From Arthrobacter wenxiniae (lineage in GTDB: Bacteria; Actinomycetota; Actinomycetes; Actinomycetales; Micrococcaceae), in the NCBI RefSeq assembly GCF_013376105.1, contig NZ_JAAMFM010000003.1, forward strand, positions 62,001-126,000: a stretch of 64,000 nt of DNA, read 5' to 3'. Numbering within the stretch: the first letter of the stretch is position 1; the number at the start of each line of letters is the position of its first letter. Shown one piece after another: positions 1 to 64,000 of this stretch. The notes under the pieces were generated by a model. That model was not told the origin of the DNA, ran no database searches, and saw only the letters and a list, made by a program, of their open reading frames with translations. A program made the translations under genes and the position numbers.

Positions 1-1227
<1,227 letters not shown>

Positions 1228-1229
1228 CT

Positions 1230-3119
1230 CTAGTCCTCTTCTTCCCACACCGGGGTCATGTTGCGGGCAACCTGGATCTGGTCGTTGCTGACGCCGGAGG
1301 GGACCATCGGCCACACCATGGAGTCGGGGCTGACCACAAAGTCGATGACGACCGGGCGGTCGTTGATGGACAGCGCCTTTTCAATGGTCGCGTCGAGGTC
1401 CTCCACGCGCTCGCAGCGCAGCCCCACGCACCCGTAGGCGTCCGCGAGCTTCACAAAGTCCGGGACGCGCATGGAGTCATGGCCCGTGTTCAGGTCGGTG
1501 TTGGAGTAGCGGCTGTTGTAGAAGAGCGTCTGCCACTGGCGCACCATGCCGAGTGAGGAGTTGTTGATGATGGCAACCTTGATCGGGATGTCGTTGATCC
1601 GGCAGGTGGCCAGTTCCTGGTTGGTCATCTGGAAGCAGCCGTCACCGTCAATGGCCCAGACCACGCGGTCGGGGTTGCCCACCTTGGCGCCCATCGCCGC
1701 GGGCACCGAATAGCCCATGGTGCCGGCGCCGCCGGAGTTCAGCCAGGAGTGCGGGCGCTCGTACTTGATGAACTGGGCGGCCCACATTTGGTGCTGCCCG
1801 ACGCCGGCAACGTAGACGCCCTCCGGGCCGGTCAGCGCGCCGATGCGCGAGATGACGCGCTGCGGGGACATGAGGCCGTCTTCCGGCTCGGTCCAGCCCA
1901 GCGGGTAGGTGTCGCGCAGGTTGCCCAGGAACGCCCACCAGTCACTGAGGTCCGGCGCCCCGTTGGCCTCGAACTCGGCCTTCACGGCGGCGGAGAGGTC
2001 CGGGATGATCTCCTTCACGGAGCCCACGATCGGGACGTCGGCGGTACGGTTCTTGGAGATTTCCGCGGGGTCGATGTCCGCGTGGATCACCTTCGCGTGC
2101 GGGGCGAAGCTGCTGAGCACGCCGGTGACGCGGTCGTCAAAGCGGGCGCCCAGGGTGATGAGCAGGTCCGACTGCTGCAGCGCCGTCACGGCGGAGACCG
2201 TGCCGTGCATGCCCGGCATGCCGACGTGCAGGCGGTGCGAATCCGGGAAGGCGCCGCGGGCCATGAGCGTTGTGACGACCGGCGCGCCCGTCAGCTCGGC
2301 CAGCTCCATGAGTTCCTTGGACGCGTGCGACTTGATGACGCCGCCGCCCACGTACAGCACGGGCTTCTTCGCCTCGCGGATCAGCCTGGCGGCCTCGCGC
2401 AGCTGCTTGGAGTGGCCGCGGAACACGGGCCGGTAGCCGGGCAGGTCGATGACCGGCGGCCAGGAGAAGGTCATCTGGCCCTGCTGGGCGTCCTTGGACA
2501 CGTCCACCAGGACGGGGCCGGGGCGCCCGGTGGAGGCGAGGTGGAAGGCCTCGGCCAGGACGCGCGGAATGTCCTGGGCGTTGGTGACCAGGTAGGAGTG
2601 CTTGGTCACCGGCATGGTGATCCCCACGATGTCCGCCTCCTGGAAGGCGTCCGTTCCGATGACGGCGCTTGACACCTGGCCCGTGATGGCCACCATCGGC
2701 ACCGAGTCCATGTGGGCGTCCATGATGGGCGTGACCAGGTTCGTTGCGCCCGGGCCGGAGGTCACGATGCACACCCCGACCTCACCGGTGACCATGGCGT
2801 AGCCCTGGGCCGCGTGGCCGGCGCCCTGTTCGTGGCGCACCAGGACGTGGTTGAGCGAGGAGGCCATGAGGGGGTCGTAGGTGGGCAGGATCGCCCCGCC
2901 GGGAAGCCCGAAGACGTCCTTGACGCCAAGCTCTTCAAGTGAACGGACAAGTGCCTCGGAGCCGGTCATCTGCACGGGCGCCACAACATTGTTGGGACCT
3001 ACGACGGCGGTGGCCGGGCCTGAGGGGCTGGCTGCGGCGGCGCTGCTGCCTGCGGCCGCCCCATGCCCGTGGGACTTGGCGGCCATCAGCGCTGGGCTGG
3101 CGGGCTTTCCTTTACTCAT
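1230..3119 (-). CDS. ilvB: Acetolactate synthase, catalytic large subunit
   Basis: ThDP/FAD-dependent acetohydroxyacid synthase; condenses pyruvate with pyruvate or 2-oxobutyrate, the committed step of branched-chain amino acid synthesis. 629 residues: a Ser/Ala-rich N-terminal extension of about 50 residues, then the PYR domain with the catalytic glutamate in [16 protein letters not shown], the central FAD-binding region (about 240-390), and the PP domain with the ThDP motif GDG ... IINN. First gene of ilvB-ilvN(-ilvC). A 250-base leader with a coding mini-ORF and a terminator precedes it, so attenuation control is likely. Confidence 0.97.
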
Positions 3120-3221
3120 CGGTTCTTCCTTTGCGGAACTCGTGCTCTTGGTACTTCCAGGGTGTGCGTAAAGTTGGGTGGTCTCACGCAGTGTTACGAG
3201 TTGCCATGCTGTGGTGGAAAC

Positions 3222-3261
3222 AAAAAAACCCCTCAGCCGTCAGGCTCTCATCGAGGGGTTT
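3222..3261 (-). terminator. Attenuator terminator in the ilvB leader
   Basis: Read leftward, AAACCCCTC (3253-3261) pairs with GAGGGGTTT (3226-3234), with an inner AGCC/GGCT stem (3235-3246), followed directly by a run of seven T (3222-3228). This is a canonical intrinsic terminator. It lies about 75 bases after the leader-peptide stop and 100 bases before ilvB. That arrangement fits transcription attenuation of the ilv operon rather than termination of an upstream gene. Confidence 0.85.
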
Positions 3262-3336
3262 GCACGTGTTGCGACGTTCTCTTCATTGTTTGTCAGAGGG
3301 TCATGGCCTTATGGTGTGGCCACTTTGCGTCACGCG

Positions 3337-3369
3337 CTAGCTAATGACGACTACGAGCTTCATATGCAT
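3337..3369 (-). CDS. ilvB leader peptide (attenuation sensor)
   Basis: Ten-codon ORF on the leftward strand, ATG at 3369 and TAG at 3337-3339, reading MHMKLVVVIS. Five consecutive residues, Leu-Val-Val-Val-Ile, are products of the pathway controlled downstream. A GGGAG ribosome-binding sequence lies about 7 bases before the ATG. In Corynebacterium and other actinobacteria such peptides precede ilvB: ribosome stalling at the Val/Leu/Ile codons when charged tRNA is scarce blocks formation of the terminator. The identity rests on composition, position and the downstream terminator. Confidence 0.85.
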   Translation of the reverse strand: MHMKLVVVIS

Positions 3370-3425
3370 GTCTGTAGTCTCCCGTTTTCCTGACCGGGGT
3401 GTCAAACAGCCCGCAGGCCCATCTC

Positions 3426-3447
3426 ATTATGTGGACACATGGTCCAC
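3426..3447 (-). promoter_or_regulatory. Putative ilvB promoter with overlapping palindrome
   Basis: Leftward, a near-perfect -10 (CATAAT, 3426-3431) is directly preceded by, and overlaps, the palindrome GTGGACCATGTGTCCAC (3431-3447; arms GTGGAC/GTCCAC, 5-base spacer). No good -35 lies 17 bases upstream of the -10, so the palindrome may be an activator or repressor site in place of a consensus -35. Transcription from here would give about a 50-60-base 5' segment before the leader peptide. IclR-type NdgR/LtbR regulators act on ilv/leu genes in actinobacteria, but I cannot assign this site to one. Confidence 0.5.
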
Positions 3448-3479
3448 TCTGTGGTCAAGGCCGGTGGATGCCGCCGGTG

Positions 3480-5219
3480 CTAGCCGCACCAGGCGCCCGT
3501 GGAGGCGCTGTTGACCAGCTTCGCGTACTTGGCCAGCACGCCCGAGGTGAACTTGGCCGGCAGCGGCTTCCAGCCCACCTTGCGCGCCTCCAGTTCAGCG
3601 TCGTCGACCAGGAGATCGAACGTCCGGGCGGCGATGTCCACGCGGATCTTGTCGCCGTCGCGCACAAAGGCGATGGGTCCGCCGTCGGCCGCTTCCGGGG
3701 CAACGTGGCCTATGCACAGGCCGGTGGTGCCGCCGGAGAAGCGCCCGTCCGTGAGCAGCAGCACGTCCTTGCCGAGGCCGGCCCCCTTGATGGCGCCGGT
3801 GATCGCGAGCATCTCGCGCATGCCGGGGCCGCCCTTGGGGCCCTCGTAGCGGATGACGACGACGTCGCCGGCGTGGATTTCGCCGTTGTCGAGGGCGTCC
3901 AGGGCGCCCTGCTCGCGCTCAAAGACGCGGGCGGTGCCTTCGAAGACGTCCAGGTCGAAGCCCGCGCTCTTGACGACGGCGCCCTCCGGTGCGAGCGAGC
4001 CGTGCAGGATGGTGATGCCGCCGGTCTTGTGGATCGGGTTGTCCAGGGCACGCAGCACCTTGCCGTCCGGGTCCGGCGGGTTGATCTCGGCCAGGTTCTC
4101 GGCAACCGTCTTGCCGGTGACGGTGAGGGCGTCGCCGTGGAGGAGTCCGGCGTCGAGCAGTGCCTTCATGATGACGGGCACCCCGCCGATCTTGTCGACG
4201 TCGAACATCACGTAGCGGCCGAAAGGCTTCAGGTCGCCCAGGTGAGGGATCCTGTCGCCGATGCGGTTGAAGTCCTTGAGCGTCAGGTCCACGTGGGCCT
4301 CGCGGGCAATGGCGAGCAGGTGGAGGACGGCGTTGGTGGAACCGCCGAACGCCATGGTGACCGCGATGGCGTTCTCGAAGGCCTTCTTGGTCATGATGTC
4401 GCGGGCCCGGATGCCCTGTTCCAGCAGGTGCACCACGGCCTCGCCGGACTTGCGGGCAAACATGTCGCGGCGGCGGTCGGCGCTGGGCGGCGCGGCCGAG
4501 CCGGGGAGGGACATGCCCAGGGCCTCGCCGATGCACGCCATGGTGTTGGCCGTGTACATGCCGCCGCAGGCACCCTCGCCGGGACAGATGGCCCGTTCGA
4601 TGCTGTCCAGGTCCTTCAGGCTCATCTTCCCCGCGGCGCAGGCCCCCACGGCCTCGAAGGCGTCGATCAGCGTGACTTCCTTCTCCGTGCCGTCCTCCAG
4701 CTTGGCGAAGCCGGGCATGATGGAGCCGGCGTAGAGGAACACGCTGGCCAGGTTCAGGCGGGCCGCGGCCATGAGCATGCCGGGCAGGGACTTGTCGCAG
4801 CCGGCCAGGAGCACGGAGCCGTCCAGGCGTTCGGCCATCATGACGGTTTCCACGGAGTCGGCGATGACTTCCCTTGAGACCAGGGAGAAGTGCATGCCCT
4901 CGTGGCCCATGGAAATGCCGTCGGAGACGGAGATGGTGCCGAACTGCATGGGGAAGCCGTCCGCGGCGAACACACCCTCCTTGGCGCCCTGGGCCAGGCG
5001 GTTCAGGGAGAGGTTGCAGGGGGTGATTTCGTTCCAGGAGCTGGCGACGCCGATCTGCGGCTTGCGGAAGTCGTCGTCGCCCATGCCCACGGCGCGGAAC
5101 ATGCCCCGGGCCGGGGAGGCGTGGATCCCGTCGGTGACGACGCGGCTGCGGGGCTTGATGTCCGGCTTGCCGTCTGCCGTCCGGACAATGTCATCTGCTG
5201 CATTGGTCTCCACGCTCAT
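3480..5219 (-). CDS. ilvD: Dihydroxy-acid dehydratase
   Basis: Iron-sulfur dehydratase making 2-oxoisovalerate and 2-oxo-3-methylvalerate, the third common step of valine/isoleucine synthesis. 579 residues, full length. Cluster-ligand cysteines are in TPCNL (Cys68), the family motif GCDKSLPG (Cys141) and [12 protein letters not shown] (Cys218). It lies upstream of the ilvB leader in the same direction, separated by 110 bases with an independent promoter candidate for each. The ATG at 5219 has no Shine-Dalgarno sequence but sits 6 bases behind TAGACT, suggesting leaderless translation. Confidence 0.97.
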
Positions 5220-5225
5220 GGGGGC

Positions 5226-5231
5226 AGTCTA
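5226..5231 (-). promoter_or_regulatory. -10 element TAGACT, leaderless ilvD promoter
   Basis: TAGACT lies exactly 6 bases before the ilvD ATG, with no ribosome-binding sequence between. A start site 6-7 bases after a -10 hexamer would fall on the A of ATG, as in leaderless actinobacterial mRNAs. The same geometry recurs at 13 other genes in this window. Confidence 0.6.
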
Positions 5232-5576
5232 TGACGGCATTCACGGCGCGGCCAGCCTTGGCCTGGTTCCGGTCACAGGGCGGACTCGTGGGCCGCGGAC
5301 TCTTGGGCGGCAGACGGCCGCGGTTGCGGGCGGGCGGCTGCGGGCGGGGTGCTTTTTCGGCAGTCGTGCAGCGGCCGTCCGTGCGAGCCCGGATCCGCGC
5401 CGCCTCCGCGCCGCCCGAAAACGCCTTCATTCCGGGGCTTCCGCCCGCACCGCTGGTGATCTGCACCGCAAACGAACTTTCCGATTTCACACTCACTCAA
5501 AAACCATGTAATGTTTCATGTCGTTGCGGGGAACACATCGGACACAAGCCGGCGTGGACCACTGCAGCGCGAAGAT
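5232..5576. other. Non-coding gap between ilvD and tRNA-Lys
   Basis: No credible gene in these 345 bases. The AT-richer end next to the tRNA holds a possible rightward tRNA promoter: TTTCAC near 5487, an 18-base spacer, then TAATGT near 5511. The rest is GC-rich with no recognisable motif. Confidence 0.4.
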
Positions 5577-5649
5577 GCACCTCTAGCTCAATTGGCAGAG
5601 CAATTGACTCTTAATCAATGGGTTTCGGGTTCAAGTCCCGAGGGGTGCA
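5577..5649 (+). tRNA. tRNA-Lys (anticodon CUU)
   Basis: 73-base cloverleaf. Acceptor GCACCTC pairs with GGGGTGC (one T-G wobble), D-arm GCTC...GAGC, anticodon arm TTGAC-TCTTAAT with CTT, T-arm TCGGG-TTCAAGT-CCCGA, discriminator A at 5649. The CCA end is not encoded. A long hairpin follows 8 bases downstream. Confidence 0.97.
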
Positions 5650-5656
5650 CAGTTGA

Positions 5657-5698
5657 GGAACGGCCTCCGGTCCGCTTAGGCGGACCGGAGGCCGTTCC
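5657..5698 (+). terminator. 19-bp hairpin behind tRNA-Lys
   Basis: Perfect inverted repeat: 5657-5675 pairs with 5680-5698 around the loop TTAG. There is no T-run on either side. A T-poor but very stable hairpin directly behind a single tRNA gene is most simply its terminator or 3' processing structure. Confidence 0.7.
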
Positions 5699-6301
5699 GC
5701 TTTCCGTGACGTTGCCGAACAGAATGAGTGAATGTCGACCCATTCCACCGAGAACGGGGCGAACCCGCGACTTCTCCGCGAGAACGGTGCCAACCCGCGA
5801 GCGCCCCGACAAGATACACCGCACATGCGGTCTGGCCCCTGTTTCGGTGAATTCAGGCTCAGTGGCGGCGGCTTGGCCCCGTTCCCGACGCCGGGACAGG
5901 GACGGCCCGCGGCGTGGCACCCTTCTCGCGTTGCCGCGCGACGCCGGGCCGCGGCACATCACCGGGCAGCGAACCCCGCATCCCGTCAGCCTGCCCAACG
6001 GGCACGATGCCACGTGCGCTGGGGTTGGCCGTTTCGGCCCGGGGTACACGGCAGTGCTCGGAGCTGACACCAATGCCACCGGGACGCCAAATCCGGATGC
6101 GGCGAATTTGGCAATTTGCGGCATGGGCAATTTAGCCGCCCGGGGCAACTGGCCTAGGCTGAAGTGACAAGCAACCATGACCTGCGCGGCGCTGTCCCCA
6201 GCGGCCGGAAGCACGAGCCGGCGGGCGGTTCCTGTTTCGACCCGGGCCACCCGCAATCACGCATCCGGCGGGCGTCAAACGGCACACCGCCACCCTGTGG
6301 G
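5699..6301. other. Long non-coding stretch before the peroxiredoxin gene
   Basis: No convincing gene in about 600 bases; open frames on either strand lack family features, and one runs through the tRNA. It contains a 22-base direct repeat with 30-base period (5749-5770 and 5779-5800, two mismatches, each ending AACCCGCGA). A TAGGCT hexamer near 6153 could be a -10 for the peroxiredoxin gene; if used, the 5' leader would be nearly 280 bases long. Confidence 0.4.
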
Positions 6302-6414
6302 GTCCGGCCCGCGCGGCGCCAACCGGGCACCGTCCGGGCGCGTCCGGCCCGCGCGGCGCCAACCGGGCACCGTCCGGGCGCATCCGGCCCGCGGCGCCAA
6401 CCGGGCGCCGCGCG
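6302..6414 (+). repeat. 40-bp tandem repeat upstream of bcp
   Basis: Units starting GTCCGGCCCGCGCGGCGCC begin at 6302 and 6342 (identical), and a third, partial and diverged unit begins at 6382. It ends about 28 bases before the peroxiredoxin ATG, so it would lie in the 5' untranslated region. Units are contiguous with no spacers, so this is not a CRISPR. Confidence 0.85.
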
Positions 6415-6442
6415 CCACAGCACCAGCCAAGAAGGAGTCACC

Positions 6443-6916
6443 ATGTCCGAACGCCTTGTCCCCGGCGACACCGCCCCCGCCTTCAGCCTGCCCAATGCGG
6501 GCGGCGGCACCACATCCCTGGCGGACTTCAAGGACCAGAACGTGGTGGTCTACTTTTACCCCGCGGCGTCCACGCCCGGCTGCACCAGGCAGGCCTGCGA
6601 CTTCCGGGACAACCTGGCCTCGCTGAAGTCGGCCGGATACCAGGTGGTGGGCATCTCCCCTGACCCCGTGGCCAAGCTCGCCAAGTTCACCGCCACGGAA
6701 GAGCTCACGTTCCCGCTGCTGTTCGACGAGGACCATGCCGTCGCCGAGGACTATGCGGCGTGGGGCGAGAAGAAGAATTACGGCAGGACCTACCGGGGGT
6801 TGATCCGGTCCACCATTGTGGTGGACGGCGGCGGCAAGGTGGCGGCGGCCCAGTACAACGTTCGCGCCACCGGCCATGTGGCCAAGCTGCGGCGGGATTT
6901 GACGATCGACAAATAG
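6443..6916 (+). CDS. bcp: Thioredoxin-dependent peroxiredoxin, Bcp/PrxQ type
   Basis: Reduces hydrogen peroxide and alkyl hydroperoxides using thioredoxin; cytosolic. 157 residues, typical. The peroxidatic Cys47 is in ASTPGCTRQACDF with the resolving Cys52 five residues on, the atypical 2-Cys arrangement. The ATG at 6443 has GAAGGAG 5 bases upstream; longer in-frame extensions would read through the tandem repeat and are not homologous. A copy of the dispersed 40-bp repeat starts 5 bases after the stop. Confidence 0.93.
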   Translation: MSERLVPGDTAPAFSLPNAGGGTTSLADFKDQNVVVYFYPAASTPGCTRQACDFRDNLASLKSAGYQVVGISPDPVAKLAKFTATEELTFPLLFDEDHAVAEDYAAWGEKKNYGRTYRGLIRSTIVVDGGGKVAAAQYNVRATGHVAKLRRDLTIDK

Positions 6917-6920
6917 CCCG

Positions 6921-6960
6921 GGTCTCGACGCGCTCGCGGGGCCCGCTGCTCGAGCACCGG
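6921..6960 (+). repeat. Dispersed 40-bp repeat, single copy
   Basis: Starts GGTCTCGACGCGCTCGC and ends GCTGCTCGAGCACCGG. Same family as the arrays at 56420-56614 (opposite orientation) and 57048-57132. It sits directly behind the bcp stop. Ends are complementary (GGTC...GA / TCGA...), making it REP-like. Confidence 0.85.
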
Positions 6961-6994
6961 AACAGCAATGCCCGACCCCCGGATCGGCAATGTG

Positions 6995-7076
6995 TGCGCA
7001 AGAGGGGACTTGAACCCCTACGCCCGAAGGCACAGGTACCTAAAACCTGCGTGTCTACCAATTCCACCACTCGCGC
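6995..7076 (-). tRNA. tRNA-Leu (anticodon UAG)
   Basis: 82-base class II tRNA on the leftward strand. Acceptor GCGCGAG pairs with CTTGCGC (one G-T), D-loop TGGTAGACAC, anticodon arm CAGGT-TTTAGGT-ACCTG giving UAG, long variable arm TGCCTTCGGGCGTA, T-arm AGGGG-TTCAAGT-CCCCT, discriminator A at 6995. CCA is not encoded. Confidence 0.97.
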
Positions 7077-7208
7077 TGGCAACAACAGATCATACTACCC
7101 GCCCATCCGCCCGCGGGGACCGAACACAACCGCAGGCGGCCGTTGCCAAGCAACAGCCGTTAGGATGAGTGGCTGATGGAATCCGCAGTCCTAAAGGAGA
7201 ATGCCCCC

Positions 7209-8894
7209 GTGCCATCCCAGGCCCGCCCACGGCGCAGGCCGCGCCTGCGGGCAGCGGCGATTGCCGCCGTCGTGCTTCTGGGCGGCACGGCCTGCACGGG
7301 GTCCCCGGGTCCCGACCCGTCAAGCACGACGCCGGCCACCCGGCAGGGCGCCCCCGTCACCTTTCGCTTTGGCACGGGGGCCGACCCCGCCGGCCTGGAC
7401 CCGGCGCTTGTAGCGGACACGGAGTCGTACCGGGTGACGCGGCAGGTCCTGGAGGGGCTCGTCACGAACGATCCCGTGAACGGCGCGCCGGCCCCGAGCC
7501 TGGCCACGTCGTGGAAGGAACTGGGCGACGGGCTGTCGTACCGGTTCAAGCTGCGCGGCGGCGTCACCTTCCAGGACGGCACCCCCTTTGACGCGCAGGC
7601 CGTCTGCACCAACTTTGAGCGCTGGTACACGCTGCCCAAGTCCACCCGCGGCGACGGCTCCGGGACCATGTTCAAGCAGGTGTTCCGCGAATTCTCGGAC
7701 CAGCCCAAGGATTCGATCTACGGCGGCTGCACGGTGGACGGCCCCCTGGGCGTGACCCTGCGCCTGAAGATGCCGCTGACGGGCTTCCTGCAGGCCCTGA
7801 CACTGCCCGCGTTTGCGATCTCCTCCCCCGCCGCCCTGGAAAAGGGCACCGCGAACACCCTGAACCAGACGTTCTACGGCAACAAGGTCTCCAAGTACGC
7901 GCTGCATCCCGTGGGGACGGGCCCGTTCATGTTCACGTCCTCCGCACCGGGAACCGTGACGATGACCGCCAACCCGAAGTACTGGGGTGAGAAGGGCCAG
8001 ATCCACACGCTCATCTTCGCCACCTACGATGAGCCCGAGACCCGGCTGGCCGCCTTGGAGGAGGGCACCTTGGACGGCTTTGACCCGGTAACGCCGGCCA
8101 ACTTTGACAAGCTGGTCAAGGCAGGCAAGCAGGTGCTCCAGCGCGATCCCTTCTCCGTGATGTATGTGGGGATCAATCAGGCCGTGCCGGTCATGAAGGA
8201 TTTGAAGGTGCGCGAGGCCATCGCCGCCGGCATTGACAAGACCACGCTGGTCAACGACTTCTTCATCGCCGGCACGGCGGCCACGGGACAGTTCATCCCG
8301 CCCAAGCTCAGCGGCTTCAACAACGCCGTCCCCGGCATCCCCTTCGACCCCGTCAAGGCCAAGGAACTGCTGAAGTCCTCCAGCTACAAGGGCCAGGAAA
8401 TCAAGTTCTACTACCCCACCAACGTCACCCGGACCTACCTGCCCACGCCGGAAAAGGTCTATGCGGAAATCGCGCGCGAGCTGACGGCCATCGGCTTCAA
8501 CATCAAGCCCGTGCCGATCGCCTGGAACGACGGCTACGTCAAGGCCGTCACCAGCCCCGGCGACCACGCGCTGAGCCTCATGGGCTGGAACGGCAGCTAC
8601 GCCGACCCGGACAACTTTGTGGGCCCGCTCTTTGGCGCCCCCAACGGCGAACTGGGCCTGCAGGACCCCCAGCTCGTTTCCAAGATCACCCGCGCGCGCA
8701 GCCTCCCGAACGGCCCCGACCGGACGGCCGCCTACGACGCCATCAACAAGCTGATCGCCGCCACCGTCCCCGCCGTGCCGATCGCCCTGCCCATTTCCGC
8801 CATCGCCCTCTCCGACACCGTGGCCGGCTACCCGCTCAGCCCCGTGCTCAACGAGGTGTTCAACCACGTCACGCTGACCCCGCCCGCCAAGTAG
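7209..8894 (+). CDS. ABC transporter substrate-binding lipoprotein (SBP family 5)
   Basis: Extracellular binding protein of the peptide/nickel (Dpp/Opp) class, about 561 residues. The N-terminus MPSQARPRRRPRLR is a basic signal followed by AAAIAAVVLLGGTAC, a lipobox whose Cys would be lipidated. The body has family-5 hallmarks: YRVTRQVLEGLVTND, SLATSWKELGDGLSYRFKL, VGTGPFMF, GWNGSYADPDNF. I prefer GTG at 7209 (AAGGAG 9 bases upstream); an in-frame ATG at 7176, 9 bases behind a TAGGAT hexamer, is possible. No permease or ATPase genes are adjacent, so it is an orphan whose ligand cannot be read from context. Confidence 0.88.
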   Translation: MPSQARPRRRPRLRAAAIAAVVLLGGTACTGSPGPDPSSTTPATRQGAPVTFRFGTGADPAGLDPALVADTESYRVTRQVLEGLVTNDPVNGAPAPSLATSWKELGDGLSYRFKLRGGVTFQDGTPFDAQAVCTNFERWYTLPKSTRGDGSGTMFKQVFREFSDQPKDSIYGGCTVDGPLGVTLRLKMPLTGFLQALTLPAFAISSPAALEKGTANTLNQTFYGNKVSKYALHPVGTGPFMFTSSAPGTVTMTANPKYWGEKGQIHTLIFATYDEPETRLAALEEGTLDGFDPVTPANFDKLVKAGKQVLQRDPFSVMYVGINQAVPVMKDLKVREAIAAGIDKTTLVNDFFIAGTAATGQFIPPKLSGFNNAVPGIPFDPVKAKELLKSSSYKGQEIKFYYPTNVTRTYLPTPEKVYAEIARELTAIGFNIKPVPIAWNDGYVKAVTSPGDHALSLMGWNGSYADPDNFVGPLFGAPNGELGLQDPQLVSKITRARSLPNGPDRTAAYDAINKLIAATVPAVPIALPISAIALSDTVAGYPLSPVLNEVFNHVTLTPPAK

Positions 8895-9045
8895 CCCTCC
8901 TGATGAACGACGCCGGGTGCCCGGCCGGTCGCCGCGCGGCACCCCGGGCCGGCCTCCCCTGTGACGCAGCTCCCCTGATTTACGCAACCAGCACCTGCCG
9001 CGATACGCTTCTACAGCTAGGAAGAGCCTCTATTCGGAGTTGACT

Positions 9046-10545
9046 GTGACCTTCATCTCGACCACCAAAGACGCTGACGTCGTTCTCATCGGAGGCGGCA
9101 TCATGAGCGCCACTTTGGGTGCAATGCTCAAGCAACTCGAACCGACCTGGAACATTGTGCTGTTTGAGCAGCTGGGGCAGCCGGGCCTTGAATCCTCCAG
9201 CCCGTGGAACAACGCCGGCACCGGCCACTCCGCGCTCTGCGAACTGAACTATTCGCCACAGGCCAAGGACGGCACCGTTGATCCGGCAAAGGCGCTGAAC
9301 ATCAACGAACAGTTCCAGCTCTCCCGCCAGTTCTGGGCCCACATGGTGGACAACGGCCTGGTCGGCTCCCCGAAGGGTTTCATCAACACCGTCCCGCACA
9401 TGAGCTTTGTCATTGGCGAAGCGCACCGGAAGTTCCTCAAGGCCCGGCACGCCGCGCTAAGCAGCAACCCGCTGTTCGCGTCCATGGAGTACTCCGAGGA
9501 CCCCGCCCAGATTGCCAAGTGGGCGCCCCTGGTCATGAAGGGACGCGACCCCCGGGAAAAGGTGACCGCCACGCGGGCCGCCGAGGGCACCGACGTCGAC
9601 TTTGGCGCCCTGACCCGCGAGCTCATCGGGTACATGGACGGCCACGGCGTCGAGGTCAACTACAACACCTCCGTCACCGACGTCGAACGCACTCCCGACG
9701 GCCAGTGGGACGTTTCCACCAAGCACCGCGCCTCCGGCGAACGCGGGCGCATCCAGGCCAGGTTTGTGTTCATCGGCAGCGGCGGCGGAGCCCTGCACCT
9801 GCTCCAAAAGTCGGGCATCCCCGAGGGCAAGGGCTTTGGCGGCTTCCCCGTTTCCGGCCAGTTCTTCCGCTGCACGGATGAAGAAATCGCGTCACGGCAC
9901 AGCGCCAAGGTCTACGGCCAGGCCTCCGTGGGCGCCCCGCCCATGTCCGTCCCGCACCTGGACACCCGGTACGTGGGCGGCAAGCGGTCCCTGCTCTTCG
10001 GCCCGTACGGCGGCTTCTCCACGAAGTACCTGAAGACAGGCAGCTACCTTGACCTGCCCGGCTCCATCCGGCCCGGCAACATCATCCCGATGCTCGCCGT
10101 CGGCAAGGACAACCTGGACCTGGTGAAGTACCTGGTCAGCGAGGTCACCAAGTCCCACGCCGGCAAGGTGGAGGCGCTCCACGAGTACTTCCCCGGCGCC
10201 GACGGCAAGGACTGGGAACTCATTACCGCCGGGCAGCGCGTGCAGATCATCAAGAAGGACGCGAAGAAGGGCGGCATCCTGCAGTTCGGCACCGAGGTCA
10301 TCACCTCCGCCGACGGCACCATCTCCGCCCTGCTCGGCGCCTCCCCCGGCGCGTCCACGGCCGTGCCGATCATGCTGCAGCTGCTCCAGCGCTGCTTCCC
10401 GCGCAAGTTCAAGCTGGAATGGCAGGATTCGCTGCGCGGCATGATGCCCACCTACGGCACCAAGCTCAACGAGAACCCGGAACTGTTTGAGAAGACCCTC
10501 GCCTCAACGGCTCAATCCCTGCAGCTGCAGGACGCGGCCCTCTAG
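9046..10545 (+). CDS. mqo: Malate:quinone oxidoreductase
   Basis: FAD-dependent membrane-peripheral enzyme oxidising malate to oxaloacetate and passing electrons to quinone. 499 residues. Dinucleotide-binding motif [14 protein letters not shown] near the start, then [24 protein letters not shown], and [20 protein letters not shown], all typical of Mqo. GTG at 9046 is preceded by GGAG at 6 bases; an upstream TTG at 9040 would abut that GGAG and is unlikely. Monocistronic by spacing. Confidence 0.95.
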
Positions 10546-10635
10546 CTTCCTGCCCGGCAGAACCGGCAGAACCCGCAGGACCTGCAGGACCCGCACGGCC
10601 CAACGGAACCGGCATAACGCAGTGGGAGTGTATTG

Positions 10636-13600
10636 ATGTTTCGTTTGGCACGGATGTCCCTGGGCAACCGGGCGTTGATCGCCTTGATCACCATCTTCGG
10701 GGTGGTGTTCGGCGTCATCACGCTCGGCTCGCTCAAGCAGGAGCTGATCCCCTCCATCGAGTTCCCGCAGATCACGGTGGTCTCCTCCATGCCCGGCGCC
10801 TCGCCGGAGGTGGTGGACAAGCAGGTCGGCGCCCCGCTGGAGGCCGCGCTCAACGGCGTCGAAGGCCTGGAGACGAGCACGTCCACCTCGCGCAGCGGCG
10901 TCTCCACGATCAACCTGTCCTTTGCCTACGGCACCAACCTTGACCGCGCCCGGAACCAGATTGACCGGGCCATTTCCAACCTCGCCCCGAGCCTGCCCGA
11001 CGGTGTCCAACCGCAGCCCATTGCCGGCAGCATCGCCGATTTCCCCATCGTCTTCCTGGCTGTTTCCTCCGACCAGGGCCTGTCCGCGCTGAACACCAGC
11101 CTCCAGGGGACCGCGGTGCCGGCACTGCTGAAGATCGACGGCGTCCGCAGCGCCGACATTACCGGCGCCAACTCCCAGCACATCGCCATCGTCCCGGACG
11201 CGGCCAGGATGGCTGCCGCCGGAGTCAACGCCGTCACCATCACGAATGCCCTCAAGAACAACGGCACGCTGGTCCCTGTCGGCTCCCTGAACGACAACGG
11301 GCTGACGCTGCCCATCCAGGCCGGCAGTCCCGTTGACTCGCTTGACGCGATCAAGGCCCTGCCGCTGTCCGGCGGCAAGGACCATGCCGCCCCGACCATC
11401 GGCTCGGTGGCCAGCGTTGCCCTGGCGGACGATCCCACCACCTCCATCACGCGCACCGACGGCAAACCCACGCTGGCGCTCTCCATCACCAAGACCCCCG
11501 CCGCGGATACCGTGACGCTGTCCCACGCGATCAGCGCCTCGCTGCCGCAGATCCAGGCCTCCCTGGGCCACAACACCAGGTTCACCACCGTCCTGGACCA
11601 GGCGCCGTTCATTGAAAAGTCCATCCACGACCTCACGCAGGAGGGCCTGCTGGGACTTGGCTTCGCCGTCGTGGTGATCCTGGTGTTCCTGCTTTCGGTC
11701 CGCTCCACCCTGGTCACGGCCATCTCCATCCCGCTGTCCCTGCTGGTGACATTCATCGGGCTGTGGGCCACCGGGTATTCGCTGAACATCCTGACGCTGG
11801 GCGCGCTGACCATTGCCATCGGCCGGGTGGTGGACGACTCCATTGTGGTCATTGAAAACATCAAGCGGCACATGAGCTACGGCGAGGACAAGCTGGCGGC
11901 CATCCTCTCCGCCATCCGCGAGGTGGCCGGGGCCGTGACCGCGTCCACGCTGACCACGGTGGCTGTGTTCCTGCCCATCGCCTTTGTGGGCAGCCTGGCC
12001 GGGGAGCTGTTCCGGCCGTTCGCGCTCACCGTGACCTTCGCGCTGGTGGCCTCGCTGCTGGTCTCGCTGACCATCGTGCCGGTGCTCGCGTATTGGTTCC
12101 TGAAGTCCCCCTCCCCGTCGGGCGCCGCGTCGGGCGACAGGGATGGCACCCCGTCCGGATCCCGGGACGACGCCGGAACGGCCTTGGGCGGGCAGGCGCT
12201 GCTGCGCGCAGTGGAAGGGAAGGAGCGCTCGTCCTGGCTGCAGCGCGGCTACCTTCCCGTGCTCGCCAAGACCCAAAAGCACCCCGTGTACACGCTGCTG
12301 GCCGGCGTCATCGTCCTTGGGGCCACGCTGGCCATGACGCCTCTGCTGCCCACCAACCTGCTGGGCGACACCGGGCAAAACAGCCTGACCGTCACCCAGA
12401 AAATGCCCGCGGGCACCAGCCTGGACGTCACGGACGCGGCAGCAAAAAAGGTGGAGGCCGCGCTGGCCCGCATTGACGGGATCCAGGACGTGCAGGTCAC
12501 CGTCGGAAACAGCTCCGGCGGCTTCTCCGCGCTGCGGTCCTCCGGCGCGTCCAGCGCCACGTTCCAGGTCATCACCGATCCCAACGCGGACCAGGTGGCG
12601 CTGCAGGACACCGTCCGCGACGCGGTGGCCCAGGTCAAGGACGCCGGGACCATTGCCCTGGGGTCATCCGGCGGCGGCTTCGGCACCTCAAGCTCCGTGG
12701 ACGTCACGGTGAAGGCGGGCACCGGCGTCGCGCTTCAGGACGCCTCAGACGCATTGGTGAAGGCCATGACCGGCCTGCCGGGGGCGCAGTCGGTTGCAAG
12801 CAACCTCTCCGGGGCACAGCCGGTGGTGCAGGTCAGTGTGGACCGGGCCAAGGCCGTTGCGGCGGGGCTCGACGAATCGCAGATCACCGGCCTGCTCGCG
12901 GCCACCGTCAGCCCCCTGCCGGGCGGGACGGTGCGCATCGACACCACCGATTACAAGGTCCAGGTGGGTGTCGGGCGGACGTTCGACTCGGTCGCCGCCC
13001 TCGCCGCGGCCCGGATTCCCACCCCGGCCGGCCCCGTGCCGCTGAGTGCCTTCGCCACGGTGAAGCAGGTGGACACGCCCCTGACCATCACCTCCTCCAA
13101 CGGGCAGCGGACGGCCACCGTTTCCGTCACGCCGGATGCCAACTCGCTGGGCACGCTGAGCGCCGAGGTGCAAAGGAAGATCGATTCCGTGAAGCTGCCG
13201 CCCGGCGCCGTTGCCACGATCGGCGGGGCGGCAACACAGCAGGCGGATTCGTTCCGGCAGCTGGGCCTGGCCATGCTGGCGGCCATCGCCATTGTGTACG
13301 TGATCATGGTGGCCACGTTCAAGTCGCTCATCCAGCCGCTGATCCTGCTGGTCTCCATCCCGTTTGCGGCGACGGGCGCCATCGCGCTGCTCCTCATCAC
13401 GCGCGTGCCGCTGGGGCTGGCGTCGCTGATTGGCATGTTGATGCTGGTGGGCATTGTGGTCACGAATGCCATTGTGCTCATTGACCTGATCAACCAGTAC
13501 CGGCGCCCCTCCGGCGATCGGCCGGCCATGAACGTGGCGGACGCCATTGAACACGGCGCCCGGCAGCGCCTGCGCCCGATCCTGATGACGGCGCTGGCCA

Positions 13601-13899
13601 CCATTTTCGCCCTGACGCCGATGGCCCTGGGCGTGACGGGCGGCGGCGGGTTCATCTCGCAGCCGCTGGCAATCGTGGTGGTGGGCGGGCTGGTGTCCTC
13701 CACGCTGCTGACGCTGGTGCTGGTGCCCGTGCTGTACCGGCTGGTGGAGGGCCGCAAGGAACGGCGCGCCCTCCTGAAGGCGCTCCAGGTGGTGCACCGG
13801 CCGGCGCCGCCAGGGGGTTCCGGCACCCCCGGACCTGAGTACCGGGACTGGACCACGGGCGCCATCCCGAAGGTCCGCGGCCGCCGCGCCGCGGACTGA
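10636..13899 (+). CDS. RND-family efflux transporter (AcrB/HAE-1-like)
   Basis: Inner-membrane proton-driven pump of the AcrB/MdtB superfamily, 1087 residues. Cytoplasmic N-term MFRLARMSLGNRALIALITIF (TM1), porter loop with SMPGASPEVVDKQVG, then the TM2-TM6 block with GRVVDDSIVVIENIKRHM, where the paired acidic residues are the family proton-relay position. A Gly/Ser/Asp-rich loop of about 60 residues sits near residue 500, and the second half repeats the plan. The ATG at 10636 has GGGAG 7 bases upstream. No periplasmic adaptor or outer-membrane gene is adjacent, as usual for Gram-positive RND proteins. Substrate unknown. Confidence 0.9.
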   Translation: MFRLARMSLGNRALIALITIFGVVFGVITLGSLKQELIPSIEFPQITVVSSMPGASPEVVDKQVGAPLEAALNGVEGLETSTSTSRSGVSTINLSFAYGTNLDRARNQIDRAISNLAPSLPDGVQPQPIAGSIADFPIVFLAVSSDQGLSALNTSLQGTAVPALLKIDGVRSADITGANSQHIAIVPDAARMAAAGVNAVTITNALKNNGTLVPVGSLNDNGLTLPIQAGSPVDSLDAIKALPLSGGKDHAAPTIGSVASVALADDPTTSITRTDGKPTLALSITKTPAADTVTLSHAISASLPQIQASLGHNTRFTTVLDQAPFIEKSIHDLTQEGLLGLGFAVVVILVFLLSVRSTLVTAISIPLSLLVTFIGLWATGYSLNILTLGALTIAIGRVVDDSIVVIENIKRHMSYGEDKLAAILSAIREVAGAVTASTLTTVAVFLPIAFVGSLAGELFRPFALTVTFALVASLLVSLTIVPVLAYWFLKSPSPSGAASGDRDGTPSGSRDDAGTALGGQALLRAVEGKERSSWLQRGYLPVLAKTQKHPVYTLLAGVIVLGATLAMTPLLPTNLLGDTGQNSLTVTQKMPAGTSLDVTDAAAKKVEAALARIDGIQDVQVTVGNSSGGFSALRSSGASSATFQVITDPNADQVALQDTVRDAVAQVKDAGTIALGSSGGGFGTSSSVDVTVKAGTGVALQDASDALVKAMTGLPGAQSVASNLSGAQPVVQVSVDRAKAVAAGLDESQITGLLAATVSPLPGGTVRIDTTDYKVQVGVGRTFDSVAALAAARIPTPAGPVPLSAFATVKQVDTPLTITSSNGQRTATVSVTPDANSLGTLSAEVQRKIDSVKLPPGAVATIGGAATQQADSFRQLGLAMLAAIAIVYVIMVATFKSLIQPLILLVSIPFAATGAIALLLITRVPLGLASLIGMLMLVGIVVTNAIVLIDLINQYRRPSGDRPAMNVADAIEHGARQRLRPILMTALATIFALTPMALGVTGGGGFISQPLAIVVVGGLVSSTLLTLVLVPVLYRLVEGRKERRALLKALQVVHRPAPPGGSGTPGPEYRDWTTGAIPKVRGRRAAD

Positions 13900-13915
13900 C
13901 CCCGCCCATTCAACT

Positions 13916-13967
13916 GTGACGCACCTGTTGCTGTTTTCACGCCTGTTGTCAGCAACAGGTGCGTCAC
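13916..13967. terminator. 18-bp inverted repeat behind the RND gene
   Basis: Perfect arms GTGACGCACCTGTTGCTG (13916-13933) and its complement (13950-13967) with a 16-base loop. It starts 16 bases after the RND stop. No T-tract. Either a terminator of the T-poor type or a copy of a dispersed palindrome; only one copy is seen here. Confidence 0.6.
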
Positions 13968-14034
13968 TGGTGGGGTGGTGCGCCGAGTGCGGATGACTTA
14001 AGCGGGGGCGGTGCATAGTGGCCATGATGGAGGC

Positions 14035-14202
14035 ATGCTCCCGCTCACCCGCTTTCCCCAATCCCTTCATGGCGGCCCGTTTACCGTTGCTGAAGCGCCC
14101 GAGTCCGATACCAGCCATGCGATGCTCCGGCACGCCCGGGTCCTCAAGCCAAGCCGCGGCATAAAGTCCTTGAGGAACGACGCCGATGTTCCCCTTGCGC
14201 TC
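14035..14202 (+). pseudogene. Possible N-terminal remnant of an AbiEi/DUF559-like protein
   Basis: About 56 codons from ATG 14035 read MLPLTRFPQSLHGGPFTV, then LRHARVLKPSRGIKSLR. In layout this recalls the winged-helix N-terminus of actinobacterial AbiEi-type or DUF559-linked proteins (PFTVAEA..., ...RH..L..PSRGIR). After about residue 56 the similarity stops and only low-complexity sequence follows, with no nuclease or transferase domain. The family link is recognition by eye and weak; an unrelated short ORF is possible. Confidence 0.3.
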
Positions 14203-14582
14203 CCCGCCCCGGTTCCCCTGGCACCCGGCGTTGAGAGGACGCCCGCTCATTCCTTTCCGGCGGCTGGACGCAAGTGCGTCACCGTTGCGGAGGGGAGCCG
14301 GGGAGGGTGGCGCCGCTGGTCAGCTCCACCAGCACCAGAAATCCGACCACGGCGGCCGCCGTGGGCCCGGCCCGCAACCCCGGCGAGGCCTGACGGGCTT
14401 GACTTGGATCCACGAATTACCTCCCGGCCGGATTGTGACGTCGCCTACAGTGTCGCTTGGTGAGCATCCTAGTACGCGCCGGTAACCCGCCCTCCACGGC
14501 GCGCAGGACCGGCCGGGAACCGGCCCCGGGCACGGGGGAGAGGCGCCCGAACCGTCCGGGAACATTTTGCCCTCCCCCCGGG
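14203..14582. other. Non-coding stretch before the monooxygenase promoter
   Basis: About 380 bases with no supportable gene on either strand. Frames through it are Pro/Arg/Gly low-complexity. No repeat or hairpin stands out. Confidence 0.4.
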
Positions 14583-14616
14583 TTGGACCGTATATTAGAT
14601 GCAAACGTATATATCT
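14583..14616 (+). promoter_or_regulatory. Promoter with MarR-type operator candidate
   Basis: A -35-like TTGGAC (14583-14588) is followed 17-19 bases on by CGTATA/TATATA. Lying across the spacer and -10 is an imperfect palindrome, 14597-14616, with ends AGAT...ATCT and centre ACGT (14 of 20 positions symmetric). The stretch is strikingly AT-rich for this genome. The downstream operon ends in a MarR regulator, so autorepression by occlusion is a reasonable inference. Confidence 0.55.
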
Positions 14617-14647
14617 CGACCACCGGCCGGGAGACGAAGGAGCAATC

Positions 14648-15778
14648 ATGCAGTTCGGAATTTTCAGTGTTGGCGACGTCACCATGGACCCCACCACGGG
14701 ACGCACCCCCACCGAACACGAGCGCCTGAAGGCCATCACCACCATCGCCAGGCACGCCGAGGACATCGGCATGGACGTCTTTGCCACGGGCGAGCACCAC
14801 AACCCGCCCTTCTACCCCAGCTCCCCCACCACCATCCTGGGCTATATTGCGGCGCAGACCGAGAAGATCATCCTCTCCACGACCACCACCCTGATCACCA
14901 CCAACGATCCCGTGAAGATCGCCGAGGACTTCGCCACCCTGCAGCACCTGGCCGAGGGCCGCGTGGACCTGGTCCTGGGCCGCGGCAACATGGGCGCCGT
15001 CTACCCGTGGTTTGGCAAGAACAACCAGGATTCGGTCGAGCTGACAGTGGAAAACTACGCGCTGCTGCGCCGCCTGTGGGATGAGGAAGTGGTGAACTGG
15101 GAGGGCAAGTTCCGCACGCCGCTGCGCGGATTCACCGCCACGCCCCGCCCGCTCGACGGCGTCGCCCCCTTTGTGTGGCACGGCGCCATCCGCACGCCCC
15201 AGGTCGCGGAGATCGCCGCCTACTACGGCGACGGCTTCTTTGCCAACAACATCTTCTGGCCCAAGGAGCACTACATCCAGCTGATCAACCTTTACCGGGA
15301 GCGCTACGCACACTACGGACATGGAACGCCGGAGCAGGCCATTGTGGGCCTGGGCGGGCAGTTCTTCATCCGCAAGAACTCGCAGGATGCCGTCAACGAG
15401 TTCCGCCCGTACTTCAACAACGCCCCCGTGTATGGCCACGGCCCGTCCATGGAGGACTTCACCTCGCAGACGCCGCTGACAGTCGGCAGCCCGCAGGAAA
15501 TGATTGAAAAGACACTGGCCTTTCGCGACTACTTCGGCGACTACCAGCGCCAGCTGTTCCTGGTGGACCACGCGGGCCTGCCGTTGAAGACAGTGCTGGA
15601 GCAGCTGGACCTCTTTGGTTCCGACGTGCTCCCCACGCTGCGCACGGAGTTTGCCAAGAACCGCCCGGCCAGCATCCCCGAGGCCCCCACGTTCGCCGCA
15701 CGCAAGGCGGCCAAGGAAGCCGGGGAGGCGGCCGGCGTCGGACAAGACGGCGCCGCGGCAGGCGCGGTGACGGCATGA
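14648..15778 (+). CDS. Luciferase-like FMN-dependent monooxygenase (CE1758-like)
   Basis: TIM-barrel LLM-class flavin oxidoreductase, 376 residues, cytosolic; needs reduced FMN from a partner reductase not found nearby. It starts MQFGIFSVGDVTMDPTTGRT, with DVFATGEHHNPPFYPSSPTT, ILSTTTTLITTNDPVKIAED and LVLGRGNMGAVYPWFG, close to the subgroup named after Corynebacterium CE1758. The C-terminal 30 residues are Ala/Gly-rich. The ATG at 14648 has AAGGAG 6 bases upstream. The stop overlaps the MarR start by 4 bases (ATGA). Substrate unknown. Confidence 0.88.
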   Translation: MQFGIFSVGDVTMDPTTGRTPTEHERLKAITTIARHAEDIGMDVFATGEHHNPPFYPSSPTTILGYIAAQTEKIILSTTTTLITTNDPVKIAEDFATLQHLAEGRVDLVLGRGNMGAVYPWFGKNNQDSVELTVENYALLRRLWDEEVVNWEGKFRTPLRGFTATPRPLDGVAPFVWHGAIRTPQVAEIAAYYGDGFFANNIFWPKEHYIQLINLYRERYAHYGHGTPEQAIVGLGGQFFIRKNSQDAVNEFRPYFNNAPVYGHGPSMEDFTSQTPLTVGSPQEMIEKTLAFRDYFGDYQRQLFLVDHAGLPLKTVLEQLDLFGSDVLPTLRTEFAKNRPASIPEAPTFAARKAAKEAGEAAGVGQDGAAAGAVTA

Positions 15779-16278
15779 CATCCGCCGCGGCCCACCGCCG
15801 GCTGGCCACGGAGGCCTGGGAATCGCTGCTGCGTTCGCAGGTGGCCGTCATGCGCGAACTTCACAAGGAACCCATTTTCAAGAAGGTGGGCAGCCGGGAG
15901 TATGACGTCCTGTTCAACCTCTCGCGCTGCCCCACCGGCTGGCTGCGCCTGAACGAGCTCAACGACAACGTCCTGCTGACCCAGCCAAGCATCTCCCGCC
16001 TCGTGGAACGGCTGGAGGCGCGCGGCCTGGTCCAGCGAAGGACACCCGACGACGACCGGCGGGGCGTGCTGATCGGCCTCACCGAGGCGGGCGCAGCGCT
16101 CCAAAAGGAGGTAGGCCGGGCGCATGTGCGCAACATCATGAACCTCATGGAGGAGGGCCTCAGCGACGCGGAAATGCAGACGCTGCTGGAGCTGACCGGC
16201 AAGCTGCGGGAGGCGGTGGCCGGGCGGGCGGCTGCCCCCGCCGACGAGGCGGCTACCCCAGCGACGTCAGCGACGTGA
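15775..16278 (+). CDS. MarR-family transcriptional regulator
   Basis: 167-residue winged-helix regulator. Helix-turn-helix and wing read LNDNVLLTQPSISRLVERLEARGLVQRR followed by DDDRRGVLIGLTEAG, the MarR signature. A C-terminal Ala/Pro tail is variable. Translationally coupled to the monooxygenase gene by ATGA. It probably represses its own operon through the palindrome at 14597-14616 and is released by an unknown small ligand. Its last 26 bases overlap the end of the convergent lipoprotein gene. Confidence 0.9.
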   Translation: MTSAAAHRRLATEAWESLLRSQVAVMRELHKEPIFKKVGSREYDVLFNLSRCPTGWLRLNELNDNVLLTQPSISRLVERLEARGLVQRRTPDDDRRGVLIGLTEAGAALQKEVGRAHVRNIMNLMEEGLSDAEMQTLLELTGKLREAVAGRAAAPADEAATPATSAT

Positions 16279-17098
16279 CCATCCTCTGCACGTTCAGGTA
16301 GCCGCTGGTGCGCATATAGGCCTGCGCGTCCGCGATGGTGGCGAAGGCACGCAGACCCGCCGATCCGTCCAGCGCGCTGGTGAACTGGAGGACGTCGCCG
16401 AACATGTAGATGCCGAGCGTGTCCGAGCGCACGGTGTTGTACACCAGGCAGGCCTTCCCGTCCGCACCGGCCGTCTGGTCGGTGATGCCGTACGAGGCGT
16501 AAAAGTGGGTCGCGCCCCGGATGACGCGGTACACGTAGCGCGGGGCCACCGCGGCCGCCGCTGTGTTGTTTGACGGGATTTGCAGCGGAATGCTGGCGAG
16601 GACGGTGTAGGGCCGCGCCGACTTTGGCTGGCAGGCCCCGCCCAGCCTCGACATGTGGGTTTGCAGGGTGGCCACAACGTCACCTTGGCTGTCGCGCACT
16701 TCCACGCGCAGGCCCTTGCCGGACTGGCCGGGCACCTGCTGCGTGATCCAGTCCGCGGGCAGGTCGAAGCTGACGGTCCTGCCGGGATCGGTATAGGTTT
16801 TCCACTGCGCGGCGGTTGGCTCGGCTGCGGGGCTGGCGGACGGGCTGCCCGAGGCGGGGCCCGCCGTGCCCGAGCCGGGGCCCGCCGTGCCCGCGGTGCC
16901 CGTGGTAACTGGGATGCCGGAACCTCCCGAGGACGACGGCGCGGGGCCGGTCTGGGTGGTGCCGCCCGCCTGCGGTGAGGGGGTCGCCGGGCTGATAGTC
17001 ACGCCGCAGGCTGCCAGTGACAGGGCCGCGGCGGCCGCGGCCGCCGCGCGCAGCATCCTTCGGGCCGTTGTCCGGGCGGTTTTGGTCCGACGTTGCAT
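16253..17098 (-). CDS. Secreted lipoprotein of unknown function
   Basis: 281 residues. MQRRTKTARTTARRMLR is a basic n-region, then an Ala-rich h-region ending LSLAAC, a lipobox. A Ser/Pro/Gly/Thr-rich linker (about residues 35-95) leads to a globular domain beginning WKTYTDPGRTVSFDLPADWI, with CQPKSARPYTVLASIPL and a C-terminal AFATIADAQAYMRTSGYLNV. Start 17098 is chosen for AGGGAG 6 bases upstream and the correct signal layout. No family recognised; the PADW stretch resembles surface domains seen in other actinobacterial lipoproteins. Confidence 0.8.
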   Translation of the reverse strand: MQRRTKTARTTARRMLRAAAAAAAALSLAACGVTISPATPSPQAGGTTQTGPAPSSSGGSGIPVTTGTAGTAGPGSGTAGPASGSPSASPAAEPTAAQWKTYTDPGRTVSFDLPADWITQQVPGQSGKGLRVEVRDSQGDVVATLQTHMSRLGGACQPKSARPYTVLASIPLQIPSNNTAAAAVAPRYVYRVIRGATHFYASYGITDQTAGADGKACLVYNTVRSDTLGIYMFGDVLQFTSALDGSAGLRAFATIADAQAYMRTSGYLNVQRMVTSLTSLG

Positions 17099-17204
17099 GG
17101 AAACTCCCTGGGCCGGAGCCGAGACTGTCTGTCCGGTTGCAGCCATGGTAGCCATCTGCGGCGGGTCCGCTCCGGCGACGCGCCGCAGAGATCCCGGCGC
17201 CGAT

Positions 17205-18788
17205 TCACAGGGCCTGCATCAGCTCCCGGTAAAACACCACGCCCGCGCCGAGCGCCGACACGCGGACCTTTTCGTTGACGCCGTGGATGCTGGCGCGGTC
17301 GCCGGCATCCATCAGCAGGGGCGAGAACCGGTATACGGCCGGGCAGAGCGCCGTGAAATGACGGGCGTCGGTGGCCCCCGTTTGCACGTAGGGCGTCACC
17401 ACGGCGCCGGGGTGGGAGACTCCCACGCAGCGCGAGAGCAGGGCAAACTGTTCGTTGTTGAATGGGGAAACCGGCGAGGGCTCGTGCGCGCCGTGGACCC
17501 GCAGCTCGATGGACGGGTCGTCAATGGTGCGCCGCACGCGCTCGACCGCACCCGCCACGTCCTCCCCCACGGCAATGCGGATGTTGGCATTCGCCCGCGC
17601 CGTTGCGGCCAGGACGTTGGCGCCCCTGCTGCCTTCAAGCTCGGTGACGGCCACCGTGGTGCGCGTCATGGCCCGTGTTTCGTCCCCCAGCAGGTCAAAA
17701 ACGCGCGTCAGCAGTCCCTTGAACGCCCACATGTTCGACGTCACCAGGCGCAGACCAAAGCCGCTGTGCACCCCGATCCGGCGCAGCATCTCCACAACCG
17801 GCCCCGGCATCGACTGCGGGAACGGATGCGTTTCCAGCGCCATGATGGCCCGCGCGAGGCGTGCCGTGGCGCCCATCCTGGGTGGCGTGGAGGCGTGGCC
17901 GCCAGCGCTGCGCGCCACGAGCTCCAGGTCCAGGATCCCCTTTTCGGCCACCCCGATGACGGCGGCCGGGCGGCGCAGGCCGGGAAACGCGTTTTCGGCC
18001 ACGGCGCCTCCCTCATCCAGGACCATCCACGGCCGCACCCCCCGGCCGGCGAGCAGCGCCGCGGCCGCGACCGCACTGTCGCCGGCTGTTTCCTCGTTGT
18101 TGCCAAAGGACAGGTAGATGTCCTGGCGCGGCTCCCAGCCCTCCCCCACCAGGGATTCCACCGCCTCCAGAATGACGACGACGGCCCCCTTGTCGTCCAG
18201 CGCGCCCCTCCCCCACACATATCCGGCGTCCCGGTGGCCGGAGAAGCCGGGGTGCGTCCAATTGTCGCGCGCGTCCACGGGCACAACGTCGTAGTGCGCC
18301 ATGAGCACCACGGCCCTGGCGGCGGCGCCGGGCCCCGCGCCGGGCCACTTGTAGAGCAGGGCGTGCCCGTTGACAAACTCGCGCTCCAGGGCGGCGTGGG
18401 CCGCCGGATAGAGCCGCTCCAGGGCGGCGATAAAGCCGGTGAATTCCTCGAGCTCAATTTCATCCCGCCTGGGTGAAAAGACGGTGCGGAAACGAATCAA
18501 TTCGGCCAGGCGGGCTGCAGCGCGCGTCGCGTGCTCCGCCCCGGTTTCACCTGGGCTGGCAGTCGGGCCGCGGCCCCCGGGCGGCACCGCGGAGCGCTCT
18601 CCGGCCGGCGTGCCAAATTGGTCCCCTGGCGGAATCACGGACTGTTCTCCGGCCGGCGCGCCCGGCTCCACACGATCGGCCCCCGCGCGCAGGGCCCGCG
18701 CGCCCATGACGGCGGCGGTGCCGGCGGCGCCCGCGGCGAGCACCGCCGCCACGGCTCGGTTCAAGGACTTTGCGCTGGCGCGTTCCAT
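17205..18788 (-). CDS. M20 metallopeptidase/amidohydrolase, PM20D1/CPS1-like
   Basis: 527 residues. N-terminal hydrophobic segment (about 9-33, possible anchor), Pro/Gly-rich spacer, then an M20 catalytic core: VVLMAHYDVVPV (zinc His), GRGALDDKGAVVVILEA (bridging Asp), FGNNEETAGDSAVAAAALL (catalytic and metal Glu), AEKGILDLELVARSAGGHAS and, near the end, TDARHFTALCPAVYRFSP and IHGVNEKVRV. The order and spacing match human PM20D1 and yeast CPS1 better than bacterial ArgE/DapE. PM20D1 makes and cleaves N-acyl amino acids; the substrate here is unknown. Confidence 0.87.
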   Translation of the reverse strand: MERASAKSLNRAVAAVLAAGAAGTAAVMGARALRAGADRVEPGAPAGEQSVIPPGDQFGTPAGERSAVPPGGRGPTASPGETGAEHATRAAARLAELIRFRTVFSPRRDEIELEEFTGFIAALERLYPAAHAALEREFVNGHALLYKWPGAGPGAAARAVVLMAHYDVVPVDARDNWTHPGFSGHRDAGYVWGRGALDDKGAVVVILEAVESLVGEGWEPRQDIYLSFGNNEETAGDSAVAAAALLAGRGVRPWMVLDEGGAVAENAFPGLRRPAAVIGVAEKGILDLELVARSAGGHASTPPRMGATARLARAIMALETHPFPQSMPGPVVEMLRRIGVHSGFGLRLVTSNMWAFKGLLTRVFDLLGDETRAMTRTTVAVTELEGSRGANVLAATARANANIRIAVGEDVAGAVERVRRTIDDPSIELRVHGAHEPSPVSPFNNEQFALLSRCVGVSHPGAVVTPYVQTGATDARHFTALCPAVYRFSPLLMDAGDRASIHGVNEKVRVSALGAGVVFYRELMQAL

Positions 18789-18794
18789 GCCAGC

Positions 18795-18800
18795 AGTCTA
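18795..18800 (-). promoter_or_regulatory. -10 element TAGACT, leaderless M20 gene promoter
   Basis: TAGACT then exactly 6 bases (GCTGGC) then the ATG at 18788; no Shine-Dalgarno. Its -35 region (about 18818-18823) lies just outside the 35-bp tandem repeat. Confidence 0.6.
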
Positions 18801-18831
18801 GGCCACCGGGGCCGCGGACCACAGGGTCACC

Positions 18832-18997
18832 ACCGCCCGCCCCTGCCGCCTCGCTCGGCCCCGATCCCCGCCCGCCCCTGCCGCCTCGCTCGGCCCCGAT
18901 CCCCGCCCGCCCCTGCCGCCTCGCTCGGCCCCGACCACCGCCCGCCCCTGCCGCCTCGCTCGGCCCCGACCACCGCCCGCCCCTGCCGCCTCGCTCC
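18832..18997. repeat. 35-bp tandem repeat between divergent genes
   Basis: About 4.8 units. The core CCCTGCCGCCTCGCTC begins at 18841, 18876, 18911, 18946 and 18981, exactly 35 bases apart. Two unit variants differ in GATCC versus GACCA. It fills the space between two divergent promoters (M20 gene leftward, FAH gene rightward). Contiguous and GC-rich; a VNTR by appearance. Confidence 0.9.
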
Positions 18998-19015
18998 GGC
19001 ACGCCGCCGAGGAGG

Positions 19016-19021
19016 TAGGAT
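19016..19021 (+). promoter_or_regulatory. -10 element TAGGAT, leaderless FAH gene promoter
   Basis: TAGGAT then 6 bases then ATG 19028. GAGGAG (19009-19014) is complementary to CTCCTC (19022-19027), so a hairpin across the -10 is possible in DNA. The -35 would lie in the last unit of the 35-bp repeat. Confidence 0.55.
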
Positions 19022-19027
19022 CTCCTC

Positions 19028-19861
19028 ATGACAGCTGCCCCGTACCGCCTTGCCCGTGTCCACCCACTCGATGCGGCGGACGGCCCCCTGCCGGAGCAGT
19101 TCTTTGTCCGCAATGACGCGTCCGGCTTCGCCGGACCCGACGGCACTGTGTGGACGGTGGTCGCCACGCCGTTCCCCGCCTCGGCCGGAAACCAGAACAG
19201 CCCCGCCCGGGCCGGCTGGACCACCGGCGCCAGGGTCAGCGAGGACCAGTTCAGCTTCCTTGCGCCGTGCGCCCCGGCCAATGTCTTCGGGATGGCGCAC
19301 AACACCGGCGCGCCGGGCCGGGCGCTGCCGCCGCAGGCGTTCCACAAGGCCGCCAGCTCGGTCATCGGCCCAGGCGAGGCCATCAGGCTCGGCCCGGAAG
19401 CGGGCCGCGTGGAGCCGGAAGCCGAGCTGACCGTCGTCGTCGGCCAGGCCGCACGGCACCTGACCCTGGAAAACGCGCGCGCAGCGATCCTGGGCTTCAC
19501 CATCGGCAACGACGTCTCCGACCGCGACGCCCAAAAAAGCGACGAACTGTGGATCAGCGCCAAGAGTCCCGACACGTTCACCCCGCTGGGGCCCTGGATC
19601 GTGGTGGGCCTGGAAGATCGCGGCCGGCCCATCGGCATTGTGCACAACGGCACCGAGCTGTCCGCCGCCTCGAGTGACGACCTCGGCTGGGGCGTGGGGG
19701 AGATCCTGGTGTACCTCAGCAGTTTCATGACGCTGCAGCCCGGGGACGTCATCCTCACCGGATTCCCGGCCGAGTGCCGCCCGCTGGCCCCCGGGGACGA
19801 CGTGGTGTGCCGCGTGGGCGGGATCGGCGAGCTGCGGAATCCTGTGGTGGCCGGCGAATAG
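19028..19861 (+). CDS. Fumarylacetoacetate hydrolase family protein
   Basis: 277 residues with the C-terminal FAH fold. KAASSVIGPGEAIRL, then EPEAELTVVVGQAA (metal ligand Glu pair), AILGFTIGNDVSDRD (third acidic ligand) and GDVILTGFPAE are the family metal and substrate loops. Members hydrolyse or decarboxylate acylpyruvates and related catechol-pathway products; no catabolic partners are adjacent, so the substrate is open. The residues after GNDVSDRDAQKSDELW replace the common DWQ... segment. Confidence 0.85.
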   Translation: MTAAPYRLARVHPLDAADGPLPEQFFVRNDASGFAGPDGTVWTVVATPFPASAGNQNSPARAGWTTGARVSEDQFSFLAPCAPANVFGMAHNTGAPGRALPPQAFHKAASSVIGPGEAIRLGPEAGRVEPEAELTVVVGQAARHLTLENARAAILGFTIGNDVSDRDAQKSDELWISAKSPDTFTPLGPWIVVGLEDRGRPIGIVHNGTELSAASSDDLGWGVGEILVYLSSFMTLQPGDVILTGFPAECRPLAPGDDVVCRVGGIGELRNPVVAGE

Positions 19862-19948
19862 CCGTCCGGGCCGCGGCGGGCCATTCACAGAAAACACACA
19901 AGCAACGTTTTGGGCGGTCACAACTGCAGGTGGCAGTATTGGTTACTG

Positions 19949-20470
19949 ATGGCAACTACAACTCCGGCCGAACCAGCAGCCCTGGAACCCGTGCCCGCCA
20001 CTGGCGCCGGCGGGGCAGTGCGCGCGATGCTCGCGCGGCTGTTGCAGCGCCATCCCGTTTTGTTTGCCCAGCTGCGCGGCTTCGGCGTGGTGGCCGTGAT
20101 TTGCACGGCGGTTTCCATGCTGATTTTCGCCGGGCTGCGCCAGCCCCTGGGAATGCAGTGGGCCAATGCCGTGTCCCTGGTCCTGTGCTCGGTGCTCAAC
20201 ACCGAGCTGAACCGGCGCATCAGTTTCGGGGTGCGCGGCGGGCACCTGTGGTGGCATGACCAGCGGCGCGGGCTGTGGGTCATGCTGCTGGCGCTGGGCA
20301 TGACGAGCGGCAGCCTCTGGCTGCTGCACGAGGTGTCACCCGACGCCAGCATCGTGACCGAGCTCGTCGTGATCGCCCTGGGCAACGTGGCGTCCGCCGT
20401 GACGCGCTTCCTGTTGCTGCGCTACTGGATCTTCCGCCGGCTGCGGCTGGACGTGCCGGCGGCCGCGTAG
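19949..20470 (+). CDS. GtrA-family membrane protein
   Basis: 173 residues, four predicted membrane helices: FGVVAVICTAVSMLIFAGL, WANAVSLVLCSVLNTEL, LWVMLLALGMTSGSLWLL and VVIALGNVASAVTRFLLL. The sequence LNTELNRRISF and the C-terminal RFLLLRYWIFRR are GtrA hallmarks. Members are thought to move polyprenyl-linked sugars in cell-surface polysaccharide assembly. Start ATG 19949 is chosen because upstream residues are not conserved-looking. The last 49 bases overlap the end of the convergent desulfurase gene. Confidence 0.85.
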   Translation: MATTTPAEPAALEPVPATGAGGAVRAMLARLLQRHPVLFAQLRGFGVVAVICTAVSMLIFAGLRQPLGMQWANAVSLVLCSVLNTELNRRISFGVRGGHLWWHDQRRGLWVMLLALGMTSGSLWLLHEVSPDASIVTELVVIALGNVASAVTRFLLLRYWIFRRLRLDVPAAA

Positions 20471-21639
20471 CTCCCGAGCCGCTGCACTGCCGCCTCCAGC
20501 TCCCCCGCCGCCCTATCCAGGGCGTCGTTCGTGGCGTCTGCGCCGAAGCTGAAGCGGAGCGCCGTTTGCGCCACCGCCCGGTCCACGCCCATCGCGGTGA
20601 GCACCTGCGACGGCTCGTCCGCTCCGGCCGCGCAGGCCGATCCCGACGAACAGATGATCGAACGCCGTTCCAGTTCCAGCAGCACGGATTCGCCGCTGGT
20701 GCCCGGGAAGCAGAACGACGCCACCGACGGCAGCCGCCGCGTCCGGTGGCCCGTCAGCCGGGCGGCGGGCACCCTGTCCAGGACCTGGTCGATGAAGCGG
20801 TCGCGCACGGCCGTGGCATGGTCGACGGCGGTCCCCCGGCCCGCGTCGGAGAGCCGCAGCGCCGTGGCCAGGGCCACCGCGAACGCCACGTTCTCCGTGC
20901 CCGAGCGGGTGCCGCGCTCCTGCCCCCCGCCGTGGACCAGCGGCTCGCACGGCACGCCGCCGCGCAGGTACAGCAGCCCCACGCCCTTGGGCGCGCCGAC
21001 CTTGTGCCCGGAAAGGCTCAGCGCGGACACGCCAAGCGCGCCGACGTCCAGGTCCAGCCACCCGGCGGCCTGCACGGCGTCCGTGTGGAACGGCACGCCC
21101 AGGCCGCGCGCCGCGGCGGCCAGTGCGGGAATGTCCTGGACGGTGCCCACCTCGTTGTTGGCGTACATGACGGAGGCGACGGCGACGTCCCGGCCGGCGG
21201 TGCCGCCGTCGGGCCTCCCGTGCAGCAGCCGGGCAAACCCGGCCGGGTCGACGAGGGCGTCCGGCCCCACCGGGACCACGTCCACCGTGAAGCCGTGGAC
21301 GCGCCGGAGGTAGGCGGCGGACTCGGCTATGGCCGGGTGCTCGATGGCGCTGACCACCACGCGGTTGCGGCGGGGGTCGGCGGCGCGGCGGGCCAGCGCG
21401 ATGCCCTTCAGGGCCAGGTTGTCCGCCTCCGTCCCGCCGGAGGTGAAGGTGAGCTCCTCCGGATGGCAGCCCAGCACGGCCGCGGCCCACGCGCGGGCGC
21501 CGGCCAGGGCGGCGGCGGCCTGCTCCCCCAGTTCGTGGTGGCTGGACGGGTTGCCGAACTGGTTGGTCAGGAACGGGAACATGGCCTCGATCACCTCGCG
21601 GCGGACCGGGGTGGTGGCGGCGGCGTCCAGGAAGATCAT
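20422..21639 (-). CDS. Cysteine desulfurase (NifS/IscS family), nad operon
   Basis: PLP enzyme releasing sulfur from cysteine; 405 residues. IFLDAAATTPVRREV at the N-terminus, FTSGGTEADNLALKG, the PLP lysine in LSLSGHKVGAPKGVG, RSGTENV, and the active-site cysteine loop ICSSGSACAAG. Its start overlaps the nadC stop (ATGA), making it the last gene of nadA-nadB-nadC. NadA needs a [4Fe-4S] cluster, and a dedicated desulfurase beside nad genes is known in Bacillus subtilis (nifS), so cluster supply to NadA is the likely job. Confidence 0.9.
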   Translation of the reverse strand: MIFLDAAATTPVRREVIEAMFPFLTNQFGNPSSHHELGEQAAAALAGARAWAAAVLGCHPEELTFTSGGTEADNLALKGIALARRAADPRRNRVVVSAIEHPAIAESAAYLRRVHGFTVDVVPVGPDALVDPAGFARLLHGRPDGGTAGRDVAVASVMYANNEVGTVQDIPALAAAARGLGVPFHTDAVQAAGWLDLDVGALGVSALSLSGHKVGAPKGVGLLYLRGGVPCEPLVHGGGQERGTRSGTENVAFAVALATALRLSDAGRGTAVDHATAVRDRFIDQVLDRVPAARLTGHRTRRLPSVASFCFPGTSGESVLLELERRSIICSSGSACAAGADEPSQVLTAMGVDRAVAQTALRFSFGADATNDALDRAAGELEAAVQRLGSYAAAGTSSRSRRKIQ

Positions 21640-22601
21640 TGCCGGGACCCGGCGGCCTCGATGGCGATGTCCAGGCCGAGGTCCAGGGCGCGCACGCTGT
21701 GGGTGAGGGCGCCGACGGAGATGATGTCCACGCCCGTGCGGGCAATCCCGGCGATGGTGGCCAGGTTGACGTTGCCGCTGGCCTCCACCAGCGCCCGGCC
21801 GTTGACCAGGGCCACGCCCTCCACGAGCTGGTCAAGGGTGAAGTTGTCCAGCATGATGGTGTCCACGCCGGCGGCCAGCACGGGCTCGATCTGCTCGATG
21901 CTGTCCACCTCGACCTCAAAGTGGACGGTGTGGGGCAGCTGGGCGCGGACGCCGGCGAGCGCGGCGGTCAGCCTGGCGGGGTCGCCTCCGGTGAGAACGG
22001 CCAGGTGGTTGTCCTTGGCCAGCACGGCGTCCGACAGCGAGAAGCGGTGGTTGTGCCCGCCGCCGCAGCGCACGGCGTAGCGTTCCAGCGCGCGCAGGCC
22101 CGGGGTGGTCTTGCGCGTGTCGGTGACGCGGGCCCCGGTGCCCTCAATCTGGCGGGCATATTCGGCGGTCTGGGTGGCGATGGCGCTCATGCGCTGGGTG
22201 AGGTTCAGCGCGATGCGCTCGGCCGTCAGCACGGCGCGGGCCAGGCCCGTGACGCCCATGATCCGCTGGCCCGTGGCGAAGGGCTGGCCGTCGGCGACCA
22301 GCCGCTCCACCTCCGCAGCCGGGTCCTGCATCACCATGGCCGCGGTGAAGACGTCGCCGCCGGAGAAGATCCCGGGTTCCCGGGCCACGAGCCACGCCGT
22401 GGCCGTGGCATGCGCCGGCAGGAGCGTGGCGGAGGTGATGTCCCCGTACGGTGCGTCCTCCACAAACGCCGCACGGAGGATGTTCTCCACAATCGCCCCG
22501 GGCAGGGTTGGCAGCGGGGCCGGGTCGGGGTGGACTGGTGGGAGGGGGGCGGCCGCGGCTGGTGGCTTCGGCGTTGTGGGGGCAAGTTCGACGGCGTTCA
22601 T
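21636..22601 (-). CDS. nadC: Nicotinate-nucleotide diphosphorylase (quinolinate PRTase)
   Basis: Converts quinolinate and PRPP to nicotinate mononucleotide with CO2 loss. 321 residues; an unusual Pro/Ala-rich N-terminal tail of about 35 residues precedes the normal start of homology (VENILRAAFVEDAPYGDITS). Core motifs: LNLTQRMSAIAT, TRKTTPGLRALERYAVRCGGGHNHR (substrate Arg/His cluster), LAKDNHL, EVEVDSIEQ, IMLDNF and ISVGALTHS. ATGA overlaps at both ends couple it to nadB and the desulfurase. Confidence 0.95.
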   Translation of the reverse strand: MNAVELAPTTPKPPAAAAPLPPVHPDPAPLPTLPGAIVENILRAAFVEDAPYGDITSATLLPAHATATAWLVAREPGIFSGGDVFTAAMVMQDPAAEVERLVADGQPFATGQRIMGVTGLARAVLTAERIALNLTQRMSAIATQTAEYARQIEGTGARVTDTRKTTPGLRALERYAVRCGGGHNHRFSLSDAVLAKDNHLAVLTGGDPARLTAALAGVRAQLPHTVHFEVEVDSIEQIEPVLAAGVDTIMLDNFTLDQLVEGVALVNGRALVEASGNVNLATIAGIARTGVDIISVGALTHSVRALDLGLDIAIEAAGSRQ

Positions 22602-24304
22602 ACTGTTTCGCTTTCAAGAACGGAAAGGCTGGTGGGAAGGTGGGCGTCCTGGCCGGTGCTGGACCGCACCCAGGAGTGCGCGCCCCGCCCGGGCGCGGGC
22701 GCTTCGGGAAAGTCGCTGCGGAAGTGCGCGCCGGCGGAGTCCTCGCGGGCAAGGGCGGCATTGACCAGCAGTTCGGCGACGAGGCGGAGGTTTTCCAGTT
22801 CCGCCCCGGCCTGCGTGGCGGGCCCTGCCTCCGGGGCGCCGGACCGGGAGGCCTGCGGCCGCCAGGCGGCCAGCTGCCGCGCGGCTGCGCCCAGCCCGGC
22901 GGCATTGCGGACCACCCCGGCATGGGCGCCCATGAGGCGCTGCAGCCCGTGCCGTGACAAGGGGACCGGCCCGGCTGCGCCCGGGTCGAGGTCGCCGATC
23001 CCGAAGTCGCCCGGTTCGAGGGCGGTTGGCTGCCGCATGGCGGCGCAGGAGGCCGGGGCGCCGGCATGCGCAGCGGATGATGCGAAGTGCCGCACGGCGC
23101 GGCGGCCGAACACGAGGCCCTCGAGCAGGGAGTTGGAGGCCAGCCGGTTGGCGCCGTGGACGCCCGTGCAGGCCGCTTCACCGGCGGCATACAGCCCCGG
23201 GATCGAGGTCTGGCCGTTGAGGTCCGTTGCCACCCCGCCCATCCAGTAGTGGGCGGCCGGGGTGACAGGCAGCCAGTCGCGGGTCCAGTCGAAGCCGAGT
23301 TCGCGGGTCCTGGCGTCAATCGTGGGGAAGCGGCGCGCCAGGTAGCCGGCCCCGTGCGCGGCCTCGACGCCTGTGGCGTCCAGAAACACCGTGTCGCCGG
23401 GACTGCCCGGGAGGGAGGAAAGGTGGGCGGCGATGCCGCGGGAGACCACGTCACGCGGGGCCAGGTCGGCCTCGGGGTGGTAGCTGGCCATGAAGGCGGC
23501 TCCGGTGCTGTCGCGGAGCACGGCCCCGGCGCCGCGGACGGCCTCGGACACCAGGAAGTTGTCACCCACGGCAAGGGCGGTGGGGTGGAACTGAAAGTAC
23601 TCGAGATCAGCCACGGCGGCCCCGGCCCGCCAGGCGGCGGCGAGTCCGTCGGCCGTGGCCACGGCCGGGTTGGTGGTGAAGTCGAACAGCTGCCCGGCTC
23701 CGCCGCTGGCCAGCAGCACGGCGTCGGCGATCACAGTTCTGGGCGCGCCGCCGGGAGCGAGCAGGGAGACCCCGGCGACGCGCCCGCCGTCGAGCACCAG
23801 GTCCCGGACAAAGGCGTGTTCCATGATCCGGACCGTCCCCAGCTCCGCCGCGGCGCGGACGGCGCGGATCAGGCCCTCGGCAATGGCCGCCCCCGTGGCG
23901 TCGCCGCCGGCGTGGAGGATCCGGGCGGCGGAGTGGGCACCCTCGAGCCCCAGGGCCGGCCTGCCGGTGTCAGCGTCGCGGTCGAAGACGACCCCGAAGC
24001 GTTCCAGGGCGGCGATGTCACCGCAGGCCTCTTCGCAGAGGATGCGCACGGCGTCGGGGTTGCACTGGCCGGCGCCGGCCTTCAGGGTGTCGGCGATGTG
24101 CGCCTGGACGGTGTCGCCGGGGGCGGCGGCGTCCGGGCCCAGCACGGCGCAGATGCCGCCCTGCGCAAAGTGGGTGTTGCCCTGCGCCAGCACGCCCTTG
24201 GTCACCAGCGTGACGCGCAGTCCCGCCTCGGCGGCCAGCAGGCTGCCAAAGAGCCCCGCAATGCCGCTTCCGACCACGACCAGGTGCGAGTTGCGCGCGC
24301 TCAT
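22598..24304 (-). CDS. nadB: L-aspartate oxidase
   Basis: FAD enzyme oxidising aspartate to iminoaspartate, which NadA consumes. 568 residues. FAD motif LVVVGSGIAGLFGSLLAAEAG at the start, NTHFAQGGICAVL, GGDATGAAIAEGL, ASGGAGQLF, EYFQFHPTAL, SEAVRGAGAVLRDS, PRDVVSRGIA, PAAHYWMGGVATDLNG and the C-terminal GANRLASNSLLEGLVFG, all typical of NadB. Start ATG 24304 overlaps the nadA stop (ATGA); a longer in-frame extension lies inside nadA and is not real. Confidence 0.95.
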   Translation of the reverse strand: MSARNSHLVVVGSGIAGLFGSLLAAEAGLRVTLVTKGVLAQGNTHFAQGGICAVLGPDAAAPGDTVQAHIADTLKAGAGQCNPDAVRILCEEACGDIAALERFGVVFDRDADTGRPALGLEGAHSAARILHAGGDATGAAIAEGLIRAVRAAAELGTVRIMEHAFVRDLVLDGGRVAGVSLLAPGGAPRTVIADAVLLASGGAGQLFDFTTNPAVATADGLAAAWRAGAAVADLEYFQFHPTALAVGDNFLVSEAVRGAGAVLRDSTGAAFMASYHPEADLAPRDVVSRGIAAHLSSLPGSPGDTVFLDATGVEAAHGAGYLARRFPTIDARTRELGFDWTRDWLPVTPAAHYWMGGVATDLNGQTSIPGLYAAGEAACTGVHGANRLASNSLLEGLVFGRRAVRHFASSAAHAGAPASCAAMRQPTALEPGDFGIGDLDPGAAGPVPLSRHGLQRLMGAHAGVVRNAAGLGAAARQLAAWRPQASRSGAPEAGPATQAGAELENLRLVAELLVNAALAREDSAGAHFRSDFPEAPAPGRGAHSWVRSSTGQDAHLPTSLSVLESETV

Positions 24305-25719
24305 GCGCCCGGGGCTCCCGCGGCCGCCGGTTCCCGCACGCCCGCAGTGCCGCGCCGGTCCCTGGCGGCCGCCTGCCGTTCCGCGCGTTCCTGCACGGAT
24401 CGCGGCCTGGCGGCCAGCATGCGCTCGAGCGCCACCCGGGCGTGGACGGCCGTCGCCTCGGGGACGGTGATCTGGTTCAGGACCTCCCCGCGCACCAGCC
24501 CCTCCAGCACCCAGGCCAGGTAGCCCGGGTGGATCCTGTACATGGTGGAGCACGGGCAGATGACCGGGTCCAGGCAGAAGATGGTGTGCTGCGGGTACTG
24601 CGCGGCGAGCCGGTTCACCATGTTGATCTCGGTGCCGATGGCAAAGGTGGTGCCGTCCGGGGCCGCCTGGACGGCCTTGAGGATGTAGTCGGTGGAGCCG
24701 GATTCGTCCGCCGCGTCCACCACTTCCATGGGGCATTCCGGGTGGACGATGACGCGCACGCCGGGGAAGTCGGCGCGGGCCTGGTCGATCTGGGCCGTGG
24801 TGAAGCGCTTGTGCACGGAGCAGAAGCCCTGCCACAGCACCACCTTCGCGTTGTCCATGGCGGCCGGGGTGTTGCCGCCCAGGGGAAGGCGCGGGTTCCA
24901 CAGCGGCATGTGCTCCAGCGGGATGCCCATGGCCTTGGCCGTGTTGCGGCCCAGGTGCTGGTCGGGGAAGAACAGCACGCGCTGTCCGCGCTCGTAGGCC
25001 CATTCGAGCACGGTGGCGGCATTGGAGGACGTGCACACGATCCCCCCGTGCTCGCCGCAAAAGGCCTTCAGGGCGGCAGAGGAATTCATGTACGTCACGG
25101 GGATGACGGGCACCCGGCCGGCGGCGTCGGGCTCGGTGCCGTACAGCTCCTCCAACTGCGCCCAGCAGGCCTCCACGGAGGGCAGGTCCGCCATGTCGGC
25201 CATGGAGCAGCCCGCGGCGAGGTTGGGCAGGATCACCGACTGGTGCGCGCCGGAGAGCATGTCGGCGGTCTCGGCCATGAAGTGCACGCCGCAAAACACG
25301 ATGGCCTCGGCGGCGTCCCTTGCCTTGGCGGCGTTGGCCAGCTGGAAGGAGTCCCCCAGGAAGTCGGCAAACTTCACCACCTCGTCGCGCTGGTAGAAGT
25401 GGCCCAGGATCACGACGCGGTCCCCAAGTTCCGCCTTGGCGGCCATGATCCGGGCGGTGAGTTCGTCGTCCGAGGCGTCCTTGTACTCCTGGGGCAGCTG
25501 GCCCTGGCGGGGGGTCTCCACGGGGGCCGTGTCCGCGTTGGAGGCGCCGGGGCCGTAGCCGGGCGTGCCGGCAAGGGCCTCGGCGAGGTCAAATTCCCAC
25601 GGACCCTTCGCCAGGTCGTCGTCGCAGCTTTCCTGCGCCCGGCCCGGCCTGCCCCGGGTGCCCTGCCGCTCGGCCTCGGCGCGGGTGATGAGCTGGATGG
25701 TGTTGTTGACGGAGGGCAT
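24301..25719 (-). CDS. nadA: Quinolinate synthase
   Basis: [4Fe-4S] enzyme condensing iminoaspartate with dihydroxyacetone phosphate to quinolinate. 472 residues, with an N-terminal extension of about 90 residues before GDRVVILGHFYQRDEVV. Motifs: FCGVHFMAETADML, PNLAAGCSMADM, GIVCTSSNAATVLEW, FFPDQHLGRNTA, VIVHPECPMEVV and ICPCSTMYRIHP, containing the cluster cysteines. The ATG at 25719 has GGAG 5 bases upstream. Followed by nadB with ATGA overlap; 55 bases after the NUDIX regulator gene. Confidence 0.95.
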   Translation of the reverse strand: MPSVNNTIQLITRAEAERQGTRGRPGRAQESCDDDLAKGPWEFDLAEALAGTPGYGPGASNADTAPVETPRQGQLPQEYKDASDDELTARIMAAKAELGDRVVILGHFYQRDEVVKFADFLGDSFQLANAAKARDAAEAIVFCGVHFMAETADMLSGAHQSVILPNLAAGCSMADMADLPSVEACWAQLEELYGTEPDAAGRVPVIPVTYMNSSAALKAFCGEHGGIVCTSSNAATVLEWAYERGQRVLFFPDQHLGRNTAKAMGIPLEHMPLWNPRLPLGGNTPAAMDNAKVVLWQGFCSVHKRFTTAQIDQARADFPGVRVIVHPECPMEVVDAADESGSTDYILKAVQAAPDGTTFAIGTEINMVNRLAAQYPQHTIFCLDPVICPCSTMYRIHPGYLAWVLEGLVRGEVLNQITVPEATAVHARVALERMLAARPRSVQERAERQAAARDRRGTAGVREPAAAGAPGA

Positions 25720-25774
25720 GGTGTGCTCCAAGGGGTGTTGGACGAAAGGTTGAAGGCGGGCGGCGTGGGCTGGC

Positions 25775-26488
25775 TTACGGCACGGGAGAGTCCTCGGCGG
25801 TGGTCCCGGTGTAGCGGTACAGGCGGGGCGGGCGGTGCTTGCCGCCCTGGAGGTATTCATCGGTGGCCTCGATGTGGGCCGTCTGCTTGAGCTGGCGCCG
25901 GAAGTTGGCGGGGTCCACGGTGCGGTCCAGCACGGCCTCATACACTTCGCGCACCTGGGCCAGCGTGAACTTTTCCCCGAGCAGGTGGTAGGCGATGGAG
26001 CCGTAGGCCATCTTGTTCCGCAGCCGCCAGAGGGCGTAGTCCACAATCTGGTTGTGGTCGAAGGCGAGCGTCTCCAGGCCGTCGGCCCGGAACCACTTCA
26101 CATTCTCCGATTCCAGCGCCATGTCCGCCTCCGTGGGCTGGACCATGGCCCAGTAGACGATCGAGACCACGCGCTGGGCCGGCGAGCGGTGCAGGCCGCC
26201 GAAGGCATAGAGCTGTTCGAGGTAGCTCGGCGCGAGCCCGGTGGTGTCCGCCAGGTTGCGCGCCGCCGCGTCCTGCAGCGAGTCCGCCTGGGCCAGCGGA
26301 CCGCCGGGCAGCGCCCACAGGCCCTTGAACGGCTCGCGGATGCGGCGCACCAGCGGCAGCCACAAGGTGGGGCGGCCGCTGGTCGCACTGGGGCGCAGGG
26401 CGAAAATGACCGTGGAGATGGCAAGCGCCGGAGGCTGCGCAAGGCGCTCGCTGACGTTGGCCGCACTGACAAAGGGCTGCCGTTCCAT
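25775..26488 (-). CDS. nrtR: NrtR-like NUDIX transcriptional regulator of NAD synthesis
   Basis: 237 residues. N-terminal NUDIX-like domain (LAISTVIFALRPS ... LWALPGGPLAQADSLQDAA ... LYAFGGLHRSPAQRVVSIVYWAMV), then a winged-helix C-terminus (MAYGSIAYHLLGEKFTLAQV ... VDPANFRRQLKQTAHIEAT), the NrtR architecture. The Nudix box is imperfect: its usual paired glutamates read DAAARNLAD, so it probably binds ADP-ribose rather than hydrolysing it, as known for NrtR. It stands directly upstream of nadABC in the same direction. Confidence 0.85.
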   Translation of the reverse strand: MERQPFVSAANVSERLAQPPALAISTVIFALRPSATSGRPTLWLPLVRRIREPFKGLWALPGGPLAQADSLQDAAARNLADTTGLAPSYLEQLYAFGGLHRSPAQRVVSIVYWAMVQPTEADMALESENVKWFRADGLETLAFDHNQIVDYALWRLRNKMAYGSIAYHLLGEKFTLAQVREVYEAVLDRTVDPANFRRQLKQTAHIEATDEYLQGGKHRPPRLYRYTGTTAEDSPVP

Positions 26489-26510
26489 GCCTGTCCACCC
26501 CGCTTCCACA

Positions 26511-26541
26511 GTTAAGGTAAATTTGACTAGAACTGATTCTA
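26511..26541 (-). promoter_or_regulatory. nrtR-nad promoter and candidate NrtR operator
   Basis: Leftward, a -10-like TAGAAT (26536-26541) is followed by an AT-rich imperfect palindrome at 26511-26527 (ends GTCAA...TTAAC, about 10 of 16 positions symmetric), placed just after the likely transcription start and before the nrtR ATG at 26488. Position and AT-richness suit an autoregulatory NrtR box; assignment is inference. Confidence 0.45.
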
Positions 26542-26584
26542 CGGCCCCGCGCGGGCTGACACAAATATTTCGGGAAAAAGTCGG

Positions 26585-26833
26585 ATGAAACCCGGGTCCG
26601 GCCCGGCACGTTGGGGTCGGAGCCGACGCGCACGCCCGGGACGGGAACGCCGTCGACCATGAACGGGACACCGTTCGCCGCCCGCCGCCCGCGCCGGGGT
26701 TCGGTGCCGTCCCGCCGGATGGTCCGCACGGCATCCCCCAGCAGCGGGTGGCGCATCCGCGGCCGCTGCCTCGTCCGGGGGGGGTGGGAGGTGCGGGTGC
26801 GCCGCCGGGCTCGATGGTGCGCTCAAAGTCCAT
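26585..26833 (-). pseudogene. Possible frameshifted remnant ORF upstream of nrtR
   Basis: ATG 26833 opens a frame MDFERTIEPGGAPAPPTPP that runs into an 8-C homopolymer (G8 on the plus strand, about 26777-26784). One added C joins it to a frame with coding-like third-position GC that includes MRHPLLGDAVRTIRRDGTEP and NGVPFMVDGVPVPGVRVGSD. The joined frame has no stop before nrtR, and I recognise no family. It is either decayed coding sequence or chance in GC-rich DNA. Confidence 0.22.
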
Positions 26834-27007
26834 GGCCCACCCTGCCCCGTTCCGGCAACGGGTCCCGTGCGGCGGGAGCCTGCGTACTTGGGCGTACACG
26901 CGCAGTGGGGAATAATCTCCCGTGGGGCAGGCCGCCGCGCCGCTGCCTCCCCCGGCGGCCACCCCGCCAACCCCGCCACAGGACCGCCACAGGACCGCCC
27001 CCACAGA
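26834..27007 (+). promoter_or_regulatory. Leader and promoter region of the amino-acid permease
   Basis: Holds TTGGGC (26888-26893), a 19-base spacer and TAATCT (26913-26918), a passable rightward promoter. The -35 is flanked by GTAC repeats. That would give a roughly 105-base leader, GC-rich with a doubled CAGGACCGCCA near 26980-27000. Confidence 0.35.
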
Positions 27008-27025
27008 ATGAAGGACACCCACCCC

Positions 27026-28447
27026 ATGAGCACCCAGGCTGCCACCGCCACCGCGCCGCCCGCCACCGGCCTGGGGCATTCCCTCAAGCAGCGGCAGCTG
27101 GCCATGATGGGGCTGGGCAGCGCCATCGGTGCGGGGCTGTTCCTGGGCTCCGGCAAGGGCATCGAAGCGGCCGGCCCGGCCGTCCTGGTTTCCTACCTGG
27201 CCGCCGGCACCCTCATCATCCTGGTCATGTGGGCGCTGGGCGAAATGGCCGCGGCCAACCCCAGCTCCGGCGCGTTTTCCGTCTACGCCCAAAAGGCGCT
27301 GGGCAACGTGGCCGGTTCCACGGTGGGCTGGCTGTGGTGGCTGCAGCTGGTGGTGGTGATCGCCGCAGAGGCCCTGGGCGCGGCCTCCCTGCTGGTCACG
27401 ATCTGGCCCGTGCTCCCGGTGTGGGCCCTGACCCTGGTCTTCATGGTGGTGTTCACTGCGGTCAACCTGACCAGCGTGAAGAACTACGGCGAGTTTGAGT
27501 TCTGGTTCGCGCTGCTGAAGGTGGTGGCCATCGTGCTGTTCCTGGCCTTCGGCGCCGCCCTCCTGCTCGGCTGGATCCCCGGCGCCACGTCCCCCCGCCT
27601 GGGCAACTTCACCGGCCACGGCGGCTTTGCGCCGCACGGCCTGACCGGCATCGCCACGGGACTGTTTGTGGTGGTCTTCGCCTTTGGCGGGACGGAAATT
27701 GTTGCCGTGGCCGCCGCCGAGACCAGCAACCCCGAACGCAGCGTGGCCATCGCCGTGCGCACCGTGGTGTGGCGGATCCTGGTGTTCTACATCGGCTCCA
27801 TCTTTGTCATTGCCGCGGTGCTCCCCTGGAACTCGCCGGACCTCGATTCCCCGTTTGCGGGCGTGCTGAACTCGGCCGGCATCGGCTGGGCGGGCACGGC
27901 CATCACGCTGGTGGCCGTCGCCGCCCTGCTCTCCGCCCTGAACGCGAACCTGTACGGCGCCTCCCGCATGGTGTACTCGCTGGCGGAGCGTGGCGAGGCC
28001 CCGGCCCTCTTTGCCCGGACCAGCCCTCGCCAGGTGCCGCGCGCCGCTGTGGCCGTCTCGGTGATGTTTGGTTTCGTGGCGGTGGTCCTGGAGCTGCTGT
28101 TCCCCGGCAGGATCCTGGACGCGCTGCTGAACCTGGTCGGCTCCACATGCCTCATCGTGTGGGGCACGGCCCTGGTTTCCCAGCTGGTCCTGCGCCGCCG
28201 GGCCGACCGCGACGGCACCCCGCTCCCCCTCCGCATGGCGGGCTTTCCGGTGCTGACGGGGATCGGGCTGGCCCTGCTCGCCGCGATCTTTGCGGTCGGG
28301 TTCTTCGGCGAACAAAGCCGCGCCCAGCTCATCGGGACGTTCGCACTCGTGGCGGGAATCGCCACCGCCTGCGGGCTCGCCCAGCGGCACCGGGCCGGCA
28401 GGGCGCGCCGCGAGGACGGGGCGAATTGCGTCCGTCCGGGAATGTGA
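27026..28447 (+). CDS. Amino-acid permease (APC superfamily)
   Basis: 473-residue, 12-helix secondary transporter. TM1 contains the substrate-binding signature MMGLGSAIGAGLFLGSG; LGEMAAANPSSGAFSVYA and the TM6 FGGTEIVAVAAAETSNPERSV match the AAT/GABA-permease (AnsP, ProY, GabP) group. ATG 27026 has AAGGA 10 bases upstream; an ATG at 27008 is also in frame. The specific amino acid cannot be read. Monocistronic. Confidence 0.9.
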   Translation: MSTQAATATAPPATGLGHSLKQRQLAMMGLGSAIGAGLFLGSGKGIEAAGPAVLVSYLAAGTLIILVMWALGEMAAANPSSGAFSVYAQKALGNVAGSTVGWLWWLQLVVVIAAEALGAASLLVTIWPVLPVWALTLVFMVVFTAVNLTSVKNYGEFEFWFALLKVVAIVLFLAFGAALLLGWIPGATSPRLGNFTGHGGFAPHGLTGIATGLFVVVFAFGGTEIVAVAAAETSNPERSVAIAVRTVVWRILVFYIGSIFVIAAVLPWNSPDLDSPFAGVLNSAGIGWAGTAITLVAVAALLSALNANLYGASRMVYSLAERGEAPALFARTSPRQVPRAAVAVSVMFGFVAVVLELLFPGRILDALLNLVGSTCLIVWGTALVSQLVLRRRADRDGTPLPLRMAGFPVLTGIGLALLAAIFAVGFFGEQSRAQLIGTFALVAGIATACGLAQRHRAGRARREDGANCVRPGM

Positions 28448-28563
28448 CTAGCGTCTCTGGTGGACGGTGTGCTCAACGGCGCGCATGCCGTTCCGACGTT
28501 GGCCCTGGATTTCGCTAGTGTGGATGTACGACGGCGGCACGCGCCTCCGCGGGAAAGGTCACC

Positions 28564-29382
28564 ATGTCTGCCCTTGGCAAGCACCAGGCCGCTGCGGCCC
28601 TGCACACCATTGAAGGTGCCAACGCCGGGTTGAACGTCGCAGCCTTCGACCCGGATTTCCCCGTGCCGCTGCCCCCGGTCTTCCTCATTCACGGCTTTGC
28701 CTCCTCGATCGACCTCAACTGGGTCAAGAGCGGCTGGGTGGCCGCCCTGAACCGGGCCGGGCGCCGCGTGCTCTCGGTGGACCTGCCCGGCCACGGCAGG
28801 AGCGCCGCCCCGGTGGACCTGGACTCCTACACGCCCGGGAAGATCCGCGCCGACCTTCTCCAGGTGCTCATCGATGAAGGCGTACGCCCGCTGCGCGACG
28901 GCGACCCCACCTCCGGCGTGGACCTCATCGGTTACTCGCTGGGGTCCCGGCTGGCCTGGGAGTTTGGCGCGACGCAGCCGGAGCTGGTGCGCCGGATGGT
29001 GCTGGGCGGCCCCAACCCGCACGACCCCCTCGCCGACTTTGACCTGGCCGCCGCGCAGAACTTCCTCAACGACGGCACCCCCATTGCGGACAAGTCCACG
29101 GCCTGGCTGCTGAACATGGCGCAGCTGGTGCCCTCGAATGACATCTTTGCGCTGCTGGCCATGGTCCAGGCCGTCAAGCTTGAGCCGTTCGACCCGACCG
29201 ATGCCGTGCCCAAAATGCCCATCCTCCTCGTGGCCGGCGACCAGGACGAACGCGCCAGGTCAATGACCCGGCTGGCCGAGCTCAGCGGCCGGGCCGAACA
29301 GCGCATCGTCGCCGGGCGGACCCATGAAAACACGGTGACCTCCCGGGAATTCAAGGACGCCGCCGTCGCGTTCCTGGACTAG
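28564..29382 (+). CDS. Alpha/beta hydrolase
   Basis: 272 residues, cytosolic. Oxyanion segment PVFLIHGFASS, VLSVDLPGHGRS, nucleophile elbow LIGYSLGSRLAW (Ser), acid residue in LLVAGDQDERA, and the catalytic His in GRTHENTVTS. The fold and motifs are clear; the substrate is not. AAAGG lies 6 bases before the ATG. The phosphoribosyltransferase gene starts 17 bases after the stop, so the two are probably co-transcribed. Confidence 0.88.
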   Translation: MSALGKHQAAAALHTIEGANAGLNVAAFDPDFPVPLPPVFLIHGFASSIDLNWVKSGWVAALNRAGRRVLSVDLPGHGRSAAPVDLDSYTPGKIRADLLQVLIDEGVRPLRDGDPTSGVDLIGYSLGSRLAWEFGATQPELVRRMVLGGPNPHDPLADFDLAAAQNFLNDGTPIADKSTAWLLNMAQLVPSNDIFALLAMVQAVKLEPFDPTDAVPKMPILLVAGDQDERARSMTRLAELSGRAEQRIVAGRTHENTVTSREFKDAAVAFLD

Positions 29383-29398
29383 CCCGGACCCGGCCGGC

Positions 29399-30130
29399 AT
29401 GGGGTACAGCGCAGAACCGCGGCCGTGGCAGCCGTTCCTGGACAGGAACGACGCCGGGTCCCGGCTGGGGAGGGCCCTGCGGCCCCCGGCGGGCTCGGTC
29501 CGCGGCGGCGCCCTGGTGCTGGGTCTCGCCCGCGGCGGCGTTCCCGTTGCCGCGGGGGTGGCGCGGGCGCTCGGGCTGCCGCTGGGCGTGCTGGTGGTCC
29601 GCAAGCTGGGGGTCCCCGGCTCGCCGGAGGTGGCTTTTGGCGCCGTGGCCACGTATGCGGGCACGACAGCGGGCACCCACCTGGATCGCACCGTCCGGGA
29701 GTTGCGGCGCCACGGCTACGGGGCGGAGGAACTTGACCAGGTCGAGCGGGATGAACGCGCCGAACTGGCGCGTCGCCAGGCCCTGTACGCCCGCGGCACG
29801 CAGGAGCCTGTGGCCGGGCGGACCGTGCTGCTGTGCGACGATGGCCTCGCCACGGGCGCCACCATGCGCGCCGCCGTCACGCTCATGCGGGATGCGGGTG
29901 CGGCCGAGGTGCTGGCGTGCGTGCCCGCCGCGCCGCGGCAGGTGTGCGCGGAGCTGCTCGACGTTGCGGACCGCGTGGTCTGCCTTCAGCCGTGGCCCAC
30001 CCTGCGTGCCGTCAGCGAGGCGTACCTGCGGTTTGGGCAGGTGGGCGACGCCGAGGTCCTCGCGCTGCTGGGTGGTTCCGGGCCGCCGTCGTACGGGCCC
30101 GGGGACGCCGGCCCGCAACCAGGGCAGTGA
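29399..30130 (+). CDS. Phosphoribosyltransferase-domain protein
   Basis: 243 residues with a type I PRTase fold. The PRPP loop reads VLLCDDGLATGATM (about residues 141-154); LVLGLARGGVPVAAGVA and LPLGVLVVRKLGVPG are the N-terminal loops. It resembles the group often found with dienelactone-hydrolase-like partners, and here it follows an alpha/beta hydrolase. The base substrate is unknown. No clear Shine-Dalgarno; translation may be coupled to the hydrolase. Confidence 0.82.
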   Translation: MGYSAEPRPWQPFLDRNDAGSRLGRALRPPAGSVRGGALVLGLARGGVPVAAGVARALGLPLGVLVVRKLGVPGSPEVAFGAVATYAGTTAGTHLDRTVRELRRHGYGAEELDQVERDERAELARRQALYARGTQEPVAGRTVLLCDDGLATGATMRAAVTLMRDAGAAEVLACVPAAPRQVCAELLDVADRVVCLQPWPTLRAVSEAYLRFGQVGDAEVLALLGGSGPPSYGPGDAGPQPGQ

Positions 30131-30275
30131 CTTCCCGGGCCGTGCAGGGCTCACCCCCGTCCCGCTGCGCGGCGACGGGACGCCGGCGGACGCCGGGCGC
30201 CGGGGTGGCCGGCCTGCCGGAACCATCAGCCGGGCCCCCTGTCCGCTTGTTGCCTCAAAGCAGTCCCTCCGCCCG

Positions 30276-30304
30276 TGGACGCACCCGGCCTGGACGTCTA
30301 AAAT
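30276..30304 (+). promoter_or_regulatory. Promoter of the zinc-ribbon gene
   Basis: TGGACG (30276-30281), 17-base spacer, TAAAAT (30299-30304). A 45-base leader with an AAAGGG ribosome-binding sequence leads to ATG 30350. Confidence 0.55.
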
Positions 30305-30349
30305 GGTCACCACAAAATTCCTGCGCATGCCAGGAAAGGGTGATGAACC

Positions 30350-30655
30350 ATGCGAGGCAAACAGCGAACCATCGACAGTGCACTGCTGGGGCCCATGATC
30401 CAGGAAGAAACGGCGTACCCCCTCTGGTGCGACCATTGCGGAACGGACGCGTACATCCTCATCGAATCGGTGCGGCGGCGGCATTTCGCCCCGGCGGACC
30501 ACCTCGACGTGACCTACTTCTGCTCGCAATGCGACGCGATCTACGGCCATCTTGTCAAGGAGTCCGAGATCAAGGCGGAATTCATGGCCGCCATCGCCGT
30601 GGCGGGGCGTCCGCAGGCCATTGCGGAGGATGCCGGCTTCACCGAAGCGTCCTGA
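30350..30655 (+). CDS. Small zinc-ribbon protein of unknown function
   Basis: 101 residues. Two knuckles, WCDHCG (about residue 26) and FCSQCD (about residue 58), form a four-cysteine zinc ribbon; between them is YILIESVRRRHFAPADHLDV. The C-terminal third is helical (ESEIKAEFMAAIAVAG). No catalytic motif. Such proteins are common in Arthrobacter as conserved hypotheticals. The convergent MFS gene ends 48 bases beyond its stop. Confidence 0.8.
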   Translation: MRGKQRTIDSALLGPMIQEETAYPLWCDHCGTDAYILIESVRRRHFAPADHLDVTYFCSQCDAIYGHLVKESEIKAEFMAAIAVAGRPQAIAEDAGFTEAS

Positions 30656-30703
30656 ACCGCGCCGGACTCAACGTACACAGGTGGTCACGGCGCGGGAAGT
30701 GCC

Positions 30704-32008
30704 CTAGTCCCTGGCCCGGCGCAGCACCGCGGCGGCCACCAGGCCCAGCAGCAGCAGGGCCCCGGCGGCGGCCACGGGAACAATGAAGGCCGTCTGGTAG
30801 CCCGCGGACTGCGCCAGTGCGCCCGCGATCGAGGAACCCAGCGCGGTCCCGGCGACAATGCCGCTGGCCAACGCCGTCATGACCGTGCCCATCCACTGCG
30901 GCGGCGCGATGACGCTGCCCACGCTGAAGACGGTGACCATGGTGGGCCCCACCGGGATGCCAACCAGCAGCAGCACCACGATCATGGCTCCCAGGCTGTC
31001 CGGAACGAAGAACGCTGCCGAGCCGGCGGCCATGAGCACGGCGGCCAGCACCCACCGCCACGCGTAGGTGAAGGCGGCGGGCCAGTAGGCCACGGACAGG
31101 GCCGCGACGGCCGAGCTGGCGCCCATGACGGCGTACATGAGCCCGGCCTGGTCCACCGAACCGTGGACGCCGGTAAACGCCGTCAGGGCAGTCTGGGAGG
31201 AGCCGAAGAAGGTCCCCATGCACAGCATGCCGGCCACCGGGACGGCGACCCTGGCCCATTTGACCGATTCCTGCGGGACGTACCCGGCGTTGCCGGAGGA
31301 GGAGGTTTTTCGGGTCGCCACGGCGGCGTGCGTGGGGTGGACCGCGAAGAGCGTCACGAGCGTCACGGTCATGGTGGCGGCCAGGACCAGCGGGAGCCAC
31401 GGCGTCACCAGCGAGGCCAGCAGGCCCACCAGGGCCGGCCCCAGGACGAACGTGATCTCGTCCGCGGTGCCTTCCAGGGACAGCGCCGTGTCCATCACGG
31501 CGCCGCGCTGCTCCTTCGGAAGCCGGCGGCTCAGGGCCATCCAGCGCACGCGGGACAGCGGCCCCACCTGGGGCGACGTGGCCCCGGCCAGCAGCGTGGT
31601 GGCCAGCACCGCCCAGGTTGCGGCGGGGCTGAAGTCCGGTGTGGCGTACACGAGGACGACCGCGGCGCCCACGATCAGGGCATTGGCCACGGCGGCGGCA
31701 ATGAGGACGGGCTTTTGGCCCAGCCGGTCCGCCACGTAGCCGAGCAGCGGCGCGCCGATGGCGGCGCCGACGCCGACGGATCCGGCAGCGAACCCGCCGA
31801 TGGCATAGGACTTGCTGACCGCCGTGACCAGGGTGAGGACGCCGATGGTGAGCATGGCAAGGGGGACGCGGGCGAACAGCCCCAGAGGGATGTAGGAGTT
31901 GCCTGCCAGGCGCGGCAGCATGCCGAAGCGGCCCGCATTTTTGGCGGGCCTGGCGGGATTGTGCGCGTCCGCGGTGCCTGCGGACGTGGAATTGCGGGTG
32001 GTCATCAT
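30704..32008 (-). CDS. MFS transporter
   Basis: 434 residues, 12 membrane helices. The A-motif region reads GYVADRLGQKPVLIAA between helices 2 and 3; the large loop after helix 6 contains TRKTSSSGNAGYVPQESVKW. Likely a drug/proton antiporter, but the substrate is unknown. ATGATG at 32008/32005 gives two possible starts, with no clear Shine-Dalgarno. Confidence 0.85.
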   Translation of the reverse strand: MMTTRNSTSAGTADAHNPARPAKNAGRFGMLPRLAGNSYIPLGLFARVPLAMLTIGVLTLVTAVSKSYAIGGFAAGSVGVGAAIGAPLLGYVADRLGQKPVLIAAAVANALIVGAAVVLVYATPDFSPAATWAVLATTLLAGATSPQVGPLSRVRWMALSRRLPKEQRGAVMDTALSLEGTADEITFVLGPALVGLLASLVTPWLPLVLAATMTVTLVTLFAVHPTHAAVATRKTSSSGNAGYVPQESVKWARVAVPVAGMLCMGTFFGSSQTALTAFTGVHGSVDQAGLMYAVMGASSAVAALSVAYWPAAFTYAWRWVLAAVLMAAGSAAFFVPDSLGAMIVVLLLVGIPVGPTMVTVFSVGSVIAPPQWMGTVMTALASGIVAGTALGSSIAGALAQSAGYQTAFIVPVAAAGALLLLGLVAAAVLRRARD

Positions 32009-32118
32009 TTATCCGGTCAACAAAAGGGTGCGCACCGTCCCTGCCACCCGGTGCACCCGACCCAAATACACGTGCCAGTCTACCGGGCCGGCCCGCTTCC
32101 CGGTCCCCCGGGAACGGT

Positions 32119-35100
32119 TCATGCCGTCCCCACGGCCAGCGTTGACCCGTTGCGGCCCTTGGCGACCTGCAGGTGGACGGGAATCCGCGTCTTCATCTCC
32201 GCGACGTGGCTGACCAGCCCCACCACCCGGCCGCCGTCGCGCAATCCTTCCAGCGCGTCCATGACCTGGTCCAGGGATTCCTCGTCCAGGCTGCCAAAGC
32301 CCTCGTCCACGAACAAGGTTTCGATGTCCAGGCCGCCGGATTCCTGCTGCACCACGTCCGCGAGCCCCAGCGCGAGGGAGAGCGACGCCATGAACGACTC
32401 CCCGCCGGACAGTGTGGCGGTGTCCCGGCTGCGCTGCGTCCATTCATCCACCACTTCAAGGCCCAGGCCGGACTTCCGGTTTCCCCCGGCCTTCGCGTCC
32501 GAGTGGCTGAGCGTGTAGCGCTGGCCGCTCATGGTGGACAGCCGCACGGATGCGGCGAGGGCCACCTGCTCCAGCCGGGCTGCCAGGACGTAGCTGGTCA
32601 GCGTCATCTTCAACCGGTTGTCCCCGCCCCCACGGACGGCCTCGGCCAGCCCTGACACCAGCGCGGCCCGCTCCCGCAGCGGCGCCACGAGGGCCTCGCG
32701 GGAGGCGAAGGCAGCGGCCGTTTCCGCCACCTGCTCCCCCGCCCGCCGCGCCAGGCCCAGGTGCACGGCAGCCGCCTGGGCGGCGGCCCCGAGGCGCCGG
32801 GCGTCCTCGCGCCACCCTGCCAGGTCCCCGGCGGACGGCACCCGGACGCCCCGCGCCGCCTCGAGGGCGGCCTGGGCCACTTCCGCCCGTTCCAGTTGTG
32901 CCGTGTTGAGCGTGCCGTCCCGGTCAAAGGCGGCCAGCCGCTCCTGCCGGGCGGACGCCTCCGGCTTTGCCAGCAGCGCCGCGCGGACCTCCTCCGCGTC
33001 GGCGAAGGTGCTGTCCGCCAGCGCATCCGCCAGGGCGGACGCCGCATGGCTGGCAGCCTCGGCCGCCGATTCCTGCCGGCGCAGCGCGTCCGTCAGCGCC
33101 GAGGCGGCCCGCTGGGCAGCCTCCACCGCGTGCAGCCGTTCCGCCAGTGTGTCGTAACCGGCGCGGGCCGCGGCGAGCTCGCCCTCCAGCTGCGCCGCTT
33201 TCTGGGCGAGCGCGGCATTTCCCGCAGTCAGGGACGCCACGCGCTGCGTGCCCGCGAGCAATGCCGACTGGGCGCGCGCCACGCCAGCTTCCAGGACGTC
33301 CGTCTCTGCGGAAAGGGCCGACAGCCGGTCTTGCGCCGCAACGGCCGTGTCCAGCACATCCTTGGCACGGACGACGGCGGCGCCGGCCTCCCCTGCCTCG
33401 CCGTCGCCTCCGCGTTCAGCCAGGACGGCGAGCGCCTGACGGGCCGTTGCCAGTGCGGCGTGCGATTCAACGGCGCGCTTCTCGGCCTTGTCGCTGGCCG
33501 CCTTGGCGGCCTTTTCCGCCTGGACCGCCCCGGTGCCGGGCCCGGCCAGTTCCGAGGGCGCCGGATGGACCGTGCTGCCGCATACCTGGCAGGGCTCGCC
33601 ATCCACCAGCAGGGCGGCCAGTTCCCCTGCCGCCAGGAAGTGGCGGCGTTCCACGGCGTCCAGCCAGGCCTGCCTGGCGCCAACCGCCGCCTCACGGGAC
33701 CCGAGGTCGGCGGCGGCGAGCGTGTCCACCTCGGCCGACTGCCGGGCATGCCCTGCGATGCTGTCAACCAGCCGTGTGGCGGCCAGGTGCCGCTCGGCGG
33801 CCTGTTCGACCGGGACGGCGCTGCCGCGAAGCGCCGAAAGTTCGGCCTTGACCTCCAGCAGGCGGGCCTTGCCCCGGACTTCGGCACCGCGCTGTTCGGC
33901 GACGCCCGCCGTGGCGGCAACGAGGTCCCGTTCTCCCGCGGCAAGGTCCGCGGCGGCACGGGCCAGGCGCTGTTCGCCGGGCATCGCCGCCGCGACGGCG
34001 GCCAACTGGCCGGCCAGGGCCTGCTCCACGCGCGCCAGCAGCGGAAGGTCCGGTGCCGCGGCGCCGCCGCCGGCCAGGGATCCGGCCAGGCCTGAGGCCA
34101 GCGCGTTCGCGGCAAAGTCTTCACGGGCCAGCTGCGCCCCGGCCTCCGCGCCTGCGCAGGCGCTGGCGGTGGCGGAGGCAGCGGCCACCACGGCGGAGAG
34201 GACCTCTGCCTCATGGTGGCGTTGCAGCGACTCCCGCCACTTCCCGGCATCGCCGGTGAGCGCCGCCAGGCGTACCTGTTCGGCCAGGGCGGCTTCACGC
34301 AGGGCGTGGCGGGACTGGCACCGTTCGGCCTCGACGACGGCCTCGGCAGCCTCCCGGGCCGCGCCGGCCGCCGCGTCGGCGTCGGCCGCGGCCAGCTGCA
34401 CGGCCCGCTCCAGCGAGGCGGACAGCCACGTCAACAGCTCCGCCCCGGTGGAATCCAGGCCGGCGCCGTCACCATCGCCTTCCCCCGCCAGCAGCCCCGC
34501 CTGGGCCAGGGCCGCGGAGGCCTGGCTGCGGGCCAGCTCCTCGAGCGAGCCGAGCTGGGCCAGCCCCGACGCCACCTGGGCGGCGGCTTCACGGGATTCG
34601 GCGTTGAGCCGGATTTCCAGGCCCTGGTAAATTTCGGTGCCGAACAGCTTCTCCAGCAGTTCCTCGCGGTCCTTGGCGCTCGCCCGCAGGAACGCGGCGA
34701 ATTCGCCCTGGGCCAGCAGGATCACCTTGGTGAACTGCTCCATGTTCATGCCCAGCAGCCGCTGGATCTCGCTGGCGGCCTCGTCGTTGCGCTGGGACAG
34801 CGGCAGCCATTCGCCGCCGGCCCATTCGCGCAGCTGCGTGCTGGCCTGCTCCCGGGTGGTGCCGGTGCCGCGCTTGGCCGGGCGCATCCACTCGGGGCTG
34901 CGGCGCACTTCCAGCCGGCGGCCGCCGGCACTGAACTCGCACACCACCTCGGGGCCCACGCCGTCGGCGGCGTGGTGGCTGCGCAGGCTCTTCAGGGCGT
35001 CGTTCCGGGCCCCGGGAATCCTGCCATAGAGGGCGTAGGCCACGGCATCCAGCACGCTGGTCTTGCCGGCGCCGGTGGGGCCGTTGAGCAGGAACAGCCC

Positions 35101-35184
35101 CTGCGCCCCCAGGGCATCAAAGTCCACTGTTTCGTGGCCGGCGAATGGGCCGAACGCCCGCATTTCCAAGCGGTGGATTCTCAC
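32119..35184 (-). CDS. sbcC: Exonuclease subunit SbcC (Rad50-like ATPase)
   Basis: SMC-like ATPase that, with SbcD, cleaves hairpins and protein-blocked DNA ends. 1021 residues: Walker A LLNGPTGAGKTSVLDA (about 33-48), Q-loop LLAQGEFAAFL, long Ala/Glu-rich coiled coils, a zinc-hook-like CQVCG near residue 531, and the C-terminal signature LSGGESFMASLSLALGLAD with Walker B ETLFVDEGFGSLD. Start 35184 overlaps the sbcD stop (ATGA). Confidence 0.95.
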   Translation of the reverse strand: MRIHRLEMRAFGPFAGHETVDFDALGAQGLFLLNGPTGAGKTSVLDAVAYALYGRIPGARNDALKSLRSHHAADGVGPEVVCEFSAGGRRLEVRRSPEWMRPAKRGTGTTREQASTQLREWAGGEWLPLSQRNDEAASEIQRLLGMNMEQFTKVILLAQGEFAAFLRASAKDREELLEKLFGTEIYQGLEIRLNAESREAAAQVASGLAQLGSLEELARSQASAALAQAGLLAGEGDGDGAGLDSTGAELLTWLSASLERAVQLAAADADAAAGAAREAAEAVVEAERCQSRHALREAALAEQVRLAALTGDAGKWRESLQRHHEAEVLSAVVAAASATASACAGAEAGAQLAREDFAANALASGLAGSLAGGGAAAPDLPLLARVEQALAGQLAAVAAAMPGEQRLARAAADLAAGERDLVAATAGVAEQRGAEVRGKARLLEVKAELSALRGSAVPVEQAAERHLAATRLVDSIAGHARQSAEVDTLAAADLGSREAAVGARQAWLDAVERRHFLAAGELAALLVDGEPCQVCGSTVHPAPSELAGPGTGAVQAEKAAKAASDKAEKRAVESHAALATARQALAVLAERGGDGEAGEAGAAVVRAKDVLDTAVAAQDRLSALSAETDVLEAGVARAQSALLAGTQRVASLTAGNAALAQKAAQLEGELAAARAGYDTLAERLHAVEAAQRAASALTDALRRQESAAEAASHAASALADALADSTFADAEEVRAALLAKPEASARQERLAAFDRDGTLNTAQLERAEVAQAALEAARGVRVPSAGDLAGWREDARRLGAAAQAAAVHLGLARRAGEQVAETAAAFASREALVAPLRERAALVSGLAEAVRGGGDNRLKMTLTSYVLAARLEQVALAASVRLSTMSGQRYTLSHSDAKAGGNRKSGLGLEVVDEWTQRSRDTATLSGGESFMASLSLALGLADVVQQESGGLDIETLFVDEGFGSLDEESLDQVMDALEGLRDGGRVVGLVSHVAEMKTRIPVHLQVAKGRNGSTLAVGTA

Positions 35185-36350
35185 AGCGCGGCCTCCTGGG
35201 CATGGACGGAAGCCAGCGCCCCGCGCAGGACCGCCTGTTCGCCGTCGTCCGCCGGCCGGTGGCGCACATGGTCCAGGAAACCGCAGCAGAGGTCGAGCTC
35301 GTCCACGGCCGCCGAGACGCGCTGGCTGTACGACCTTGCCGCAGCATCGCGTGCATTCTCCGGCTCAAACATGAGCACCAGTGTGTTGGGAAAGCGCGCG
35401 CGCAGCCGCTCCATGGCGTTGGCCGGGCGGTCGTCGTCCGTCAGCGTCACCTGGCAGTAGTTCTCCTCCACGGGCTGCCACTGCGGATCCGCGAGCAGGT
35501 CCGCAAGCCTGCCGCGGAGCACTGACAGGGGCCGCTCCGCCGGCCAGTCGGCGCGGCGCACCTCCTTGAGGCCGTCCGCCGTGATCTCCACGAGCCAGGC
35601 GCCCTTGGCGTGGGCGGCCTCGGAGAAGGAATACGGCAGGGGCGAGCCGGAGTACCGGACCGATTCGCTGAGCTTTTGGCGGCCGTGCAGGTGCCCCAGT
35701 GCGGTGTAGGTGAACCCGTCAAAGAGGTCCAGCGGCACGGCCCCCACGCCCCCAACGGCCAGCTCCCGCTCGCTGGCAGAGGTGATCCCGCCGCTGGCGA
35801 AGGTGTGGGCCAGCACGACGCTTGCCGTCCCGTCCGCGCGCCCCGCCAGGTCCGCGCGGATCAGCTTCAGGGCCGCCTCGGTGACGGCAAAGTGGGAGGC
35901 GGGTTCGGCGTCGAGCCCGCCGGCGACGAGGCGCGGCTCCAGGTACGGGATGCCGTAGACGGCCAGCTGGGGTCCGTCCGGGCTGCCGGCCTCGAGCGGG
36001 AACAGCACGGGGGTGGCGAGGTCGGCGGTCCGGGTCCGCAGGTGCACGCCGGCGCGTTCCATGATGCGCCCGCCGAAGCCCAGGCGGGTCGCGGAATCGT
36101 GGTTGCCGCTCGTGACGACAATGGGCACGCCCGCCGCATTGAGCCGGGCCAGGATGTCGTCAAAGAGATTCACCACATCCACGTTGGGCAGGGCGCGGTC
36201 GTAGACGTCCCCTGCCAGCAGGACCACGTCCACGCGCTCCTCGGCGACGGTGGCCAGCAGCTGGTCGGCGAAGCGGCGCTGGGCGGGCAGCGTGCCCACG
36301 CCGTGGAACGACCGGCCCAGATGCCAGTCGGAGGTGTGCAAGAGCTTCAT
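35181..36350 (-). CDS. sbcD: Exonuclease subunit SbcD (Mre11-like nuclease)
   Basis: Mn-dependent nuclease partner of SbcC, 389 residues. Calcineurin-type metal motifs: HTSDWHLGRSFHG (Asp8, His10), LLAGDVYDRA, VTSGNHDSATR, VLAHTFASGG and LGHLHGRQ; C-terminal capping domain follows. The ATG at 36350 is 6 bases behind TAGCTT with no Shine-Dalgarno, so probably leaderless, with sbcC then translated by coupling. Confidence 0.95.
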   Translation of the reverse strand: MKLLHTSDWHLGRSFHGVGTLPAQRRFADQLLATVAEERVDVVLLAGDVYDRALPNVDVVNLFDDILARLNAAGVPIVVTSGNHDSATRLGFGGRIMERAGVHLRTRTADLATPVLFPLEAGSPDGPQLAVYGIPYLEPRLVAGGLDAEPASHFAVTEAALKLIRADLAGRADGTASVVLAHTFASGGITSASERELAVGGVGAVPLDLFDGFTYTALGHLHGRQKLSESVRYSGSPLPYSFSEAAHAKGAWLVEITADGLKEVRRADWPAERPLSVLRGRLADLLADPQWQPVEENYCQVTLTDDDRPANAMERLRARFPNTLVLMFEPENARDAAARSYSQRVSAAVDELDLCCGFLDHVRHRPADDGEQAVLRGALASVHAQEAAL

Positions 36351-36356
36351 GGTTCA

Positions 36357-36362
36357 AAGCTA
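36357..36362 (-). promoter_or_regulatory. -10 element TAGCTT, leaderless sbcD promoter
   Basis: TAGCTT, 6 bases (TGAACC), then ATG. It lies between sbcD and the end of the upstream MIP gene, so sbcDC has its own promoter. Confidence 0.55.
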
Positions 36363-36397
36363 TCGGACGCCACCGACATTCCCGCCCGGCGGAAGCA

Positions 36398-37309
36398 CTA
36401 CCTGGCGTCGAAGAAGTCCTGGGCGTCGCTGCGTTTCGGGGCGGGAGCCGCGGCGCCGCTGGCGTCCTGGGCGGAAACGGGCGCCGGCAGGGCATCCAGC
36501 GTGCCGTCCGACAACGTCTCCAGGGGCGACGGCGGGGCATCCGCGCCGGCGGCGGCGCCGGCGTCGTCCATGGCAGGAACGGGTGCGGGCGGGACAAACG
36601 TGCGGTAGATCGCGGCGGCCAGCGCGGCGCCAAAGAGCGGTGCCAGCCAGAACAGCCACAGCTGGCCGGCAGCCCAGGAGTCGGTGAGGAAGACCACGGC
36701 GGAGGACGCGGCCGGGTTCAGCGCACTGTTGCCCACCGGCAGGGCGATGCTCGCCGACACGGCCAGCGCCAGGCCAATGCCGAACGGGGCCAGGTTGGTG
36801 TTGTTGCGGGCATGGGTGGCGCCCAGGATCACGGCCACCAGGACGGCGGCGGCCACAATTTCCACGATCATGACGCCCACCATGGGGACCTTCAGCGGCG
36901 AGTGGTCGTCAAAGCCGCTGGCCAGGGTGGCGAACACCTTGGACGCGCCGCCGGTGGAATCGGCCGGGATGACCTGCACCACGGCGTAGATGACGCCGGA
37001 CGCCAGCACGGCGCCGATGGTCTGGGCGGCCACGTAGAGGACCATGGGCAGCCACTTGATCCGTCCGGCAACGGCCATGGCCAGGGAGAAGGCCGGGTTG
37101 AAGTAGCCGTTGGAAATGTTGCCAAAGGACACCAGGGCCGCCACCAGGGCCAGCCCGTAGCCAAACGCCACCGCCGATGTGGAGGCGCTGAACAAGGCTG
37201 TGGCCAGTCCCACAAAAACGATGAAGAAGCTGCCCAGCGCCTCAATGGCGACCTGGGTGCCCAGCGGGTGGGGCTGCGCGGCGGCGGGGGCCGTTCCGGA
37301 AGTGCTCAT
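36398..37309 (-). CDS. MIP-family channel (aquaporin/glycerol facilitator-like)
   Basis: 303 residues, six helices plus two half-helices. Both pore NPA motifs are present: SNGYFNPAFSLAMA (about residue 72) and GNSALNPAASSAVVF (about 200). The second lacks the Arg usually following NPA (here NPAASS), which changes the selectivity filter. After the last helix comes a 75-residue acidic Ala/Pro tail ending PKRSDAQDFFDAR, longer than usual. Solute unknown. Confidence 0.88.
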   Translation of the reverse strand: MSTSGTAPAAAQPHPLGTQVAIEALGSFFIVFVGLATALFSASTSAVAFGYGLALVAALVSFGNISNGYFNPAFSLAMAVAGRIKWLPMVLYVAAQTIGAVLASGVIYAVVQVIPADSTGGASKVFATLASGFDDHSPLKVPMVGVMIVEIVAAAVLVAVILGATHARNNTNLAPFGIGLALAVSASIALPVGNSALNPAASSAVVFLTDSWAAGQLWLFWLAPLFGAALAAAIYRTFVPPAPVPAMDDAGAAAGADAPPSPLETLSDGTLDALPAPVSAQDASGAAAPAPKRSDAQDFFDAR

Positions 37310-37583
37310 GGTGAAGAAGGTCCTTCGGTGGGGGAAAATCGTCGGTGATGGGGTGGTTGCCGCTGCGCTGCCCGGAGCCTGCCCGGCCTGCGGCAGTCAC
37401 ATCCCCAGGGCAATCACGTCCCCAGGGCAATGGCCCGGACGGCGGCGGCCGCCAGAGCCACTATAGCCGCCGATGCTGTGCGTACCGTAAGTGCCGGGGC
37501 TGCCGTGCCGTCCGCCGCACCCGGCCGCCCGGCGCCGGCGTGCAGCACCCTGATCCGGCCCCCCGGCGCGGCCCGCGGGACGG

Positions 37584-37589
37584 TAAATT
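37584..37589 (+). promoter_or_regulatory. -10 element TAAATT before the ADP-ribosylglycohydrolase gene
   Basis: TAAATT, 6 bases (GGAGAC), ATG 37596. The GGAG between them is too close (2 bases) to the start to serve well as a Shine-Dalgarno, so leaderless initiation is plausible. Confidence 0.5.
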
Positions 37590-37595
37590 GGAGAC

Positions 37596-38705
37596 ATGAC
37601 CAGCCAGCCCGACTCCGTCAACGCCCCGCCCGCCGACTTTGCCTCCCGCGTCCACGGCACCCTGCTGGGCGGCTCGCTGGGCGACGCGCTGGGGTATCTG
37701 GTGGAGTTTGATTCGCTCGCTTCCATCACGGGCAGGTACGGCCCGGCCGGACTGGTGGACCTCTCCCAGGCGGACGGGCCCGTGCATTTTTCGGACGACA
37801 CCCAGATGACCCTGTACACCCTGGACGGGCTGCTGGAGGTCTTGGAGTGGGCCAACGACGGCGTGGGCGCGGACATCAACGCGTGCCAGTGGCTGGCCTA
37901 CCTGCGCTGGCTGAAAACGCAGGGCATCCGGCCGGCAGGCAAGGCCCCCGAGCCCCAGCCGCGCTGGATCGACCGCCAGAGCGTGCTGCACCACCAGCGT
38001 GCGCCCGGCAACGCCTGCATCACGGGGCTGGCCGGCGGCGAAATGGGCACCCGCTTCCGGCCGGTGAACCCCGATTCCAAGGGCTGCGGGACGGTCATGC
38101 GCTCGGCCCCCTACGGCCTGATCCCCAACGTGCCCACGGAGGCCGTGTACAAGATGAGCTCCGACGCCGCGTCGCTGACCCACGGGCACCCGGCGGCCCG
38201 GCAAAGCTCCGGTGCCTTCAGCTGGCTCATCCACGCACTGGCGGTGGGGGGCCTGGGGCTGCGCGAGGCGGCCGCGTCGGCACAGGCCCGGGCCGTTGCC
38301 GAGCCCGGCGCCGACGCCGCCCTCCTGGCCCGCCTCGACGCCGCCCTCGCCCTCTCCGTGCCGGGCGGCCTTGCCGCGCACGACGGCGAGCCCCTGTCCG
38401 GCGGGCAGCTCACCGACGCGCTCGGGCTGGGCTGGGTGGCGGAGGAGGCCCTCGCCGTCGGCCTCTATGCGGTCCTGGCAACGGCCCCCCGGGCGGTGTC
38501 CGCGGTGGAGCACTTTCTGGCGGCCATGCGCCTGGCCGTCAACCACGACGGCGACAGCGACTCCACCGGCTCCATCGCCGGAAACATCCTCGGGGCGTTA
38601 TATGGCGAGGCGGCGCTGCCCGGCGCCTGGCTGCAGCTCGGCGAAGACCCCCAGCTCATCAGGCACCTGGGCACGGAGCTGGTCAAGCTCACGGTGGGCG
38701 GCTGA
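37596..38705 (+). CDS. ADP-ribosylglycohydrolase family protein
   Basis: 369 residues, all-helical ARH fold. Two-magnesium motifs: GTLLGGSLGDALGYLVEF and FSDDTQMTLYTLDGLL in the N-terminal half and VNHDGDSDSTGSIAGNILGA near the C-terminus. Members remove ADP-ribose from arginine or serine, or hydrolyse related conjugates (DraG, ARH1/3). The substrate is unknown; no toxin or transferase partner is adjacent. The 286-base gap before it has no recognisable gene. Confidence 0.9.
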   Translation: MTSQPDSVNAPPADFASRVHGTLLGGSLGDALGYLVEFDSLASITGRYGPAGLVDLSQADGPVHFSDDTQMTLYTLDGLLEVLEWANDGVGADINACQWLAYLRWLKTQGIRPAGKAPEPQPRWIDRQSVLHHQRAPGNACITGLAGGEMGTRFRPVNPDSKGCGTVMRSAPYGLIPNVPTEAVYKMSSDAASLTHGHPAARQSSGAFSWLIHALAVGGLGLREAAASAQARAVAEPGADAALLARLDAALALSVPGGLAAHDGEPLSGGQLTDALGLGWVAEEALAVGLYAVLATAPRAVSAVEHFLAAMRLAVNHDGDSDSTGSIAGNILGALYGEAALPGAWLQLGEDPQLIRHLGTELVKLTVGG

Positions 38706-38842
38706 GCCCGCTGCCTGGCTCCCGCTGCCTGGCTCCCGCGGCCAGGTGACCAGGTGCGGCCGCTTGTTGCGGCCGGACTGGCCGGGCAGATGCGCAAACA
38801 TGCCCCGGCGGCCGCCATGGCGCCTATGGCACCACTGACGAC

Positions 38843-39040
38843 ATGTCCTTGGTGGAAACGCCGGATGTCCCCGGCGAAAGGCCTGCCGTCACCGCCACCT
38901 CCCAGCTGTACACGCGCCACTTCAGCGACGCAGACTCCATCGACGTCGAACCGTGGCATGCCGACGCGCTGTCCGCGCTGGGAATAGGGGCCCGTGGGCA
39001 GCGTTTCCGTTTCCATGCCTCCACTGGACGAAGGGGGTAG
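38843..39040 (+). CDS. Short ORF of uncertain reality
   Basis: 65 codons from ATG 38843. Third positions are strongly G/C through codon 50, and the reading SQLYTRHFSDADSIDVEP then WHADALSALGIGARG looks protein-like, but there is no ribosome-binding site and no family I recognise. The frame is open about 96 bases further upstream without a start codon, so it could be the tail of a decayed gene. Otherwise the 450 bases between flanking genes hold only a doubled GCTGCCTGGCTCCC near 38711. Confidence 0.3.
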   Translation: MSLVETPDVPGERPAVTATSQLYTRHFSDADSIDVEPWHADALSALGIGARGQRFRFHASTGRRG

Positions 39041-39156
39041 GCTCAGGAACATGGGCGCCTTGCCGGACCCGGATGCGCGAGCAGAAACCTTGTGACAAGG
39101 ACCCGCCGCAGCAAGCAAGAAGCCGTTGTTGTCCGCCATTCACGGAAGGTAGAACC

Positions 39157-39642
39157 ATGGACACCAGGATTGCCACCACCGCCGATGGGATCATGAGCCG
39201 GCCCGTGGTGACCGTTCCGCCCGGACTTGATGTGGCCTCGGTGGCGGCGCTGTTGCACGAGCACCGGATCAGCGGCATTCCCGTGGTGGACCCGGATGGC
39301 CACGTGCTGGGGCTGGTCAGCGAATACGACCTGCTGGCCAAGACCGGGACCACCGCGGAAGAGATCATGACCACCGCCGTGATCAGCGTCAGTCCCGACA
39401 CTGCCATCGCCGACGTCCGCCAACTGCTGGTCAGCCAACGCATTGGCCGGCTGCCGGTACTCGCCGGCGGCCGCGTGGCCGGGATCATCAGCCGTGGCGA
39501 CCTGGTGGCGCTGCTCGCCACCGAATGGGTGTGCGGTGTCTGCGGCGAACCCGCCCGCGGGGAGCATGCTCCGGCCAGCTGTCCCAAATGTGGAGGCGGC
39601 CAGGCCGGCTTCACACTGCAGGAGCAGCCGCCGGGGCCGTGA
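39157..39642 (+). CDS. CBS-pair protein with C-terminal zinc ribbon
   Basis: 161 residues. First CBS repeat ADGIMSRPVVTVPPGLDV ... RISGIPVVDPDGHVLGLVS, second AEEIMTTAVISVSPDTA ... RIGRLPVLAGGRVAGIISR, forming a Bateman module that usually binds adenine nucleotides. The C-terminus WVCGVCGEPARGEHA and CPKCGGG is a four-Cys rubredoxin-like ribbon. GGAAGG lies 8 bases before ATG 39157. The E1alpha gene starts 60 bases after its stop, so it is probably the first gene of that operon and may sense energy charge for it. Confidence 0.85.
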   Translation: MDTRIATTADGIMSRPVVTVPPGLDVASVAALLHEHRISGIPVVDPDGHVLGLVSEYDLLAKTGTTAEEIMTTAVISVSPDTAIADVRQLLVSQRIGRLPVLAGGRVAGIISRGDLVALLATEWVCGVCGEPARGEHAPASCPKCGGGQAGFTLQEQPPGP

Positions 39643-39702
39643 ATGCCCGCCGGCAGGCACACCAGCGCGACGACAGGTCACAGCATCTTTGGAGGAGGAC
39701 AC

Positions 39703-40818
39703 ATGGCTGAACGACGGAAACCGGCAGCGGCGCGAGGAAAAGACCCGGCTGCTGCGGGCCGGAAGGCGGAGGCGGTGGAACATTTTCCCGCCGGCGAACC
39801 CACTGAACGCCTGCTCGGCTACTATGCCGGCATGGTCCTGATCCGCAAGTTCGAGCTCAGTGCCGACCAGATGTACAAGCGTGCCAAAATCGGCGGCTAC
39901 TGCCACCTGAACCTGGGTGAGGAGGCCACCGTCGTCGGGCTGATGGATGCGTTGCGGCCCAGCGATTATTTGTTCACCAACTACCGCGACCACGGCTACG
40001 CCCTGATGCGCGGGATGACCCCGGGCGCGGTGATGGCGGAACTGTTCGGCAAGTCGACGGGGGTGTCCAAGGGCCGGGGCGGATCAATGCACCTGTTTGA
40101 CACCGGAGCCCGGATGATGGGCGGCTACGGCATCGTCGGAGGCCAGCTGCCTCCAGCCACCGGCGCAGCGCTGGCACTGACTTACCGCGGCGCCCCCGGC
40201 CCGGACGCCGAGGTCGTGATGTGCCAGATGGGGGACGGCACCACCAATATCGGGGCGTTTCACGAATCCCTGAACCTGGCCGCCGTCTGGAACCTGCCCA
40301 TCGTGTACGTGATTGTGAACAACCGCCTGGGCATGGGAACCACCGTCGAGGCCGCCGCAGGGGAGCCGGAACTGTACAAACGCGGCTGTTCGTACCGAAT
40401 CCCGGGTGAGCGCGTTGACGGCACCGATGTGGTGGCCGTGCGTGAGGGCGCCCGGCGGGCCCTGGACCGTGCGCGGCTGGAACGAAAGCCGGCGCTGTTG
40501 GAAGTCATGAGCTACCGGCTGCGCGGGCACTCGGTGGTGGACCCGGCCCGGTACCGCTCCGCGTCGGACCTTGAAATCGCCCAGTCCGCAGATCCGCTCC
40601 CGCTGCTGCGCCGGAGCCTGTTGGCTGCGGGCCTGATGGACGAGGCCCAGGCACAGGACATCGAGTCGGAAGCGGACAAAAAGGTCGCGGCCGCCGTCGC
40701 CTTTGCCGATTCAAGCCCGGACCCGACCCCGGACCAGCTCTTCGACTACGCCTACGCCAGTCCGGTCGCGAATGCGGCCCATGCCCTTCCCGGCGACCCC
40801 CTGGTGGTGGTCCCATGA
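39703..40818 (+). CDS. 2-oxo-acid (pyruvate-type) dehydrogenase E1 alpha
   Basis: ThDP-dependent decarboxylase alpha chain of a heterotetrameric E1, 371 residues. GGYCHLNLGEEATVVG, TNYRDHGYALMRG, KGRGGSMHLFD, and the ThDP motif QMGDGTTNIGAFHESLN ... IVNNRLGMGT. Layout fits pyruvate or acetoin dehydrogenase rather than BCKDH. ATG 39703 has a GGAGGAGG ribosome site 4 bases upstream; a longer frame starting at 39643 lacks one. The stop overlaps the E1 beta start (ATGA). Confidence 0.92.
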   Translation: MAERRKPAAARGKDPAAAGRKAEAVEHFPAGEPTERLLGYYAGMVLIRKFELSADQMYKRAKIGGYCHLNLGEEATVVGLMDALRPSDYLFTNYRDHGYALMRGMTPGAVMAELFGKSTGVSKGRGGSMHLFDTGARMMGGYGIVGGQLPPATGAALALTYRGAPGPDAEVVMCQMGDGTTNIGAFHESLNLAAVWNLPIVYVIVNNRLGMGTTVEAAAGEPELYKRGCSYRIPGERVDGTDVVAVREGARRALDRARLERKPALLEVMSYRLRGHSVVDPARYRSASDLEIAQSADPLPLLRRSLLAAGLMDEAQAQDIESEADKKVAAAVAFADSSPDPTPDQLFDYAYASPVANAAHALPGDPLVVVP

Positions 40819-41858
40819 CCGGCGAAGGCACCGCCAAGGCTGTCATCACGTACCGGCAGGCGCTCAATGACGCACTCCGGGCCGAACTGAGCCGGGACAA
40901 GAACGTGATCCTGTTGGGCGAGGAGATCGGGATCTTCGAGGGATCCTATAAGATCACCGCCGGACTGCTGGCTGAATTCGGGCCCGAACGGGTACGCGAC
41001 ACGCCCATCGCCGAGGAGGGCTTCGTCGGGGCCGCGATCGGCGCCGCGATGCTGGGCATGCGTCCCGTGGTGGAAATCATGACGCTGAACTTCAGCCTGA
41101 TTGCGATGGATCAGATCGTCAACCATGCCGCCAAAATCCATGGCATGTTCGGCGGCCAGACGCCGGTTCCCATGGTGATCCGGATGCCGGGAGGCGGCGG
41201 CCAGCAGCTGGCTGCCACGCACTCACAAAACCTGGAGGTCTGGTTCGCGCATGTCCCGGGGCTGAAGGTCGTTGCGCCCTCCAACCCGGCCGATGCCAAG
41301 GCCCTGCTGCTGGCGTCGATCCGGGACAATGATCCGGTGATCTTCCTGGAGAACCTGTCCCTGTACAACACCAAGGGCGAGGTGCCCGACGGCGAACACG
41401 TCGCGGAGATCGGCAAGGCCGCCGTGGCGCTGGAAGGCACCGACCTGACGGTGATTTCCTACTCGCGCGCCACGACCGTGGCCCTTCAAGTGGCACGCCA
41501 GCTCGCCGGCGAAGGCATCTCCGTCGAGGTGGTGGACCTGCGCAGCCTGCGCCCGCTGGACCGGGAGACTGTCTGTGCTTCCGTCCGCAAGACCAGCAGG
41601 GCCGTGGTCCTGGAAGATGACTGGCTCAGCTACGGCATCGGCGCGGAAATCTCCGCCACCCTCATGGAAGGGGCCTTCGACTACTTGGACGCGCCGGTTC
41701 GCCGCGTGGCCGCGGCGGAAGTTCCACTGCCCTACGCCAAACCGCTCGAACTGGCGGCCCTGCCGGATGCGAACGACCTGATCAAGGTCATCCGCGAACT
41801 CCTCGACGCCACCGGCTTCAGCCCTGCGGCGGGCCACCCCATTGACACCGCTACCTGA
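40815..41858 (+). CDS. 2-oxo-acid (pyruvate-type) dehydrogenase E1 beta
   Basis: 347 residues. TYRQALNDALRAELSRD, VILLGEEIGIFEGSYK, DTPIAEEGFVGAAIGAAM, MTLNFSLIAMDQIVNHAAK, THSQNLEVWFAHVPGLKV and LRSLRPLDRETV are the standard E1beta motifs; the conserved Glu of LLGEEIG activates ThDP. Coupled to E1 alpha (ATGA overlap) and 12 bases before E2. Confidence 0.93.
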   Translation: MTGEGTAKAVITYRQALNDALRAELSRDKNVILLGEEIGIFEGSYKITAGLLAEFGPERVRDTPIAEEGFVGAAIGAAMLGMRPVVEIMTLNFSLIAMDQIVNHAAKIHGMFGGQTPVPMVIRMPGGGGQQLAATHSQNLEVWFAHVPGLKVVAPSNPADAKALLLASIRDNDPVIFLENLSLYNTKGEVPDGEHVAEIGKAAVALEGTDLTVISYSRATTVALQVARQLAGEGISVEVVDLRSLRPLDRETVCASVRKTSRAVVLEDDWLSYGIGAEISATLMEGAFDYLDAPVRRVAAAEVPLPYAKPLELAALPDANDLIKVIRELLDATGFSPAAGHPIDTAT

Positions 41859-41870
41859 GAGGACGAGTCC

Positions 41871-43136
41871 ATGCCCGAAGTAGTCATGCCCAGGCTTTCC
41901 GACACGATGGAGGAGGGTGTGCTCAGCCGCTGGCTCAAAAAGGAAGGGGACACGGTCCGGCAGGGTGAGGTGATCGGCGAGATCGACACCGACAAGGCCA
42001 CGATGGAGCTGGAAAGCTTCGACGACGGAATCCTGGAGAAGCTGCTGGTCCCGGAGGGCACCACGGTGGCGATCGGCCAGCCGCTGGCCGTGATCGGCGA
42101 CGGCAGCGGCACCGTCCCCCCGGTGGAAGCAGCGCCCGAAGCGCCCGGAATTGACCCTTCGACGGGGCCCGTCCCCGCCCCGCCCGAGTCAAGGCCGGCC
42201 CAGGCACCGTCCGATGCACGGGCCGACGCCGGCGCACGGCGGCTGCTCAGCTCCCCGCTGGCCCGCCGCGAGGCTGCCCGGCACGGACTGGATCCGGCAA
42301 CGATCACCGGCACGGGCCCTGGCGGGCGGATTGTGCGCGCGGACGTGGAAGCCGCCATAGCCGCAGCGGAAACGGAGCAGCCTCAACCCCAACGGCAGGC
42401 CCCGCCGGCGGCTGCCGGCAGGGAACCAGCCGTGACGCCGTCGTCCGCCCAGGATTCAGTGGAGGTCCCGCTGAGCCAGATGCGCAGGGTGACAGCACAC
42501 CGGCTCACCGAAAGCGCGGCCGCACCGCACTTCTACCTGACAGTCGTGGTGGCTGTGGATGCCCTGTTCCGCTTCCGCAGCGAGGTCAATGAACGGTTCG
42601 CGGACCAAGATGTCAAGGTCAGTGTCACGGACCTGCTGGTGCGGGCGTGCGCAGCCACGCTCAGGCGGCACCCGCACGTCAACTCCTCGTGGGCAGGAGA
42701 CAAGATCCTGGCACACCAAAAAATCAACATCGGCGTGGCGGTGGCCCTGGACGAGGGCCTGATGGTTCCCGTCGTCACCGGCGCCGACACCAAGAGCCTG
42801 GACCGGATAGCCACGGAAACGCGGTCCCTGGCGGAGAAGGCCCGCACCGGGACACTGAAGCTGCACGAATTCAGCGGCGGGACGTTCACCATCAGCAACC
42901 TGGGAATGTTTGGCATCGACAACTTCACCGCGGTCATCAACCCGCCGGAGGCCGCCATCCTCGCCGTCGGGGCCGCCACTGATGAACCGTACGCACACGA
43001 CGGGGAACTGCACAGCCGTCGGGTCATGAAAATCACCATGACCTCCGACCACAGGGTGCTGGACGGGGCCACCGCGGCGGCGTTTCTCAGCGACCTCAAG
43101 CGCACACTGGAGGATCCACTGCGGATCGTCATCTGA
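41871..43136 (+). CDS. 2-oxo-acid dehydrogenase E2 (dihydrolipoyl acyltransferase)
   Basis: 421 residues: one N-terminal lipoyl domain with the lipoylated Lys42 in [13 protein letters not shown], a Pro/Ala linker, a peripheral subunit-binding domain ([19 protein letters not shown] ... [12 protein letters not shown], about 124-160), a second linker, and the catalytic domain ending in [15 protein letters not shown], with active-site His and Asp. No dihydrolipoyl dehydrogenase (E3) gene lies nearby in this window, so E3 is shared from elsewhere. Confidence 0.94.
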
Positions 43137-43593
43137 GCCCGTGGTGCCAACGCCGCTGCGCCTCGCCCTTCCATCCGTGCCTGCCGAAGGGGCTAATTCG
43201 CATCCGGACCACAAACGCGGATCCCGGGCGTAAGGCATGCCAAAACACCTGGCCCCGGCAGGGTCCATACGCCCCGCGGCGTCCTGAGGCATGCAGTCGG
43301 CAGCACGTGCAGATCTCCGCGTTGGTGTTGATTGGCGGGAGGGACGTGCCAATCGATGCCCACGCCGGCGGCGGCCGTCTCCAGGAGGCTGCCAGCGGAA
43401 TGCCTTGGGCCCGGAACACGACTGGACCACGGAGGACGCGAACGATCGAGCTTTGACGTGCTTTGCCGGAATCCACCTCGGCACGCCGCGCGCCCGCCAG
43501 GCGGGATACTGAACCAGGGGCGGTCCCACCCCCACGCCAAGAATCGTCGTGTGTATGCTGGGGAGAATACCCATTTCGAATGCAGGAGGACTC
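43137..43593. other. Non-coding region between E2 and the baeRF-like gene
   Basis: About 457 bases with no supportable gene and a somewhat lower GC content than its flanks. It contains an inverted repeat GATTGGC...GCCAATC (near 43329-43353) and a possible -10 TATGCT (about 43555) some 35 bases before the next start codon. Confidence 0.4.
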
Positions 43594-44748
43594 GTGGATC
43601 TGTTGACAAACGACGATATCGCAGCCCTGGCGGCACCGGGACAGGGTGGTACCAACGTTTCCCTGTTCATGGCCACACACAGGTTTGGCCGGGAAGTGGA
43701 GGCAGACCGGCTGCGCTTCAAGAATCTCGTAGCCGGCGTGGAAACGACCCTTGGCAAGACGCTGCGGCGAGCCGAGATCGATGAGCTGCTCGCCCCTGCA
43801 CACCAGCTGCGCGACGATGCCATGGAGTGGCAGTACATGAGCGACGGATTGGCCATGTTTCTGCGCGCGGACCGTCACCGCACCTTCCGGGTCGCGGCGC
43901 CGATGCCCACATTCGCCACGGTCGGCGACAAGCCGGTGCTGGGCCCGATGCTGCGGCTCCTCTCCGGCGACGGGCACTTCCTGGTGCTCGCGCTGAGTCA
44001 GCGTGAGATCCGCTTGATGGAAGGCAGCCGCAACACGGTGGAGGTCGTGCGGCTCACCGCTGTGCCCACCAGCCTGAAGGATGTCATCACGCCGAGGGAG
44101 CCGCGGTCGGACACCATGGCCCGGCCGGCGGCGGGTGGCCGCGGTGGCGGCGGCTCTGCCGTCTTTTACGGGCACGGCGCCGGCGACCAGCACGTCAAGG
44201 GCGTCGAGGTGGAGCAGTTCCTTCGGAACGTTTCCACCGGGTTGAAGGAGGTGCTGGCGGGTCAGACCGTGCCGATGGTGCTGGCAGGCCTCGACCACCT
44301 CGTCGCGGCCTACCGGGCGGTCAACGCCTACCCCAACGTCATCGAGGCGGCGGTTGAGCACAATTCGGACCAGCTCTCCACCGAGGAGCTGCACAGGAAG
44401 GCCTGGCCGCTGATCGAGGCCCGACTGCGTTCGGACCGCGAACGGGTCATCGACCGATTCAAGGAACTCAACGGAACCGGTCTGGTATCCAGCGATCTGG
44501 CAATTGTTGCCGAGGCAGCGGCGGCTGGCCGCGTGGAGACTCTTTTCGTCAAGGCGGACCCGTGGTGCTGGGAGCGCGTGGTCCACGACGACTCGCCTGT
44601 CGTGGAGCTCGGTGTGGACGAGCGGTTTGCTGACTGTGAGCTGATCGATGCAGCGGCGGTGGCGACGCTGAACACGAACGGCAGGATCTTCGCGACCTCC
44701 GAAACCGTCGCGTCCGACAGCGAGGTCGCCGCGATCCTGCGCTACTAA
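43594..44748 (+). CDS. Bacterial archaeo-eukaryotic release-factor-like protein (baeRF)
   Basis: 384 residues. Order of motifs suggests a three-domain baeRF/eRF1-like protein: an N-terminal region (SLFMATHRFGREVEADRLRF), a central RNase-H-like domain with LSGDGHFLVLALSQREIRLMEG, a glycine-rich loop GGRGGGGSAVFYGHGAGD, PMVLAGLDHLVAAYRAVN, and the C-terminal VETLFVKADPWCWE ... CELIDAAAVATLNTNGRIFA. GTG 43594 has AGGAGG about 5 bases upstream. Family members are inferred, not shown, to act on ribosomes. No partner genes. Confidence 0.75.
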   Translation: MDLLTNDDIAALAAPGQGGTNVSLFMATHRFGREVEADRLRFKNLVAGVETTLGKTLRRAEIDELLAPAHQLRDDAMEWQYMSDGLAMFLRADRHRTFRVAAPMPTFATVGDKPVLGPMLRLLSGDGHFLVLALSQREIRLMEGSRNTVEVVRLTAVPTSLKDVITPREPRSDTMARPAAGGRGGGGSAVFYGHGAGDQHVKGVEVEQFLRNVSTGLKEVLAGQTVPMVLAGLDHLVAAYRAVNAYPNVIEAAVEHNSDQLSTEELHRKAWPLIEARLRSDRERVIDRFKELNGTGLVSSDLAIVAEAAAAGRVETLFVKADPWCWERVVHDDSPVVELGVDERFADCELIDAAAVATLNTNGRIFATSETVASDSEVAAILRY

Positions 44749-44897
44749 CAAGCCCGACGGCGGCCGGGGCGCGGACCGCCAGCTCCGCTCCGGCCGGAAG
44801 GGACACCTTCAAAAGGCGCAGCGCCACGCAATCTGGCGCAACGACCCCATCGGGGCAGCCATGCGCCGCTCACCCACCGCCCAGGACCACTGACACC

Positions 44898-44930
44898 TTG
44901 GAATTTCCCGGCCAGTTGGAATTTCCCGGC
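44898..44930. repeat. Short direct repeat between convergent genes
   Basis: TTGGAATTTCCCGGC occurs at 44898-44912 and 44916-44930 (period 18). It lies between the baeRF gene and the convergent DUF4395 gene, the second copy touching the DUF4395 stop codon. No hairpin with a T-run was seen in this 181-base gap. Confidence 0.7.
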
Positions 44931-45475
44931 TAGGCCCTCCGGAGGGAGAAGTTGGCGCATTCCTCGCAGATGCCGGCCGGGATGATGCCGCGGCGCTGGA
45001 GCACCCCGAAGATCACGCAGCCAAGGCAGAGCCCGACGAATGCCTCCAGGGACGCCGCCACGATCAAGGCCGCCATCAACGTCCAGCCGGCCGGGGACGC
45101 CCCGGAAAGCAGCAGCACAAGCGCGGCGATGGAAAGGACGGCGCCGAGGCCCTGGGCGAAGCGCTTGGGCGGGCCGGGAACCATCTTCGGCGGCCCCAAC
45201 CGCGGGGCCAGCACCTTCACCGAGAGCCGTGCCGCGGGCGAAATGCGTGGTCCGAAGGCCAGCCGCAGCACGAAGCCAGCGGCAATGACGCCCACCAGCC
45301 ACAGTTGCCCGGAAATGACCGCCGCCAGCGCCAGCGTCACCACAATGCCGGCCGTGCACCGGGCGGCGTATTCGTTGACGGGGTTGGGGAACGCAAAGAA
45401 CCGCTTCACGGGTCCCGGCTGCGGCACCTGGATGAATTCGGTGGCGGCGGGGATGCGTTCATTGAGGGTGGTCAT
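44930..45475 (-). CDS. DUF4395 integral membrane protein
   Basis: 181 residues. After VDPNEYAARCTAGIVV-like family opening (here FPNPVNEYAARCTAGIVV), four hydrophobic helices (ALAAVISGQLWLVGVIAA; FVLRLAFGPRISP loop; LSIAALVLLLSGASPAG; GWTLMAALIVAASLEAFVG). The C-terminal half has CLGCVIF and CEECANF, two paired-cysteine motifs characteristic of the family; a redox or metal role is plausible but unproven. ATG 45475 is 6 bases behind TAGCCT. Confidence 0.87.
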   Translation of the reverse strand: MTTLNERIPAATEFIQVPQPGPVKRFFAFPNPVNEYAARCTAGIVVTLALAAVISGQLWLVGVIAAGFVLRLAFGPRISPAARLSVKVLAPRLGPPKMVPGPPKRFAQGLGAVLSIAALVLLLSGASPAGWTLMAALIVAASLEAFVGLCLGCVIFGVLQRRGIIPAGICEECANFSLRRA

Positions 45476-45481
45476 CTTCCA

Positions 45482-45487
45482 AGGCTA
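45482..45487 (-). promoter_or_regulatory. -10 element TAGCCT before the DUF4395 gene
   Basis: TAGCCT, 6 bases (TGGAAG), ATG. Leaderless geometry. Confidence 0.5.
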
Positions 45488-45646
45488 GGACGTCCCGCCC
45501 CTGCTCAAGAAGCAATGTTGCGGAGAATGACAAAGTCACGTCCCCGCGGGCGTGCCCGGCCGAAGGCGCGAAACCCAAATCCAGGCCCACCCAGCCCTAC
45601 GTCCCTCAATGGGAAACACTCCCAAGCTGGTGCCGCGCCGGGAGCG

Positions 45647-46633
45647 TCAGCCCACCATCTGCATGAACTCACCTTCCGAGAGCACCTCGATTCCCTGCCC
45701 CCGGCGCTGCAGTTGCAGCACCCGTGCGGCCTTGGACGTCACCCGGCCGCCGCGCAGGTCGGTCGCCGTGAAGCCGCTGCCCACCACCAGAACGGTGGTC
45801 TTGCGCGTCACACTGCTGGCGCACTGTGCACCGCAGTGGGCCGCGCGCCGCTTGGCATCCGGCCGATTCAGGCCAAGGTCGCCGGTGAACACCAGGGTCT
45901 GCCCGTACAGCGGGTGCCCCGGGTCGGCGGCGATGTTGGGCACCGGGTTGGGGCCCTCCGAGGACCAACTGGACCGCGCCCCCCGGCCTGCGTCCGGGGC
46001 GCCTTCCGCCAGTCTCCCCAGCGCCGACCGGGTGGCCTTGGACACCTCGTCGGTGGAGGGGTCCCATGCGTCGACGTGCGGCATGGGCAGCTTCATTGCG
46101 GCGAAGACGCCGGCCACCGACGTGGCGGCGCGGCGGGCGGCAATGTCCACCATGATCCCGGCGCAGGCCCGGGCGTCCTCCGTGGCGTCGTGGTGGTTCA
46201 CCAGCGGGACGCCGGCGGCCTCGGCCACAAACGGCAGCGAATACGACGGCAGGGAGTAGTTCTTCCGGGACAGCACCACGGTGCAGGCGTAGTCGAACGC
46301 CGGGGCGCGCATCCCGGAGACCTCCGACGCCGAGCGGATCACGCCGAGGTCGAAGGCCGCGTTGTGCGCCACCAGCGCGTCGCCGCCGATGAATCCCCGG
46401 ACCTCGGCGAACACGTCCTTGAAGCGCGGGGCGGCCAGGACGTCGTCGGGCGTGATGCCGTGGATTGCGATGTTCCTCGAGTCGAAGTGGTCGTGGCCGG
46501 CGGGCGGGCGCATCAGCCAGTACCCTTCATCCACCACCACGCCGTCGCGGACCTTCGTCACGCCCACCGAACAGGGCGATCCCCTGAATCCATTGGCGGT
46601 TTCAAAATCGATTGCAGTAAAGTCCACAGGCAC
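45647..46633 (-). CDS. DEDDh 3'-5' exonuclease with BRCT domain
   Basis: 328 residues. Exo I FTAIDFETANGF (Asp, Glu), Exo II VAHNAAFDLGVI, and Exo III HHDATEDARACAG make a DnaQ/epsilon-type DEDDh nuclease (about 1-170). After a linker a BRCT domain follows: LYGQTLVFTGDLGLNRPDAKR ... KTTVLVVGSGFTATDL. Such proteins act in repair or proofreading away from the replicase. GTG 46633 is favoured because TAGCCT lies 6 bases upstream; GTG 46627 (GAAGG 6 bases before it) is the alternative. Confidence 0.87.
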   Translation of the reverse strand: MPVDFTAIDFETANGFRGSPCSVGVTKVRDGVVVDEGYWLMRPPAGHDHFDSRNIAIHGITPDDVLAAPRFKDVFAEVRGFIGGDALVAHNAAFDLGVIRSASEVSGMRAPAFDYACTVVLSRKNYSLPSYSLPFVAEAAGVPLVNHHDATEDARACAGIMVDIAARRAATSVAGVFAAMKLPMPHVDAWDPSTDEVSKATRSALGRLAEGAPDAGRGARSSWSSEGPNPVPNIAADPGHPLYGQTLVFTGDLGLNRPDAKRRAAHCGAQCASSVTRKTTVLVVGSGFTATDLRGGRVTSKAARVLQLQRRGQGIEVLSEGEFMQMVG

Positions 46634-46639
46634 CCTTCA

Positions 46640-46645
46640 AGGCTA
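46640..46645 (-). promoter_or_regulatory. -10 element TAGCCT before the exonuclease gene
   Basis: TAGCCT, 6 bases (TGAAGG), GTG 46633. Seventy-one bases from the divergent dedA -10. Confidence 0.5.
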
Positions 46646-46716
46646 CCGCCCCCTCGCGCATGTCGGGACAACCGTGAGCCCACCCACGGCACGGGGGCCC
46701 GCAGGCGCCGTTGCCG

Positions 46717-46722
46717 TAATCT
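46717..46722 (+). promoter_or_regulatory. -10 element TAATCT before dedA
   Basis: TAATCT, 6 bases (GGGGTG), GTG 46729. This spacing decides between two adjacent GTG codons, 46726 and 46729, in favour of the second. Confidence 0.5.
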
Positions 46723-46728
46723 GGGGTG

Positions 46729-47439
46729 GTGATACTTTCAGCTCTGAGTGACTTCGCCCTGCCCGCCCTGGTGGGCCACGGCCCTGCCCCCACGGGGTTG
46801 CTGCCGCCCTGGCTCGATCCCGTCAACATCCTTGACAACCCCGCCCTCGGATTCTGGGTGGTGGTCATTGCCTGCGGCATCATCTTCGCCGAGACCGGCC
46901 TGCTGGTGGGTTTCTTCCTGCCCGGGGACTCCCTGCTCTTCACGGCCGGCCTGCTGACCAGCACCGGCAAGCTTCCCGTCAACATCGGCGTGCTGATCAT
47001 GCTGCTGATTGTGTGCGCCTTTGTTGGCAACCAGGTTGGCTACGTCATCGGGGCCAAGGCCGGACCCGCCATCTTCAACAAGCCTGACTCCAGGCTTTTC
47101 AGGAAGGACCATGTGGAGCACGCGCACGCCTTCTTCGAAAAGCACGGCGGCAAGGCCCTGGTGCTCGCCCGCTTTGTGCCGATCGTGCGGACCTTTGTGC
47201 CGGTCATCGTGGGGGTGGCCCGGATGAACATGCGCCACTTTGTCATCTTCAACGCGATCGGTGCCATACTGTGGGCCGGCGGAGTCACGCTCCTGGGCTT
47301 CATCCTGGGCGACCGCTTCCCCTGGGTTCAGAAGAACCTGGACATCATTTTCATCCTGATTGTCCTGCTCTCGGTGGTCCCCATCGTCGTAGAGTTGACC
47401 AAGGCGTTCCTGTCCAACCGCAAGGTGGGGAAGCCTTAA
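46729..47439 (+). CDS. DedA/SNARE-associated family membrane protein
   Basis: 236 residues, about five membrane segments. Family marks: ETGLLVGFFLPGDSLLFTAG, NQVGYVIGAKAGPAIF, FFEKHGGKALVLARFVPIVRT and FVPVIVGVARMNMRHF. DedA proteins help flip undecaprenyl phosphate or lipids across the membrane and maintain proton-motive force. The stop (TAA) overlaps the convergent NCS1 stop by three bases within TTAA. Confidence 0.9.
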   Translation: MILSALSDFALPALVGHGPAPTGLLPPWLDPVNILDNPALGFWVVVIACGIIFAETGLLVGFFLPGDSLLFTAGLLTSTGKLPVNIGVLIMLLIVCAFVGNQVGYVIGAKAGPAIFNKPDSRLFRKDHVEHAHAFFEKHGGKALVLARFVPIVRTFVPVIVGVARMNMRHFVIFNAIGAILWAGGVTLLGFILGDRFPWVQKNLDIIFILIVLLSVVPIVVELTKAFLSNRKVGKP

Positions 47440-48989
47440 TGCGTGGTGGCCACGGCGATCGGCTCACCTGACACATCCTCGAAGTGCCGGTTGCGGCCGG
47501 CCAGGAAGTAGTACGCCACGCCGGCGATGCCGGCGCCGAAGAACCAGGAAAAGTCGGAGATCGAGTGGAAGAACGGGACCAGGCCGAGGACGATTGAGAT
47601 GGCGGCCGCCGGGACGAACGCGACGATGGCCCGCGGGTTGACGCCCTGCTGGTAGAAGTACGGCCCGGAATCCTGCAACGTGTACAGGGCAGGAACGTTG
47701 ACGCGGGCCTTCCGGATCAGCCAGTAGTCCACCATGATGATGCCGAAAAGGGGGCCGAGGAGCGCGCCCAGTCCACCCAGGAAGTAAACGATCACCACTG
47801 GGTTGTTGTAGAGGTTCCACGGCAGGATGACAAAGCCGATAACGGCCGAAATCAGGCTGGCGCGGGCAAAGTTGAGATGCTTGGGGAAGAAGTTGTTCAG
47901 CGCGTAGACGGGCGCAACGAAGTTGGCCATCATGTTCACCGCGACGGTCAGCACCAGCAAGGCCAGGCTGGCGAGCACCACCAGTACGGTGTTCGGAATG
48001 GCTTCCACGACGTCCGACGGGCTGCCGATGATGTGGCCGTTGATCTTGAACTGGGCCCCGGCCATGACCACCGCAATGACGCCAAAAAGCATCGTGTTTA
48101 CGGGGATGCCCCAGAGGTTTCCCCTGGCGATTGACTTGCGGGATTTGGACGCCCGGGTGAAGTCGCAGAAGTTCAGCACGAAGGTGCCGTAAATGGTCAC
48201 CCAGAGCGCGGCACCGCCAAAGATGCTGCGCCACATGGCGCCTCCCGTGAGCGGATGGCTCGTGGAGAAGGAAATCGACATGCCAGCCTGGAAGAACATC
48301 CAGACGGCCAGCGCGATCAGCGTGACCAGGACCACAGGGCCGGCAAAAACCTCATATTTGCGGATCATGTCCATGCCGTAGCGGACGATCACCACCTGAA
48401 CGATCCACAGCAGGAGGAAGGTCAGCCACCCGAGCGTCGACAGGCCCAGGAAGGAATTGTGGTCCAGCGCCCCGAATCCGGGGGCGATGGCGATGAGCAT
48501 GACCCGCAGCACCAGCGTGGCGAGGTAGGTCTGGATGCCGAACCAGACGATGGCCACGGCACCGCGGATGGCTGCCGGCAGCTGCGCCCCCCGGATGCCA
48601 AAGGCAATGCGGCTCATGACCGGGAAGGGCACCCCCGTCTTGTGGCCCATGAAGCCGGAGTAGGTCAGCAGGGCAAAGAGCAGTCCGGCGCCGATGGCCA
48701 GCGCGAGCAGGATCTGCCAGGCGCCCAGGCCCAGGGCGAAGAGGCCGAGGATGAAGCCGTAGTTGCCCAGGCTGTGCACGTCATTGGCCCAGAGGGCAAA
48801 GATGCTGTACGACGTCCAGTGCCGCCCCTCCTTCTTGGTCGGGGCCAGGTCCTGGTTATAGAGCGTGGCGCTGATCCGGGGCAGGCCGGGCACTTCACCG
48901 CTGGGCGGATAGTGCAGGATGTGGTCGGCGTGGTGATGGCCGTGGCCGGCGTCCTGTTGCTGCGTCGGGGCGGCAGGTTCATTTTTCAT
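47436..48989 (-). CDS. NCS1-family nucleobase/ureide permease
   Basis: 517 residues, 12 helices, LeuT-like fold. N-terminal cytoplasmic tail rich in His (GHGHHHADHILHYPP), then the family stretch NQDLAPTKKEGRHWTSY, WANDVHSLGNYGF (TM1 substrate site), GHKTGVPFPVMSRIAFGI and GIQTYLATLVLRVML. It belongs with allantoin/hydantoin/uracil transporters (PucI, Mhp1), substrate not decidable. ATG 48989 is chosen; GTG 49007 is possible. Neither has a clear Shine-Dalgarno. Confidence 0.88.
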   Translation of the reverse strand: MKNEPAAPTQQQDAGHGHHHADHILHYPPSGEVPGLPRISATLYNQDLAPTKKEGRHWTSYSIFALWANDVHSLGNYGFILGLFALGLGAWQILLALAIGAGLLFALLTYSGFMGHKTGVPFPVMSRIAFGIRGAQLPAAIRGAVAIVWFGIQTYLATLVLRVMLIAIAPGFGALDHNSFLGLSTLGWLTFLLLWIVQVVIVRYGMDMIRKYEVFAGPVVLVTLIALAVWMFFQAGMSISFSTSHPLTGGAMWRSIFGGAALWVTIYGTFVLNFCDFTRASKSRKSIARGNLWGIPVNTMLFGVIAVVMAGAQFKINGHIIGSPSDVVEAIPNTVLVVLASLALLVLTVAVNMMANFVAPVYALNNFFPKHLNFARASLISAVIGFVILPWNLYNNPVVIVYFLGGLGALLGPLFGIIMVDYWLIRKARVNVPALYTLQDSGPYFYQQGVNPRAIVAFVPAAAISIVLGLVPFFHSISDFSWFFGAGIAGVAYYFLAGRNRHFEDVSGEPIAVATTH

Positions 48990-49027
48990 GGATGGTGGAC
49001 CAATCACTTGCGGGAAACCTCGTCATT

Positions 49028-49053
49028 GCGGCTACACAAAAAGTGTAGGCCGC
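49028..49053. promoter_or_regulatory. Inverted repeat upstream of the NCS1 permease
   Basis: GCGGCTACAC (49028-49037) and GTGTAGGCCGC (49043-49053) pair with one bulged base around five A. Read leftward it includes TACACT, a possible -10, about 50 bases before the start codon. Further upstream (49075-49101) the DNA is unusually AT-rich with AATTTT...AAAATT arms. Likely promoter/operator region for the permease. Confidence 0.45.
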
Positions 49054-49162
49054 ACCCCACAGATTCCGCAACAAGAAATTTTGATTTCACCATATGAAAA
49101 TTGCTGGCGGTGCCGCGCGTGCCGCGACCGTCCCGCCGTCGCGGTTCCCGGCGGACCCGGCC

Positions 49163-49795
49163 TCAGTGACGTTCCGGGGAAAGCGCCTTGATGATGTGCG
49201 GGAGCAGGGCGCGGAAGGCCTGGCCGCGGTGGCTGATGGCGTTCTTTTGCTCGCCGCTCAGCTCGGCGCAGGACTTGTCCATGCCGAGCGGCTGCAGGAT
49301 CGGGTCGTACCCGAAGCCGCCGTCGCCGCGTGGCGCGCTGAGCAGGGTCCCTTCCAGCGTTCCTTCCTCCACGACGTCCAGGGAGCCGTCCGGGCTGGCG
49401 AGAGAGGCGGCGCAGACAAACCGGGCTCCGCGGTGGGCGCCTTCAATGTCGGCGAGCTGGGCCAGGAGCAGGTTCAGGTTCGCGGTGTCGTCGCCATGTG
49501 CTCCCGCCCAGCGGGCCGAAAAGATCCCGGGGGCGCCGCCCAGTACATCCACGGCCAGGCCGGAGTCGTCTGCGACGGCCGGGACCCCGGTGAAGGCCGC
49601 CACGGCGGCGGCCTTCAACCGCGAGTTTTCCGCAAAGGTGAGCCCAGTTTCCTTGACGTCGGGCGCGTCCAGGGCACCGGCGTCGACCACGTCCACATCG
49701 ACGTCCAGGCCGGGCACCTGGCCGCGCAGCAGCTCGCGCAGCTCGCGGAGCTTGCCCTGGTTGTGGGTGGCCAGGACCAGACGGGGGCCGCTCAC
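49163..49795 (-). CDS. rdgB: XTP/dITP diphosphatase (non-canonical purine NTPase)
   Basis: House-cleaning pyrophosphatase removing dITP/XTP, 210 residues. [63 protein letters not shown] and the C-terminal HRGQAFRAL are the HAM1 motifs. The start overlaps the rph stop by 4 bases (ATGA). Confidence 0.95.
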
Positions 49796-50541
49796 TTGGC
49801 CCCAAGTGTTTCGCGCTGGATTTGGGCCAGCTGGCTGGTGCCGATCAGGGCAAGGTCCAGGAGCTGGTTGAGCTCGTCGCGGTCGAACGGGGCGCCTTCC
49901 GCCGTGCCCTGGACCTCGACGAATTTGCCGGATCCGGTGACCACCACGTTCATGTCGGTTTCGGCGCGCACGTCCTCCACGTAGGGCAGGTCGAGCATGG
50001 GCACGCCCTCGATGATGCCGACGGAGATGGCGGAGACGGTGTCGATGAGCGGCTGCGCGTTCTTCGCGATCAGCTGGTTTTCCTTGGCGTAGGCGACGGC
50101 ATCGGCCAGGGCCACGTAGGCGCCGGTGATCGCCGCGGTGCGGGTGCCGCCGTCGGCCTGGAGGACGTCGCAGTCCAGGACGATCGTGTTCTCGCCGAGT
50201 GCCTTGGTGTCGATGATGGAGCGCAGCGAGCGGCCGATCAGGCGGGAGATCTCGTGGGTGCGCCCGCCGATCCGGCCCTTGACGGATTCGCGGGAATTGC
50301 GGGTGTTCGTGGCGCGCGGGAGCATGGCGTATTCGGCGGTGACCCAGCCCGTGCCTTCACCCTTGAGCCAGCGCGGCACGCCCGCGGTCAGCGAGGCGGT
50401 GCACAGCACGCGGGTGTTGCCGAATTCGATCAGGGCCGAGCCTTCGGCCTGCTTGGACCAGCCGCGGGTGATGGAAATGTCGCGGAGTTGGTCGGGGGTG
50501 CGGCCGTCGGCGCGCAGGATGGCAGTCTCGCTATTCGTCAT
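49792..50541 (-). CDS. rph: Ribonuclease PH
   Basis: Phosphorolytic 3' exoribonuclease for tRNA 3' ends, 249 residues. [69 protein letters not shown] (phosphate-binding Arg cluster) and [22 protein letters not shown] 50541 is 6 bases behind TAGGCT, with rdgB coupled behind. tRNAs here lack encoded CCA, so 3' trimming and CCA addition are needed. Confidence 0.96.
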
Positions 50542-50547
50542 GGTCTA

Positions 50548-50553
50548 AGCCTA
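50548..50553 (-). promoter_or_regulatory. -10 element TAGGCT before rph
   Basis: TAGGCT, 6 bases (TAGACC), ATG 50541. Leaderless geometry. Confidence 0.5.
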
Positions 50554-50649
50554 GCTGTCCCGTCCTGCATGGCCTGCCCGGCGGCCCCTGCGCATGACCC
50601 CGTCCTGCGCACCGGCCGTGCCGTACGTTGCGCCGGACAGTGCACCCGG

Positions 50650-51189
50650 TCAGCCGATCTTGCCGGCCTTCCTGAAGTTCCTGCTGTCGGTGAAGTACTG
50701 GGAGCCGGGCCGGCTGAAGCACAGGATGATCGCGGCGATGCCGGCCAGCACCTGCAGGACGGTGAAGATGCCTGCCGGCATGGTGAGGCCGATGAGCCGC
50801 GAGAGTGAAATCACGGCAAGAACCAGGCCGGTGATGCGCGCCCAACCGGCCCCCTTGTTGATGAACAGGCCGATGACGATGTACAGCGCCACGGCCACCA
50901 CCGCCGTGGCGATGAGCACGCCGATCGTGGTGGTCACCGCGACCTGCACCAGGTCGTTGGCTTTGGCGTTGGCGGGCAGGTTTTGCTTGGCGATCGTGGC
51001 GGCGGCCGACTGGCGGAACTTGTCCGAGGAGACGTAGACGACCCCGAAGATGGCGGCAATGACCTGCAGCGCGGCCGCAGCGATGACCAGCTGGAACGCC
51101 CAACGCACCTGCTTGGGTTTCGTGGGGGCGGCGGGGATGGGCTGCTGGGACCACTCGGGGTTGTAGCTGGGCATCGGCATGTTGCTCAT
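50650..51189 (-). CDS. Membrane protein of unknown function
   Basis: 179 residues. Short cytoplasmic Pro-rich N-terminus (MSNMPMPSYNPEWSQQP), then four hydrophobic helices: FQLVIAAAALQVIAAIFGVV; ATAVVAVALYIVIGLFI; WARITGLVLAVISLSRLIGL; and GIFTVLQVLAGIAAIILCF; basic C-terminus. ATG 51189 has AAAGGAC 7 bases upstream. Such NPEW/PxxP-tailed four-helix proteins are common in Arthrobacter; no function known. Confidence 0.82.
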   Translation of the reverse strand: MSNMPMPSYNPEWSQQPIPAAPTKPKQVRWAFQLVIAAAALQVIAAIFGVVYVSSDKFRQSAAATIAKQNLPANAKANDLVQVAVTTTIGVLIATAVVAVALYIVIGLFINKGAGWARITGLVLAVISLSRLIGLTMPAGIFTVLQVLAGIAAIILCFSRPGSQYFTDSRNFRKAGKIG

Positions 51190-51344
51190 GGTCTTGTCCT
51201 TTAGGGGGAAGGGCTCGGCGGCCCCGCCGGCCAGCTCAAGCAACCGCCAGACACCCCAAGCCTTGTTGCATCGGTAGTTCCGACCCTATCCGACCCCGCC
51301 GGCGGATTCATGATCATTTGGGATGATTCCGCGGCGGCCCCGGC

Positions 51345-51536
51345 TCAGCCCGCCTCAGCCGTAATGGGGCTGTTTGATTCCTCGAACTCGACGGCGTCGC
51401 CGTACGTCGCTGCCAAGGCGATCACGGCGGCGTTCTCCTCCACGGGAGGGTCCGTGGCGGTTCGGTGGATCGTCACGTGCAGGGCCTGTCCGATCGGGTC
51501 CGGCCGCGCCTGGCTGGAGTACTTGGGCTGCTGCAT
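51345..51536 (-). CDS. Small hypothetical ORF between the membrane protein and MBL genes
   Basis: 63 codons from ATG 51536, with high third-position GC throughout. It includes PDPIGQALHVTIHRTATDPP and ALAATYGDAVEFEE. The frame remains open for about 45 more bases upstream without a standard start, so it may be a short gene or the C-terminal remnant of a lost one. No ribosome site and no family recognised. It interrupts an otherwise conserved gene order. Confidence 0.4.
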   Translation of the reverse strand: MQQPKYSSQARPDPIGQALHVTIHRTATDPPVEENAAVIALAATYGDAVEFEESNSPITAEAG

Positions 51537-51631
51537 GTAGTGGACCAGGACCCGGCGGCCCGCAAGCGTCCGGCCAGATCAGACGGCAGGCGGCAGCCGG
51601 CCTAAAAGATGGCGGCCTGATTCATGGCGCC

Positions 51632-52429
51632 CTAGATGGTGTAGTGGACCCCGGCCACGGCGGCGGACACGTCGCGCGGGAACACCTCGCGGGCCTCGGC
51701 CACCACCGTGTTTGCCTCGGTCCACACGGGGATGTGCGTCAGCAGCAGCCTGCGCGCATTGGCCCGCTCGGCCGCCTCGCCGGCCCGCTTGCCGGTCAGG
51801 TGGACGTCCTTGATGTGGTCGTCGCGGCCCTCCTCGAAGGCGGCCTCGCACAGGAAGAGGTGGGCGTCCCGGGCGGCGTCCTCGAGCTCGTCGCAGGCGT
51901 CCGTGTCCCCGGAGTACGTCAGGATGATCTCGCGGTCGACCCCCGTGCCGTCATATTCGGTGGTCTCCACGCGGAGGGCATAGGCCTCGGGCACGGGATG
52001 GTTGACCGGGAAAGGCGTGACCTTGAAGGGCCCCACCGTGACCGGTTCCAGCGCCTGCCACGGCTGGAAGTCGAATTCCTCGCGCATGCCCGGATCAAGT
52101 TCCAGGCCATACGCCGTGGCGAGCCGGTCCGCCGTCGCCGCCGGACCCCAGACGCGGATCCGCCCGCGGTGCCAGCCGTGGGGGTTCCAGCGCACGGCCA
52201 CGTGCAGCCCGCACAGGTCCATGCAGTGGTCCGGGTGCAGGTGGGAGAGGAAGATCGCGTCGATGTCCTCCAGGTCCATGTATTTTTGGACGTCGCCCAG
52301 CGCACCGCTGCCCAAATCCAGCAGCACCCTCCACGGCCGGACGCCGTCATGGGCCGTCAGCAGGTAGCAGGACGCGGACGACGACGGGCCGGGGAAGGAC
52401 CCGCTGCACCCCACGATCGTCAGTTTCAT
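51632..52429 (-). CDS. MBL-fold phosphodiesterase (Rv1339-like)
   Basis: 265 residues. [21 protein letters not shown], the metal motif [16 protein letters not shown] (HxHxDH), [32 protein letters not shown] and LLLTHIPVW. Closest in layout to RNase Z/cyclic-nucleotide phosphodiesterase-type MBL proteins. In Mycobacterium the gene between murI and rph (Rv1339) is an atypical cAMP phosphodiesterase; position here is equivalent, so the same activity is a fair hypothesis. Coupled to murI by ATGA. Confidence 0.87.
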
Positions 52430-53454
52430 GTCCGCTCCCCCGGCGCCGGTCCCGAAACTGCCACTTTGCCCGCAGAGTCCCGCAAAACAAAATTCGAGAT
52501 CCGCGGGGCGGCCGAACCCCCTGCTGCGCGGGCTGCGGCGATCATGTCCGGGGTAATGCGGGCCATGGACCCCGTGGGATAGTGGGCGGACACATGGCGC
52601 GCCTGCTCGACGCCACGCACCTCCGGGCCCAGGAAGCGCCGGGCCAGTTCGCCGAACTGGACGGCGTCGCCCGTGGACAGGAAGGTGTGCGCGGGGGGCT
52701 CGTCGGAAAGCCGTTCCAGGTCGTGGCCCACCAGCGCCTTGTAGACGTCCTTGGCAGTCTCCTCTGCGCTGGAGACGAGCGTCACGCCGTCGCCCATGAC
52801 GTAGGAGATCACGCCGGTGAGCAGCGGGTAGTGGGTGCAGCCCAGCACCAGGGTGTCCACGCGGGCATCGCGGAGCGGGGCCAGGTAGGCCTCCGCGGTG
52901 GAGAGCAGTTCCGGCCCGGTCGTGATCCCGGATTCCACAAAGCGCACAAAGTCGGGGCAGGCAACGGAGGTGATGCGCAGGTCCGGCGCGGCGGCAAAGG
53001 TGTCCTCGTAGGCGCGCGAGCCCACCGTGGCCACGGTGCCGATGACGCCCACATTGCCCGTCCGCGTCGCGGCCACGGCGCGACGGACCGCGGGCTGGAT
53101 GACCTCGATGACGGGAATGCCGTACCGGGCCGTGTAGCGTTCCCGGGCGTCCCGCAGCACGGCGGCGGAGGCGGAATTGCAGGCGATCACCAGCAGCTTC
53201 ACGCCGGCGTCCACCAGCTCGTCCATGACGCCCAGGGCGTTGGCGCGGACCTCGGCGATGGGCAGCGGGCCGTAGGGCCCGTTGGCGGTGTCCCCCACAT
53301 ACAGGATGGACTCGTTGGGCAGCTGGTCGATGACGGCACGCGCCACGGTCAGCCCGCCCACCCCCGAATCAAAAATGCCGATGGCGCGCTCCGCCATGGG
53401 GTGCGCGGCAACCGGCTGGGCAGTGGCTGGGGATCCCCCGGGCAGTGTGGTCAT
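52426..53454 (-). CDS. murI: Glutamate racemase
   Basis: Makes D-glutamate for peptidoglycan. 342 residues from ATG 53454, including a roughly 20-residue N-terminal tail before [17 protein letters not shown]. Catalytic pair: [14 protein letters not shown] and [11 protein letters not shown] cysteines; [13 protein letters not shown] and [11 protein letters not shown] also typical. The C-terminal 70 residues extend past the usual end. TATCCT lies 9 bases upstream of the ATG; an internal start at [10 protein letters not shown] is possible. The stop overlaps the MBL start. Confidence 0.93.
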
Positions 53455-53537
53455 GATCGTTTTAGGATAGATGCCAAACAGGAACGCCGGGTACATTTGG
53501 CCGCGTCTGTTTTGTCACAGGAGCCCAAGCCCGGCCC

Positions 53538-54104
53538 CTAACTGCTGCTCTTGAGCCCGGCCAGCATGGCCTGGACCAGGCTTTCCTGCAACCAGGAAAC
53601 AAAGTTGTAGACGAGCGACAAGTAGCTTTCGACGTCGTCCGCCTCGCCCCAGTCCTGCACCTGGTGCACCCGCTCGGCGTCGCCCTCGTCCCGGATTTCC
53701 AGCCGCTGCGCGAGGACCAGCCGGACGTCGTTGAGCGCGCGCGACCACAGCCCGGCCGCCTCGGCGTCCAGGACCAGCTTATCCTTGTCCAGGTCCAACG
53801 TGGCCGCCCGCAGGGCGCCAATCTTCGATTCCCGCAGCGAGCGCTCGGTGAGCTGGCGGAACTCAAGGGAGGCGTCGGCGTCGCCCATCACGGCGTCCGG
53901 CAGCAGGCGCAGGAGGGCGGGGTCGGTGGGGACGGCGACGTCCATGTCCAGGCCGATCAGCGCCGCGAGGGGGTCCTCGTGGGCGGGCCGGGACGGTTCG
54001 AGGATGGTGATGATGTCGTCGAAGAGCTTGCGCAGGAGGTCCCGTTCGGCCGGTTCGAGGAAGCCGGTGATGCCGCGGCGGCCCGGATTGAAGGCCTTAG
54101 CCAC
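53538..54104 (-). CDS. DUF2017 family protein
   Basis: 188 residues from GTG 54104 (VAKAFNPGRRGITGFLEPAE). Helical; LLRKLFDDIITILEPS, DPALLRLLPDAVMGDADAS, EFRQLTERSLRESKIGAL and DDVESYLSLVYNFVSWLQESLV. The family is found almost always next to clpS in actinobacteria and has no known activity; a link to Clp proteolysis is suggested only by this association. Its start overlaps the clpS end by 8 bases. Confidence 0.88.
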   Translation of the reverse strand: MAKAFNPGRRGITGFLEPAERDLLRKLFDDIITILEPSRPAHEDPLAALIGLDMDVAVPTDPALLRLLPDAVMGDADASLEFRQLTERSLRESKIGALRAATLDLDKDKLVLDAEAAGLWSRALNDVRLVLAQRLEIRDEGDAERVHQVQDWGEADDVESYLSLVYNFVSWLQESLVQAMLAGLKSSS

Positions 54105-54402
54105 GTCCGCCGCCCTTCTGGACCGTGGCCCACAGGCCGAATCCGTGCATTGCCACAGCGTGGGCCTCCATCTTTTCCTTGGCACCGTGCGCCACGGCCG
54201 ACTTTCCCTCCGTGTGCACCTGCATCATCAATTCAGCGGCCTTCGCCTCGGAATAACCAAAATAGCTTTGGAATACGTAGCTGACATAACTCATCAAATT
54301 AACCGGATCGTTCCAGATAATCAGCTCCCAGGGGATGTCGGGGGAAGAGAGTTCGTGCGTGGATTGGTCCCGATCCGTTTCCGGGGCTGTGCTGACACTC
54401 AT
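54097..54402 (-). CDS. clpS: ATP-dependent Clp protease adaptor ClpS
   Basis: N-degron adaptor delivering substrates to ClpC/ClpA. 101 residues: flexible N-terminus with Ser/Thr/Glu, then PWELIIWNDPVNLMSYVSYVF (binding pocket strand), FGYSEAKAAELMMQVHTEGKSAV and KEKMEAHAVAMHGFGLWA. Start ATG 54402 is 6 bases behind TAGAAT, no Shine-Dalgarno. Divergent from pncB across a 37-base gap. Confidence 0.95.
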   Translation of the reverse strand: MSVSTAPETDRDQSTHELSSPDIPWELIIWNDPVNLMSYVSYVFQSYFGYSEAKAAELMMQVHTEGKSAVAHGAKEKMEAHAVAMHGFGLWATVQKGGGRG

Positions 54403-54408
54403 GTGTCC

Positions 54409-54414
54409 ATTCTA
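54409..54414 (-). promoter_or_regulatory. -10 element TAGAAT, leaderless clpS promoter
   Basis: TAGAAT, 6 bases (GGACAC), ATG 54402. Only 12 bases separate it from the pncB -10 facing the other way, so each promoter's -35 zone overlaps the other's -10/start. Confidence 0.6.
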
Positions 54415-54426
54415 GTGTTGCCCCAC

Positions 54427-54432
54427 TAAAGT
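54427..54432 (+). promoter_or_regulatory. -10 element TAAAGT, pncB promoter
   Basis: TAAAGT, 7 bases (GAATTCC), GTG 54440. It is part of the palindrome CACTAAAGTG (54424-54433). Its presence favours GTG 54440 over the upstream in-frame GTG 54431, which lies within the hexamer. Confidence 0.5.
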
Positions 54433-54439
54433 GAATTCC

Positions 54440-55783
54440 GTGACTACTGAACCCGGTTGGGGACACCCCAGCACCTCCCTGTTCACGGACCACTACGAGC
54501 TCACCATGCTCCAGGCGGCCCTGCACTCGGGGTCCGCGCACCGCCGCAGCGTGTTCGAGGCGTTCGCGCGCAGGCTCCCCGACGGCCGCCGGTACGGGGT
54601 TGTGGCCGGCACGGGGCGGCTGCTGGAGGGGATTGCGGAGTTCCGCTTTGGCACCCGGGAGCTGGACTTCCTGGCCGCCCGGAAGGTGGTAAATGACGAA
54701 ACGCTGGCGTGGCTGGCCGATTTCGCATTCTCCGGCAACATTTACGGTTACGCAGAGGGCGAACTGTATTTCCCAAATTCGCCCATCCTGAGCGTTGAAT
54801 CCACCTTTGCCGAGGCCTGCATGCTCGAGACATACCTGCTCTCGGTGCTCAACCACGATTCCGCCATCGCCTCCGCCGCCTCCCGCATGATCACCGCTGC
54901 CGGCTCCCGCCCCTGCATCGAAATGGGGTCGCGCCGCACGCAGGAGGAATCCGCCGTGGCCGCCTCCCGCGCCGCCGTGATCGCCGGCTTCCACAGCACC
55001 TCCAACCTCGAATGCGGGCTGCGGTACGGCGTGCTGACCCAGGGCACGGCCGCACACTCCTTCACGCTGCTGCACGATTCCGAGGAGGAGGCCTTCCGCG
55101 CGCAGCTCGAGTCGATGGGCGCCGGGACCACCCTCCTCGTCGACACGTACGACGTCGAGGCCGCCGTCCGCAAGGCCGTGGCCCTGGCGGGGCCCGCCCT
55201 GGGCGGCGTGCGGCTGGACTCCGGGGACCTCCTCGCCCAGGCGCACGACGTCCGGGCCCTGCTGGACTCGCTGGGGAACGTCAACACGCGCATCACCGTC
55301 ACCTCCGACCTCGACGAGTTTGCCATTGCCGCCCTGGCCGCGGCCCCCGTGGATTCCTACGGCGTGGGCACGTCGCTGGTCACCGGCGCCGGGGCGCCCA
55401 CCGCCTCCATGGTCTACAAGCTGGTCTCCCGTGCAGGGAATGACGGCGACTTTGTCTCGGTGGCCAAGGCAGCCAAAAACAAGGCGAGCGTGGGCGGCAA
55501 GAAGTTCGCCCTGCGCCGCCTCAACGAGCGCGGCCTGGCCACCGCCGAGCTGGTCGGCATCGGCGAGCTGCCCGAGAACGACGGCAACGACCGCCCGCTG
55601 ATCCACGAGTTCATGCACGACGGCGTGCTGGCGCCTGGATGGACCGGGGCGGAAGGCGTGCGCCGTGCCGCCGAACGCCACGCCGCGTCCATGGCGGAAC
55701 TGCCCGGCGCGGCGCGCCGGCTGCAGCGCGGCGAGCCCGTCATCCCCACCGAATACATCCAGCCCTCAACCGTACGGAACTAA
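54440..55783 (+). CDS. pncB: Nicotinate phosphoribosyltransferase
   Basis: NAD salvage enzyme making nicotinate mononucleotide, 447 residues. SLFTDHYELTMLQAAL, EAFARRLPDGRRYGVVAG, SGNIYGYAEGELYFPNSPIL, ETYLLSVLNHDSAIAS, EMGSRRTQEESAVAA, GTAAHSFTLL and GGVRLDSGDLLAQ, as in PncB. Eleven bases before pncA. GTG start as argued from its -10 element. Confidence 0.95.
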   Translation: MTTEPGWGHPSTSLFTDHYELTMLQAALHSGSAHRRSVFEAFARRLPDGRRYGVVAGTGRLLEGIAEFRFGTRELDFLAARKVVNDETLAWLADFAFSGNIYGYAEGELYFPNSPILSVESTFAEACMLETYLLSVLNHDSAIASAASRMITAAGSRPCIEMGSRRTQEESAVAASRAAVIAGFHSTSNLECGLRYGVLTQGTAAHSFTLLHDSEEEAFRAQLESMGAGTTLLVDTYDVEAAVRKAVALAGPALGGVRLDSGDLLAQAHDVRALLDSLGNVNTRITVTSDLDEFAIAALAAAPVDSYGVGTSLVTGAGAPTASMVYKLVSRAGNDGDFVSVAKAAKNKASVGGKKFALRRLNERGLATAELVGIGELPENDGNDRPLIHEFMHDGVLAPGWTGAEGVRRAAERHAASMAELPGAARRLQRGEPVIPTEYIQPSTVRN

Positions 55784-55794
55784 AGGAGCAACGC

Positions 55795-56415
55795 ATGGCC
55801 AAGGCACTCATCATTGTGGACGTGCAGAACGATTTCTGCGAAGGCGGCCCGCTGGCCGTGGAGGGTGGAGCCGACCTCGCCGCGGAGATCAGCGAGCTCA
55901 TTGCAGAGGCACCCGGCTTTGACTTCATCGTGGCCACCCAGGACTGGCACATCGACCCGGGCAGCCACTTCTCCGACACGCCGGACTTCCGCACCAGCTG
56001 GCCCGTGCACTGCGTGGCCGGTTCGAAGGGCGCCGCCCTCCACCGCAACCTCGACACGGACGACATTGACGCGTACTTCCGCAAGGGCAGGTACGACGCC
56101 GCCTACTCCGGCTTCGACGGACTGCTGGCCCCGGAGGACGAGGTCTTGGTCGGTGAACGCGAGGCCTACGAAGAGGCCGACCCGGACGACGCCGAGGCCG
56201 CCGTCAGCCTGGACGACTGGCTGCGCGAGAACGACGTGGACGACGTGGTGGTGGTGGGCATCGCCACCGACTTCTGCGTCCGCGCCACCGCGCTCGACGC
56301 CGTCAACGCCGGCTACGACACCACGGTGCTGCGGGATTACGTGGCCGGCGTGGATGACGGCGCCAGCGAAGAGGCCCTGGAGGAACTCGTGGACGCGGGC
56401 GTGGAGGTCAAGTAG
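55795..56415 (+). CDS. pncA: Nicotinamidase
   Basis: Deamidates nicotinamide to nicotinate, feeding PncB. 206 residues, isochorismatase fold. Catalytic triad Asp9 (IIVDVQNDFCEGG), Lys97 (YFRKGRY) and Cys161 (GIATDFCVRATALDA); metal ligands in QDWHIDPGSHF (Asp50, His52, His58). The segment after VGEREAYEEADPDDAEAA is an acidic insert compared with short PncA forms. ATG 55795 has AAAGGAG 6 bases upstream. A five-copy repeat starts 5 bases after the stop. Confidence 0.95.
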   Translation: MAKALIIVDVQNDFCEGGPLAVEGGADLAAEISELIAEAPGFDFIVATQDWHIDPGSHFSDTPDFRTSWPVHCVAGSKGAALHRNLDTDDIDAYFRKGRYDAAYSGFDGLLAPEDEVLVGEREAYEEADPDDAEAAVSLDDWLRENDVDDVVVVGIATDFCVRATALDAVNAGYDTTVLRDYVAGVDDGASEEALEELVDAGVEVK

Positions 56416-56419
56416 CAGC

Positions 56420-56614
56420 CGGCGGTCGAGCAGCGAGCCCCACGAGCGCGTCGAGACCCGGCGGTCGAGCAGCGAGCCCCGCGAGCGCGTCGAGACCCGG
56501 CGGTCGAGCAGCGAGCCCTGCGAGCGCGTCGAGACCCGGCGGTCGAGCAGCGAGCCCCGCGAGCGCGTCGAGACCCGGCGGTCGAGCAGCGAGCCCCGCG
56601 AGCGCGTCGAGACC
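56420..56614 (-). repeat. Five-copy 39-bp repeat array behind pncA
   Basis: Exact period 39, units beginning at 56420, 56459, 56498, 56537 and 56576. In the leftward reading each starts GGTCTCGACGCGCTCGC. Units differ at one or two bases. Same family as 6921-6960 and 57048-57132. No unique spacers, so not a CRISPR. Confidence 0.92.
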
Positions 56615-56732
56615 CGTATTGCGTCGCATCCCACGGCTCCCCTGCCCTTCGGCAGCATGGCAATTGGGGACCGTTATCCACAATTCCGATATTGGCCCCG
56701 AAGATGCGCCGTCCGGCCACGACAATGTGAAC

Positions 56733-57026
56733 ATGCCACATGTCTATATCTTGAAATGTAATGACGGTTCCTATTACGTCGGAAGTACATGGAACTTGGA
56801 ACGCCGGCTTTTACAGCACAACGCCGGCGAGGGGGCGGCGTACACGCGGCGCCGGAGGCCTGTTGCCCTTGTCTGGGCACAGGAACATGACCGGGTCGAC
56901 TCGGCTTTCGCGGTGGAAAAGCAAATACAAGGCTGGAGCCGGGCCAAGAGAGAGGCCCTCATTGAGGGACGGTTGAAGGATCTGCCGGTCCTATCCGAGG
57001 CAAGGTCTCGGCAGATGGGGCCATGA
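56733..57026 (+). CDS. GIY-YIG nuclease-domain protein (UPF0213/SLX1-like)
   Basis: 97 residues, a single GIY-YIG domain: MPHVYILKCNDGSYYVGST (GIY...YIG core as VYI...YVG), then the Arg of NLERRLLQHNAGEGAAYT, and AVEKQIQGWSRAKREALI with the metal-site Glu. The ATG at 56733 is 6 bases behind GACAAT. The gene stands alone between two arrays of the same 39-40-bp repeat in opposite orientations. Family members are small stand-alone nucleases of unclear role. Confidence 0.87.
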   Translation: MPHVYILKCNDGSYYVGSTWNLERRLLQHNAGEGAAYTRRRRPVALVWAQEHDRVDSAFAVEKQIQGWSRAKREALIEGRLKDLPVLSEARSRQMGP

Positions 57027-57047
57027 CCACTTCAGCGTGAATGACAT

Positions 57048-57132
57048 GGTCTCGACGCGCTCGCAGAGCCCGCTGCTCGACCACCGGACCCAGGTCTCGA
57101 CGCGCTCGCAGAGCCCGCTGCTCGACCACCGG
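57048..57132 (+). repeat. Two-copy 40-bp repeat behind the GIY-YIG gene
   Basis: Units 57048-57087 and 57093-57132, each starting GGTCTCGACGCGCTCGCAG and ending GCTGCTCGACCACCGG, with a 5-base link. Opposite orientation to the 56420 array. Between the GIY-YIG stop and the convergent helicase stop. Confidence 0.92.
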
Positions 57133-57158
57133 AGCCAGGCCCGACCAGCGGGGCCGGG

Positions 57159-58928
57159 CTATTTGCGGCCGAGGAACCAGTCCTGGAGCTTCTTCAGGCG
57201 CTGCTGCAGCTGGGGCTCGTTGGCCTGGGCGACGGCGGGGCCGCCGCAGATGCGCCGCAGCTCGCTGTGCACCATGCCGTGCGGCATGCCGGAGCGGGCG
57301 CTCCAGGCTGAAACGTTCTTGGCCAGCTCGTGGCGCAGGTCCATCAGCATGCGGTGGTCCACCGCGGCGGGAGCCTCAGGTTCCGGGGCCGCGGAGGCCC
57401 TGCCCCGGCGGCGGGTCTGCTGGTCCTCCTGGCGCTGGCGCAGCAGCACGCCCACCTGTTCGGCGTCGAGCAGGCCCGGAATGCCGAGGAAGTCCAGCTC
57501 GTCGTCGGAACCGATTTCACCGCCGGTGCCGAATTCGCCGCCGTCGAACAACACCTTGTCGAAGGAGGCCTGGGACTCCAGCGCCTCAAACTTGAACTTC
57601 TCCAAGGTGTCGGAGGCCTTTTCCTCGCGGTTGGCCTCCTCCATTTCGGAATCCTCGATGAAACCGTCCGGGTCCTTGTCCGGGCGGTCCAGGGCGTGGT
57701 CGCGCTCCAGCTCAAGCTGGTTGGCCAACTCCATGAGGTTGGGCACGGACGGCAGGAAGATCGACGCCGTCTCCCCCCGCTTCCGGGCGCGCACAAAGCG
57801 GCCCACTGCCTGGGCAAAAAACAGCGGCGTGGCCGTGGAGGTTGCATACACCCCCACGGCCAGGCGCGGCACGTCCACGCCCTCGGAAACCATGCGGACG
57901 GCCACCATCCAGCGCTTTTCGCCGGCGGAAAACGAATCGATCTTGTCGGAGGCCTTGGCGTCGTCGGAAAGGATCACGGTGGGCGACTCCCCCGTGATCT
58001 TCTTCAGCTGGCCGGCGTAGGCCCTCGCGTCCTCGTGGTCGGTGGCAATGACCAGGCCGCCGGCGTCGGGCACGGCGCGGCGCACCTCGGCGAGGCGCTT
58101 GTCCGCCGCCGCGAGGACGGCGGGAATCCACTCGCCGGCCGGGTTCAGGGCCGTGCGCCAGGCCTGCGAGGTGATGTCCTTGGTGACCGGCGCGCCCAGG
58201 GTGGCAGCCATCTCCTCGCCGGCACTCGTGCGCCAACGCATCTGCCCGGAGTAGGCCATGAACATGACGGGGCGGACCACGTGGTCCTTCAGGGCCTCGC
58301 CGTACCCGTAGCTGTAGTCGGCCCTGGAGCGGCGGATGCCGTCGCGGTCCTCCGTATATTCCACGAACGGGATCGCCGCGGTGTCGGAGCGGAACGGCGT
58401 GCCGGTCAGGGCCAGGCGGCGGGCGGCAGGGTCGAACGCTTCGCGGATGCCGTCCCCCCAGGACAGCGCGTCGCCGCCGTGGTGGATCTCATCCATGATG
58501 ACCAGGGTGCGGGCGGCCTCGGTCTTGGCGCGGTGCAGCATGGGCTTGCTGGCGACCTGCGCATACGTGACGGCGACGCCGATGAAGCCCCTCCCGTGGC
58601 GGCCGTCGGCATTCTTGAAGTTGGGGTCGATGGAGATGCCCACCCGCGCCGCCGCGTCCGCCCACTGGCGCTTGAGGTGGTCGGTGGGCGTGACGATCGT
58701 GACCCGGTTGATGGTGCCGCGCGCAATCAGCTCGGTGGCGATGTGCAGGGCAAAGGTGGTCTTTCCGGCGCCGGGCGTGGCCACGGCCAAAAAGTCCCGC
58801 GGGGCCTCGGCGAAGTACTTCTCCATCGCCTCGGACTGCCAGGCGCGCAGCTTCTGCGCCGTTCCCCAGGCCGCCCGTTCCGGGTAGGCGGGAGGCAGCG
58901 ACGGGCCACCAAACAATGTTTCCGTCAC
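57159..58928 (-). CDS. Superfamily 2 DEAD/DEAH-box helicase
   Basis: 589 residues. Motif I VATPGAGKTTFALHIA (about 48-63), Ia IVTPTDHLKRQW, II VIMDEIHHGGD, III ALTGTPFRS, V/VI MVSEGVDVPRLAVGVYAT and QAVGRFVRARKRGE: a type III-restriction/RAD3-like SF2 core. C-terminal third (SDDELDFLGIPGLLDAEQV ... WSARSGMPHGMVHSEL) resembles a DNA-binding helical tail and carries no nuclease motif. GTG 58928, no clear Shine-Dalgarno. Function probably DNA repair. Confidence 0.9.
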   Translation of the reverse strand: MTETLFGGPSLPPAYPERAAWGTAQKLRAWQSEAMEKYFAEAPRDFLAVATPGAGKTTFALHIATELIARGTINRVTIVTPTDHLKRQWADAAARVGISIDPNFKNADGRHGRGFIGVAVTYAQVASKPMLHRAKTEAARTLVIMDEIHHGGDALSWGDGIREAFDPAARRLALTGTPFRSDTAAIPFVEYTEDRDGIRRSRADYSYGYGEALKDHVVRPVMFMAYSGQMRWRTSAGEEMAATLGAPVTKDITSQAWRTALNPAGEWIPAVLAAADKRLAEVRRAVPDAGGLVIATDHEDARAYAGQLKKITGESPTVILSDDAKASDKIDSFSAGEKRWMVAVRMVSEGVDVPRLAVGVYATSTATPLFFAQAVGRFVRARKRGETASIFLPSVPNLMELANQLELERDHALDRPDKDPDGFIEDSEMEEANREEKASDTLEKFKFEALESQASFDKVLFDGGEFGTGGEIGSDDELDFLGIPGLLDAEQVGVLLRQRQEDQQTRRRGRASAAPEPEAPAAVDHRMLMDLRHELAKNVSAWSARSGMPHGMVHSELRRICGGPAVAQANEPQLQQRLKKLQDWFLGRK

Positions 58929-59030
58929 GAATTCCCCGCCATCAAATCACTTCTTCCCTGGGCGTTTCCTGCTTCCGGGCACGCCAATTCAAGGCACGGA
59001 ACCGCACCCTTGAAACTGCTGTTGCTGCTG

Positions 59031-59354
59031 TTACTTCTTGGGATTCTTCGGGCCCTTGCCCTTGCCGCCTGAGGGGTTCAGGCCCTCGTAGATGGCCTTG
59101 CATTCAGGGCAGACAGGGAACTTGTGGGGGTCACGGCCCGGCGTCCAGACCTTGCCGCACAGCGCCACCACGGGATCGCCGGTCATGGCCGATTCCATGA
59201 TCTTTTCCTTGCGCACATAGTGCGCGAACCGTTCGCTGTCGCCCGGTTCCACCTCCTGGCGCAGTTCCTCGCGTTCAATGACTGCCGTGGACCCGCCGGT
59301 GTGGCCGGGGCCGTGCGTGGGATCGTTTTCGAAGGGATCTGGTGGCAAGCTCAT
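59031..59354 (-). CDS. DUF3039 family protein
   Basis: 107 residues. Acidic N-terminus (SLPPDPFENDPTHGPGH), ERFAHYVRKEKIMESAM, VVALCGKVWTPGRDPHKFPVCPECKAIYEGL with four cysteines or near-cysteines forming a likely zinc site, and a basic Lys/Gly tail. Widespread in actinobacteria, function unknown. ATG 59354 is 7 bases behind TAGAAT. Confidence 0.88.
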   Translation of the reverse strand: MSLPPDPFENDPTHGPGHTGGSTAVIEREELRQEVEPGDSERFAHYVRKEKIMESAMTGDPVVALCGKVWTPGRDPHKFPVCPECKAIYEGLNPSGGKGKGPKNPKK

Positions 59355-59361
59355 GCAAATC

Positions 59362-59367
59362 ATTCTA
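59362..59367 (-). promoter_or_regulatory. -10 element TAGAAT before the DUF3039 gene
   Basis: TAGAAT, 7 bases (GATTTGC), ATG 59354. Leaderless geometry. Confidence 0.5.
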
Positions 59368-59405
59368 GCGTCTCCGCCCGCCCGACTCACCCGGGCCCGC
59401 GCGAA

Positions 59406-59458
59406 GAACGACGGCGGTGGGAGCGGTTAATCCCGCACCCCACCCACCGCCGTCGTTC
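59406..59458 (-). terminator. Strong hairpin terminator behind nagB
   Basis: Sixteen-base perfect arms, 59406-59421 and 59443-59458, around a 21-base loop that itself holds a small GCGG/CCGC stem. It lies 28 bases beyond the nagB stop and before the next co-directional gene. No long T-run. Confidence 0.8.
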
Positions 59459-59486
59459 CCCAGCGCACACGGGTTGGCCTTTCCGG

Positions 59487-60269
59487 CTACAGCCCCTGCC
59501 AGGCTGGCTTGTTGGCATAGGCATGGCGGTAGGACGCGGCGCCGGTCAGCTTGGCCGCGGCCGCCTCATCGATGAGGATCGTGGCATGCGGGTGGAACTG
59601 CAGCACGGAGGCCGGGCAGGACGCCGAAACCGGGCCCTCCACGAAATCGCGGACGGCCTGTGCCTTGCCGGCGCCGTAGGCCACCAGGACCACGTGCCGG
59701 GCGTCCATGATGGTGCCCAGTCCCTGGGTGACGACGTGGTGCGGGACCTGGTCGATGTTGTCGAAGAACCGCGCGTTGTCCTGGCGTGTCTGGTCCGCGA
59801 GCGTCTTGATGCGCGTGCGCGAGGCCAGCGAGGAACCCGGCTCGTTGAAGCCGATGTGCCCGTTGGTGCCCACGCCCAGGATCTGCAGGTCCACGCCGCC
59901 GGCGGCCTTGATGGCCTCCTCGTAGGCGAGGCAGGCCGCGGCGATGTCGGTGGCGGTGCCGTCCGGGCCGTGCACATTCTCCGGCGCAACATCCACGCGG
60001 TTGGTGAACTCACGGCGGATGACCTCGCGGTAGGACTCGGGGTGGCCGGCGGGCAGGCCCACATACTCGTCGAGGGCAAAGCCGTGCACCTGGGTGAAGC
60101 TCAGGCCGGATTCGTCGTGGCGGCGCGCGAGCTCGTCGTAGATGGGCAGCGGGGAGGAACCCGTGGCCAGGCCCAGGACGGCCCGGGGCAAGTTGTGGAC
60201 CAGGTCCTCGATGGTGTCGGCGGCCAGCGCCCCGATTTCCTTGCTGCTGGGGAGGATGATGACCTCCAT
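59487..60269 (-). CDS. nagB: Glucosamine-6-phosphate deaminase
   Basis: Converts glucosamine-6-phosphate to fructose-6-phosphate and ammonia, amino-sugar catabolism. 260 residues. LGLATGSSPLPIYDEL, VHGFALDEYVGLP (catalytic Asp), ESYREVIRREFTNRV, GVGTNGHIGFNEPGSS (catalytic His) and ALV-type C-terminus. AAAGGA lies 9 bases before ATG 60269. No nagA or nagK nearby. Confidence 0.95.
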   Translation of the reverse strand: MEVIILPSSKEIGALAADTIEDLVHNLPRAVLGLATGSSPLPIYDELARRHDESGLSFTQVHGFALDEYVGLPAGHPESYREVIRREFTNRVDVAPENVHGPDGTATDIAAACLAYEEAIKAAGGVDLQILGVGTNGHIGFNEPGSSLASRTRIKTLADQTRQDNARFFDNIDQVPHHVVTQGLGTIMDARHVVLVAYGAGKAQAVRDFVEGPVSASCPASVLQFHPHATILIDEAAAAKLTGAASYRHAYANKPAWQGL

Positions 60270-60436
60270 GAAACACGATCCTTTCACGGCACGGGGAGTG
60301 CCGGCGCTGCGGGTGTAATGGCGGGGATGCGCCCTTGCCCTGCAGGAACGCCCTGCCGGCGCCACCGCGGCTGCGGAGGGCGGACAGGGCGCTGTTGCCG
60401 GACAAGAAGGTACGCTGCAACCAACCTTAGCGAGTG

Positions 60437-62020
60437 TCAGCGGTCTGCCGAAACGGCCAGCAGCAGTTCCGGCGCCCGGCGGTCAAATTGCCGCGCCCCC
60501 AGGCGGAGGCCGGCCATGAGGGACACGGTGCCGAGGGTCACGCCCGCGGCCAGGGCAATCCAGCCAAGCACCGGCCGGTTGGTGGACATCGCCACCGCCG
60601 CCAGCACAATTTCCGGAACCATGAGCACGCCCACGCCGGCAAAGCCCGCCAGCTGGATCAGCATGGTGGGGAAATTGTTCCCGGGCTTGGACTTCAGCGG
60701 GCTGTCCCCCGGAAGCGGCGCGTTCATGGTGAACCGCGCGGAAAAGACGCTGGCCAGCCCCAGCCCGCTGCCGACGGCCCCGAGGATGAGGCCCAGGACT
60801 GCCGGCAGGAGCGCCCACGTCCCGGCGATCCCGGTCCCCACCACGGCGTACACGACGCCGGGCACAACCGCCAGGCTGCCGGCCGCCAGCGCGCGGCCGG
60901 AGCGGTCCGCCGTGCCGGAGACGCCCGAGGCCACATGCAGGGCAAAGGCGGTGTTGTCATAGGAGATGTCGGAGGAAATGCTCCAGACCACCAGGAAGGC
61001 CGCCAGCACCCCGCCCAGTGCCAGGGTTGTGCCCAGCATGCCGCCGCCGGCCGCCCGGGACCCGGCGAACACCAGGACCAGCGGCAGCAGCGGGGCGATG
61101 ACCAGGCCTGCGCTGTAGCGCGGGTCCCGAAACCAGTAGGTCATGGAGCGCGCCGCGACGGCACCGGCAGGGGTTGCCGGGAACAGCCTGAAGAAGCCCA
61201 TGCTGCCTGCGCCGCGGCGCCGGCTCCCCGAGTAGGCGGGCGTGACGAGGGCCCTTTGCAGGCAGGCCTTCCAAATCCAGGCCAGGGCGGCAGCCGTGGC
61301 CAGGGCAATCGCCAGCTTGGCTGCGGCCTGGCCCCAGAGGGCGCCGGCAACGTCAGCGGGCACGGCCCAGACGGCGCCGAGCGGGGTCCACGAAAGCGTG
61401 CCTGCCAGCGAGGGCAGGTAGTCCTTGAAGTCCTTGACCCCGGCCGTGACGCCGGCGACGATGGGGCCAAGGAAGATCAACGGCACCAGCAGGACCACGC
61501 CGCTGAGGTCCTTGAACCGCCGCGACGACGCCAGGCTGGCACTGGCGGCCGTGACGGCCCGGGACGCCACAATGCTCGTCAGCGCCGCCAAGGCGCCGCA
61601 GACGAGCGCCGCAACAGCTCCCAGCGGGTGCCGCCACCACGCGGCGGCGGTGCCCACGGACGCCAGCAGGGTGATGGCGCCCGGGATGCCGATGAAGCTC
61701 GATAGGGACAGGCCGGCCAGCAGGGACCTCATGGGAATCGCGTACGTCGTGAACCGTGCCGGATCCAGCGTCATGTCCAGCCCTGCGGCAACCACGGGGA
61801 TGATCAGCCAGCCCAGGAAGAGCGCCGCGCCGGCCAGCACAGTGACGACGCCGATCGTCTCCGGACCCTGCGTGCCCAGCGCCACGAGGCCCACCAGCAC
61901 CATGCCCAGGATGCCCAGCCCGTAAAGCGCGCCGATCGCCAGGCCCACAATCTGCATGGTGCTGCGCCGCAGCGAGTTGCGCAGCAGCGCCAGCTTGAGC
62001 CTTAGGAGGTGCGCAACCAT
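60437..62020 (-). CDS. ABC transporter permease (ABC-2-like)
   Basis: 527 residues, about 12 hydrophobic helices. N-terminus MVAHLLRLKLALLRNSLRRS, then VGLAIGALYGLGILGMVLVG and LGWLIIPVVAAGLDMTLDPARFTTYAIP. It matches multi-helix exporter permeases of unknown cargo common in actinobacteria. Its start overlaps the ATPase gene end by 19 bases, so the two form a unit. Confidence 0.85.
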   Translation of the reverse strand: MVAHLLRLKLALLRNSLRRSTMQIVGLAIGALYGLGILGMVLVGLVALGTQGPETIGVVTVLAGAALFLGWLIIPVVAAGLDMTLDPARFTTYAIPMRSLLAGLSLSSFIGIPGAITLLASVGTAAAWWRHPLGAVAALVCGALAALTSIVASRAVTAASASLASSRRFKDLSGVVLLVPLIFLGPIVAGVTAGVKDFKDYLPSLAGTLSWTPLGAVWAVPADVAGALWGQAAAKLAIALATAAALAWIWKACLQRALVTPAYSGSRRRGAGSMGFFRLFPATPAGAVAARSMTYWFRDPRYSAGLVIAPLLPLVLVFAGSRAAGGGMLGTTLALGGVLAAFLVVWSISSDISYDNTAFALHVASGVSGTADRSGRALAAGSLAVVPGVVYAVVGTGIAGTWALLPAVLGLILGAVGSGLGLASVFSARFTMNAPLPGDSPLKSKPGNNFPTMLIQLAGFAGVGVLMVPEIVLAAVAMSTNRPVLGWIALAAGVTLGTVSLMAGLRLGARQFDRRAPELLLAVSADR

Positions 62021-62805
62021 TGCAGCCCCGCAGTCTGGTTCCGGCCGCCCACGAGCTCCACGAACCTGTCCTCCAGGCTGAGGCCGCCGCGGACCTGGTC
62101 CACGGTGCCCGCGGCAAGGACGCTGCCCCGGGCAATGACGGCCACGTGGTCACACATGCGCTGCACCAGGTCCATGACGTGGCTGGAAACGATCACCGTC
62201 CCGCCCGAGGCGACGTAATTGTGGAGGATGTCGCGGATGTTGGCGGCGGAGACGGGGTCCACGGATTCAAACGGCTCGTCAAGGACCAGCAGCCGGGGTG
62301 CGTGGATCAGCGCCGAGGCGAGGGCAATCTTCTTTGTCATCCCCGCGGAGTAGTCGACCACCAGGGTCCCGGCGTCCCGCGCCAGGTCGAGGGTTTCCAG
62401 CAGGTCGCGCACGCGCTCCACCACGGTGTCCTTGTCCATGCCACGCAGCAGCCCCGCGTAGGTCACGAGCTGTTCGCCGGTCAACCGGTCGAACAGGCGG
62501 ACGCCGTCGGGCAGCAGCCCCATGAGCCGCTTGGCCTCCAGCGGGCTCCCCCACACATCGACGCCATGCACCCAGACCTGGCCGGCGTCCGGGCGGAGGA
62601 GGCCGGTGGCCATGGACAGCGAGGTGGTCTTCCCCGCCCCGTTCGGTCCCACCAGGCCGCAAAAGGAGCCGGCGGGAACATCCAGGTCGATGGCGTTGAC
62701 GGCAAGCTTGGACCCGAAGCGCTTGGACAGTCCGCGGATGGCCAGGGCCGGGGGCCCTTGCCCGGCAGCCCGCGCCTCCGTCAATGAGGGCGAAATTTCA
62801 GTCAT
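62002..62805 (-). CDS. ABC transporter ATP-binding protein
   Basis: 267 residues. Walker A GLVGPNGAGKTTSLSMA (about 50-66), Q-loop LPDGVRLFDRLT, signature-like VVDYSAGMTKKIALASAL (SAGM in place of SGGQ), Walker B LLVLDEPFESVDPVSA, and H-loop VIVSSHVMDLVQ. Partner of the downstream permease. The signature deviation is unusual but occurs in drug-exporter-like ATPases. ATG 62805 is 6 bases behind TAGGGT. Confidence 0.92.
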   Translation of the reverse strand: MTEISPSLTEARAAGQGPPALAIRGLSKRFGSKLAVNAIDLDVPAGSFCGLVGPNGAGKTTSLSMATGLLRPDAGQVWVHGVDVWGSPLEAKRLMGLLPDGVRLFDRLTGEQLVTYAGLLRGMDKDTVVERVRDLLETLDLARDAGTLVVDYSAGMTKKIALASALIHAPRLLVLDEPFESVDPVSAANIRDILHNYVASGGTVIVSSHVMDLVQRMCDHVAVIARGSVLAAGTVDQVRGGLSLEDRFVELVGGRNQTAGLQWLRTS

Positions 62806-62811
62806 GGCGCC

Positions 62812-62817
62812 ACCCTA
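62812..62817 (-). promoter_or_regulatory. -10 element TAGGGT before the ABC ATPase gene
   Basis: TAGGGT, 6 bases (GGCGCC), ATG 62805. Leaderless geometry. Confidence 0.5.
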
Positions 62818-62929
62818 ACAACCGGCTGCGGCGGAGTTCACCATCCGAAAGGATGAATTCCCGCGGTGCCGGGCTCGGCACGGGCCGTCGCCGGTGCCGG
62901 CTTCGGTGCGGTGAAGAAAAACGGCGCTG

Positions 62930-63871
62930 CTAGAACAGGGCGCGGGCCAGGGCCTGCCGCGAGGCGGACACGAGGGGGTCCGAGGTGCCCACCACCTCGT
63001 ACAGCTCGAGCAGGCGCAGCCGGACGGTGTCCCGCTCAGGCCCAAAGTGCAGCGAAATGAACTTCACCAGCCGGGCGAACGCGTCCTCCACATGGCCGCC
63101 CGTGACGTCCAGGTCGGCCACCGCCAGCTGGGCCTCGACGTCGTCCGGGTCGCCGGCCGCGCGCGTGCGCAGCTCATCGGCCTGGACCTGGTCCAGCCCG
63201 GCGGCACGGCGCATGAGGTGCACCTGGGCCAGCCCAACCTTCGCTTCGGCGTCGTTCGGCTTCTCCGCCAGGGCCTTCTCATAGGCGGCCTGTGCCGCGG
63301 CCAGATCGCCGGCCTCGATGGCGTCGTAGGCGGCCTGGTGCAGGGGCGGCAGCGGCGGGGCCTCCGCCGCGGTGGGGTCCGGGGCGCCGCCCAGGTTTCC
63401 TGTGACGCCGTTGCTGGCGGCCACCTTGAGGAGCTCGTCGAGGAAGGACCTGATCTGTTCCTCCGGCAGCTCGCCCTCGAACAGCGGGACGGGCTGGCCG
63501 TTGACCAGCGCCACCACCGTTGGAATGGCAGCCACGCCAAAGGCCTGGGCGATCCCGGGGCTCGTGTCCGCATCCACGCGGCCGAGGGCGATCTTCCCGG
63601 CGTACTCGTTCATGAGCTTTTCCAGCACCCCGTTGAGGACGGATGACTGGTTGGAGCGGCTGGAGCCCAGGGACACCACCACGGGCACCTTTTGGGACAG
63701 GCCCACAAATTCCTGGAAGCCTTGTTCGTTGACGTCCACCGCGTAGGGCGATCCGCCGCCCGCCCCGCCTGCCGGCGCCGCGGCACGGTTTTTCAGGGCG
63801 GAAAGGTCGACGGCGCCGCGCAGGTTGAGTCCGGACGGCGGGACGGCGGGCAGGGAACTGTTTTGGCTCAT
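62930..63871 (-). CDS. Thioredoxin-like/TPR co-chaperone (YbbN/CnoX-like)
   Basis: 313 residues. N-terminal thioredoxin fold (about 45-150: VNEQGFQEFVGLSQKVPVVV, ALGRVDADTSPGIAQAFGVA, IPTVVALVNGQPV). The active-site CxxC is replaced by SRSN in SLGSSRSNQSS and no cysteine remains, so it cannot be a disulfide reductase. C-terminal TPR-like helices (YDAIEAGDLAAAQAAYEKAL ... AEAKVGLAQVHLMRRAAG). E. coli CnoX (YbbN) has this domain order and acts as a holdase. Confidence 0.88.
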   Translation of the reverse strand: MSQNSSLPAVPPSGLNLRGAVDLSALKNRAAAPAGGAGGGSPYAVDVNEQGFQEFVGLSQKVPVVVSLGSSRSNQSSVLNGVLEKLMNEYAGKIALGRVDADTSPGIAQAFGVAAIPTVVALVNGQPVPLFEGELPEEQIRSFLDELLKVAASNGVTGNLGGAPDPTAAEAPPLPPLHQAAYDAIEAGDLAAAQAAYEKALAEKPNDAEAKVGLAQVHLMRRAAGLDQVQADELRTRAAGDPDDVEAQLAVADLDVTGGHVEDAFARLVKFISLHFGPERDTVRLRLLELYEVVGTSDPLVSASRQALARALF

Positions 63872-63877
63872 GGATCC

Positions 63878-63883
63878 ACTCTA
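63878..63883 (-). promoter_or_regulatory. -10 element TAGAGT before the YbbN/CnoX-like gene
   Basis: TAGAGT, 6 bases (GGATCC), ATG 63871. Leaderless geometry. Confidence 0.5.
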
Positions 63884-63892
63884 TCTGTGGCG

Positions 63893-63923
63893 GCCCGCGG
63901 CGTTTTGGAATCACGCCGCGGGC
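63893..63923 (-). terminator. Hairpin between the right-edge gene and the YbbN/CnoX-like gene
   Basis: Perfect 11-base arms, GCCCGCGGCGT (63893-63903) and its complement (63913-63923), with a 9-base loop. It lies about 33 bases after the stop of the edge gene, whose terminator it probably is. No T-run. Confidence 0.65.
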
Positions 63924-63956
63924 GAAACTGACCGGCGATACCGGCAGGCGGGCCGG

Positions 63957-64000
63957 CTACTTGAACTTGGCGCCCACCAGGTTGCGGTTGGCGGAGACGA
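63957..64000 (-). CDS. C-terminal end of an unidentified gene (cut by window edge)
   Basis: Only the last 13 codons are in view, reading VSANRNLVGAKFK and a TAG at 63957-63959. Too short to name. The frame choice rests on the stop being followed by the hairpin. Confidence 0.45.
   Translation of the reverse strand, partial: VSANRNLVGAKFK

Follow-up and report, generated by a model that had tools for sequence, protein, structure and literature searches.

How is the expression of the ilvBNC operon adjusted in Arthrobacter wenxiniae, where a short reading frame rich in valine, leucine and isoleucine codons and a hairpin followed by a T tract stand directly in front of ilvB? The locus lies in a stretch of 64,000 nucleotides, analysed here as a whole and called the window, and all the genes concerned are read leftward. 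Attenuation before ilvB is already known in Corynebacterium, Streptomyces and M. tuberculosis. Seliverstov listed the leader peptides and terminators of ilvB for Corynebacterium, Mycobacterium and Streptomyces in 2005 (PMC1262725). In M. tuberculosis, the read-through of the ilvB1 leader rises upon BCAA starvation in a manner dependent on the uORF codons, and the conversion of LVVI to AAAA abolishes the induction; the same logic was proposed there with the support of reporters (PMC13236596). In S. coelicolor, the replacement of the candidate regulatory codons of the ilvB leader left the regulation unchanged, as reported in PMC1262725. Within openly licensed papers, nothing was found on the ilvB leaders of Arthrobacter.

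Layout of the ilvD-ilvB interval

The identities of ilvB and ilvD were confirmed with NCBIfam models, and the start of ilvC lies downstream of ilvN in the window. Read leftward from ilvD, the interval contains in order the GTCCACATAATGAGA site, the -35 and -10 boxes, the uORF, a structured stretch of 75 nt and the terminator. The features, in window coordinates, are as follows.

3480..5219, minus strand: ilvD, dihydroxy-acid dehydratase, the upstream neighbour (TIGR00110)
3422..3436, minus strand: GTCCACATAATGAGA, putative NdgR/LtbR-like (IclR-family) operator, read directly and assigned by motif
3400..3405, minus strand: -35 box TTGACA, conserved, at a fixed distance from the uORF ATG
3376..3381, minus strand: -10 box GAGACT, 6 nt upstream of the uORF ATG, conserved in placement
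3337..3369, minus strand: uORF MHMKLVVVIS*, ATG at 3369 and TAG at 3339-3337, read directly and conserved
3331..3337, minus strand: 5′ strand of helix P1, GCGCGTG, overlapping the last base of the stop codon, from covariation
3303..3323, minus strand: hairpin within P1, GTGGCC/GGCCAT, from the fold and from compensatory changes in genus-mates
3273..3302, minus strand: second hairpin within P1, GAC-CTCT/AGAG-GTC, from the fold, less well conserved
3262..3268, minus strand: 3′ strand of P1, CACGTGC, flush with the terminator, from covariation
3222..3261, minus strand: intrinsic terminator AAACCCCTC...GAGGGGTTTTTTT, read directly, from the fold and from conservation
1230..3119, minus strand: ilvB, acetolactate synthase large subunit, the regulated gene (NF005860 / TIGR00118)
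715..1227, minus strand: ilvN, acetolactate synthase small subunit, from the ORF and its sequence, start inferred

The terminator consists of a 9-bp stem, in which AAACCCCTC (3261-3253) pairs with GAGGGGTTT (3234-3226), an inner stem AGCC/GGCT (3246-3243/3238-3235) and a T7 tract (3228-3222), and it is conserved across the genus and the family. The leader RNA folds better than its shuffled versions (z -3.2). With the leader as the blastn query, the same leader was recovered in 22 genus-mates, and their alignment keeps the -35 and -10 boxes, the uORF and the terminator around a variable spacer. Most genus-mates retain the peptide pattern M-x-x-x-L-(V/P/L)-V-V-(I/L)-S, and an almost invariant block, ATTAGCTAGCGCGTGA, marks the end of the uORF in this alignment. 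The sequence-only reading of this DNA had described a 10-codon frame with Leu-Val-Val-Val-Ile in a row, followed about 75 bases later by a 9-bp hairpin with an inner stem and a T7 tract (3222-3261) and then by ilvB; both the frame and all of the coordinates were borne out, and the conservation that it expected of relatives is found in the uORF codons and the terminator of the genus-mates and also of the family. Its statement that all the parts of an attenuator were visible holds for the uORF and the terminator, while the promoter, the leaderless start and P1 had escaped it.

The TTGACA and GAGACT boxes are separated by a spacer of 18 nt and form a predicted sigma-70-type promoter. The fixed spacing between this promoter and the ATG puts the predicted transcription start at 3369, on the A of the uORF AUG, so that the uORF of Arthrobacter is predicted to be transcribed leaderless. 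Such a start agrees with the mapped starts of two relatives: start-site data show leaderless transcription of both IlvL and LeuL2 in S. lividans (PMC8079986), and in C. glutamicum, the +1 of ilvBNC and the start codon of the uORF are one nucleotide apart (PMC11857589). A fold in which GACUAC pairs with GUAGUC was discarded, because GACUAC belongs to the -10 region, which the transcript probably does not include.

The fixed spacing also allows the uORF to be searched for without regard to its peptide, as an ATG preceded by TTGAC at 35-38 nt and by an nAnnnT box at 6-7 nt. Among 139 ilvB upstream regions from across the family, 117 contain exactly one such site, and the opposite strands of the same regions contain 1 site altogether. 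All 117 sites open ORFs of at most 35 codons, in which isoleucine, leucine and valine make up 49% on average and never less than 30%. A run of at least four of these residues occurs in 74% of the uORFs vs 0.7% of the other short ORFs of the same regions; the uORFs of this second comparison were chosen partly by their I/L/V content, and therefore the peptide-blind scan is the fair test. The observation of the uORF together with the terminator is far beyond chance.

Upstream of the promoter, GTCCACATAATGAGA matches the motif KTYCRSMWYSYGRRM (taken from PMC8222616) at 13 of 15 positions, and an operator-like site is visible at the same place across the family. In S. coelicolor, ilvB is a ChIP-seq target of NdgR (PMC4340878). 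The family-wide presence of an NdgR/LtbR-like site upstream of the ilvB promoter suggests that ilvBNC is probably subject to both initiation and attenuation control. Elsewhere in the genome, the operator pattern has three matches with one mismatch, about as many as the reversed control, and the one genomic match that was inspected lies near unrelated genes.

A covarying helix at the base of the terminator

The minimum-energy fold of the leader pairs GCGCGUG (3337-3331) with CACGUGC (3268-3262) and thereby forms the helix P1, which ends exactly where the terminator starts. P1 was found in 95 regions, which represent 23 genera, and in almost all of them 2-4 nt separate it from the CCC of the terminator. 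An automatic search for P1 with loose terminator bounds returned mixed helices and was not used. RNAalifold recovers the helix without its being imposed, with four pairs changed on both sides, and the re-dealing of the strands among species lowers the pairing (253 paired cells vs at most 244 in 1000 shuffles). In a class-wide alignment of 98 sequences, which was fitted to the covariance model, both partners vary in 8 of the 9 P1 pairs, 128 cells of the whole structure are changed on both sides vs 38.8 in shuffles, and a shift of the partner by 1-3 columns destroys the covariation signal. Because of this fitting, RNAalifold and the re-dealing are the cleaner tests of P1.

The 5′ strand of P1 lies inside the uORF in the majority of the other genera, where it encodes (K/R)-R-V. 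The window's genus and two further groups (L026-L029 and L122-L130) have a stop codon ahead of the strand and still keep its nucleotides, which points to selection on these nucleotides as RNA. Across genera, the region inside P1 is conserved neither in length nor in sequence. Compensatory changes in the first inner hairpin of the window's genus include GCGACC/GGTCGC in one genus-mate (L017). In many genus-mates, the sequence GATGAGAG of the terminator loop (3252-3246) occurs again in the loop of the second inner hairpin.

Spread across the class and the match of codons to genes

Of the 395 genomes sampled from the class, 144 contain the element according to a covariance model built from 32 sequences of the family (R1). 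A second model, built from the family and the matches of R1 (R2), raises this number to 328, and these genomes represent 122 of the 138 genera; the E-values of both models are rough. Among 80 named ilvB loci, R1 has a match at 50, each time in the same orientation as ilvB, including loci of Streptomyces, Kitasatospora, Mycobacterium, Nocardia, Rhodococcus, Actinomadura, Nocardioides and Janibacter. The window itself scores 47 bits, and the named ilvB leaders of Streptomyces, Kitasatospora and Mycobacterium score 28-44 bits in the sense orientation. No second copy of the element was found in the window's own genome, where the next-best matches fall on an ordinary terminator (19 bits) and a coding region (17 bits). 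In one family of the same order, no model match occurs in the listed genomes, and the rest of the class is mostly positive, which suggests loss or divergence in that lineage. Eleven low-scoring matches were treated as noise, because they lack a BCAA uORF or a BCAA gene.

The element is not restricted to ilvB. At 74 inspected loci, it precedes ilvB (61), cimA (10) or ilvA (1), and two low-scoring matches precede neither. In genomes with several copies, the extra ones stand before cimA, before leuS or, in two cases (L322 and L351), before other genes; the gene families were confirmed. Before cimA, which encodes citramalate synthase, the order of uORF, P1 and terminator recurs at 27 loci, with runs of isoleucine codons in the uORF. 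The uORF MPQHIMIIN precedes an ilvA-like threonine ammonia-lyase gene (L283/L318). At four loci, the element stands before leuS with uORFs containing LLL, which match LeuL2 of S. lividans. With a single uORF picked manually at each locus, by the frame entering the 5′ end of the model and not by content, II was present in 27 of 27 cimA uORFs vs 1 of 63 ilvB uORFs (Fisher P 4e-22), and LLL in 4 of 4 leuS uORFs. The attenuators of leuS are known in Streptomyces (PMC1262725, PMC8079986), and no attenuators before actinobacterial cimA or ilvA were found described in openly licensed papers. The two copies before other genes have the isoleucine-run uORFs MFTPRIII (L322) and MMFALVIIM (L351); the gene downstream of the former encodes a small protein that appears ACT-domain-like by eye and has no NCBIfam match.

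These distributions bear on two simpler explanations of the locus. The hairpin could be only the terminator of ilvD, which lies upstream on the same strand and whose read-through it would also stop, with the small ORF as a chance frame. Such a reading is highly improbable, since a conserved promoter and a uORF rich in Val, Leu and Ile codons stand between ilvD and the terminator in 117 of the 139 regions, P1 covaries across the class, and the same element occurs before cimA, ilvA and leuS, genes that differ from ilvB both in kind and in their surroundings. The leader RNA could also be a riboswitch or a protein-binding RNA, for example a ppGpp riboswitch or a T-box, beside which the uORF would be incidental. 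Firmicutes ilvB genes use ppGpp riboswitches (cited in PMC10272879), two further hairpins lie within P1 in the genus of the window, and the recurrence of GATGAGAG in both loops of many genus-mates would suit a structured RNA of this kind. However, the interior of P1 is not conserved across genera, whereas the codons of the uORF are conserved and follow the downstream gene. A search of the window and six relatives against Rfam gave no match at the gathering score and, at a relaxed threshold, only a chance-level match to Fluoride. A riboswitch or protein-binding RNA is thus very unlikely.

Probable attenuation and the proposed role of P1

The comparisons described above establish, at the level of sequence, the promoter, the uORF, P1, the terminator, their geometry and the match of codons to genes in relatives. 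The conserved uORF codons, the covarying P1, the terminator and the tracking of downstream genes by the codons strongly support a ribosome-mediated transcription attenuator of ilvBNC, which is the best explanation of the leader (probability about 0.9). The leader-peptide attenuator of the sequence-only reading is thus by far the best reading; its reference to Corynebacterium ilv leaders, as a place where the mechanism is established, is correct, the ilvBNC attenuator of that genus having been characterised by mutation (PMC10272879, PMC11857589).

Under this attenuator, the RNA would start at the A of the uORF AUG, and the ribosome would load on the leaderless 5′ end and trail the RNA polymerase. 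When the Leu-, Val- and Ile-tRNAs are charged, the ribosome would reach the UAG at 3339-3337 and cover the 5′ strand of P1, the terminator (3261-3222) would form and the transcription would stop. When Leu- or Val-tRNA is short, the ribosome would stall at codons 5-7, leaving P1 (3337-3331 with 3268-3262) free to form against the base of the terminator, and the transcription would proceed into ilvB. The leading edge of the ribosome was assumed to be about 13 nt away from the first base of the codon in the A site. Under this assumption, P1 stays free in 95 of 95 leaders when the ribosome halts on at least one of the I/L/V codons, and its 5′ strand is fully covered in 94 of 95 when the ribosome stands at the stop codon. 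In the window, the stalls at Leu5, Val6 and Val7 leave P1 free, and those at Val8 and Ile9 do not. An antiterminator should be exposed with just this polarity.

A pairing that competes with the terminator was searched for in both of its arms. The sequence-only reading had proposed an alternative antiterminator pairing with 3253-3261, and this pairing is absent: over 23 genera, the leaders pair with the 5′ arm less than the shuffled leaders do (mean z +0.9), and an antiterminator overlapping this arm was rejected on account of this avoidance. The pairing of the leader with the 3′ arm shows no general enrichment (mean z +0.4), and for this reason the C. ulcerans type of antiterminator, which pairs with the 3′ arm, was rejected as well. 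The values for the window's genus are +1.2 for the 5′ arm and +0.3 for the 3′ arm. P1 and the terminator share no bases, and both are present in the minimum-energy fold whether or not a ribosome is stalled. P1, which abuts the terminator, is the best candidate for the antiterminator. From the absence of shared bases and of a conserved pairing with the arms, we infer that P1 would act by adjacency, through steric or kinetic hindrance.

In textbook attenuators, the antiterminator overlaps the terminator. It is possible, though we put it forward tentatively, that one architecture serves most of the class, with an exchangeable sensor for ilvB, cimA, ilvA and leuS and with P1 blocking termination without competition for bases; P1 would then sit against the terminator's base and in this depart from the textbook arrangement. 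The element in the window itself is expected biology. What deserves attention is the class-wide motif, whose targets match the codons of its uORF, and the position of P1 flush against the terminator. The motif predicts isoleucine-sensing attenuators before cimA and ilvA, and the position of P1 raises the question of how a helix that abuts the terminator, rather than overlapping it, can suppress it.

A rather unlikely variant retains the attenuation and assigns P1 the role of a pause hairpin, with the true antiterminator in another, lineage-specific pairing, such as that of the uORF codons with the segment 5′ of the 3′ strand of P1. P1 would trail the polymerase at roughly the distance needed for a pause at the terminator loop to be stabilised, the uORF of several genera is strongly complementary to the segment ahead of the 3′ strand of P1, and C. 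glutamicum has an additional anti-antiterminator (PMC11857589). Yet the window's genus (z -0.4) and several other genera lack this complementarity, whereas P1 is general. A pairing of the Val codons with the segment before the 3′ strand of P1 was tried and rejected, since it is strong in some genera and absent in the window's genus (mean z -0.8). Strong complementarity of the uORF codons to the segment just before the P1 3′ strand was seen, for example, at five loci (L035, L051, L073, L132 and L141). Since it crosses P1, such complementarity could form an alternative fold or a pseudoknot; by analogy with C. glutamicum, it could serve as an anti-antiterminator in several genera.

With P1 retained as the candidate antiterminator, the element can be compared with the known leaders. 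The IlvL leaders of Streptomyces and Mycobacterium share the BCAA-rich uORF (leaderless in S. lividans, where IlvL is MRTRILVLGKRVG; PMC8079986), the terminator with a U tract and ilvB downstream; the end of their uORF (...KRVG, ...RRVGA) overlaps the 5′ strand of P1, and the named leaders are detected by the model built from Micrococcaceae. The window's genus differs in that the uORF stops before the KRV codons, and therefore the 5′ strand of P1 follows just after the stop codon, and in that the loop closed by P1 is longer and contains two extra hairpins. The ilvB-II motif and ilvBNC leader of Corynebacterium likewise combine a near-leaderless uORF rich in Val, Leu and Ile with a terminator, an antiterminator and the same operon. 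The BCAA-rich uORF overlapping a hairpin and followed by a terminator, as in ilvB-II, is found here, the motif being compared by its description; the antiterminator of C. glutamicum shares bases with the terminator (positions 76-78), whereas no bases are shared here. The LEU element of leuA (PMC1262725) is also a leader peptide with BCAA codons in Actinobacteria, but it involves a pseudoknot with the Shine-Dalgarno box of leuA, lacks a typical terminator and is not matched here. The leuS and trpS attenuators of Streptomyces have a leaderless leader peptide as well, and that of leuS also has a terminator, with a different target gene and different codons. The leuS leaders found in the present analysis contain LLL, and most of them have PR at their end, as does LeuL2 (MRAVRLLLSEPR).

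Follow-up and report, generated by a model that had tools for sequence, protein, structure and literature searches.

A 35-bp tandem array between two putative leaderless promoters of Arthrobacter wenxiniae, most likely a lineage-specific minisatellite

Introduction

Promoter tandem repeats (PTRs) have been described in Mycobacterium tuberculosis at lpdA (58-bp unit), dop (57-bp unit) and cysG-efpA, and those at lpdA and cysG sit at leaderless promoters. At dop and lpdA, copy number changes within isogenic populations at 10^-2 to 10^-3 per chromosome, and a 12.5-fold gain in lpdA expression from one to four copies is cited in the same work (all according to the available part of PMC12817950). 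In leaderless genes, a TANNNT signal precedes the start by about 12 bp, as stated in the accessible portion of PMC3160421.

The locus considered here lies in a 64,000-nucleotide stretch of the Arthrobacter wenxiniae genome (the window), where a 35-bp array separates a gene for an M20 family peptidase (M20) from a divergent gene for a fumarylacetoacetate hydrolase family protein (FAH). The array was seen in none of the 22 genus-mates searched; judged from sequence, it is a lineage-specific minisatellite and most likely filler. This article examines the two promoters, the structure of the array and the corresponding spacer in related genomes, and weighs the roles that the repeat might play.

Flanking genes and their promoters

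In both genes, the first T of a TAnnnT box is located 12 bp before the ATG (Table 1), and both boxes are conserved at this place. These are the hexamers named in the initial annotation, TAGACT for M20 and TAGGAT for FAH. All 11 relatives with a directly divergent gene pair keep the two −10 boxes; TAGAAT or TAGACT stands 6–7 nt before the M20 ATG in each of these and in one further relative, G012, which makes 12. On the other side, 19 of the 20 genus loci, the present one counted, carry the block GGAGGTAGGATGTCCTCATGAC or a close variant of it ahead of FAH; the exception is G011. Among 31 further Micrococcaceae loci inspected, from a set of 57 outside the genus (L038–L094), most show a similar block in the same position, with TAGGAT or TACGAT. 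Because the boxes and their distance from the ATG are conserved among relatives, the two divergent leaderless promoters proposed in the initial annotation are well supported at the level of sequence. A search for −35/−10 pairs resembling the sigma-70 consensus found none, which is uninformative at this GC content.

The conserved block at the FAH start (19009–19032) is strong across Micrococcaceae and occurs once in this genome when up to three mismatches are allowed. In the window, GAGGAG and CTCCTC form the arms of an inverted repeat flanking the FAH −10 box, perhaps a candidate operator.

Table 1. Features of the M20–FAH region, in window coordinates
Feature	Position	Strand	Basis
M20/M25/M40 family peptidase, 527 aa	17205..18788	-	Pfam PF01546 E 1.1e-25, PF07687 E 3.8e-11
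TAGACT, putative −10 of leaderless M20 gene	18795..18800	-	sequence and conservation in 12 relatives
35-bp tandem array, 4.8 units, A-T-T-A-A	18829..18996	.	TRF, unit listing, core unique in genome
canonical G-quadruplex motif, loops 1,1,3	18859..18878	-	T-type unit and junction with neighbour
canonical G-quadruplex motif, second identical copy	18894..18913	-	same motif as 18859..18878
TAGGAT, putative −10 of leaderless FAH gene, inside conserved block GGAGGTAGGATNTCCTCATGAC	19016..19021	+	conservation
fumarylacetoacetate (FAA) hydrolase family protein (FAH gene), 277 aa	19028..19861	+	Pfam PF01557 E 3.9e-46

Structure and composition of the array

TRF assigns the array a period of 35 bp with 96% matches and a score of 308; its copy number of 4.8 comes from a draft assembly of 88 contigs and may deviate from the real unit number if the reads were short. 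Period and copy number thus agree with the initial annotation, but the units are not all exact copies, as had been claimed. A unit-by-unit listing resolves two types that differ at two positions and follow each other in the order A-T-T-A-A: units 1, 4 and 5 start with ACCACC (A-type), and units 2 and 3 with ATCCCC (T-type). This order suggests an array old enough to have gained substitutions and to have copied them. Nor does the repeat quite fill the space between the promoters; it lies between them, but unique sequence is left at either end, 28 bp towards M20 and 19 bp towards FAH. The initial annotation had placed the FAH −35 zone in the last unit; this zone (about 18991–18999) reaches the final bases of the array but only straddles its edge, and the M20 −35 zone (about 18817–18825) falls outside.

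The periodicity is well beyond chance. A 23-bp core occurs exactly five times in the array, a number that none of 100 shuffles of the window reaches, and when the 215-bp spacer is compared with itself at a lag of 35, identity reaches 0.79, whereas none of 5000 shuffles exceeds 0.51. With a unit between 10 and 100 bp repeated head to tail, the array classifies as a minisatellite. Outside the array, neither the rest of the window nor the 4.33-Mb genome yielded a match to the core with up to three mismatches allowed (control 0). Since the units directly adjoin one another, a CRISPR-like or interspersed repeat is ruled out. Folding of the unit gave z-scores against shuffles of 0.29 on the plus strand and of 1.59 and 1.40 on the minus strand, with 0.01 for 137 nt, and the unit does not qualify as a REP element; a search of the array against Rfam matched no family. 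These folding scores and the absence of an Rfam match rule out a hairpin, REP or structured RNA. In composition, the array has a GC content of 0.85 and a GC skew of −0.48, the most extreme skew of any 168-bp stretch of the window; its G4Hunter magnitude is the highest among the 168-bp stretches sampled there.

Tandem arrays as such are not rare in this genome, because others occur: at the chosen threshold, three were found in the window and six in 277,646 bases surveyed beyond it (14 stretches on contigs C23 and C4). Two arrays in the window, at 56419–56616 (39 bp × 5.1) and 57048–57139 (45 bp × 2), belong to a dispersed family with the core GGTCTCGACGCGCTCG. Across the genome, this core has 49 exact matches, of which many form small clusters, and 91 matches when up to two mismatches are allowed, compared with 13 for a reversed control. 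Membership of the 35-bp array in this family was rejected; the core is absent from its units, and its longest BLAST match to the other arrays of the window is at most 9 bp. A further 40-bp array (2.8 copies) at 6302–6410 overlaps open reading frames on both strands.

The M20–FAH spacer in related genomes

An FAH ortholog with 76–83% identity is present in 19 of the 22 genus-mates (missing in G001, G016 and G022), and in 11 of these 19 it is directly divergent from M20. The distances between the two −10 boxes in the 11 relatives are 27, 36, 37, 37, 57, 57, 57, 61, 69, 89 and 105 bp. The corresponding distance in the window is 215 bp; without the 168-bp array it would be 47 bp, within the range of the relatives. 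TRF found no array in any of the 11 spacers, and across the 22 genus-mates the 35-bp array gave weak matches of at most 42.8 bits. The best of these, in G010, was discarded as a related array, being low-complexity DNA without tandem repeats. Since the relatives keep both promoters and do so without the repeat, the array reads as a recent insertion. The closest genome on the tree, G021, is likewise without it; a 24-bp array (2.7 copies) is found there in the N-terminal part of M20 (L138:5697–5761).

The remaining relatives carry other sequence between the two genes. About 1.1 kb separates M20 and FAH in G012, where the 3′ end of a regulator gene precedes FAH, and about 6 kb separates them in G003, G006, G013, G014 and G015. 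The gene content of this longer interval was read in G003 alone (L132:482–5973), where it comprises a phosphonate-type ABC transporter, a metallophosphatase and an RpiR-type regulator; in the others, a similar regulator's 3′ end is visible upstream of FAH. A close M20 ortholog is absent from both G018, in which the regulator end is present, and G011, in which a different sequence lies upstream of FAH. On a tree of M20 and FAH (18 genomes), the intervening cassette is distributed patchily. In addition, a 43-bp piece of the G004 spacer matches the 3′ end of the G006 regulator (77%, E 3e-4), which points to loss of the cassette in G004. The interval would thus be a weakly constrained spacer, in which sequence appears to be gained and lost while the promoters persist.

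Possible roles of the array

The initial annotation had observed that 35 bp is close to three and a third helical turns and that each unit gained or lost changes both distance and phasing, and the arithmetic bears this out: 35/10.5 equals 3.33, and the phase of the window modulo 10.5 bp moves from 5.0 to 1.5 when one unit is removed, to 8.5 with two, and back to 5.0 with three. If the two promoters interacted, by a shared regulator, supercoiling or looping, they might prefer a set phase, and the array would tolerate steps of three units only (105 bp, ten turns). Nine of the 11 relatives do fall between 4.5 and 6.0 modulo 10.5, the class of the window, and since each unit turns the promoters by 120 degrees, three units restore the phase common to most relatives. 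Treating all 11 as independent, this clustering is significant (R = 0.64, p = 0.009), but it gives p = 0.16 with seven lineage groups, which were drawn up after the spacers had been seen, and p = 0.07 once the window is included; for lineage groups plus window, periods near 16 bp do equally well, and within the window's own clade the spacers are scattered (27, 61, 105 and 215 bp). The signal is better regarded as a lead than as a result, given that it is non-significant once relatedness is collapsed, and helical phasing appears highly improbable. Co-regulation dependent on spacing or phase, as the initial annotation envisaged it, is not supported: relatives hold their promoters 27–105 bp apart free of repeats, so the pair requires neither the repeat nor a constant spacing. 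Scarcely any credence can be given to the full form of the idea, in which the array would be a ruler of length and phase, turning by 120 degrees per unit as a three-state switch for phase-variable co-regulation.

A phase-variable promoter repeat could also work without phasing, if frequent copy changes tuned one or both genes through sites for RNA polymerase or for a regulator. The location would suit such a role, with units 19 bp from the putative FAH −10 box and 28 bp from the putative M20 −10 box, and the FAH −35 zone overlaps the edge of the last unit. The anatomy, with repeat units placed immediately ahead of a leaderless promoter in an actinobacterium, matches that described for lpdA, dop and cysG-efpA in M. 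tuberculosis, a member of the same phylum (PMC12817950, available part). Because these repeats are reported there to be phase-variable, phase variation of the present array is conceivable; but the unit is not conserved in the 22 genus-mates, no regulator site was identified in it and no Rfam family matches it, and both genes look metabolic, all of which makes this role unlikely in our analysis. It is improbable that G-quadruplexes on the minus strand affect transcription or drive expansion of the array, even though two of the window's 19 canonical motifs, identical to each other, fall at the T-type units, the spacers of the 11 relatives have none, and the G4Hunter value is as high as noted above. 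The window holds no surplus of such motifs, with 19 found against a mean of 30.6 in block shuffles, and those in the array lie upstream of both start sites and are therefore not transcribed from them. That the array is coding sequence, either a gene extended in the upstream direction or a small repeat protein, might be suggested by a unit free of stops in all six frames and by long open reading frames that cross the array. Open frames are to be expected at 85% GC, though, and the starts of both genes are conserved among relatives; a unit length that is not a multiple of three, together with the absence of the array from every relative, leads us to reject a coding role as extremely unlikely.

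A probable origin as a young minisatellite

We consider it likely that the array is a young, lineage-specific, non-coding minisatellite, mainly neutral filler in a spacer that is not conserved and is bounded by two leaderless promoters that are. Replication slippage or unequal recombination would have multiplied a GC-rich 35-bp segment of the M20–FAH spacer to about five units, and the resulting array is probably unstable. The array is periodic and is located upstream of each −10 box, so whole units could come and go without touching the promoter-proximal sequence: the 28 bp beside the M20 −10 box and the 19 bp beside that of FAH would stay unaltered, as would the unit adjoining each promoter while a unit or two remain. 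Only promoter separation, phase and unit number would shift. With the promoter-proximal sequence constant, little effect on expression would be expected, and the role of the array would be mainly that of neutral filler.

Three points speak against neutrality. No 168-bp stretch of the window is more C/G-skewed than the array, and none of those sampled is more G4-prone; the spacing in the window falls in the phase class of nine of the 11 relatives; and repeats at leaderless promoters change expression in another actinobacterium, M. tuberculosis (PMC12817950, available part). If copy number varies and matters, promoter-repeat phase variation would extend from M. tuberculosis to an environmental bacterium of the Micrococcaceae, and also to leaderless promoters arranged as a divergent pair. 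Otherwise, the locus would be a clear-cut instance of a young minisatellite within a spacer where the flanking promoters are conserved and everything between them is replaceable.

Comparison with known systems

No bacterial case of a long-unit array between divergent promoters came up in the one open-access library searched, whether under such repeats or under helical phase. Like the PTRs of M. tuberculosis, the present array consists of head-to-tail units of tens of base pairs upstream of leaderless promoters, and short reads size both poorly. In M. tuberculosis, copy number varies in cultures and between strains and lpdA expression is affected, whereas the present array is likened to these repeats by anatomy alone. 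It also separates two divergent promoters; the words 'divergent' and 'bidirectional' do not occur in the available text of PMC12817950. The minisatellites used for MLVA in Renibacterium salmoninarum are likewise tandem arrays, which serve there as strain markers; that typing rests on copy-number polymorphism (PMC4029610, available part), whereas the array described here is known from one genome, the sample being one genome per species and thus a single copy-number value.

A tandem repeat in a region common to two divergent promoters is found in Haemophilus influenzae, where the (TA)n tract between hifA and hifB has a 2-bp unit that alters the −10/−35 spacing inside the promoters (PMC2651432 and PMC3899988, each in its accessible part). 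No part of the present array lies between a −35 and a −10 element, the array only edging the FAH −35 zone. Unlike the hifA/hifB tract, the 35-bp unit is located upstream of both −10 boxes, and changes by whole units leave the core promoters unaltered.
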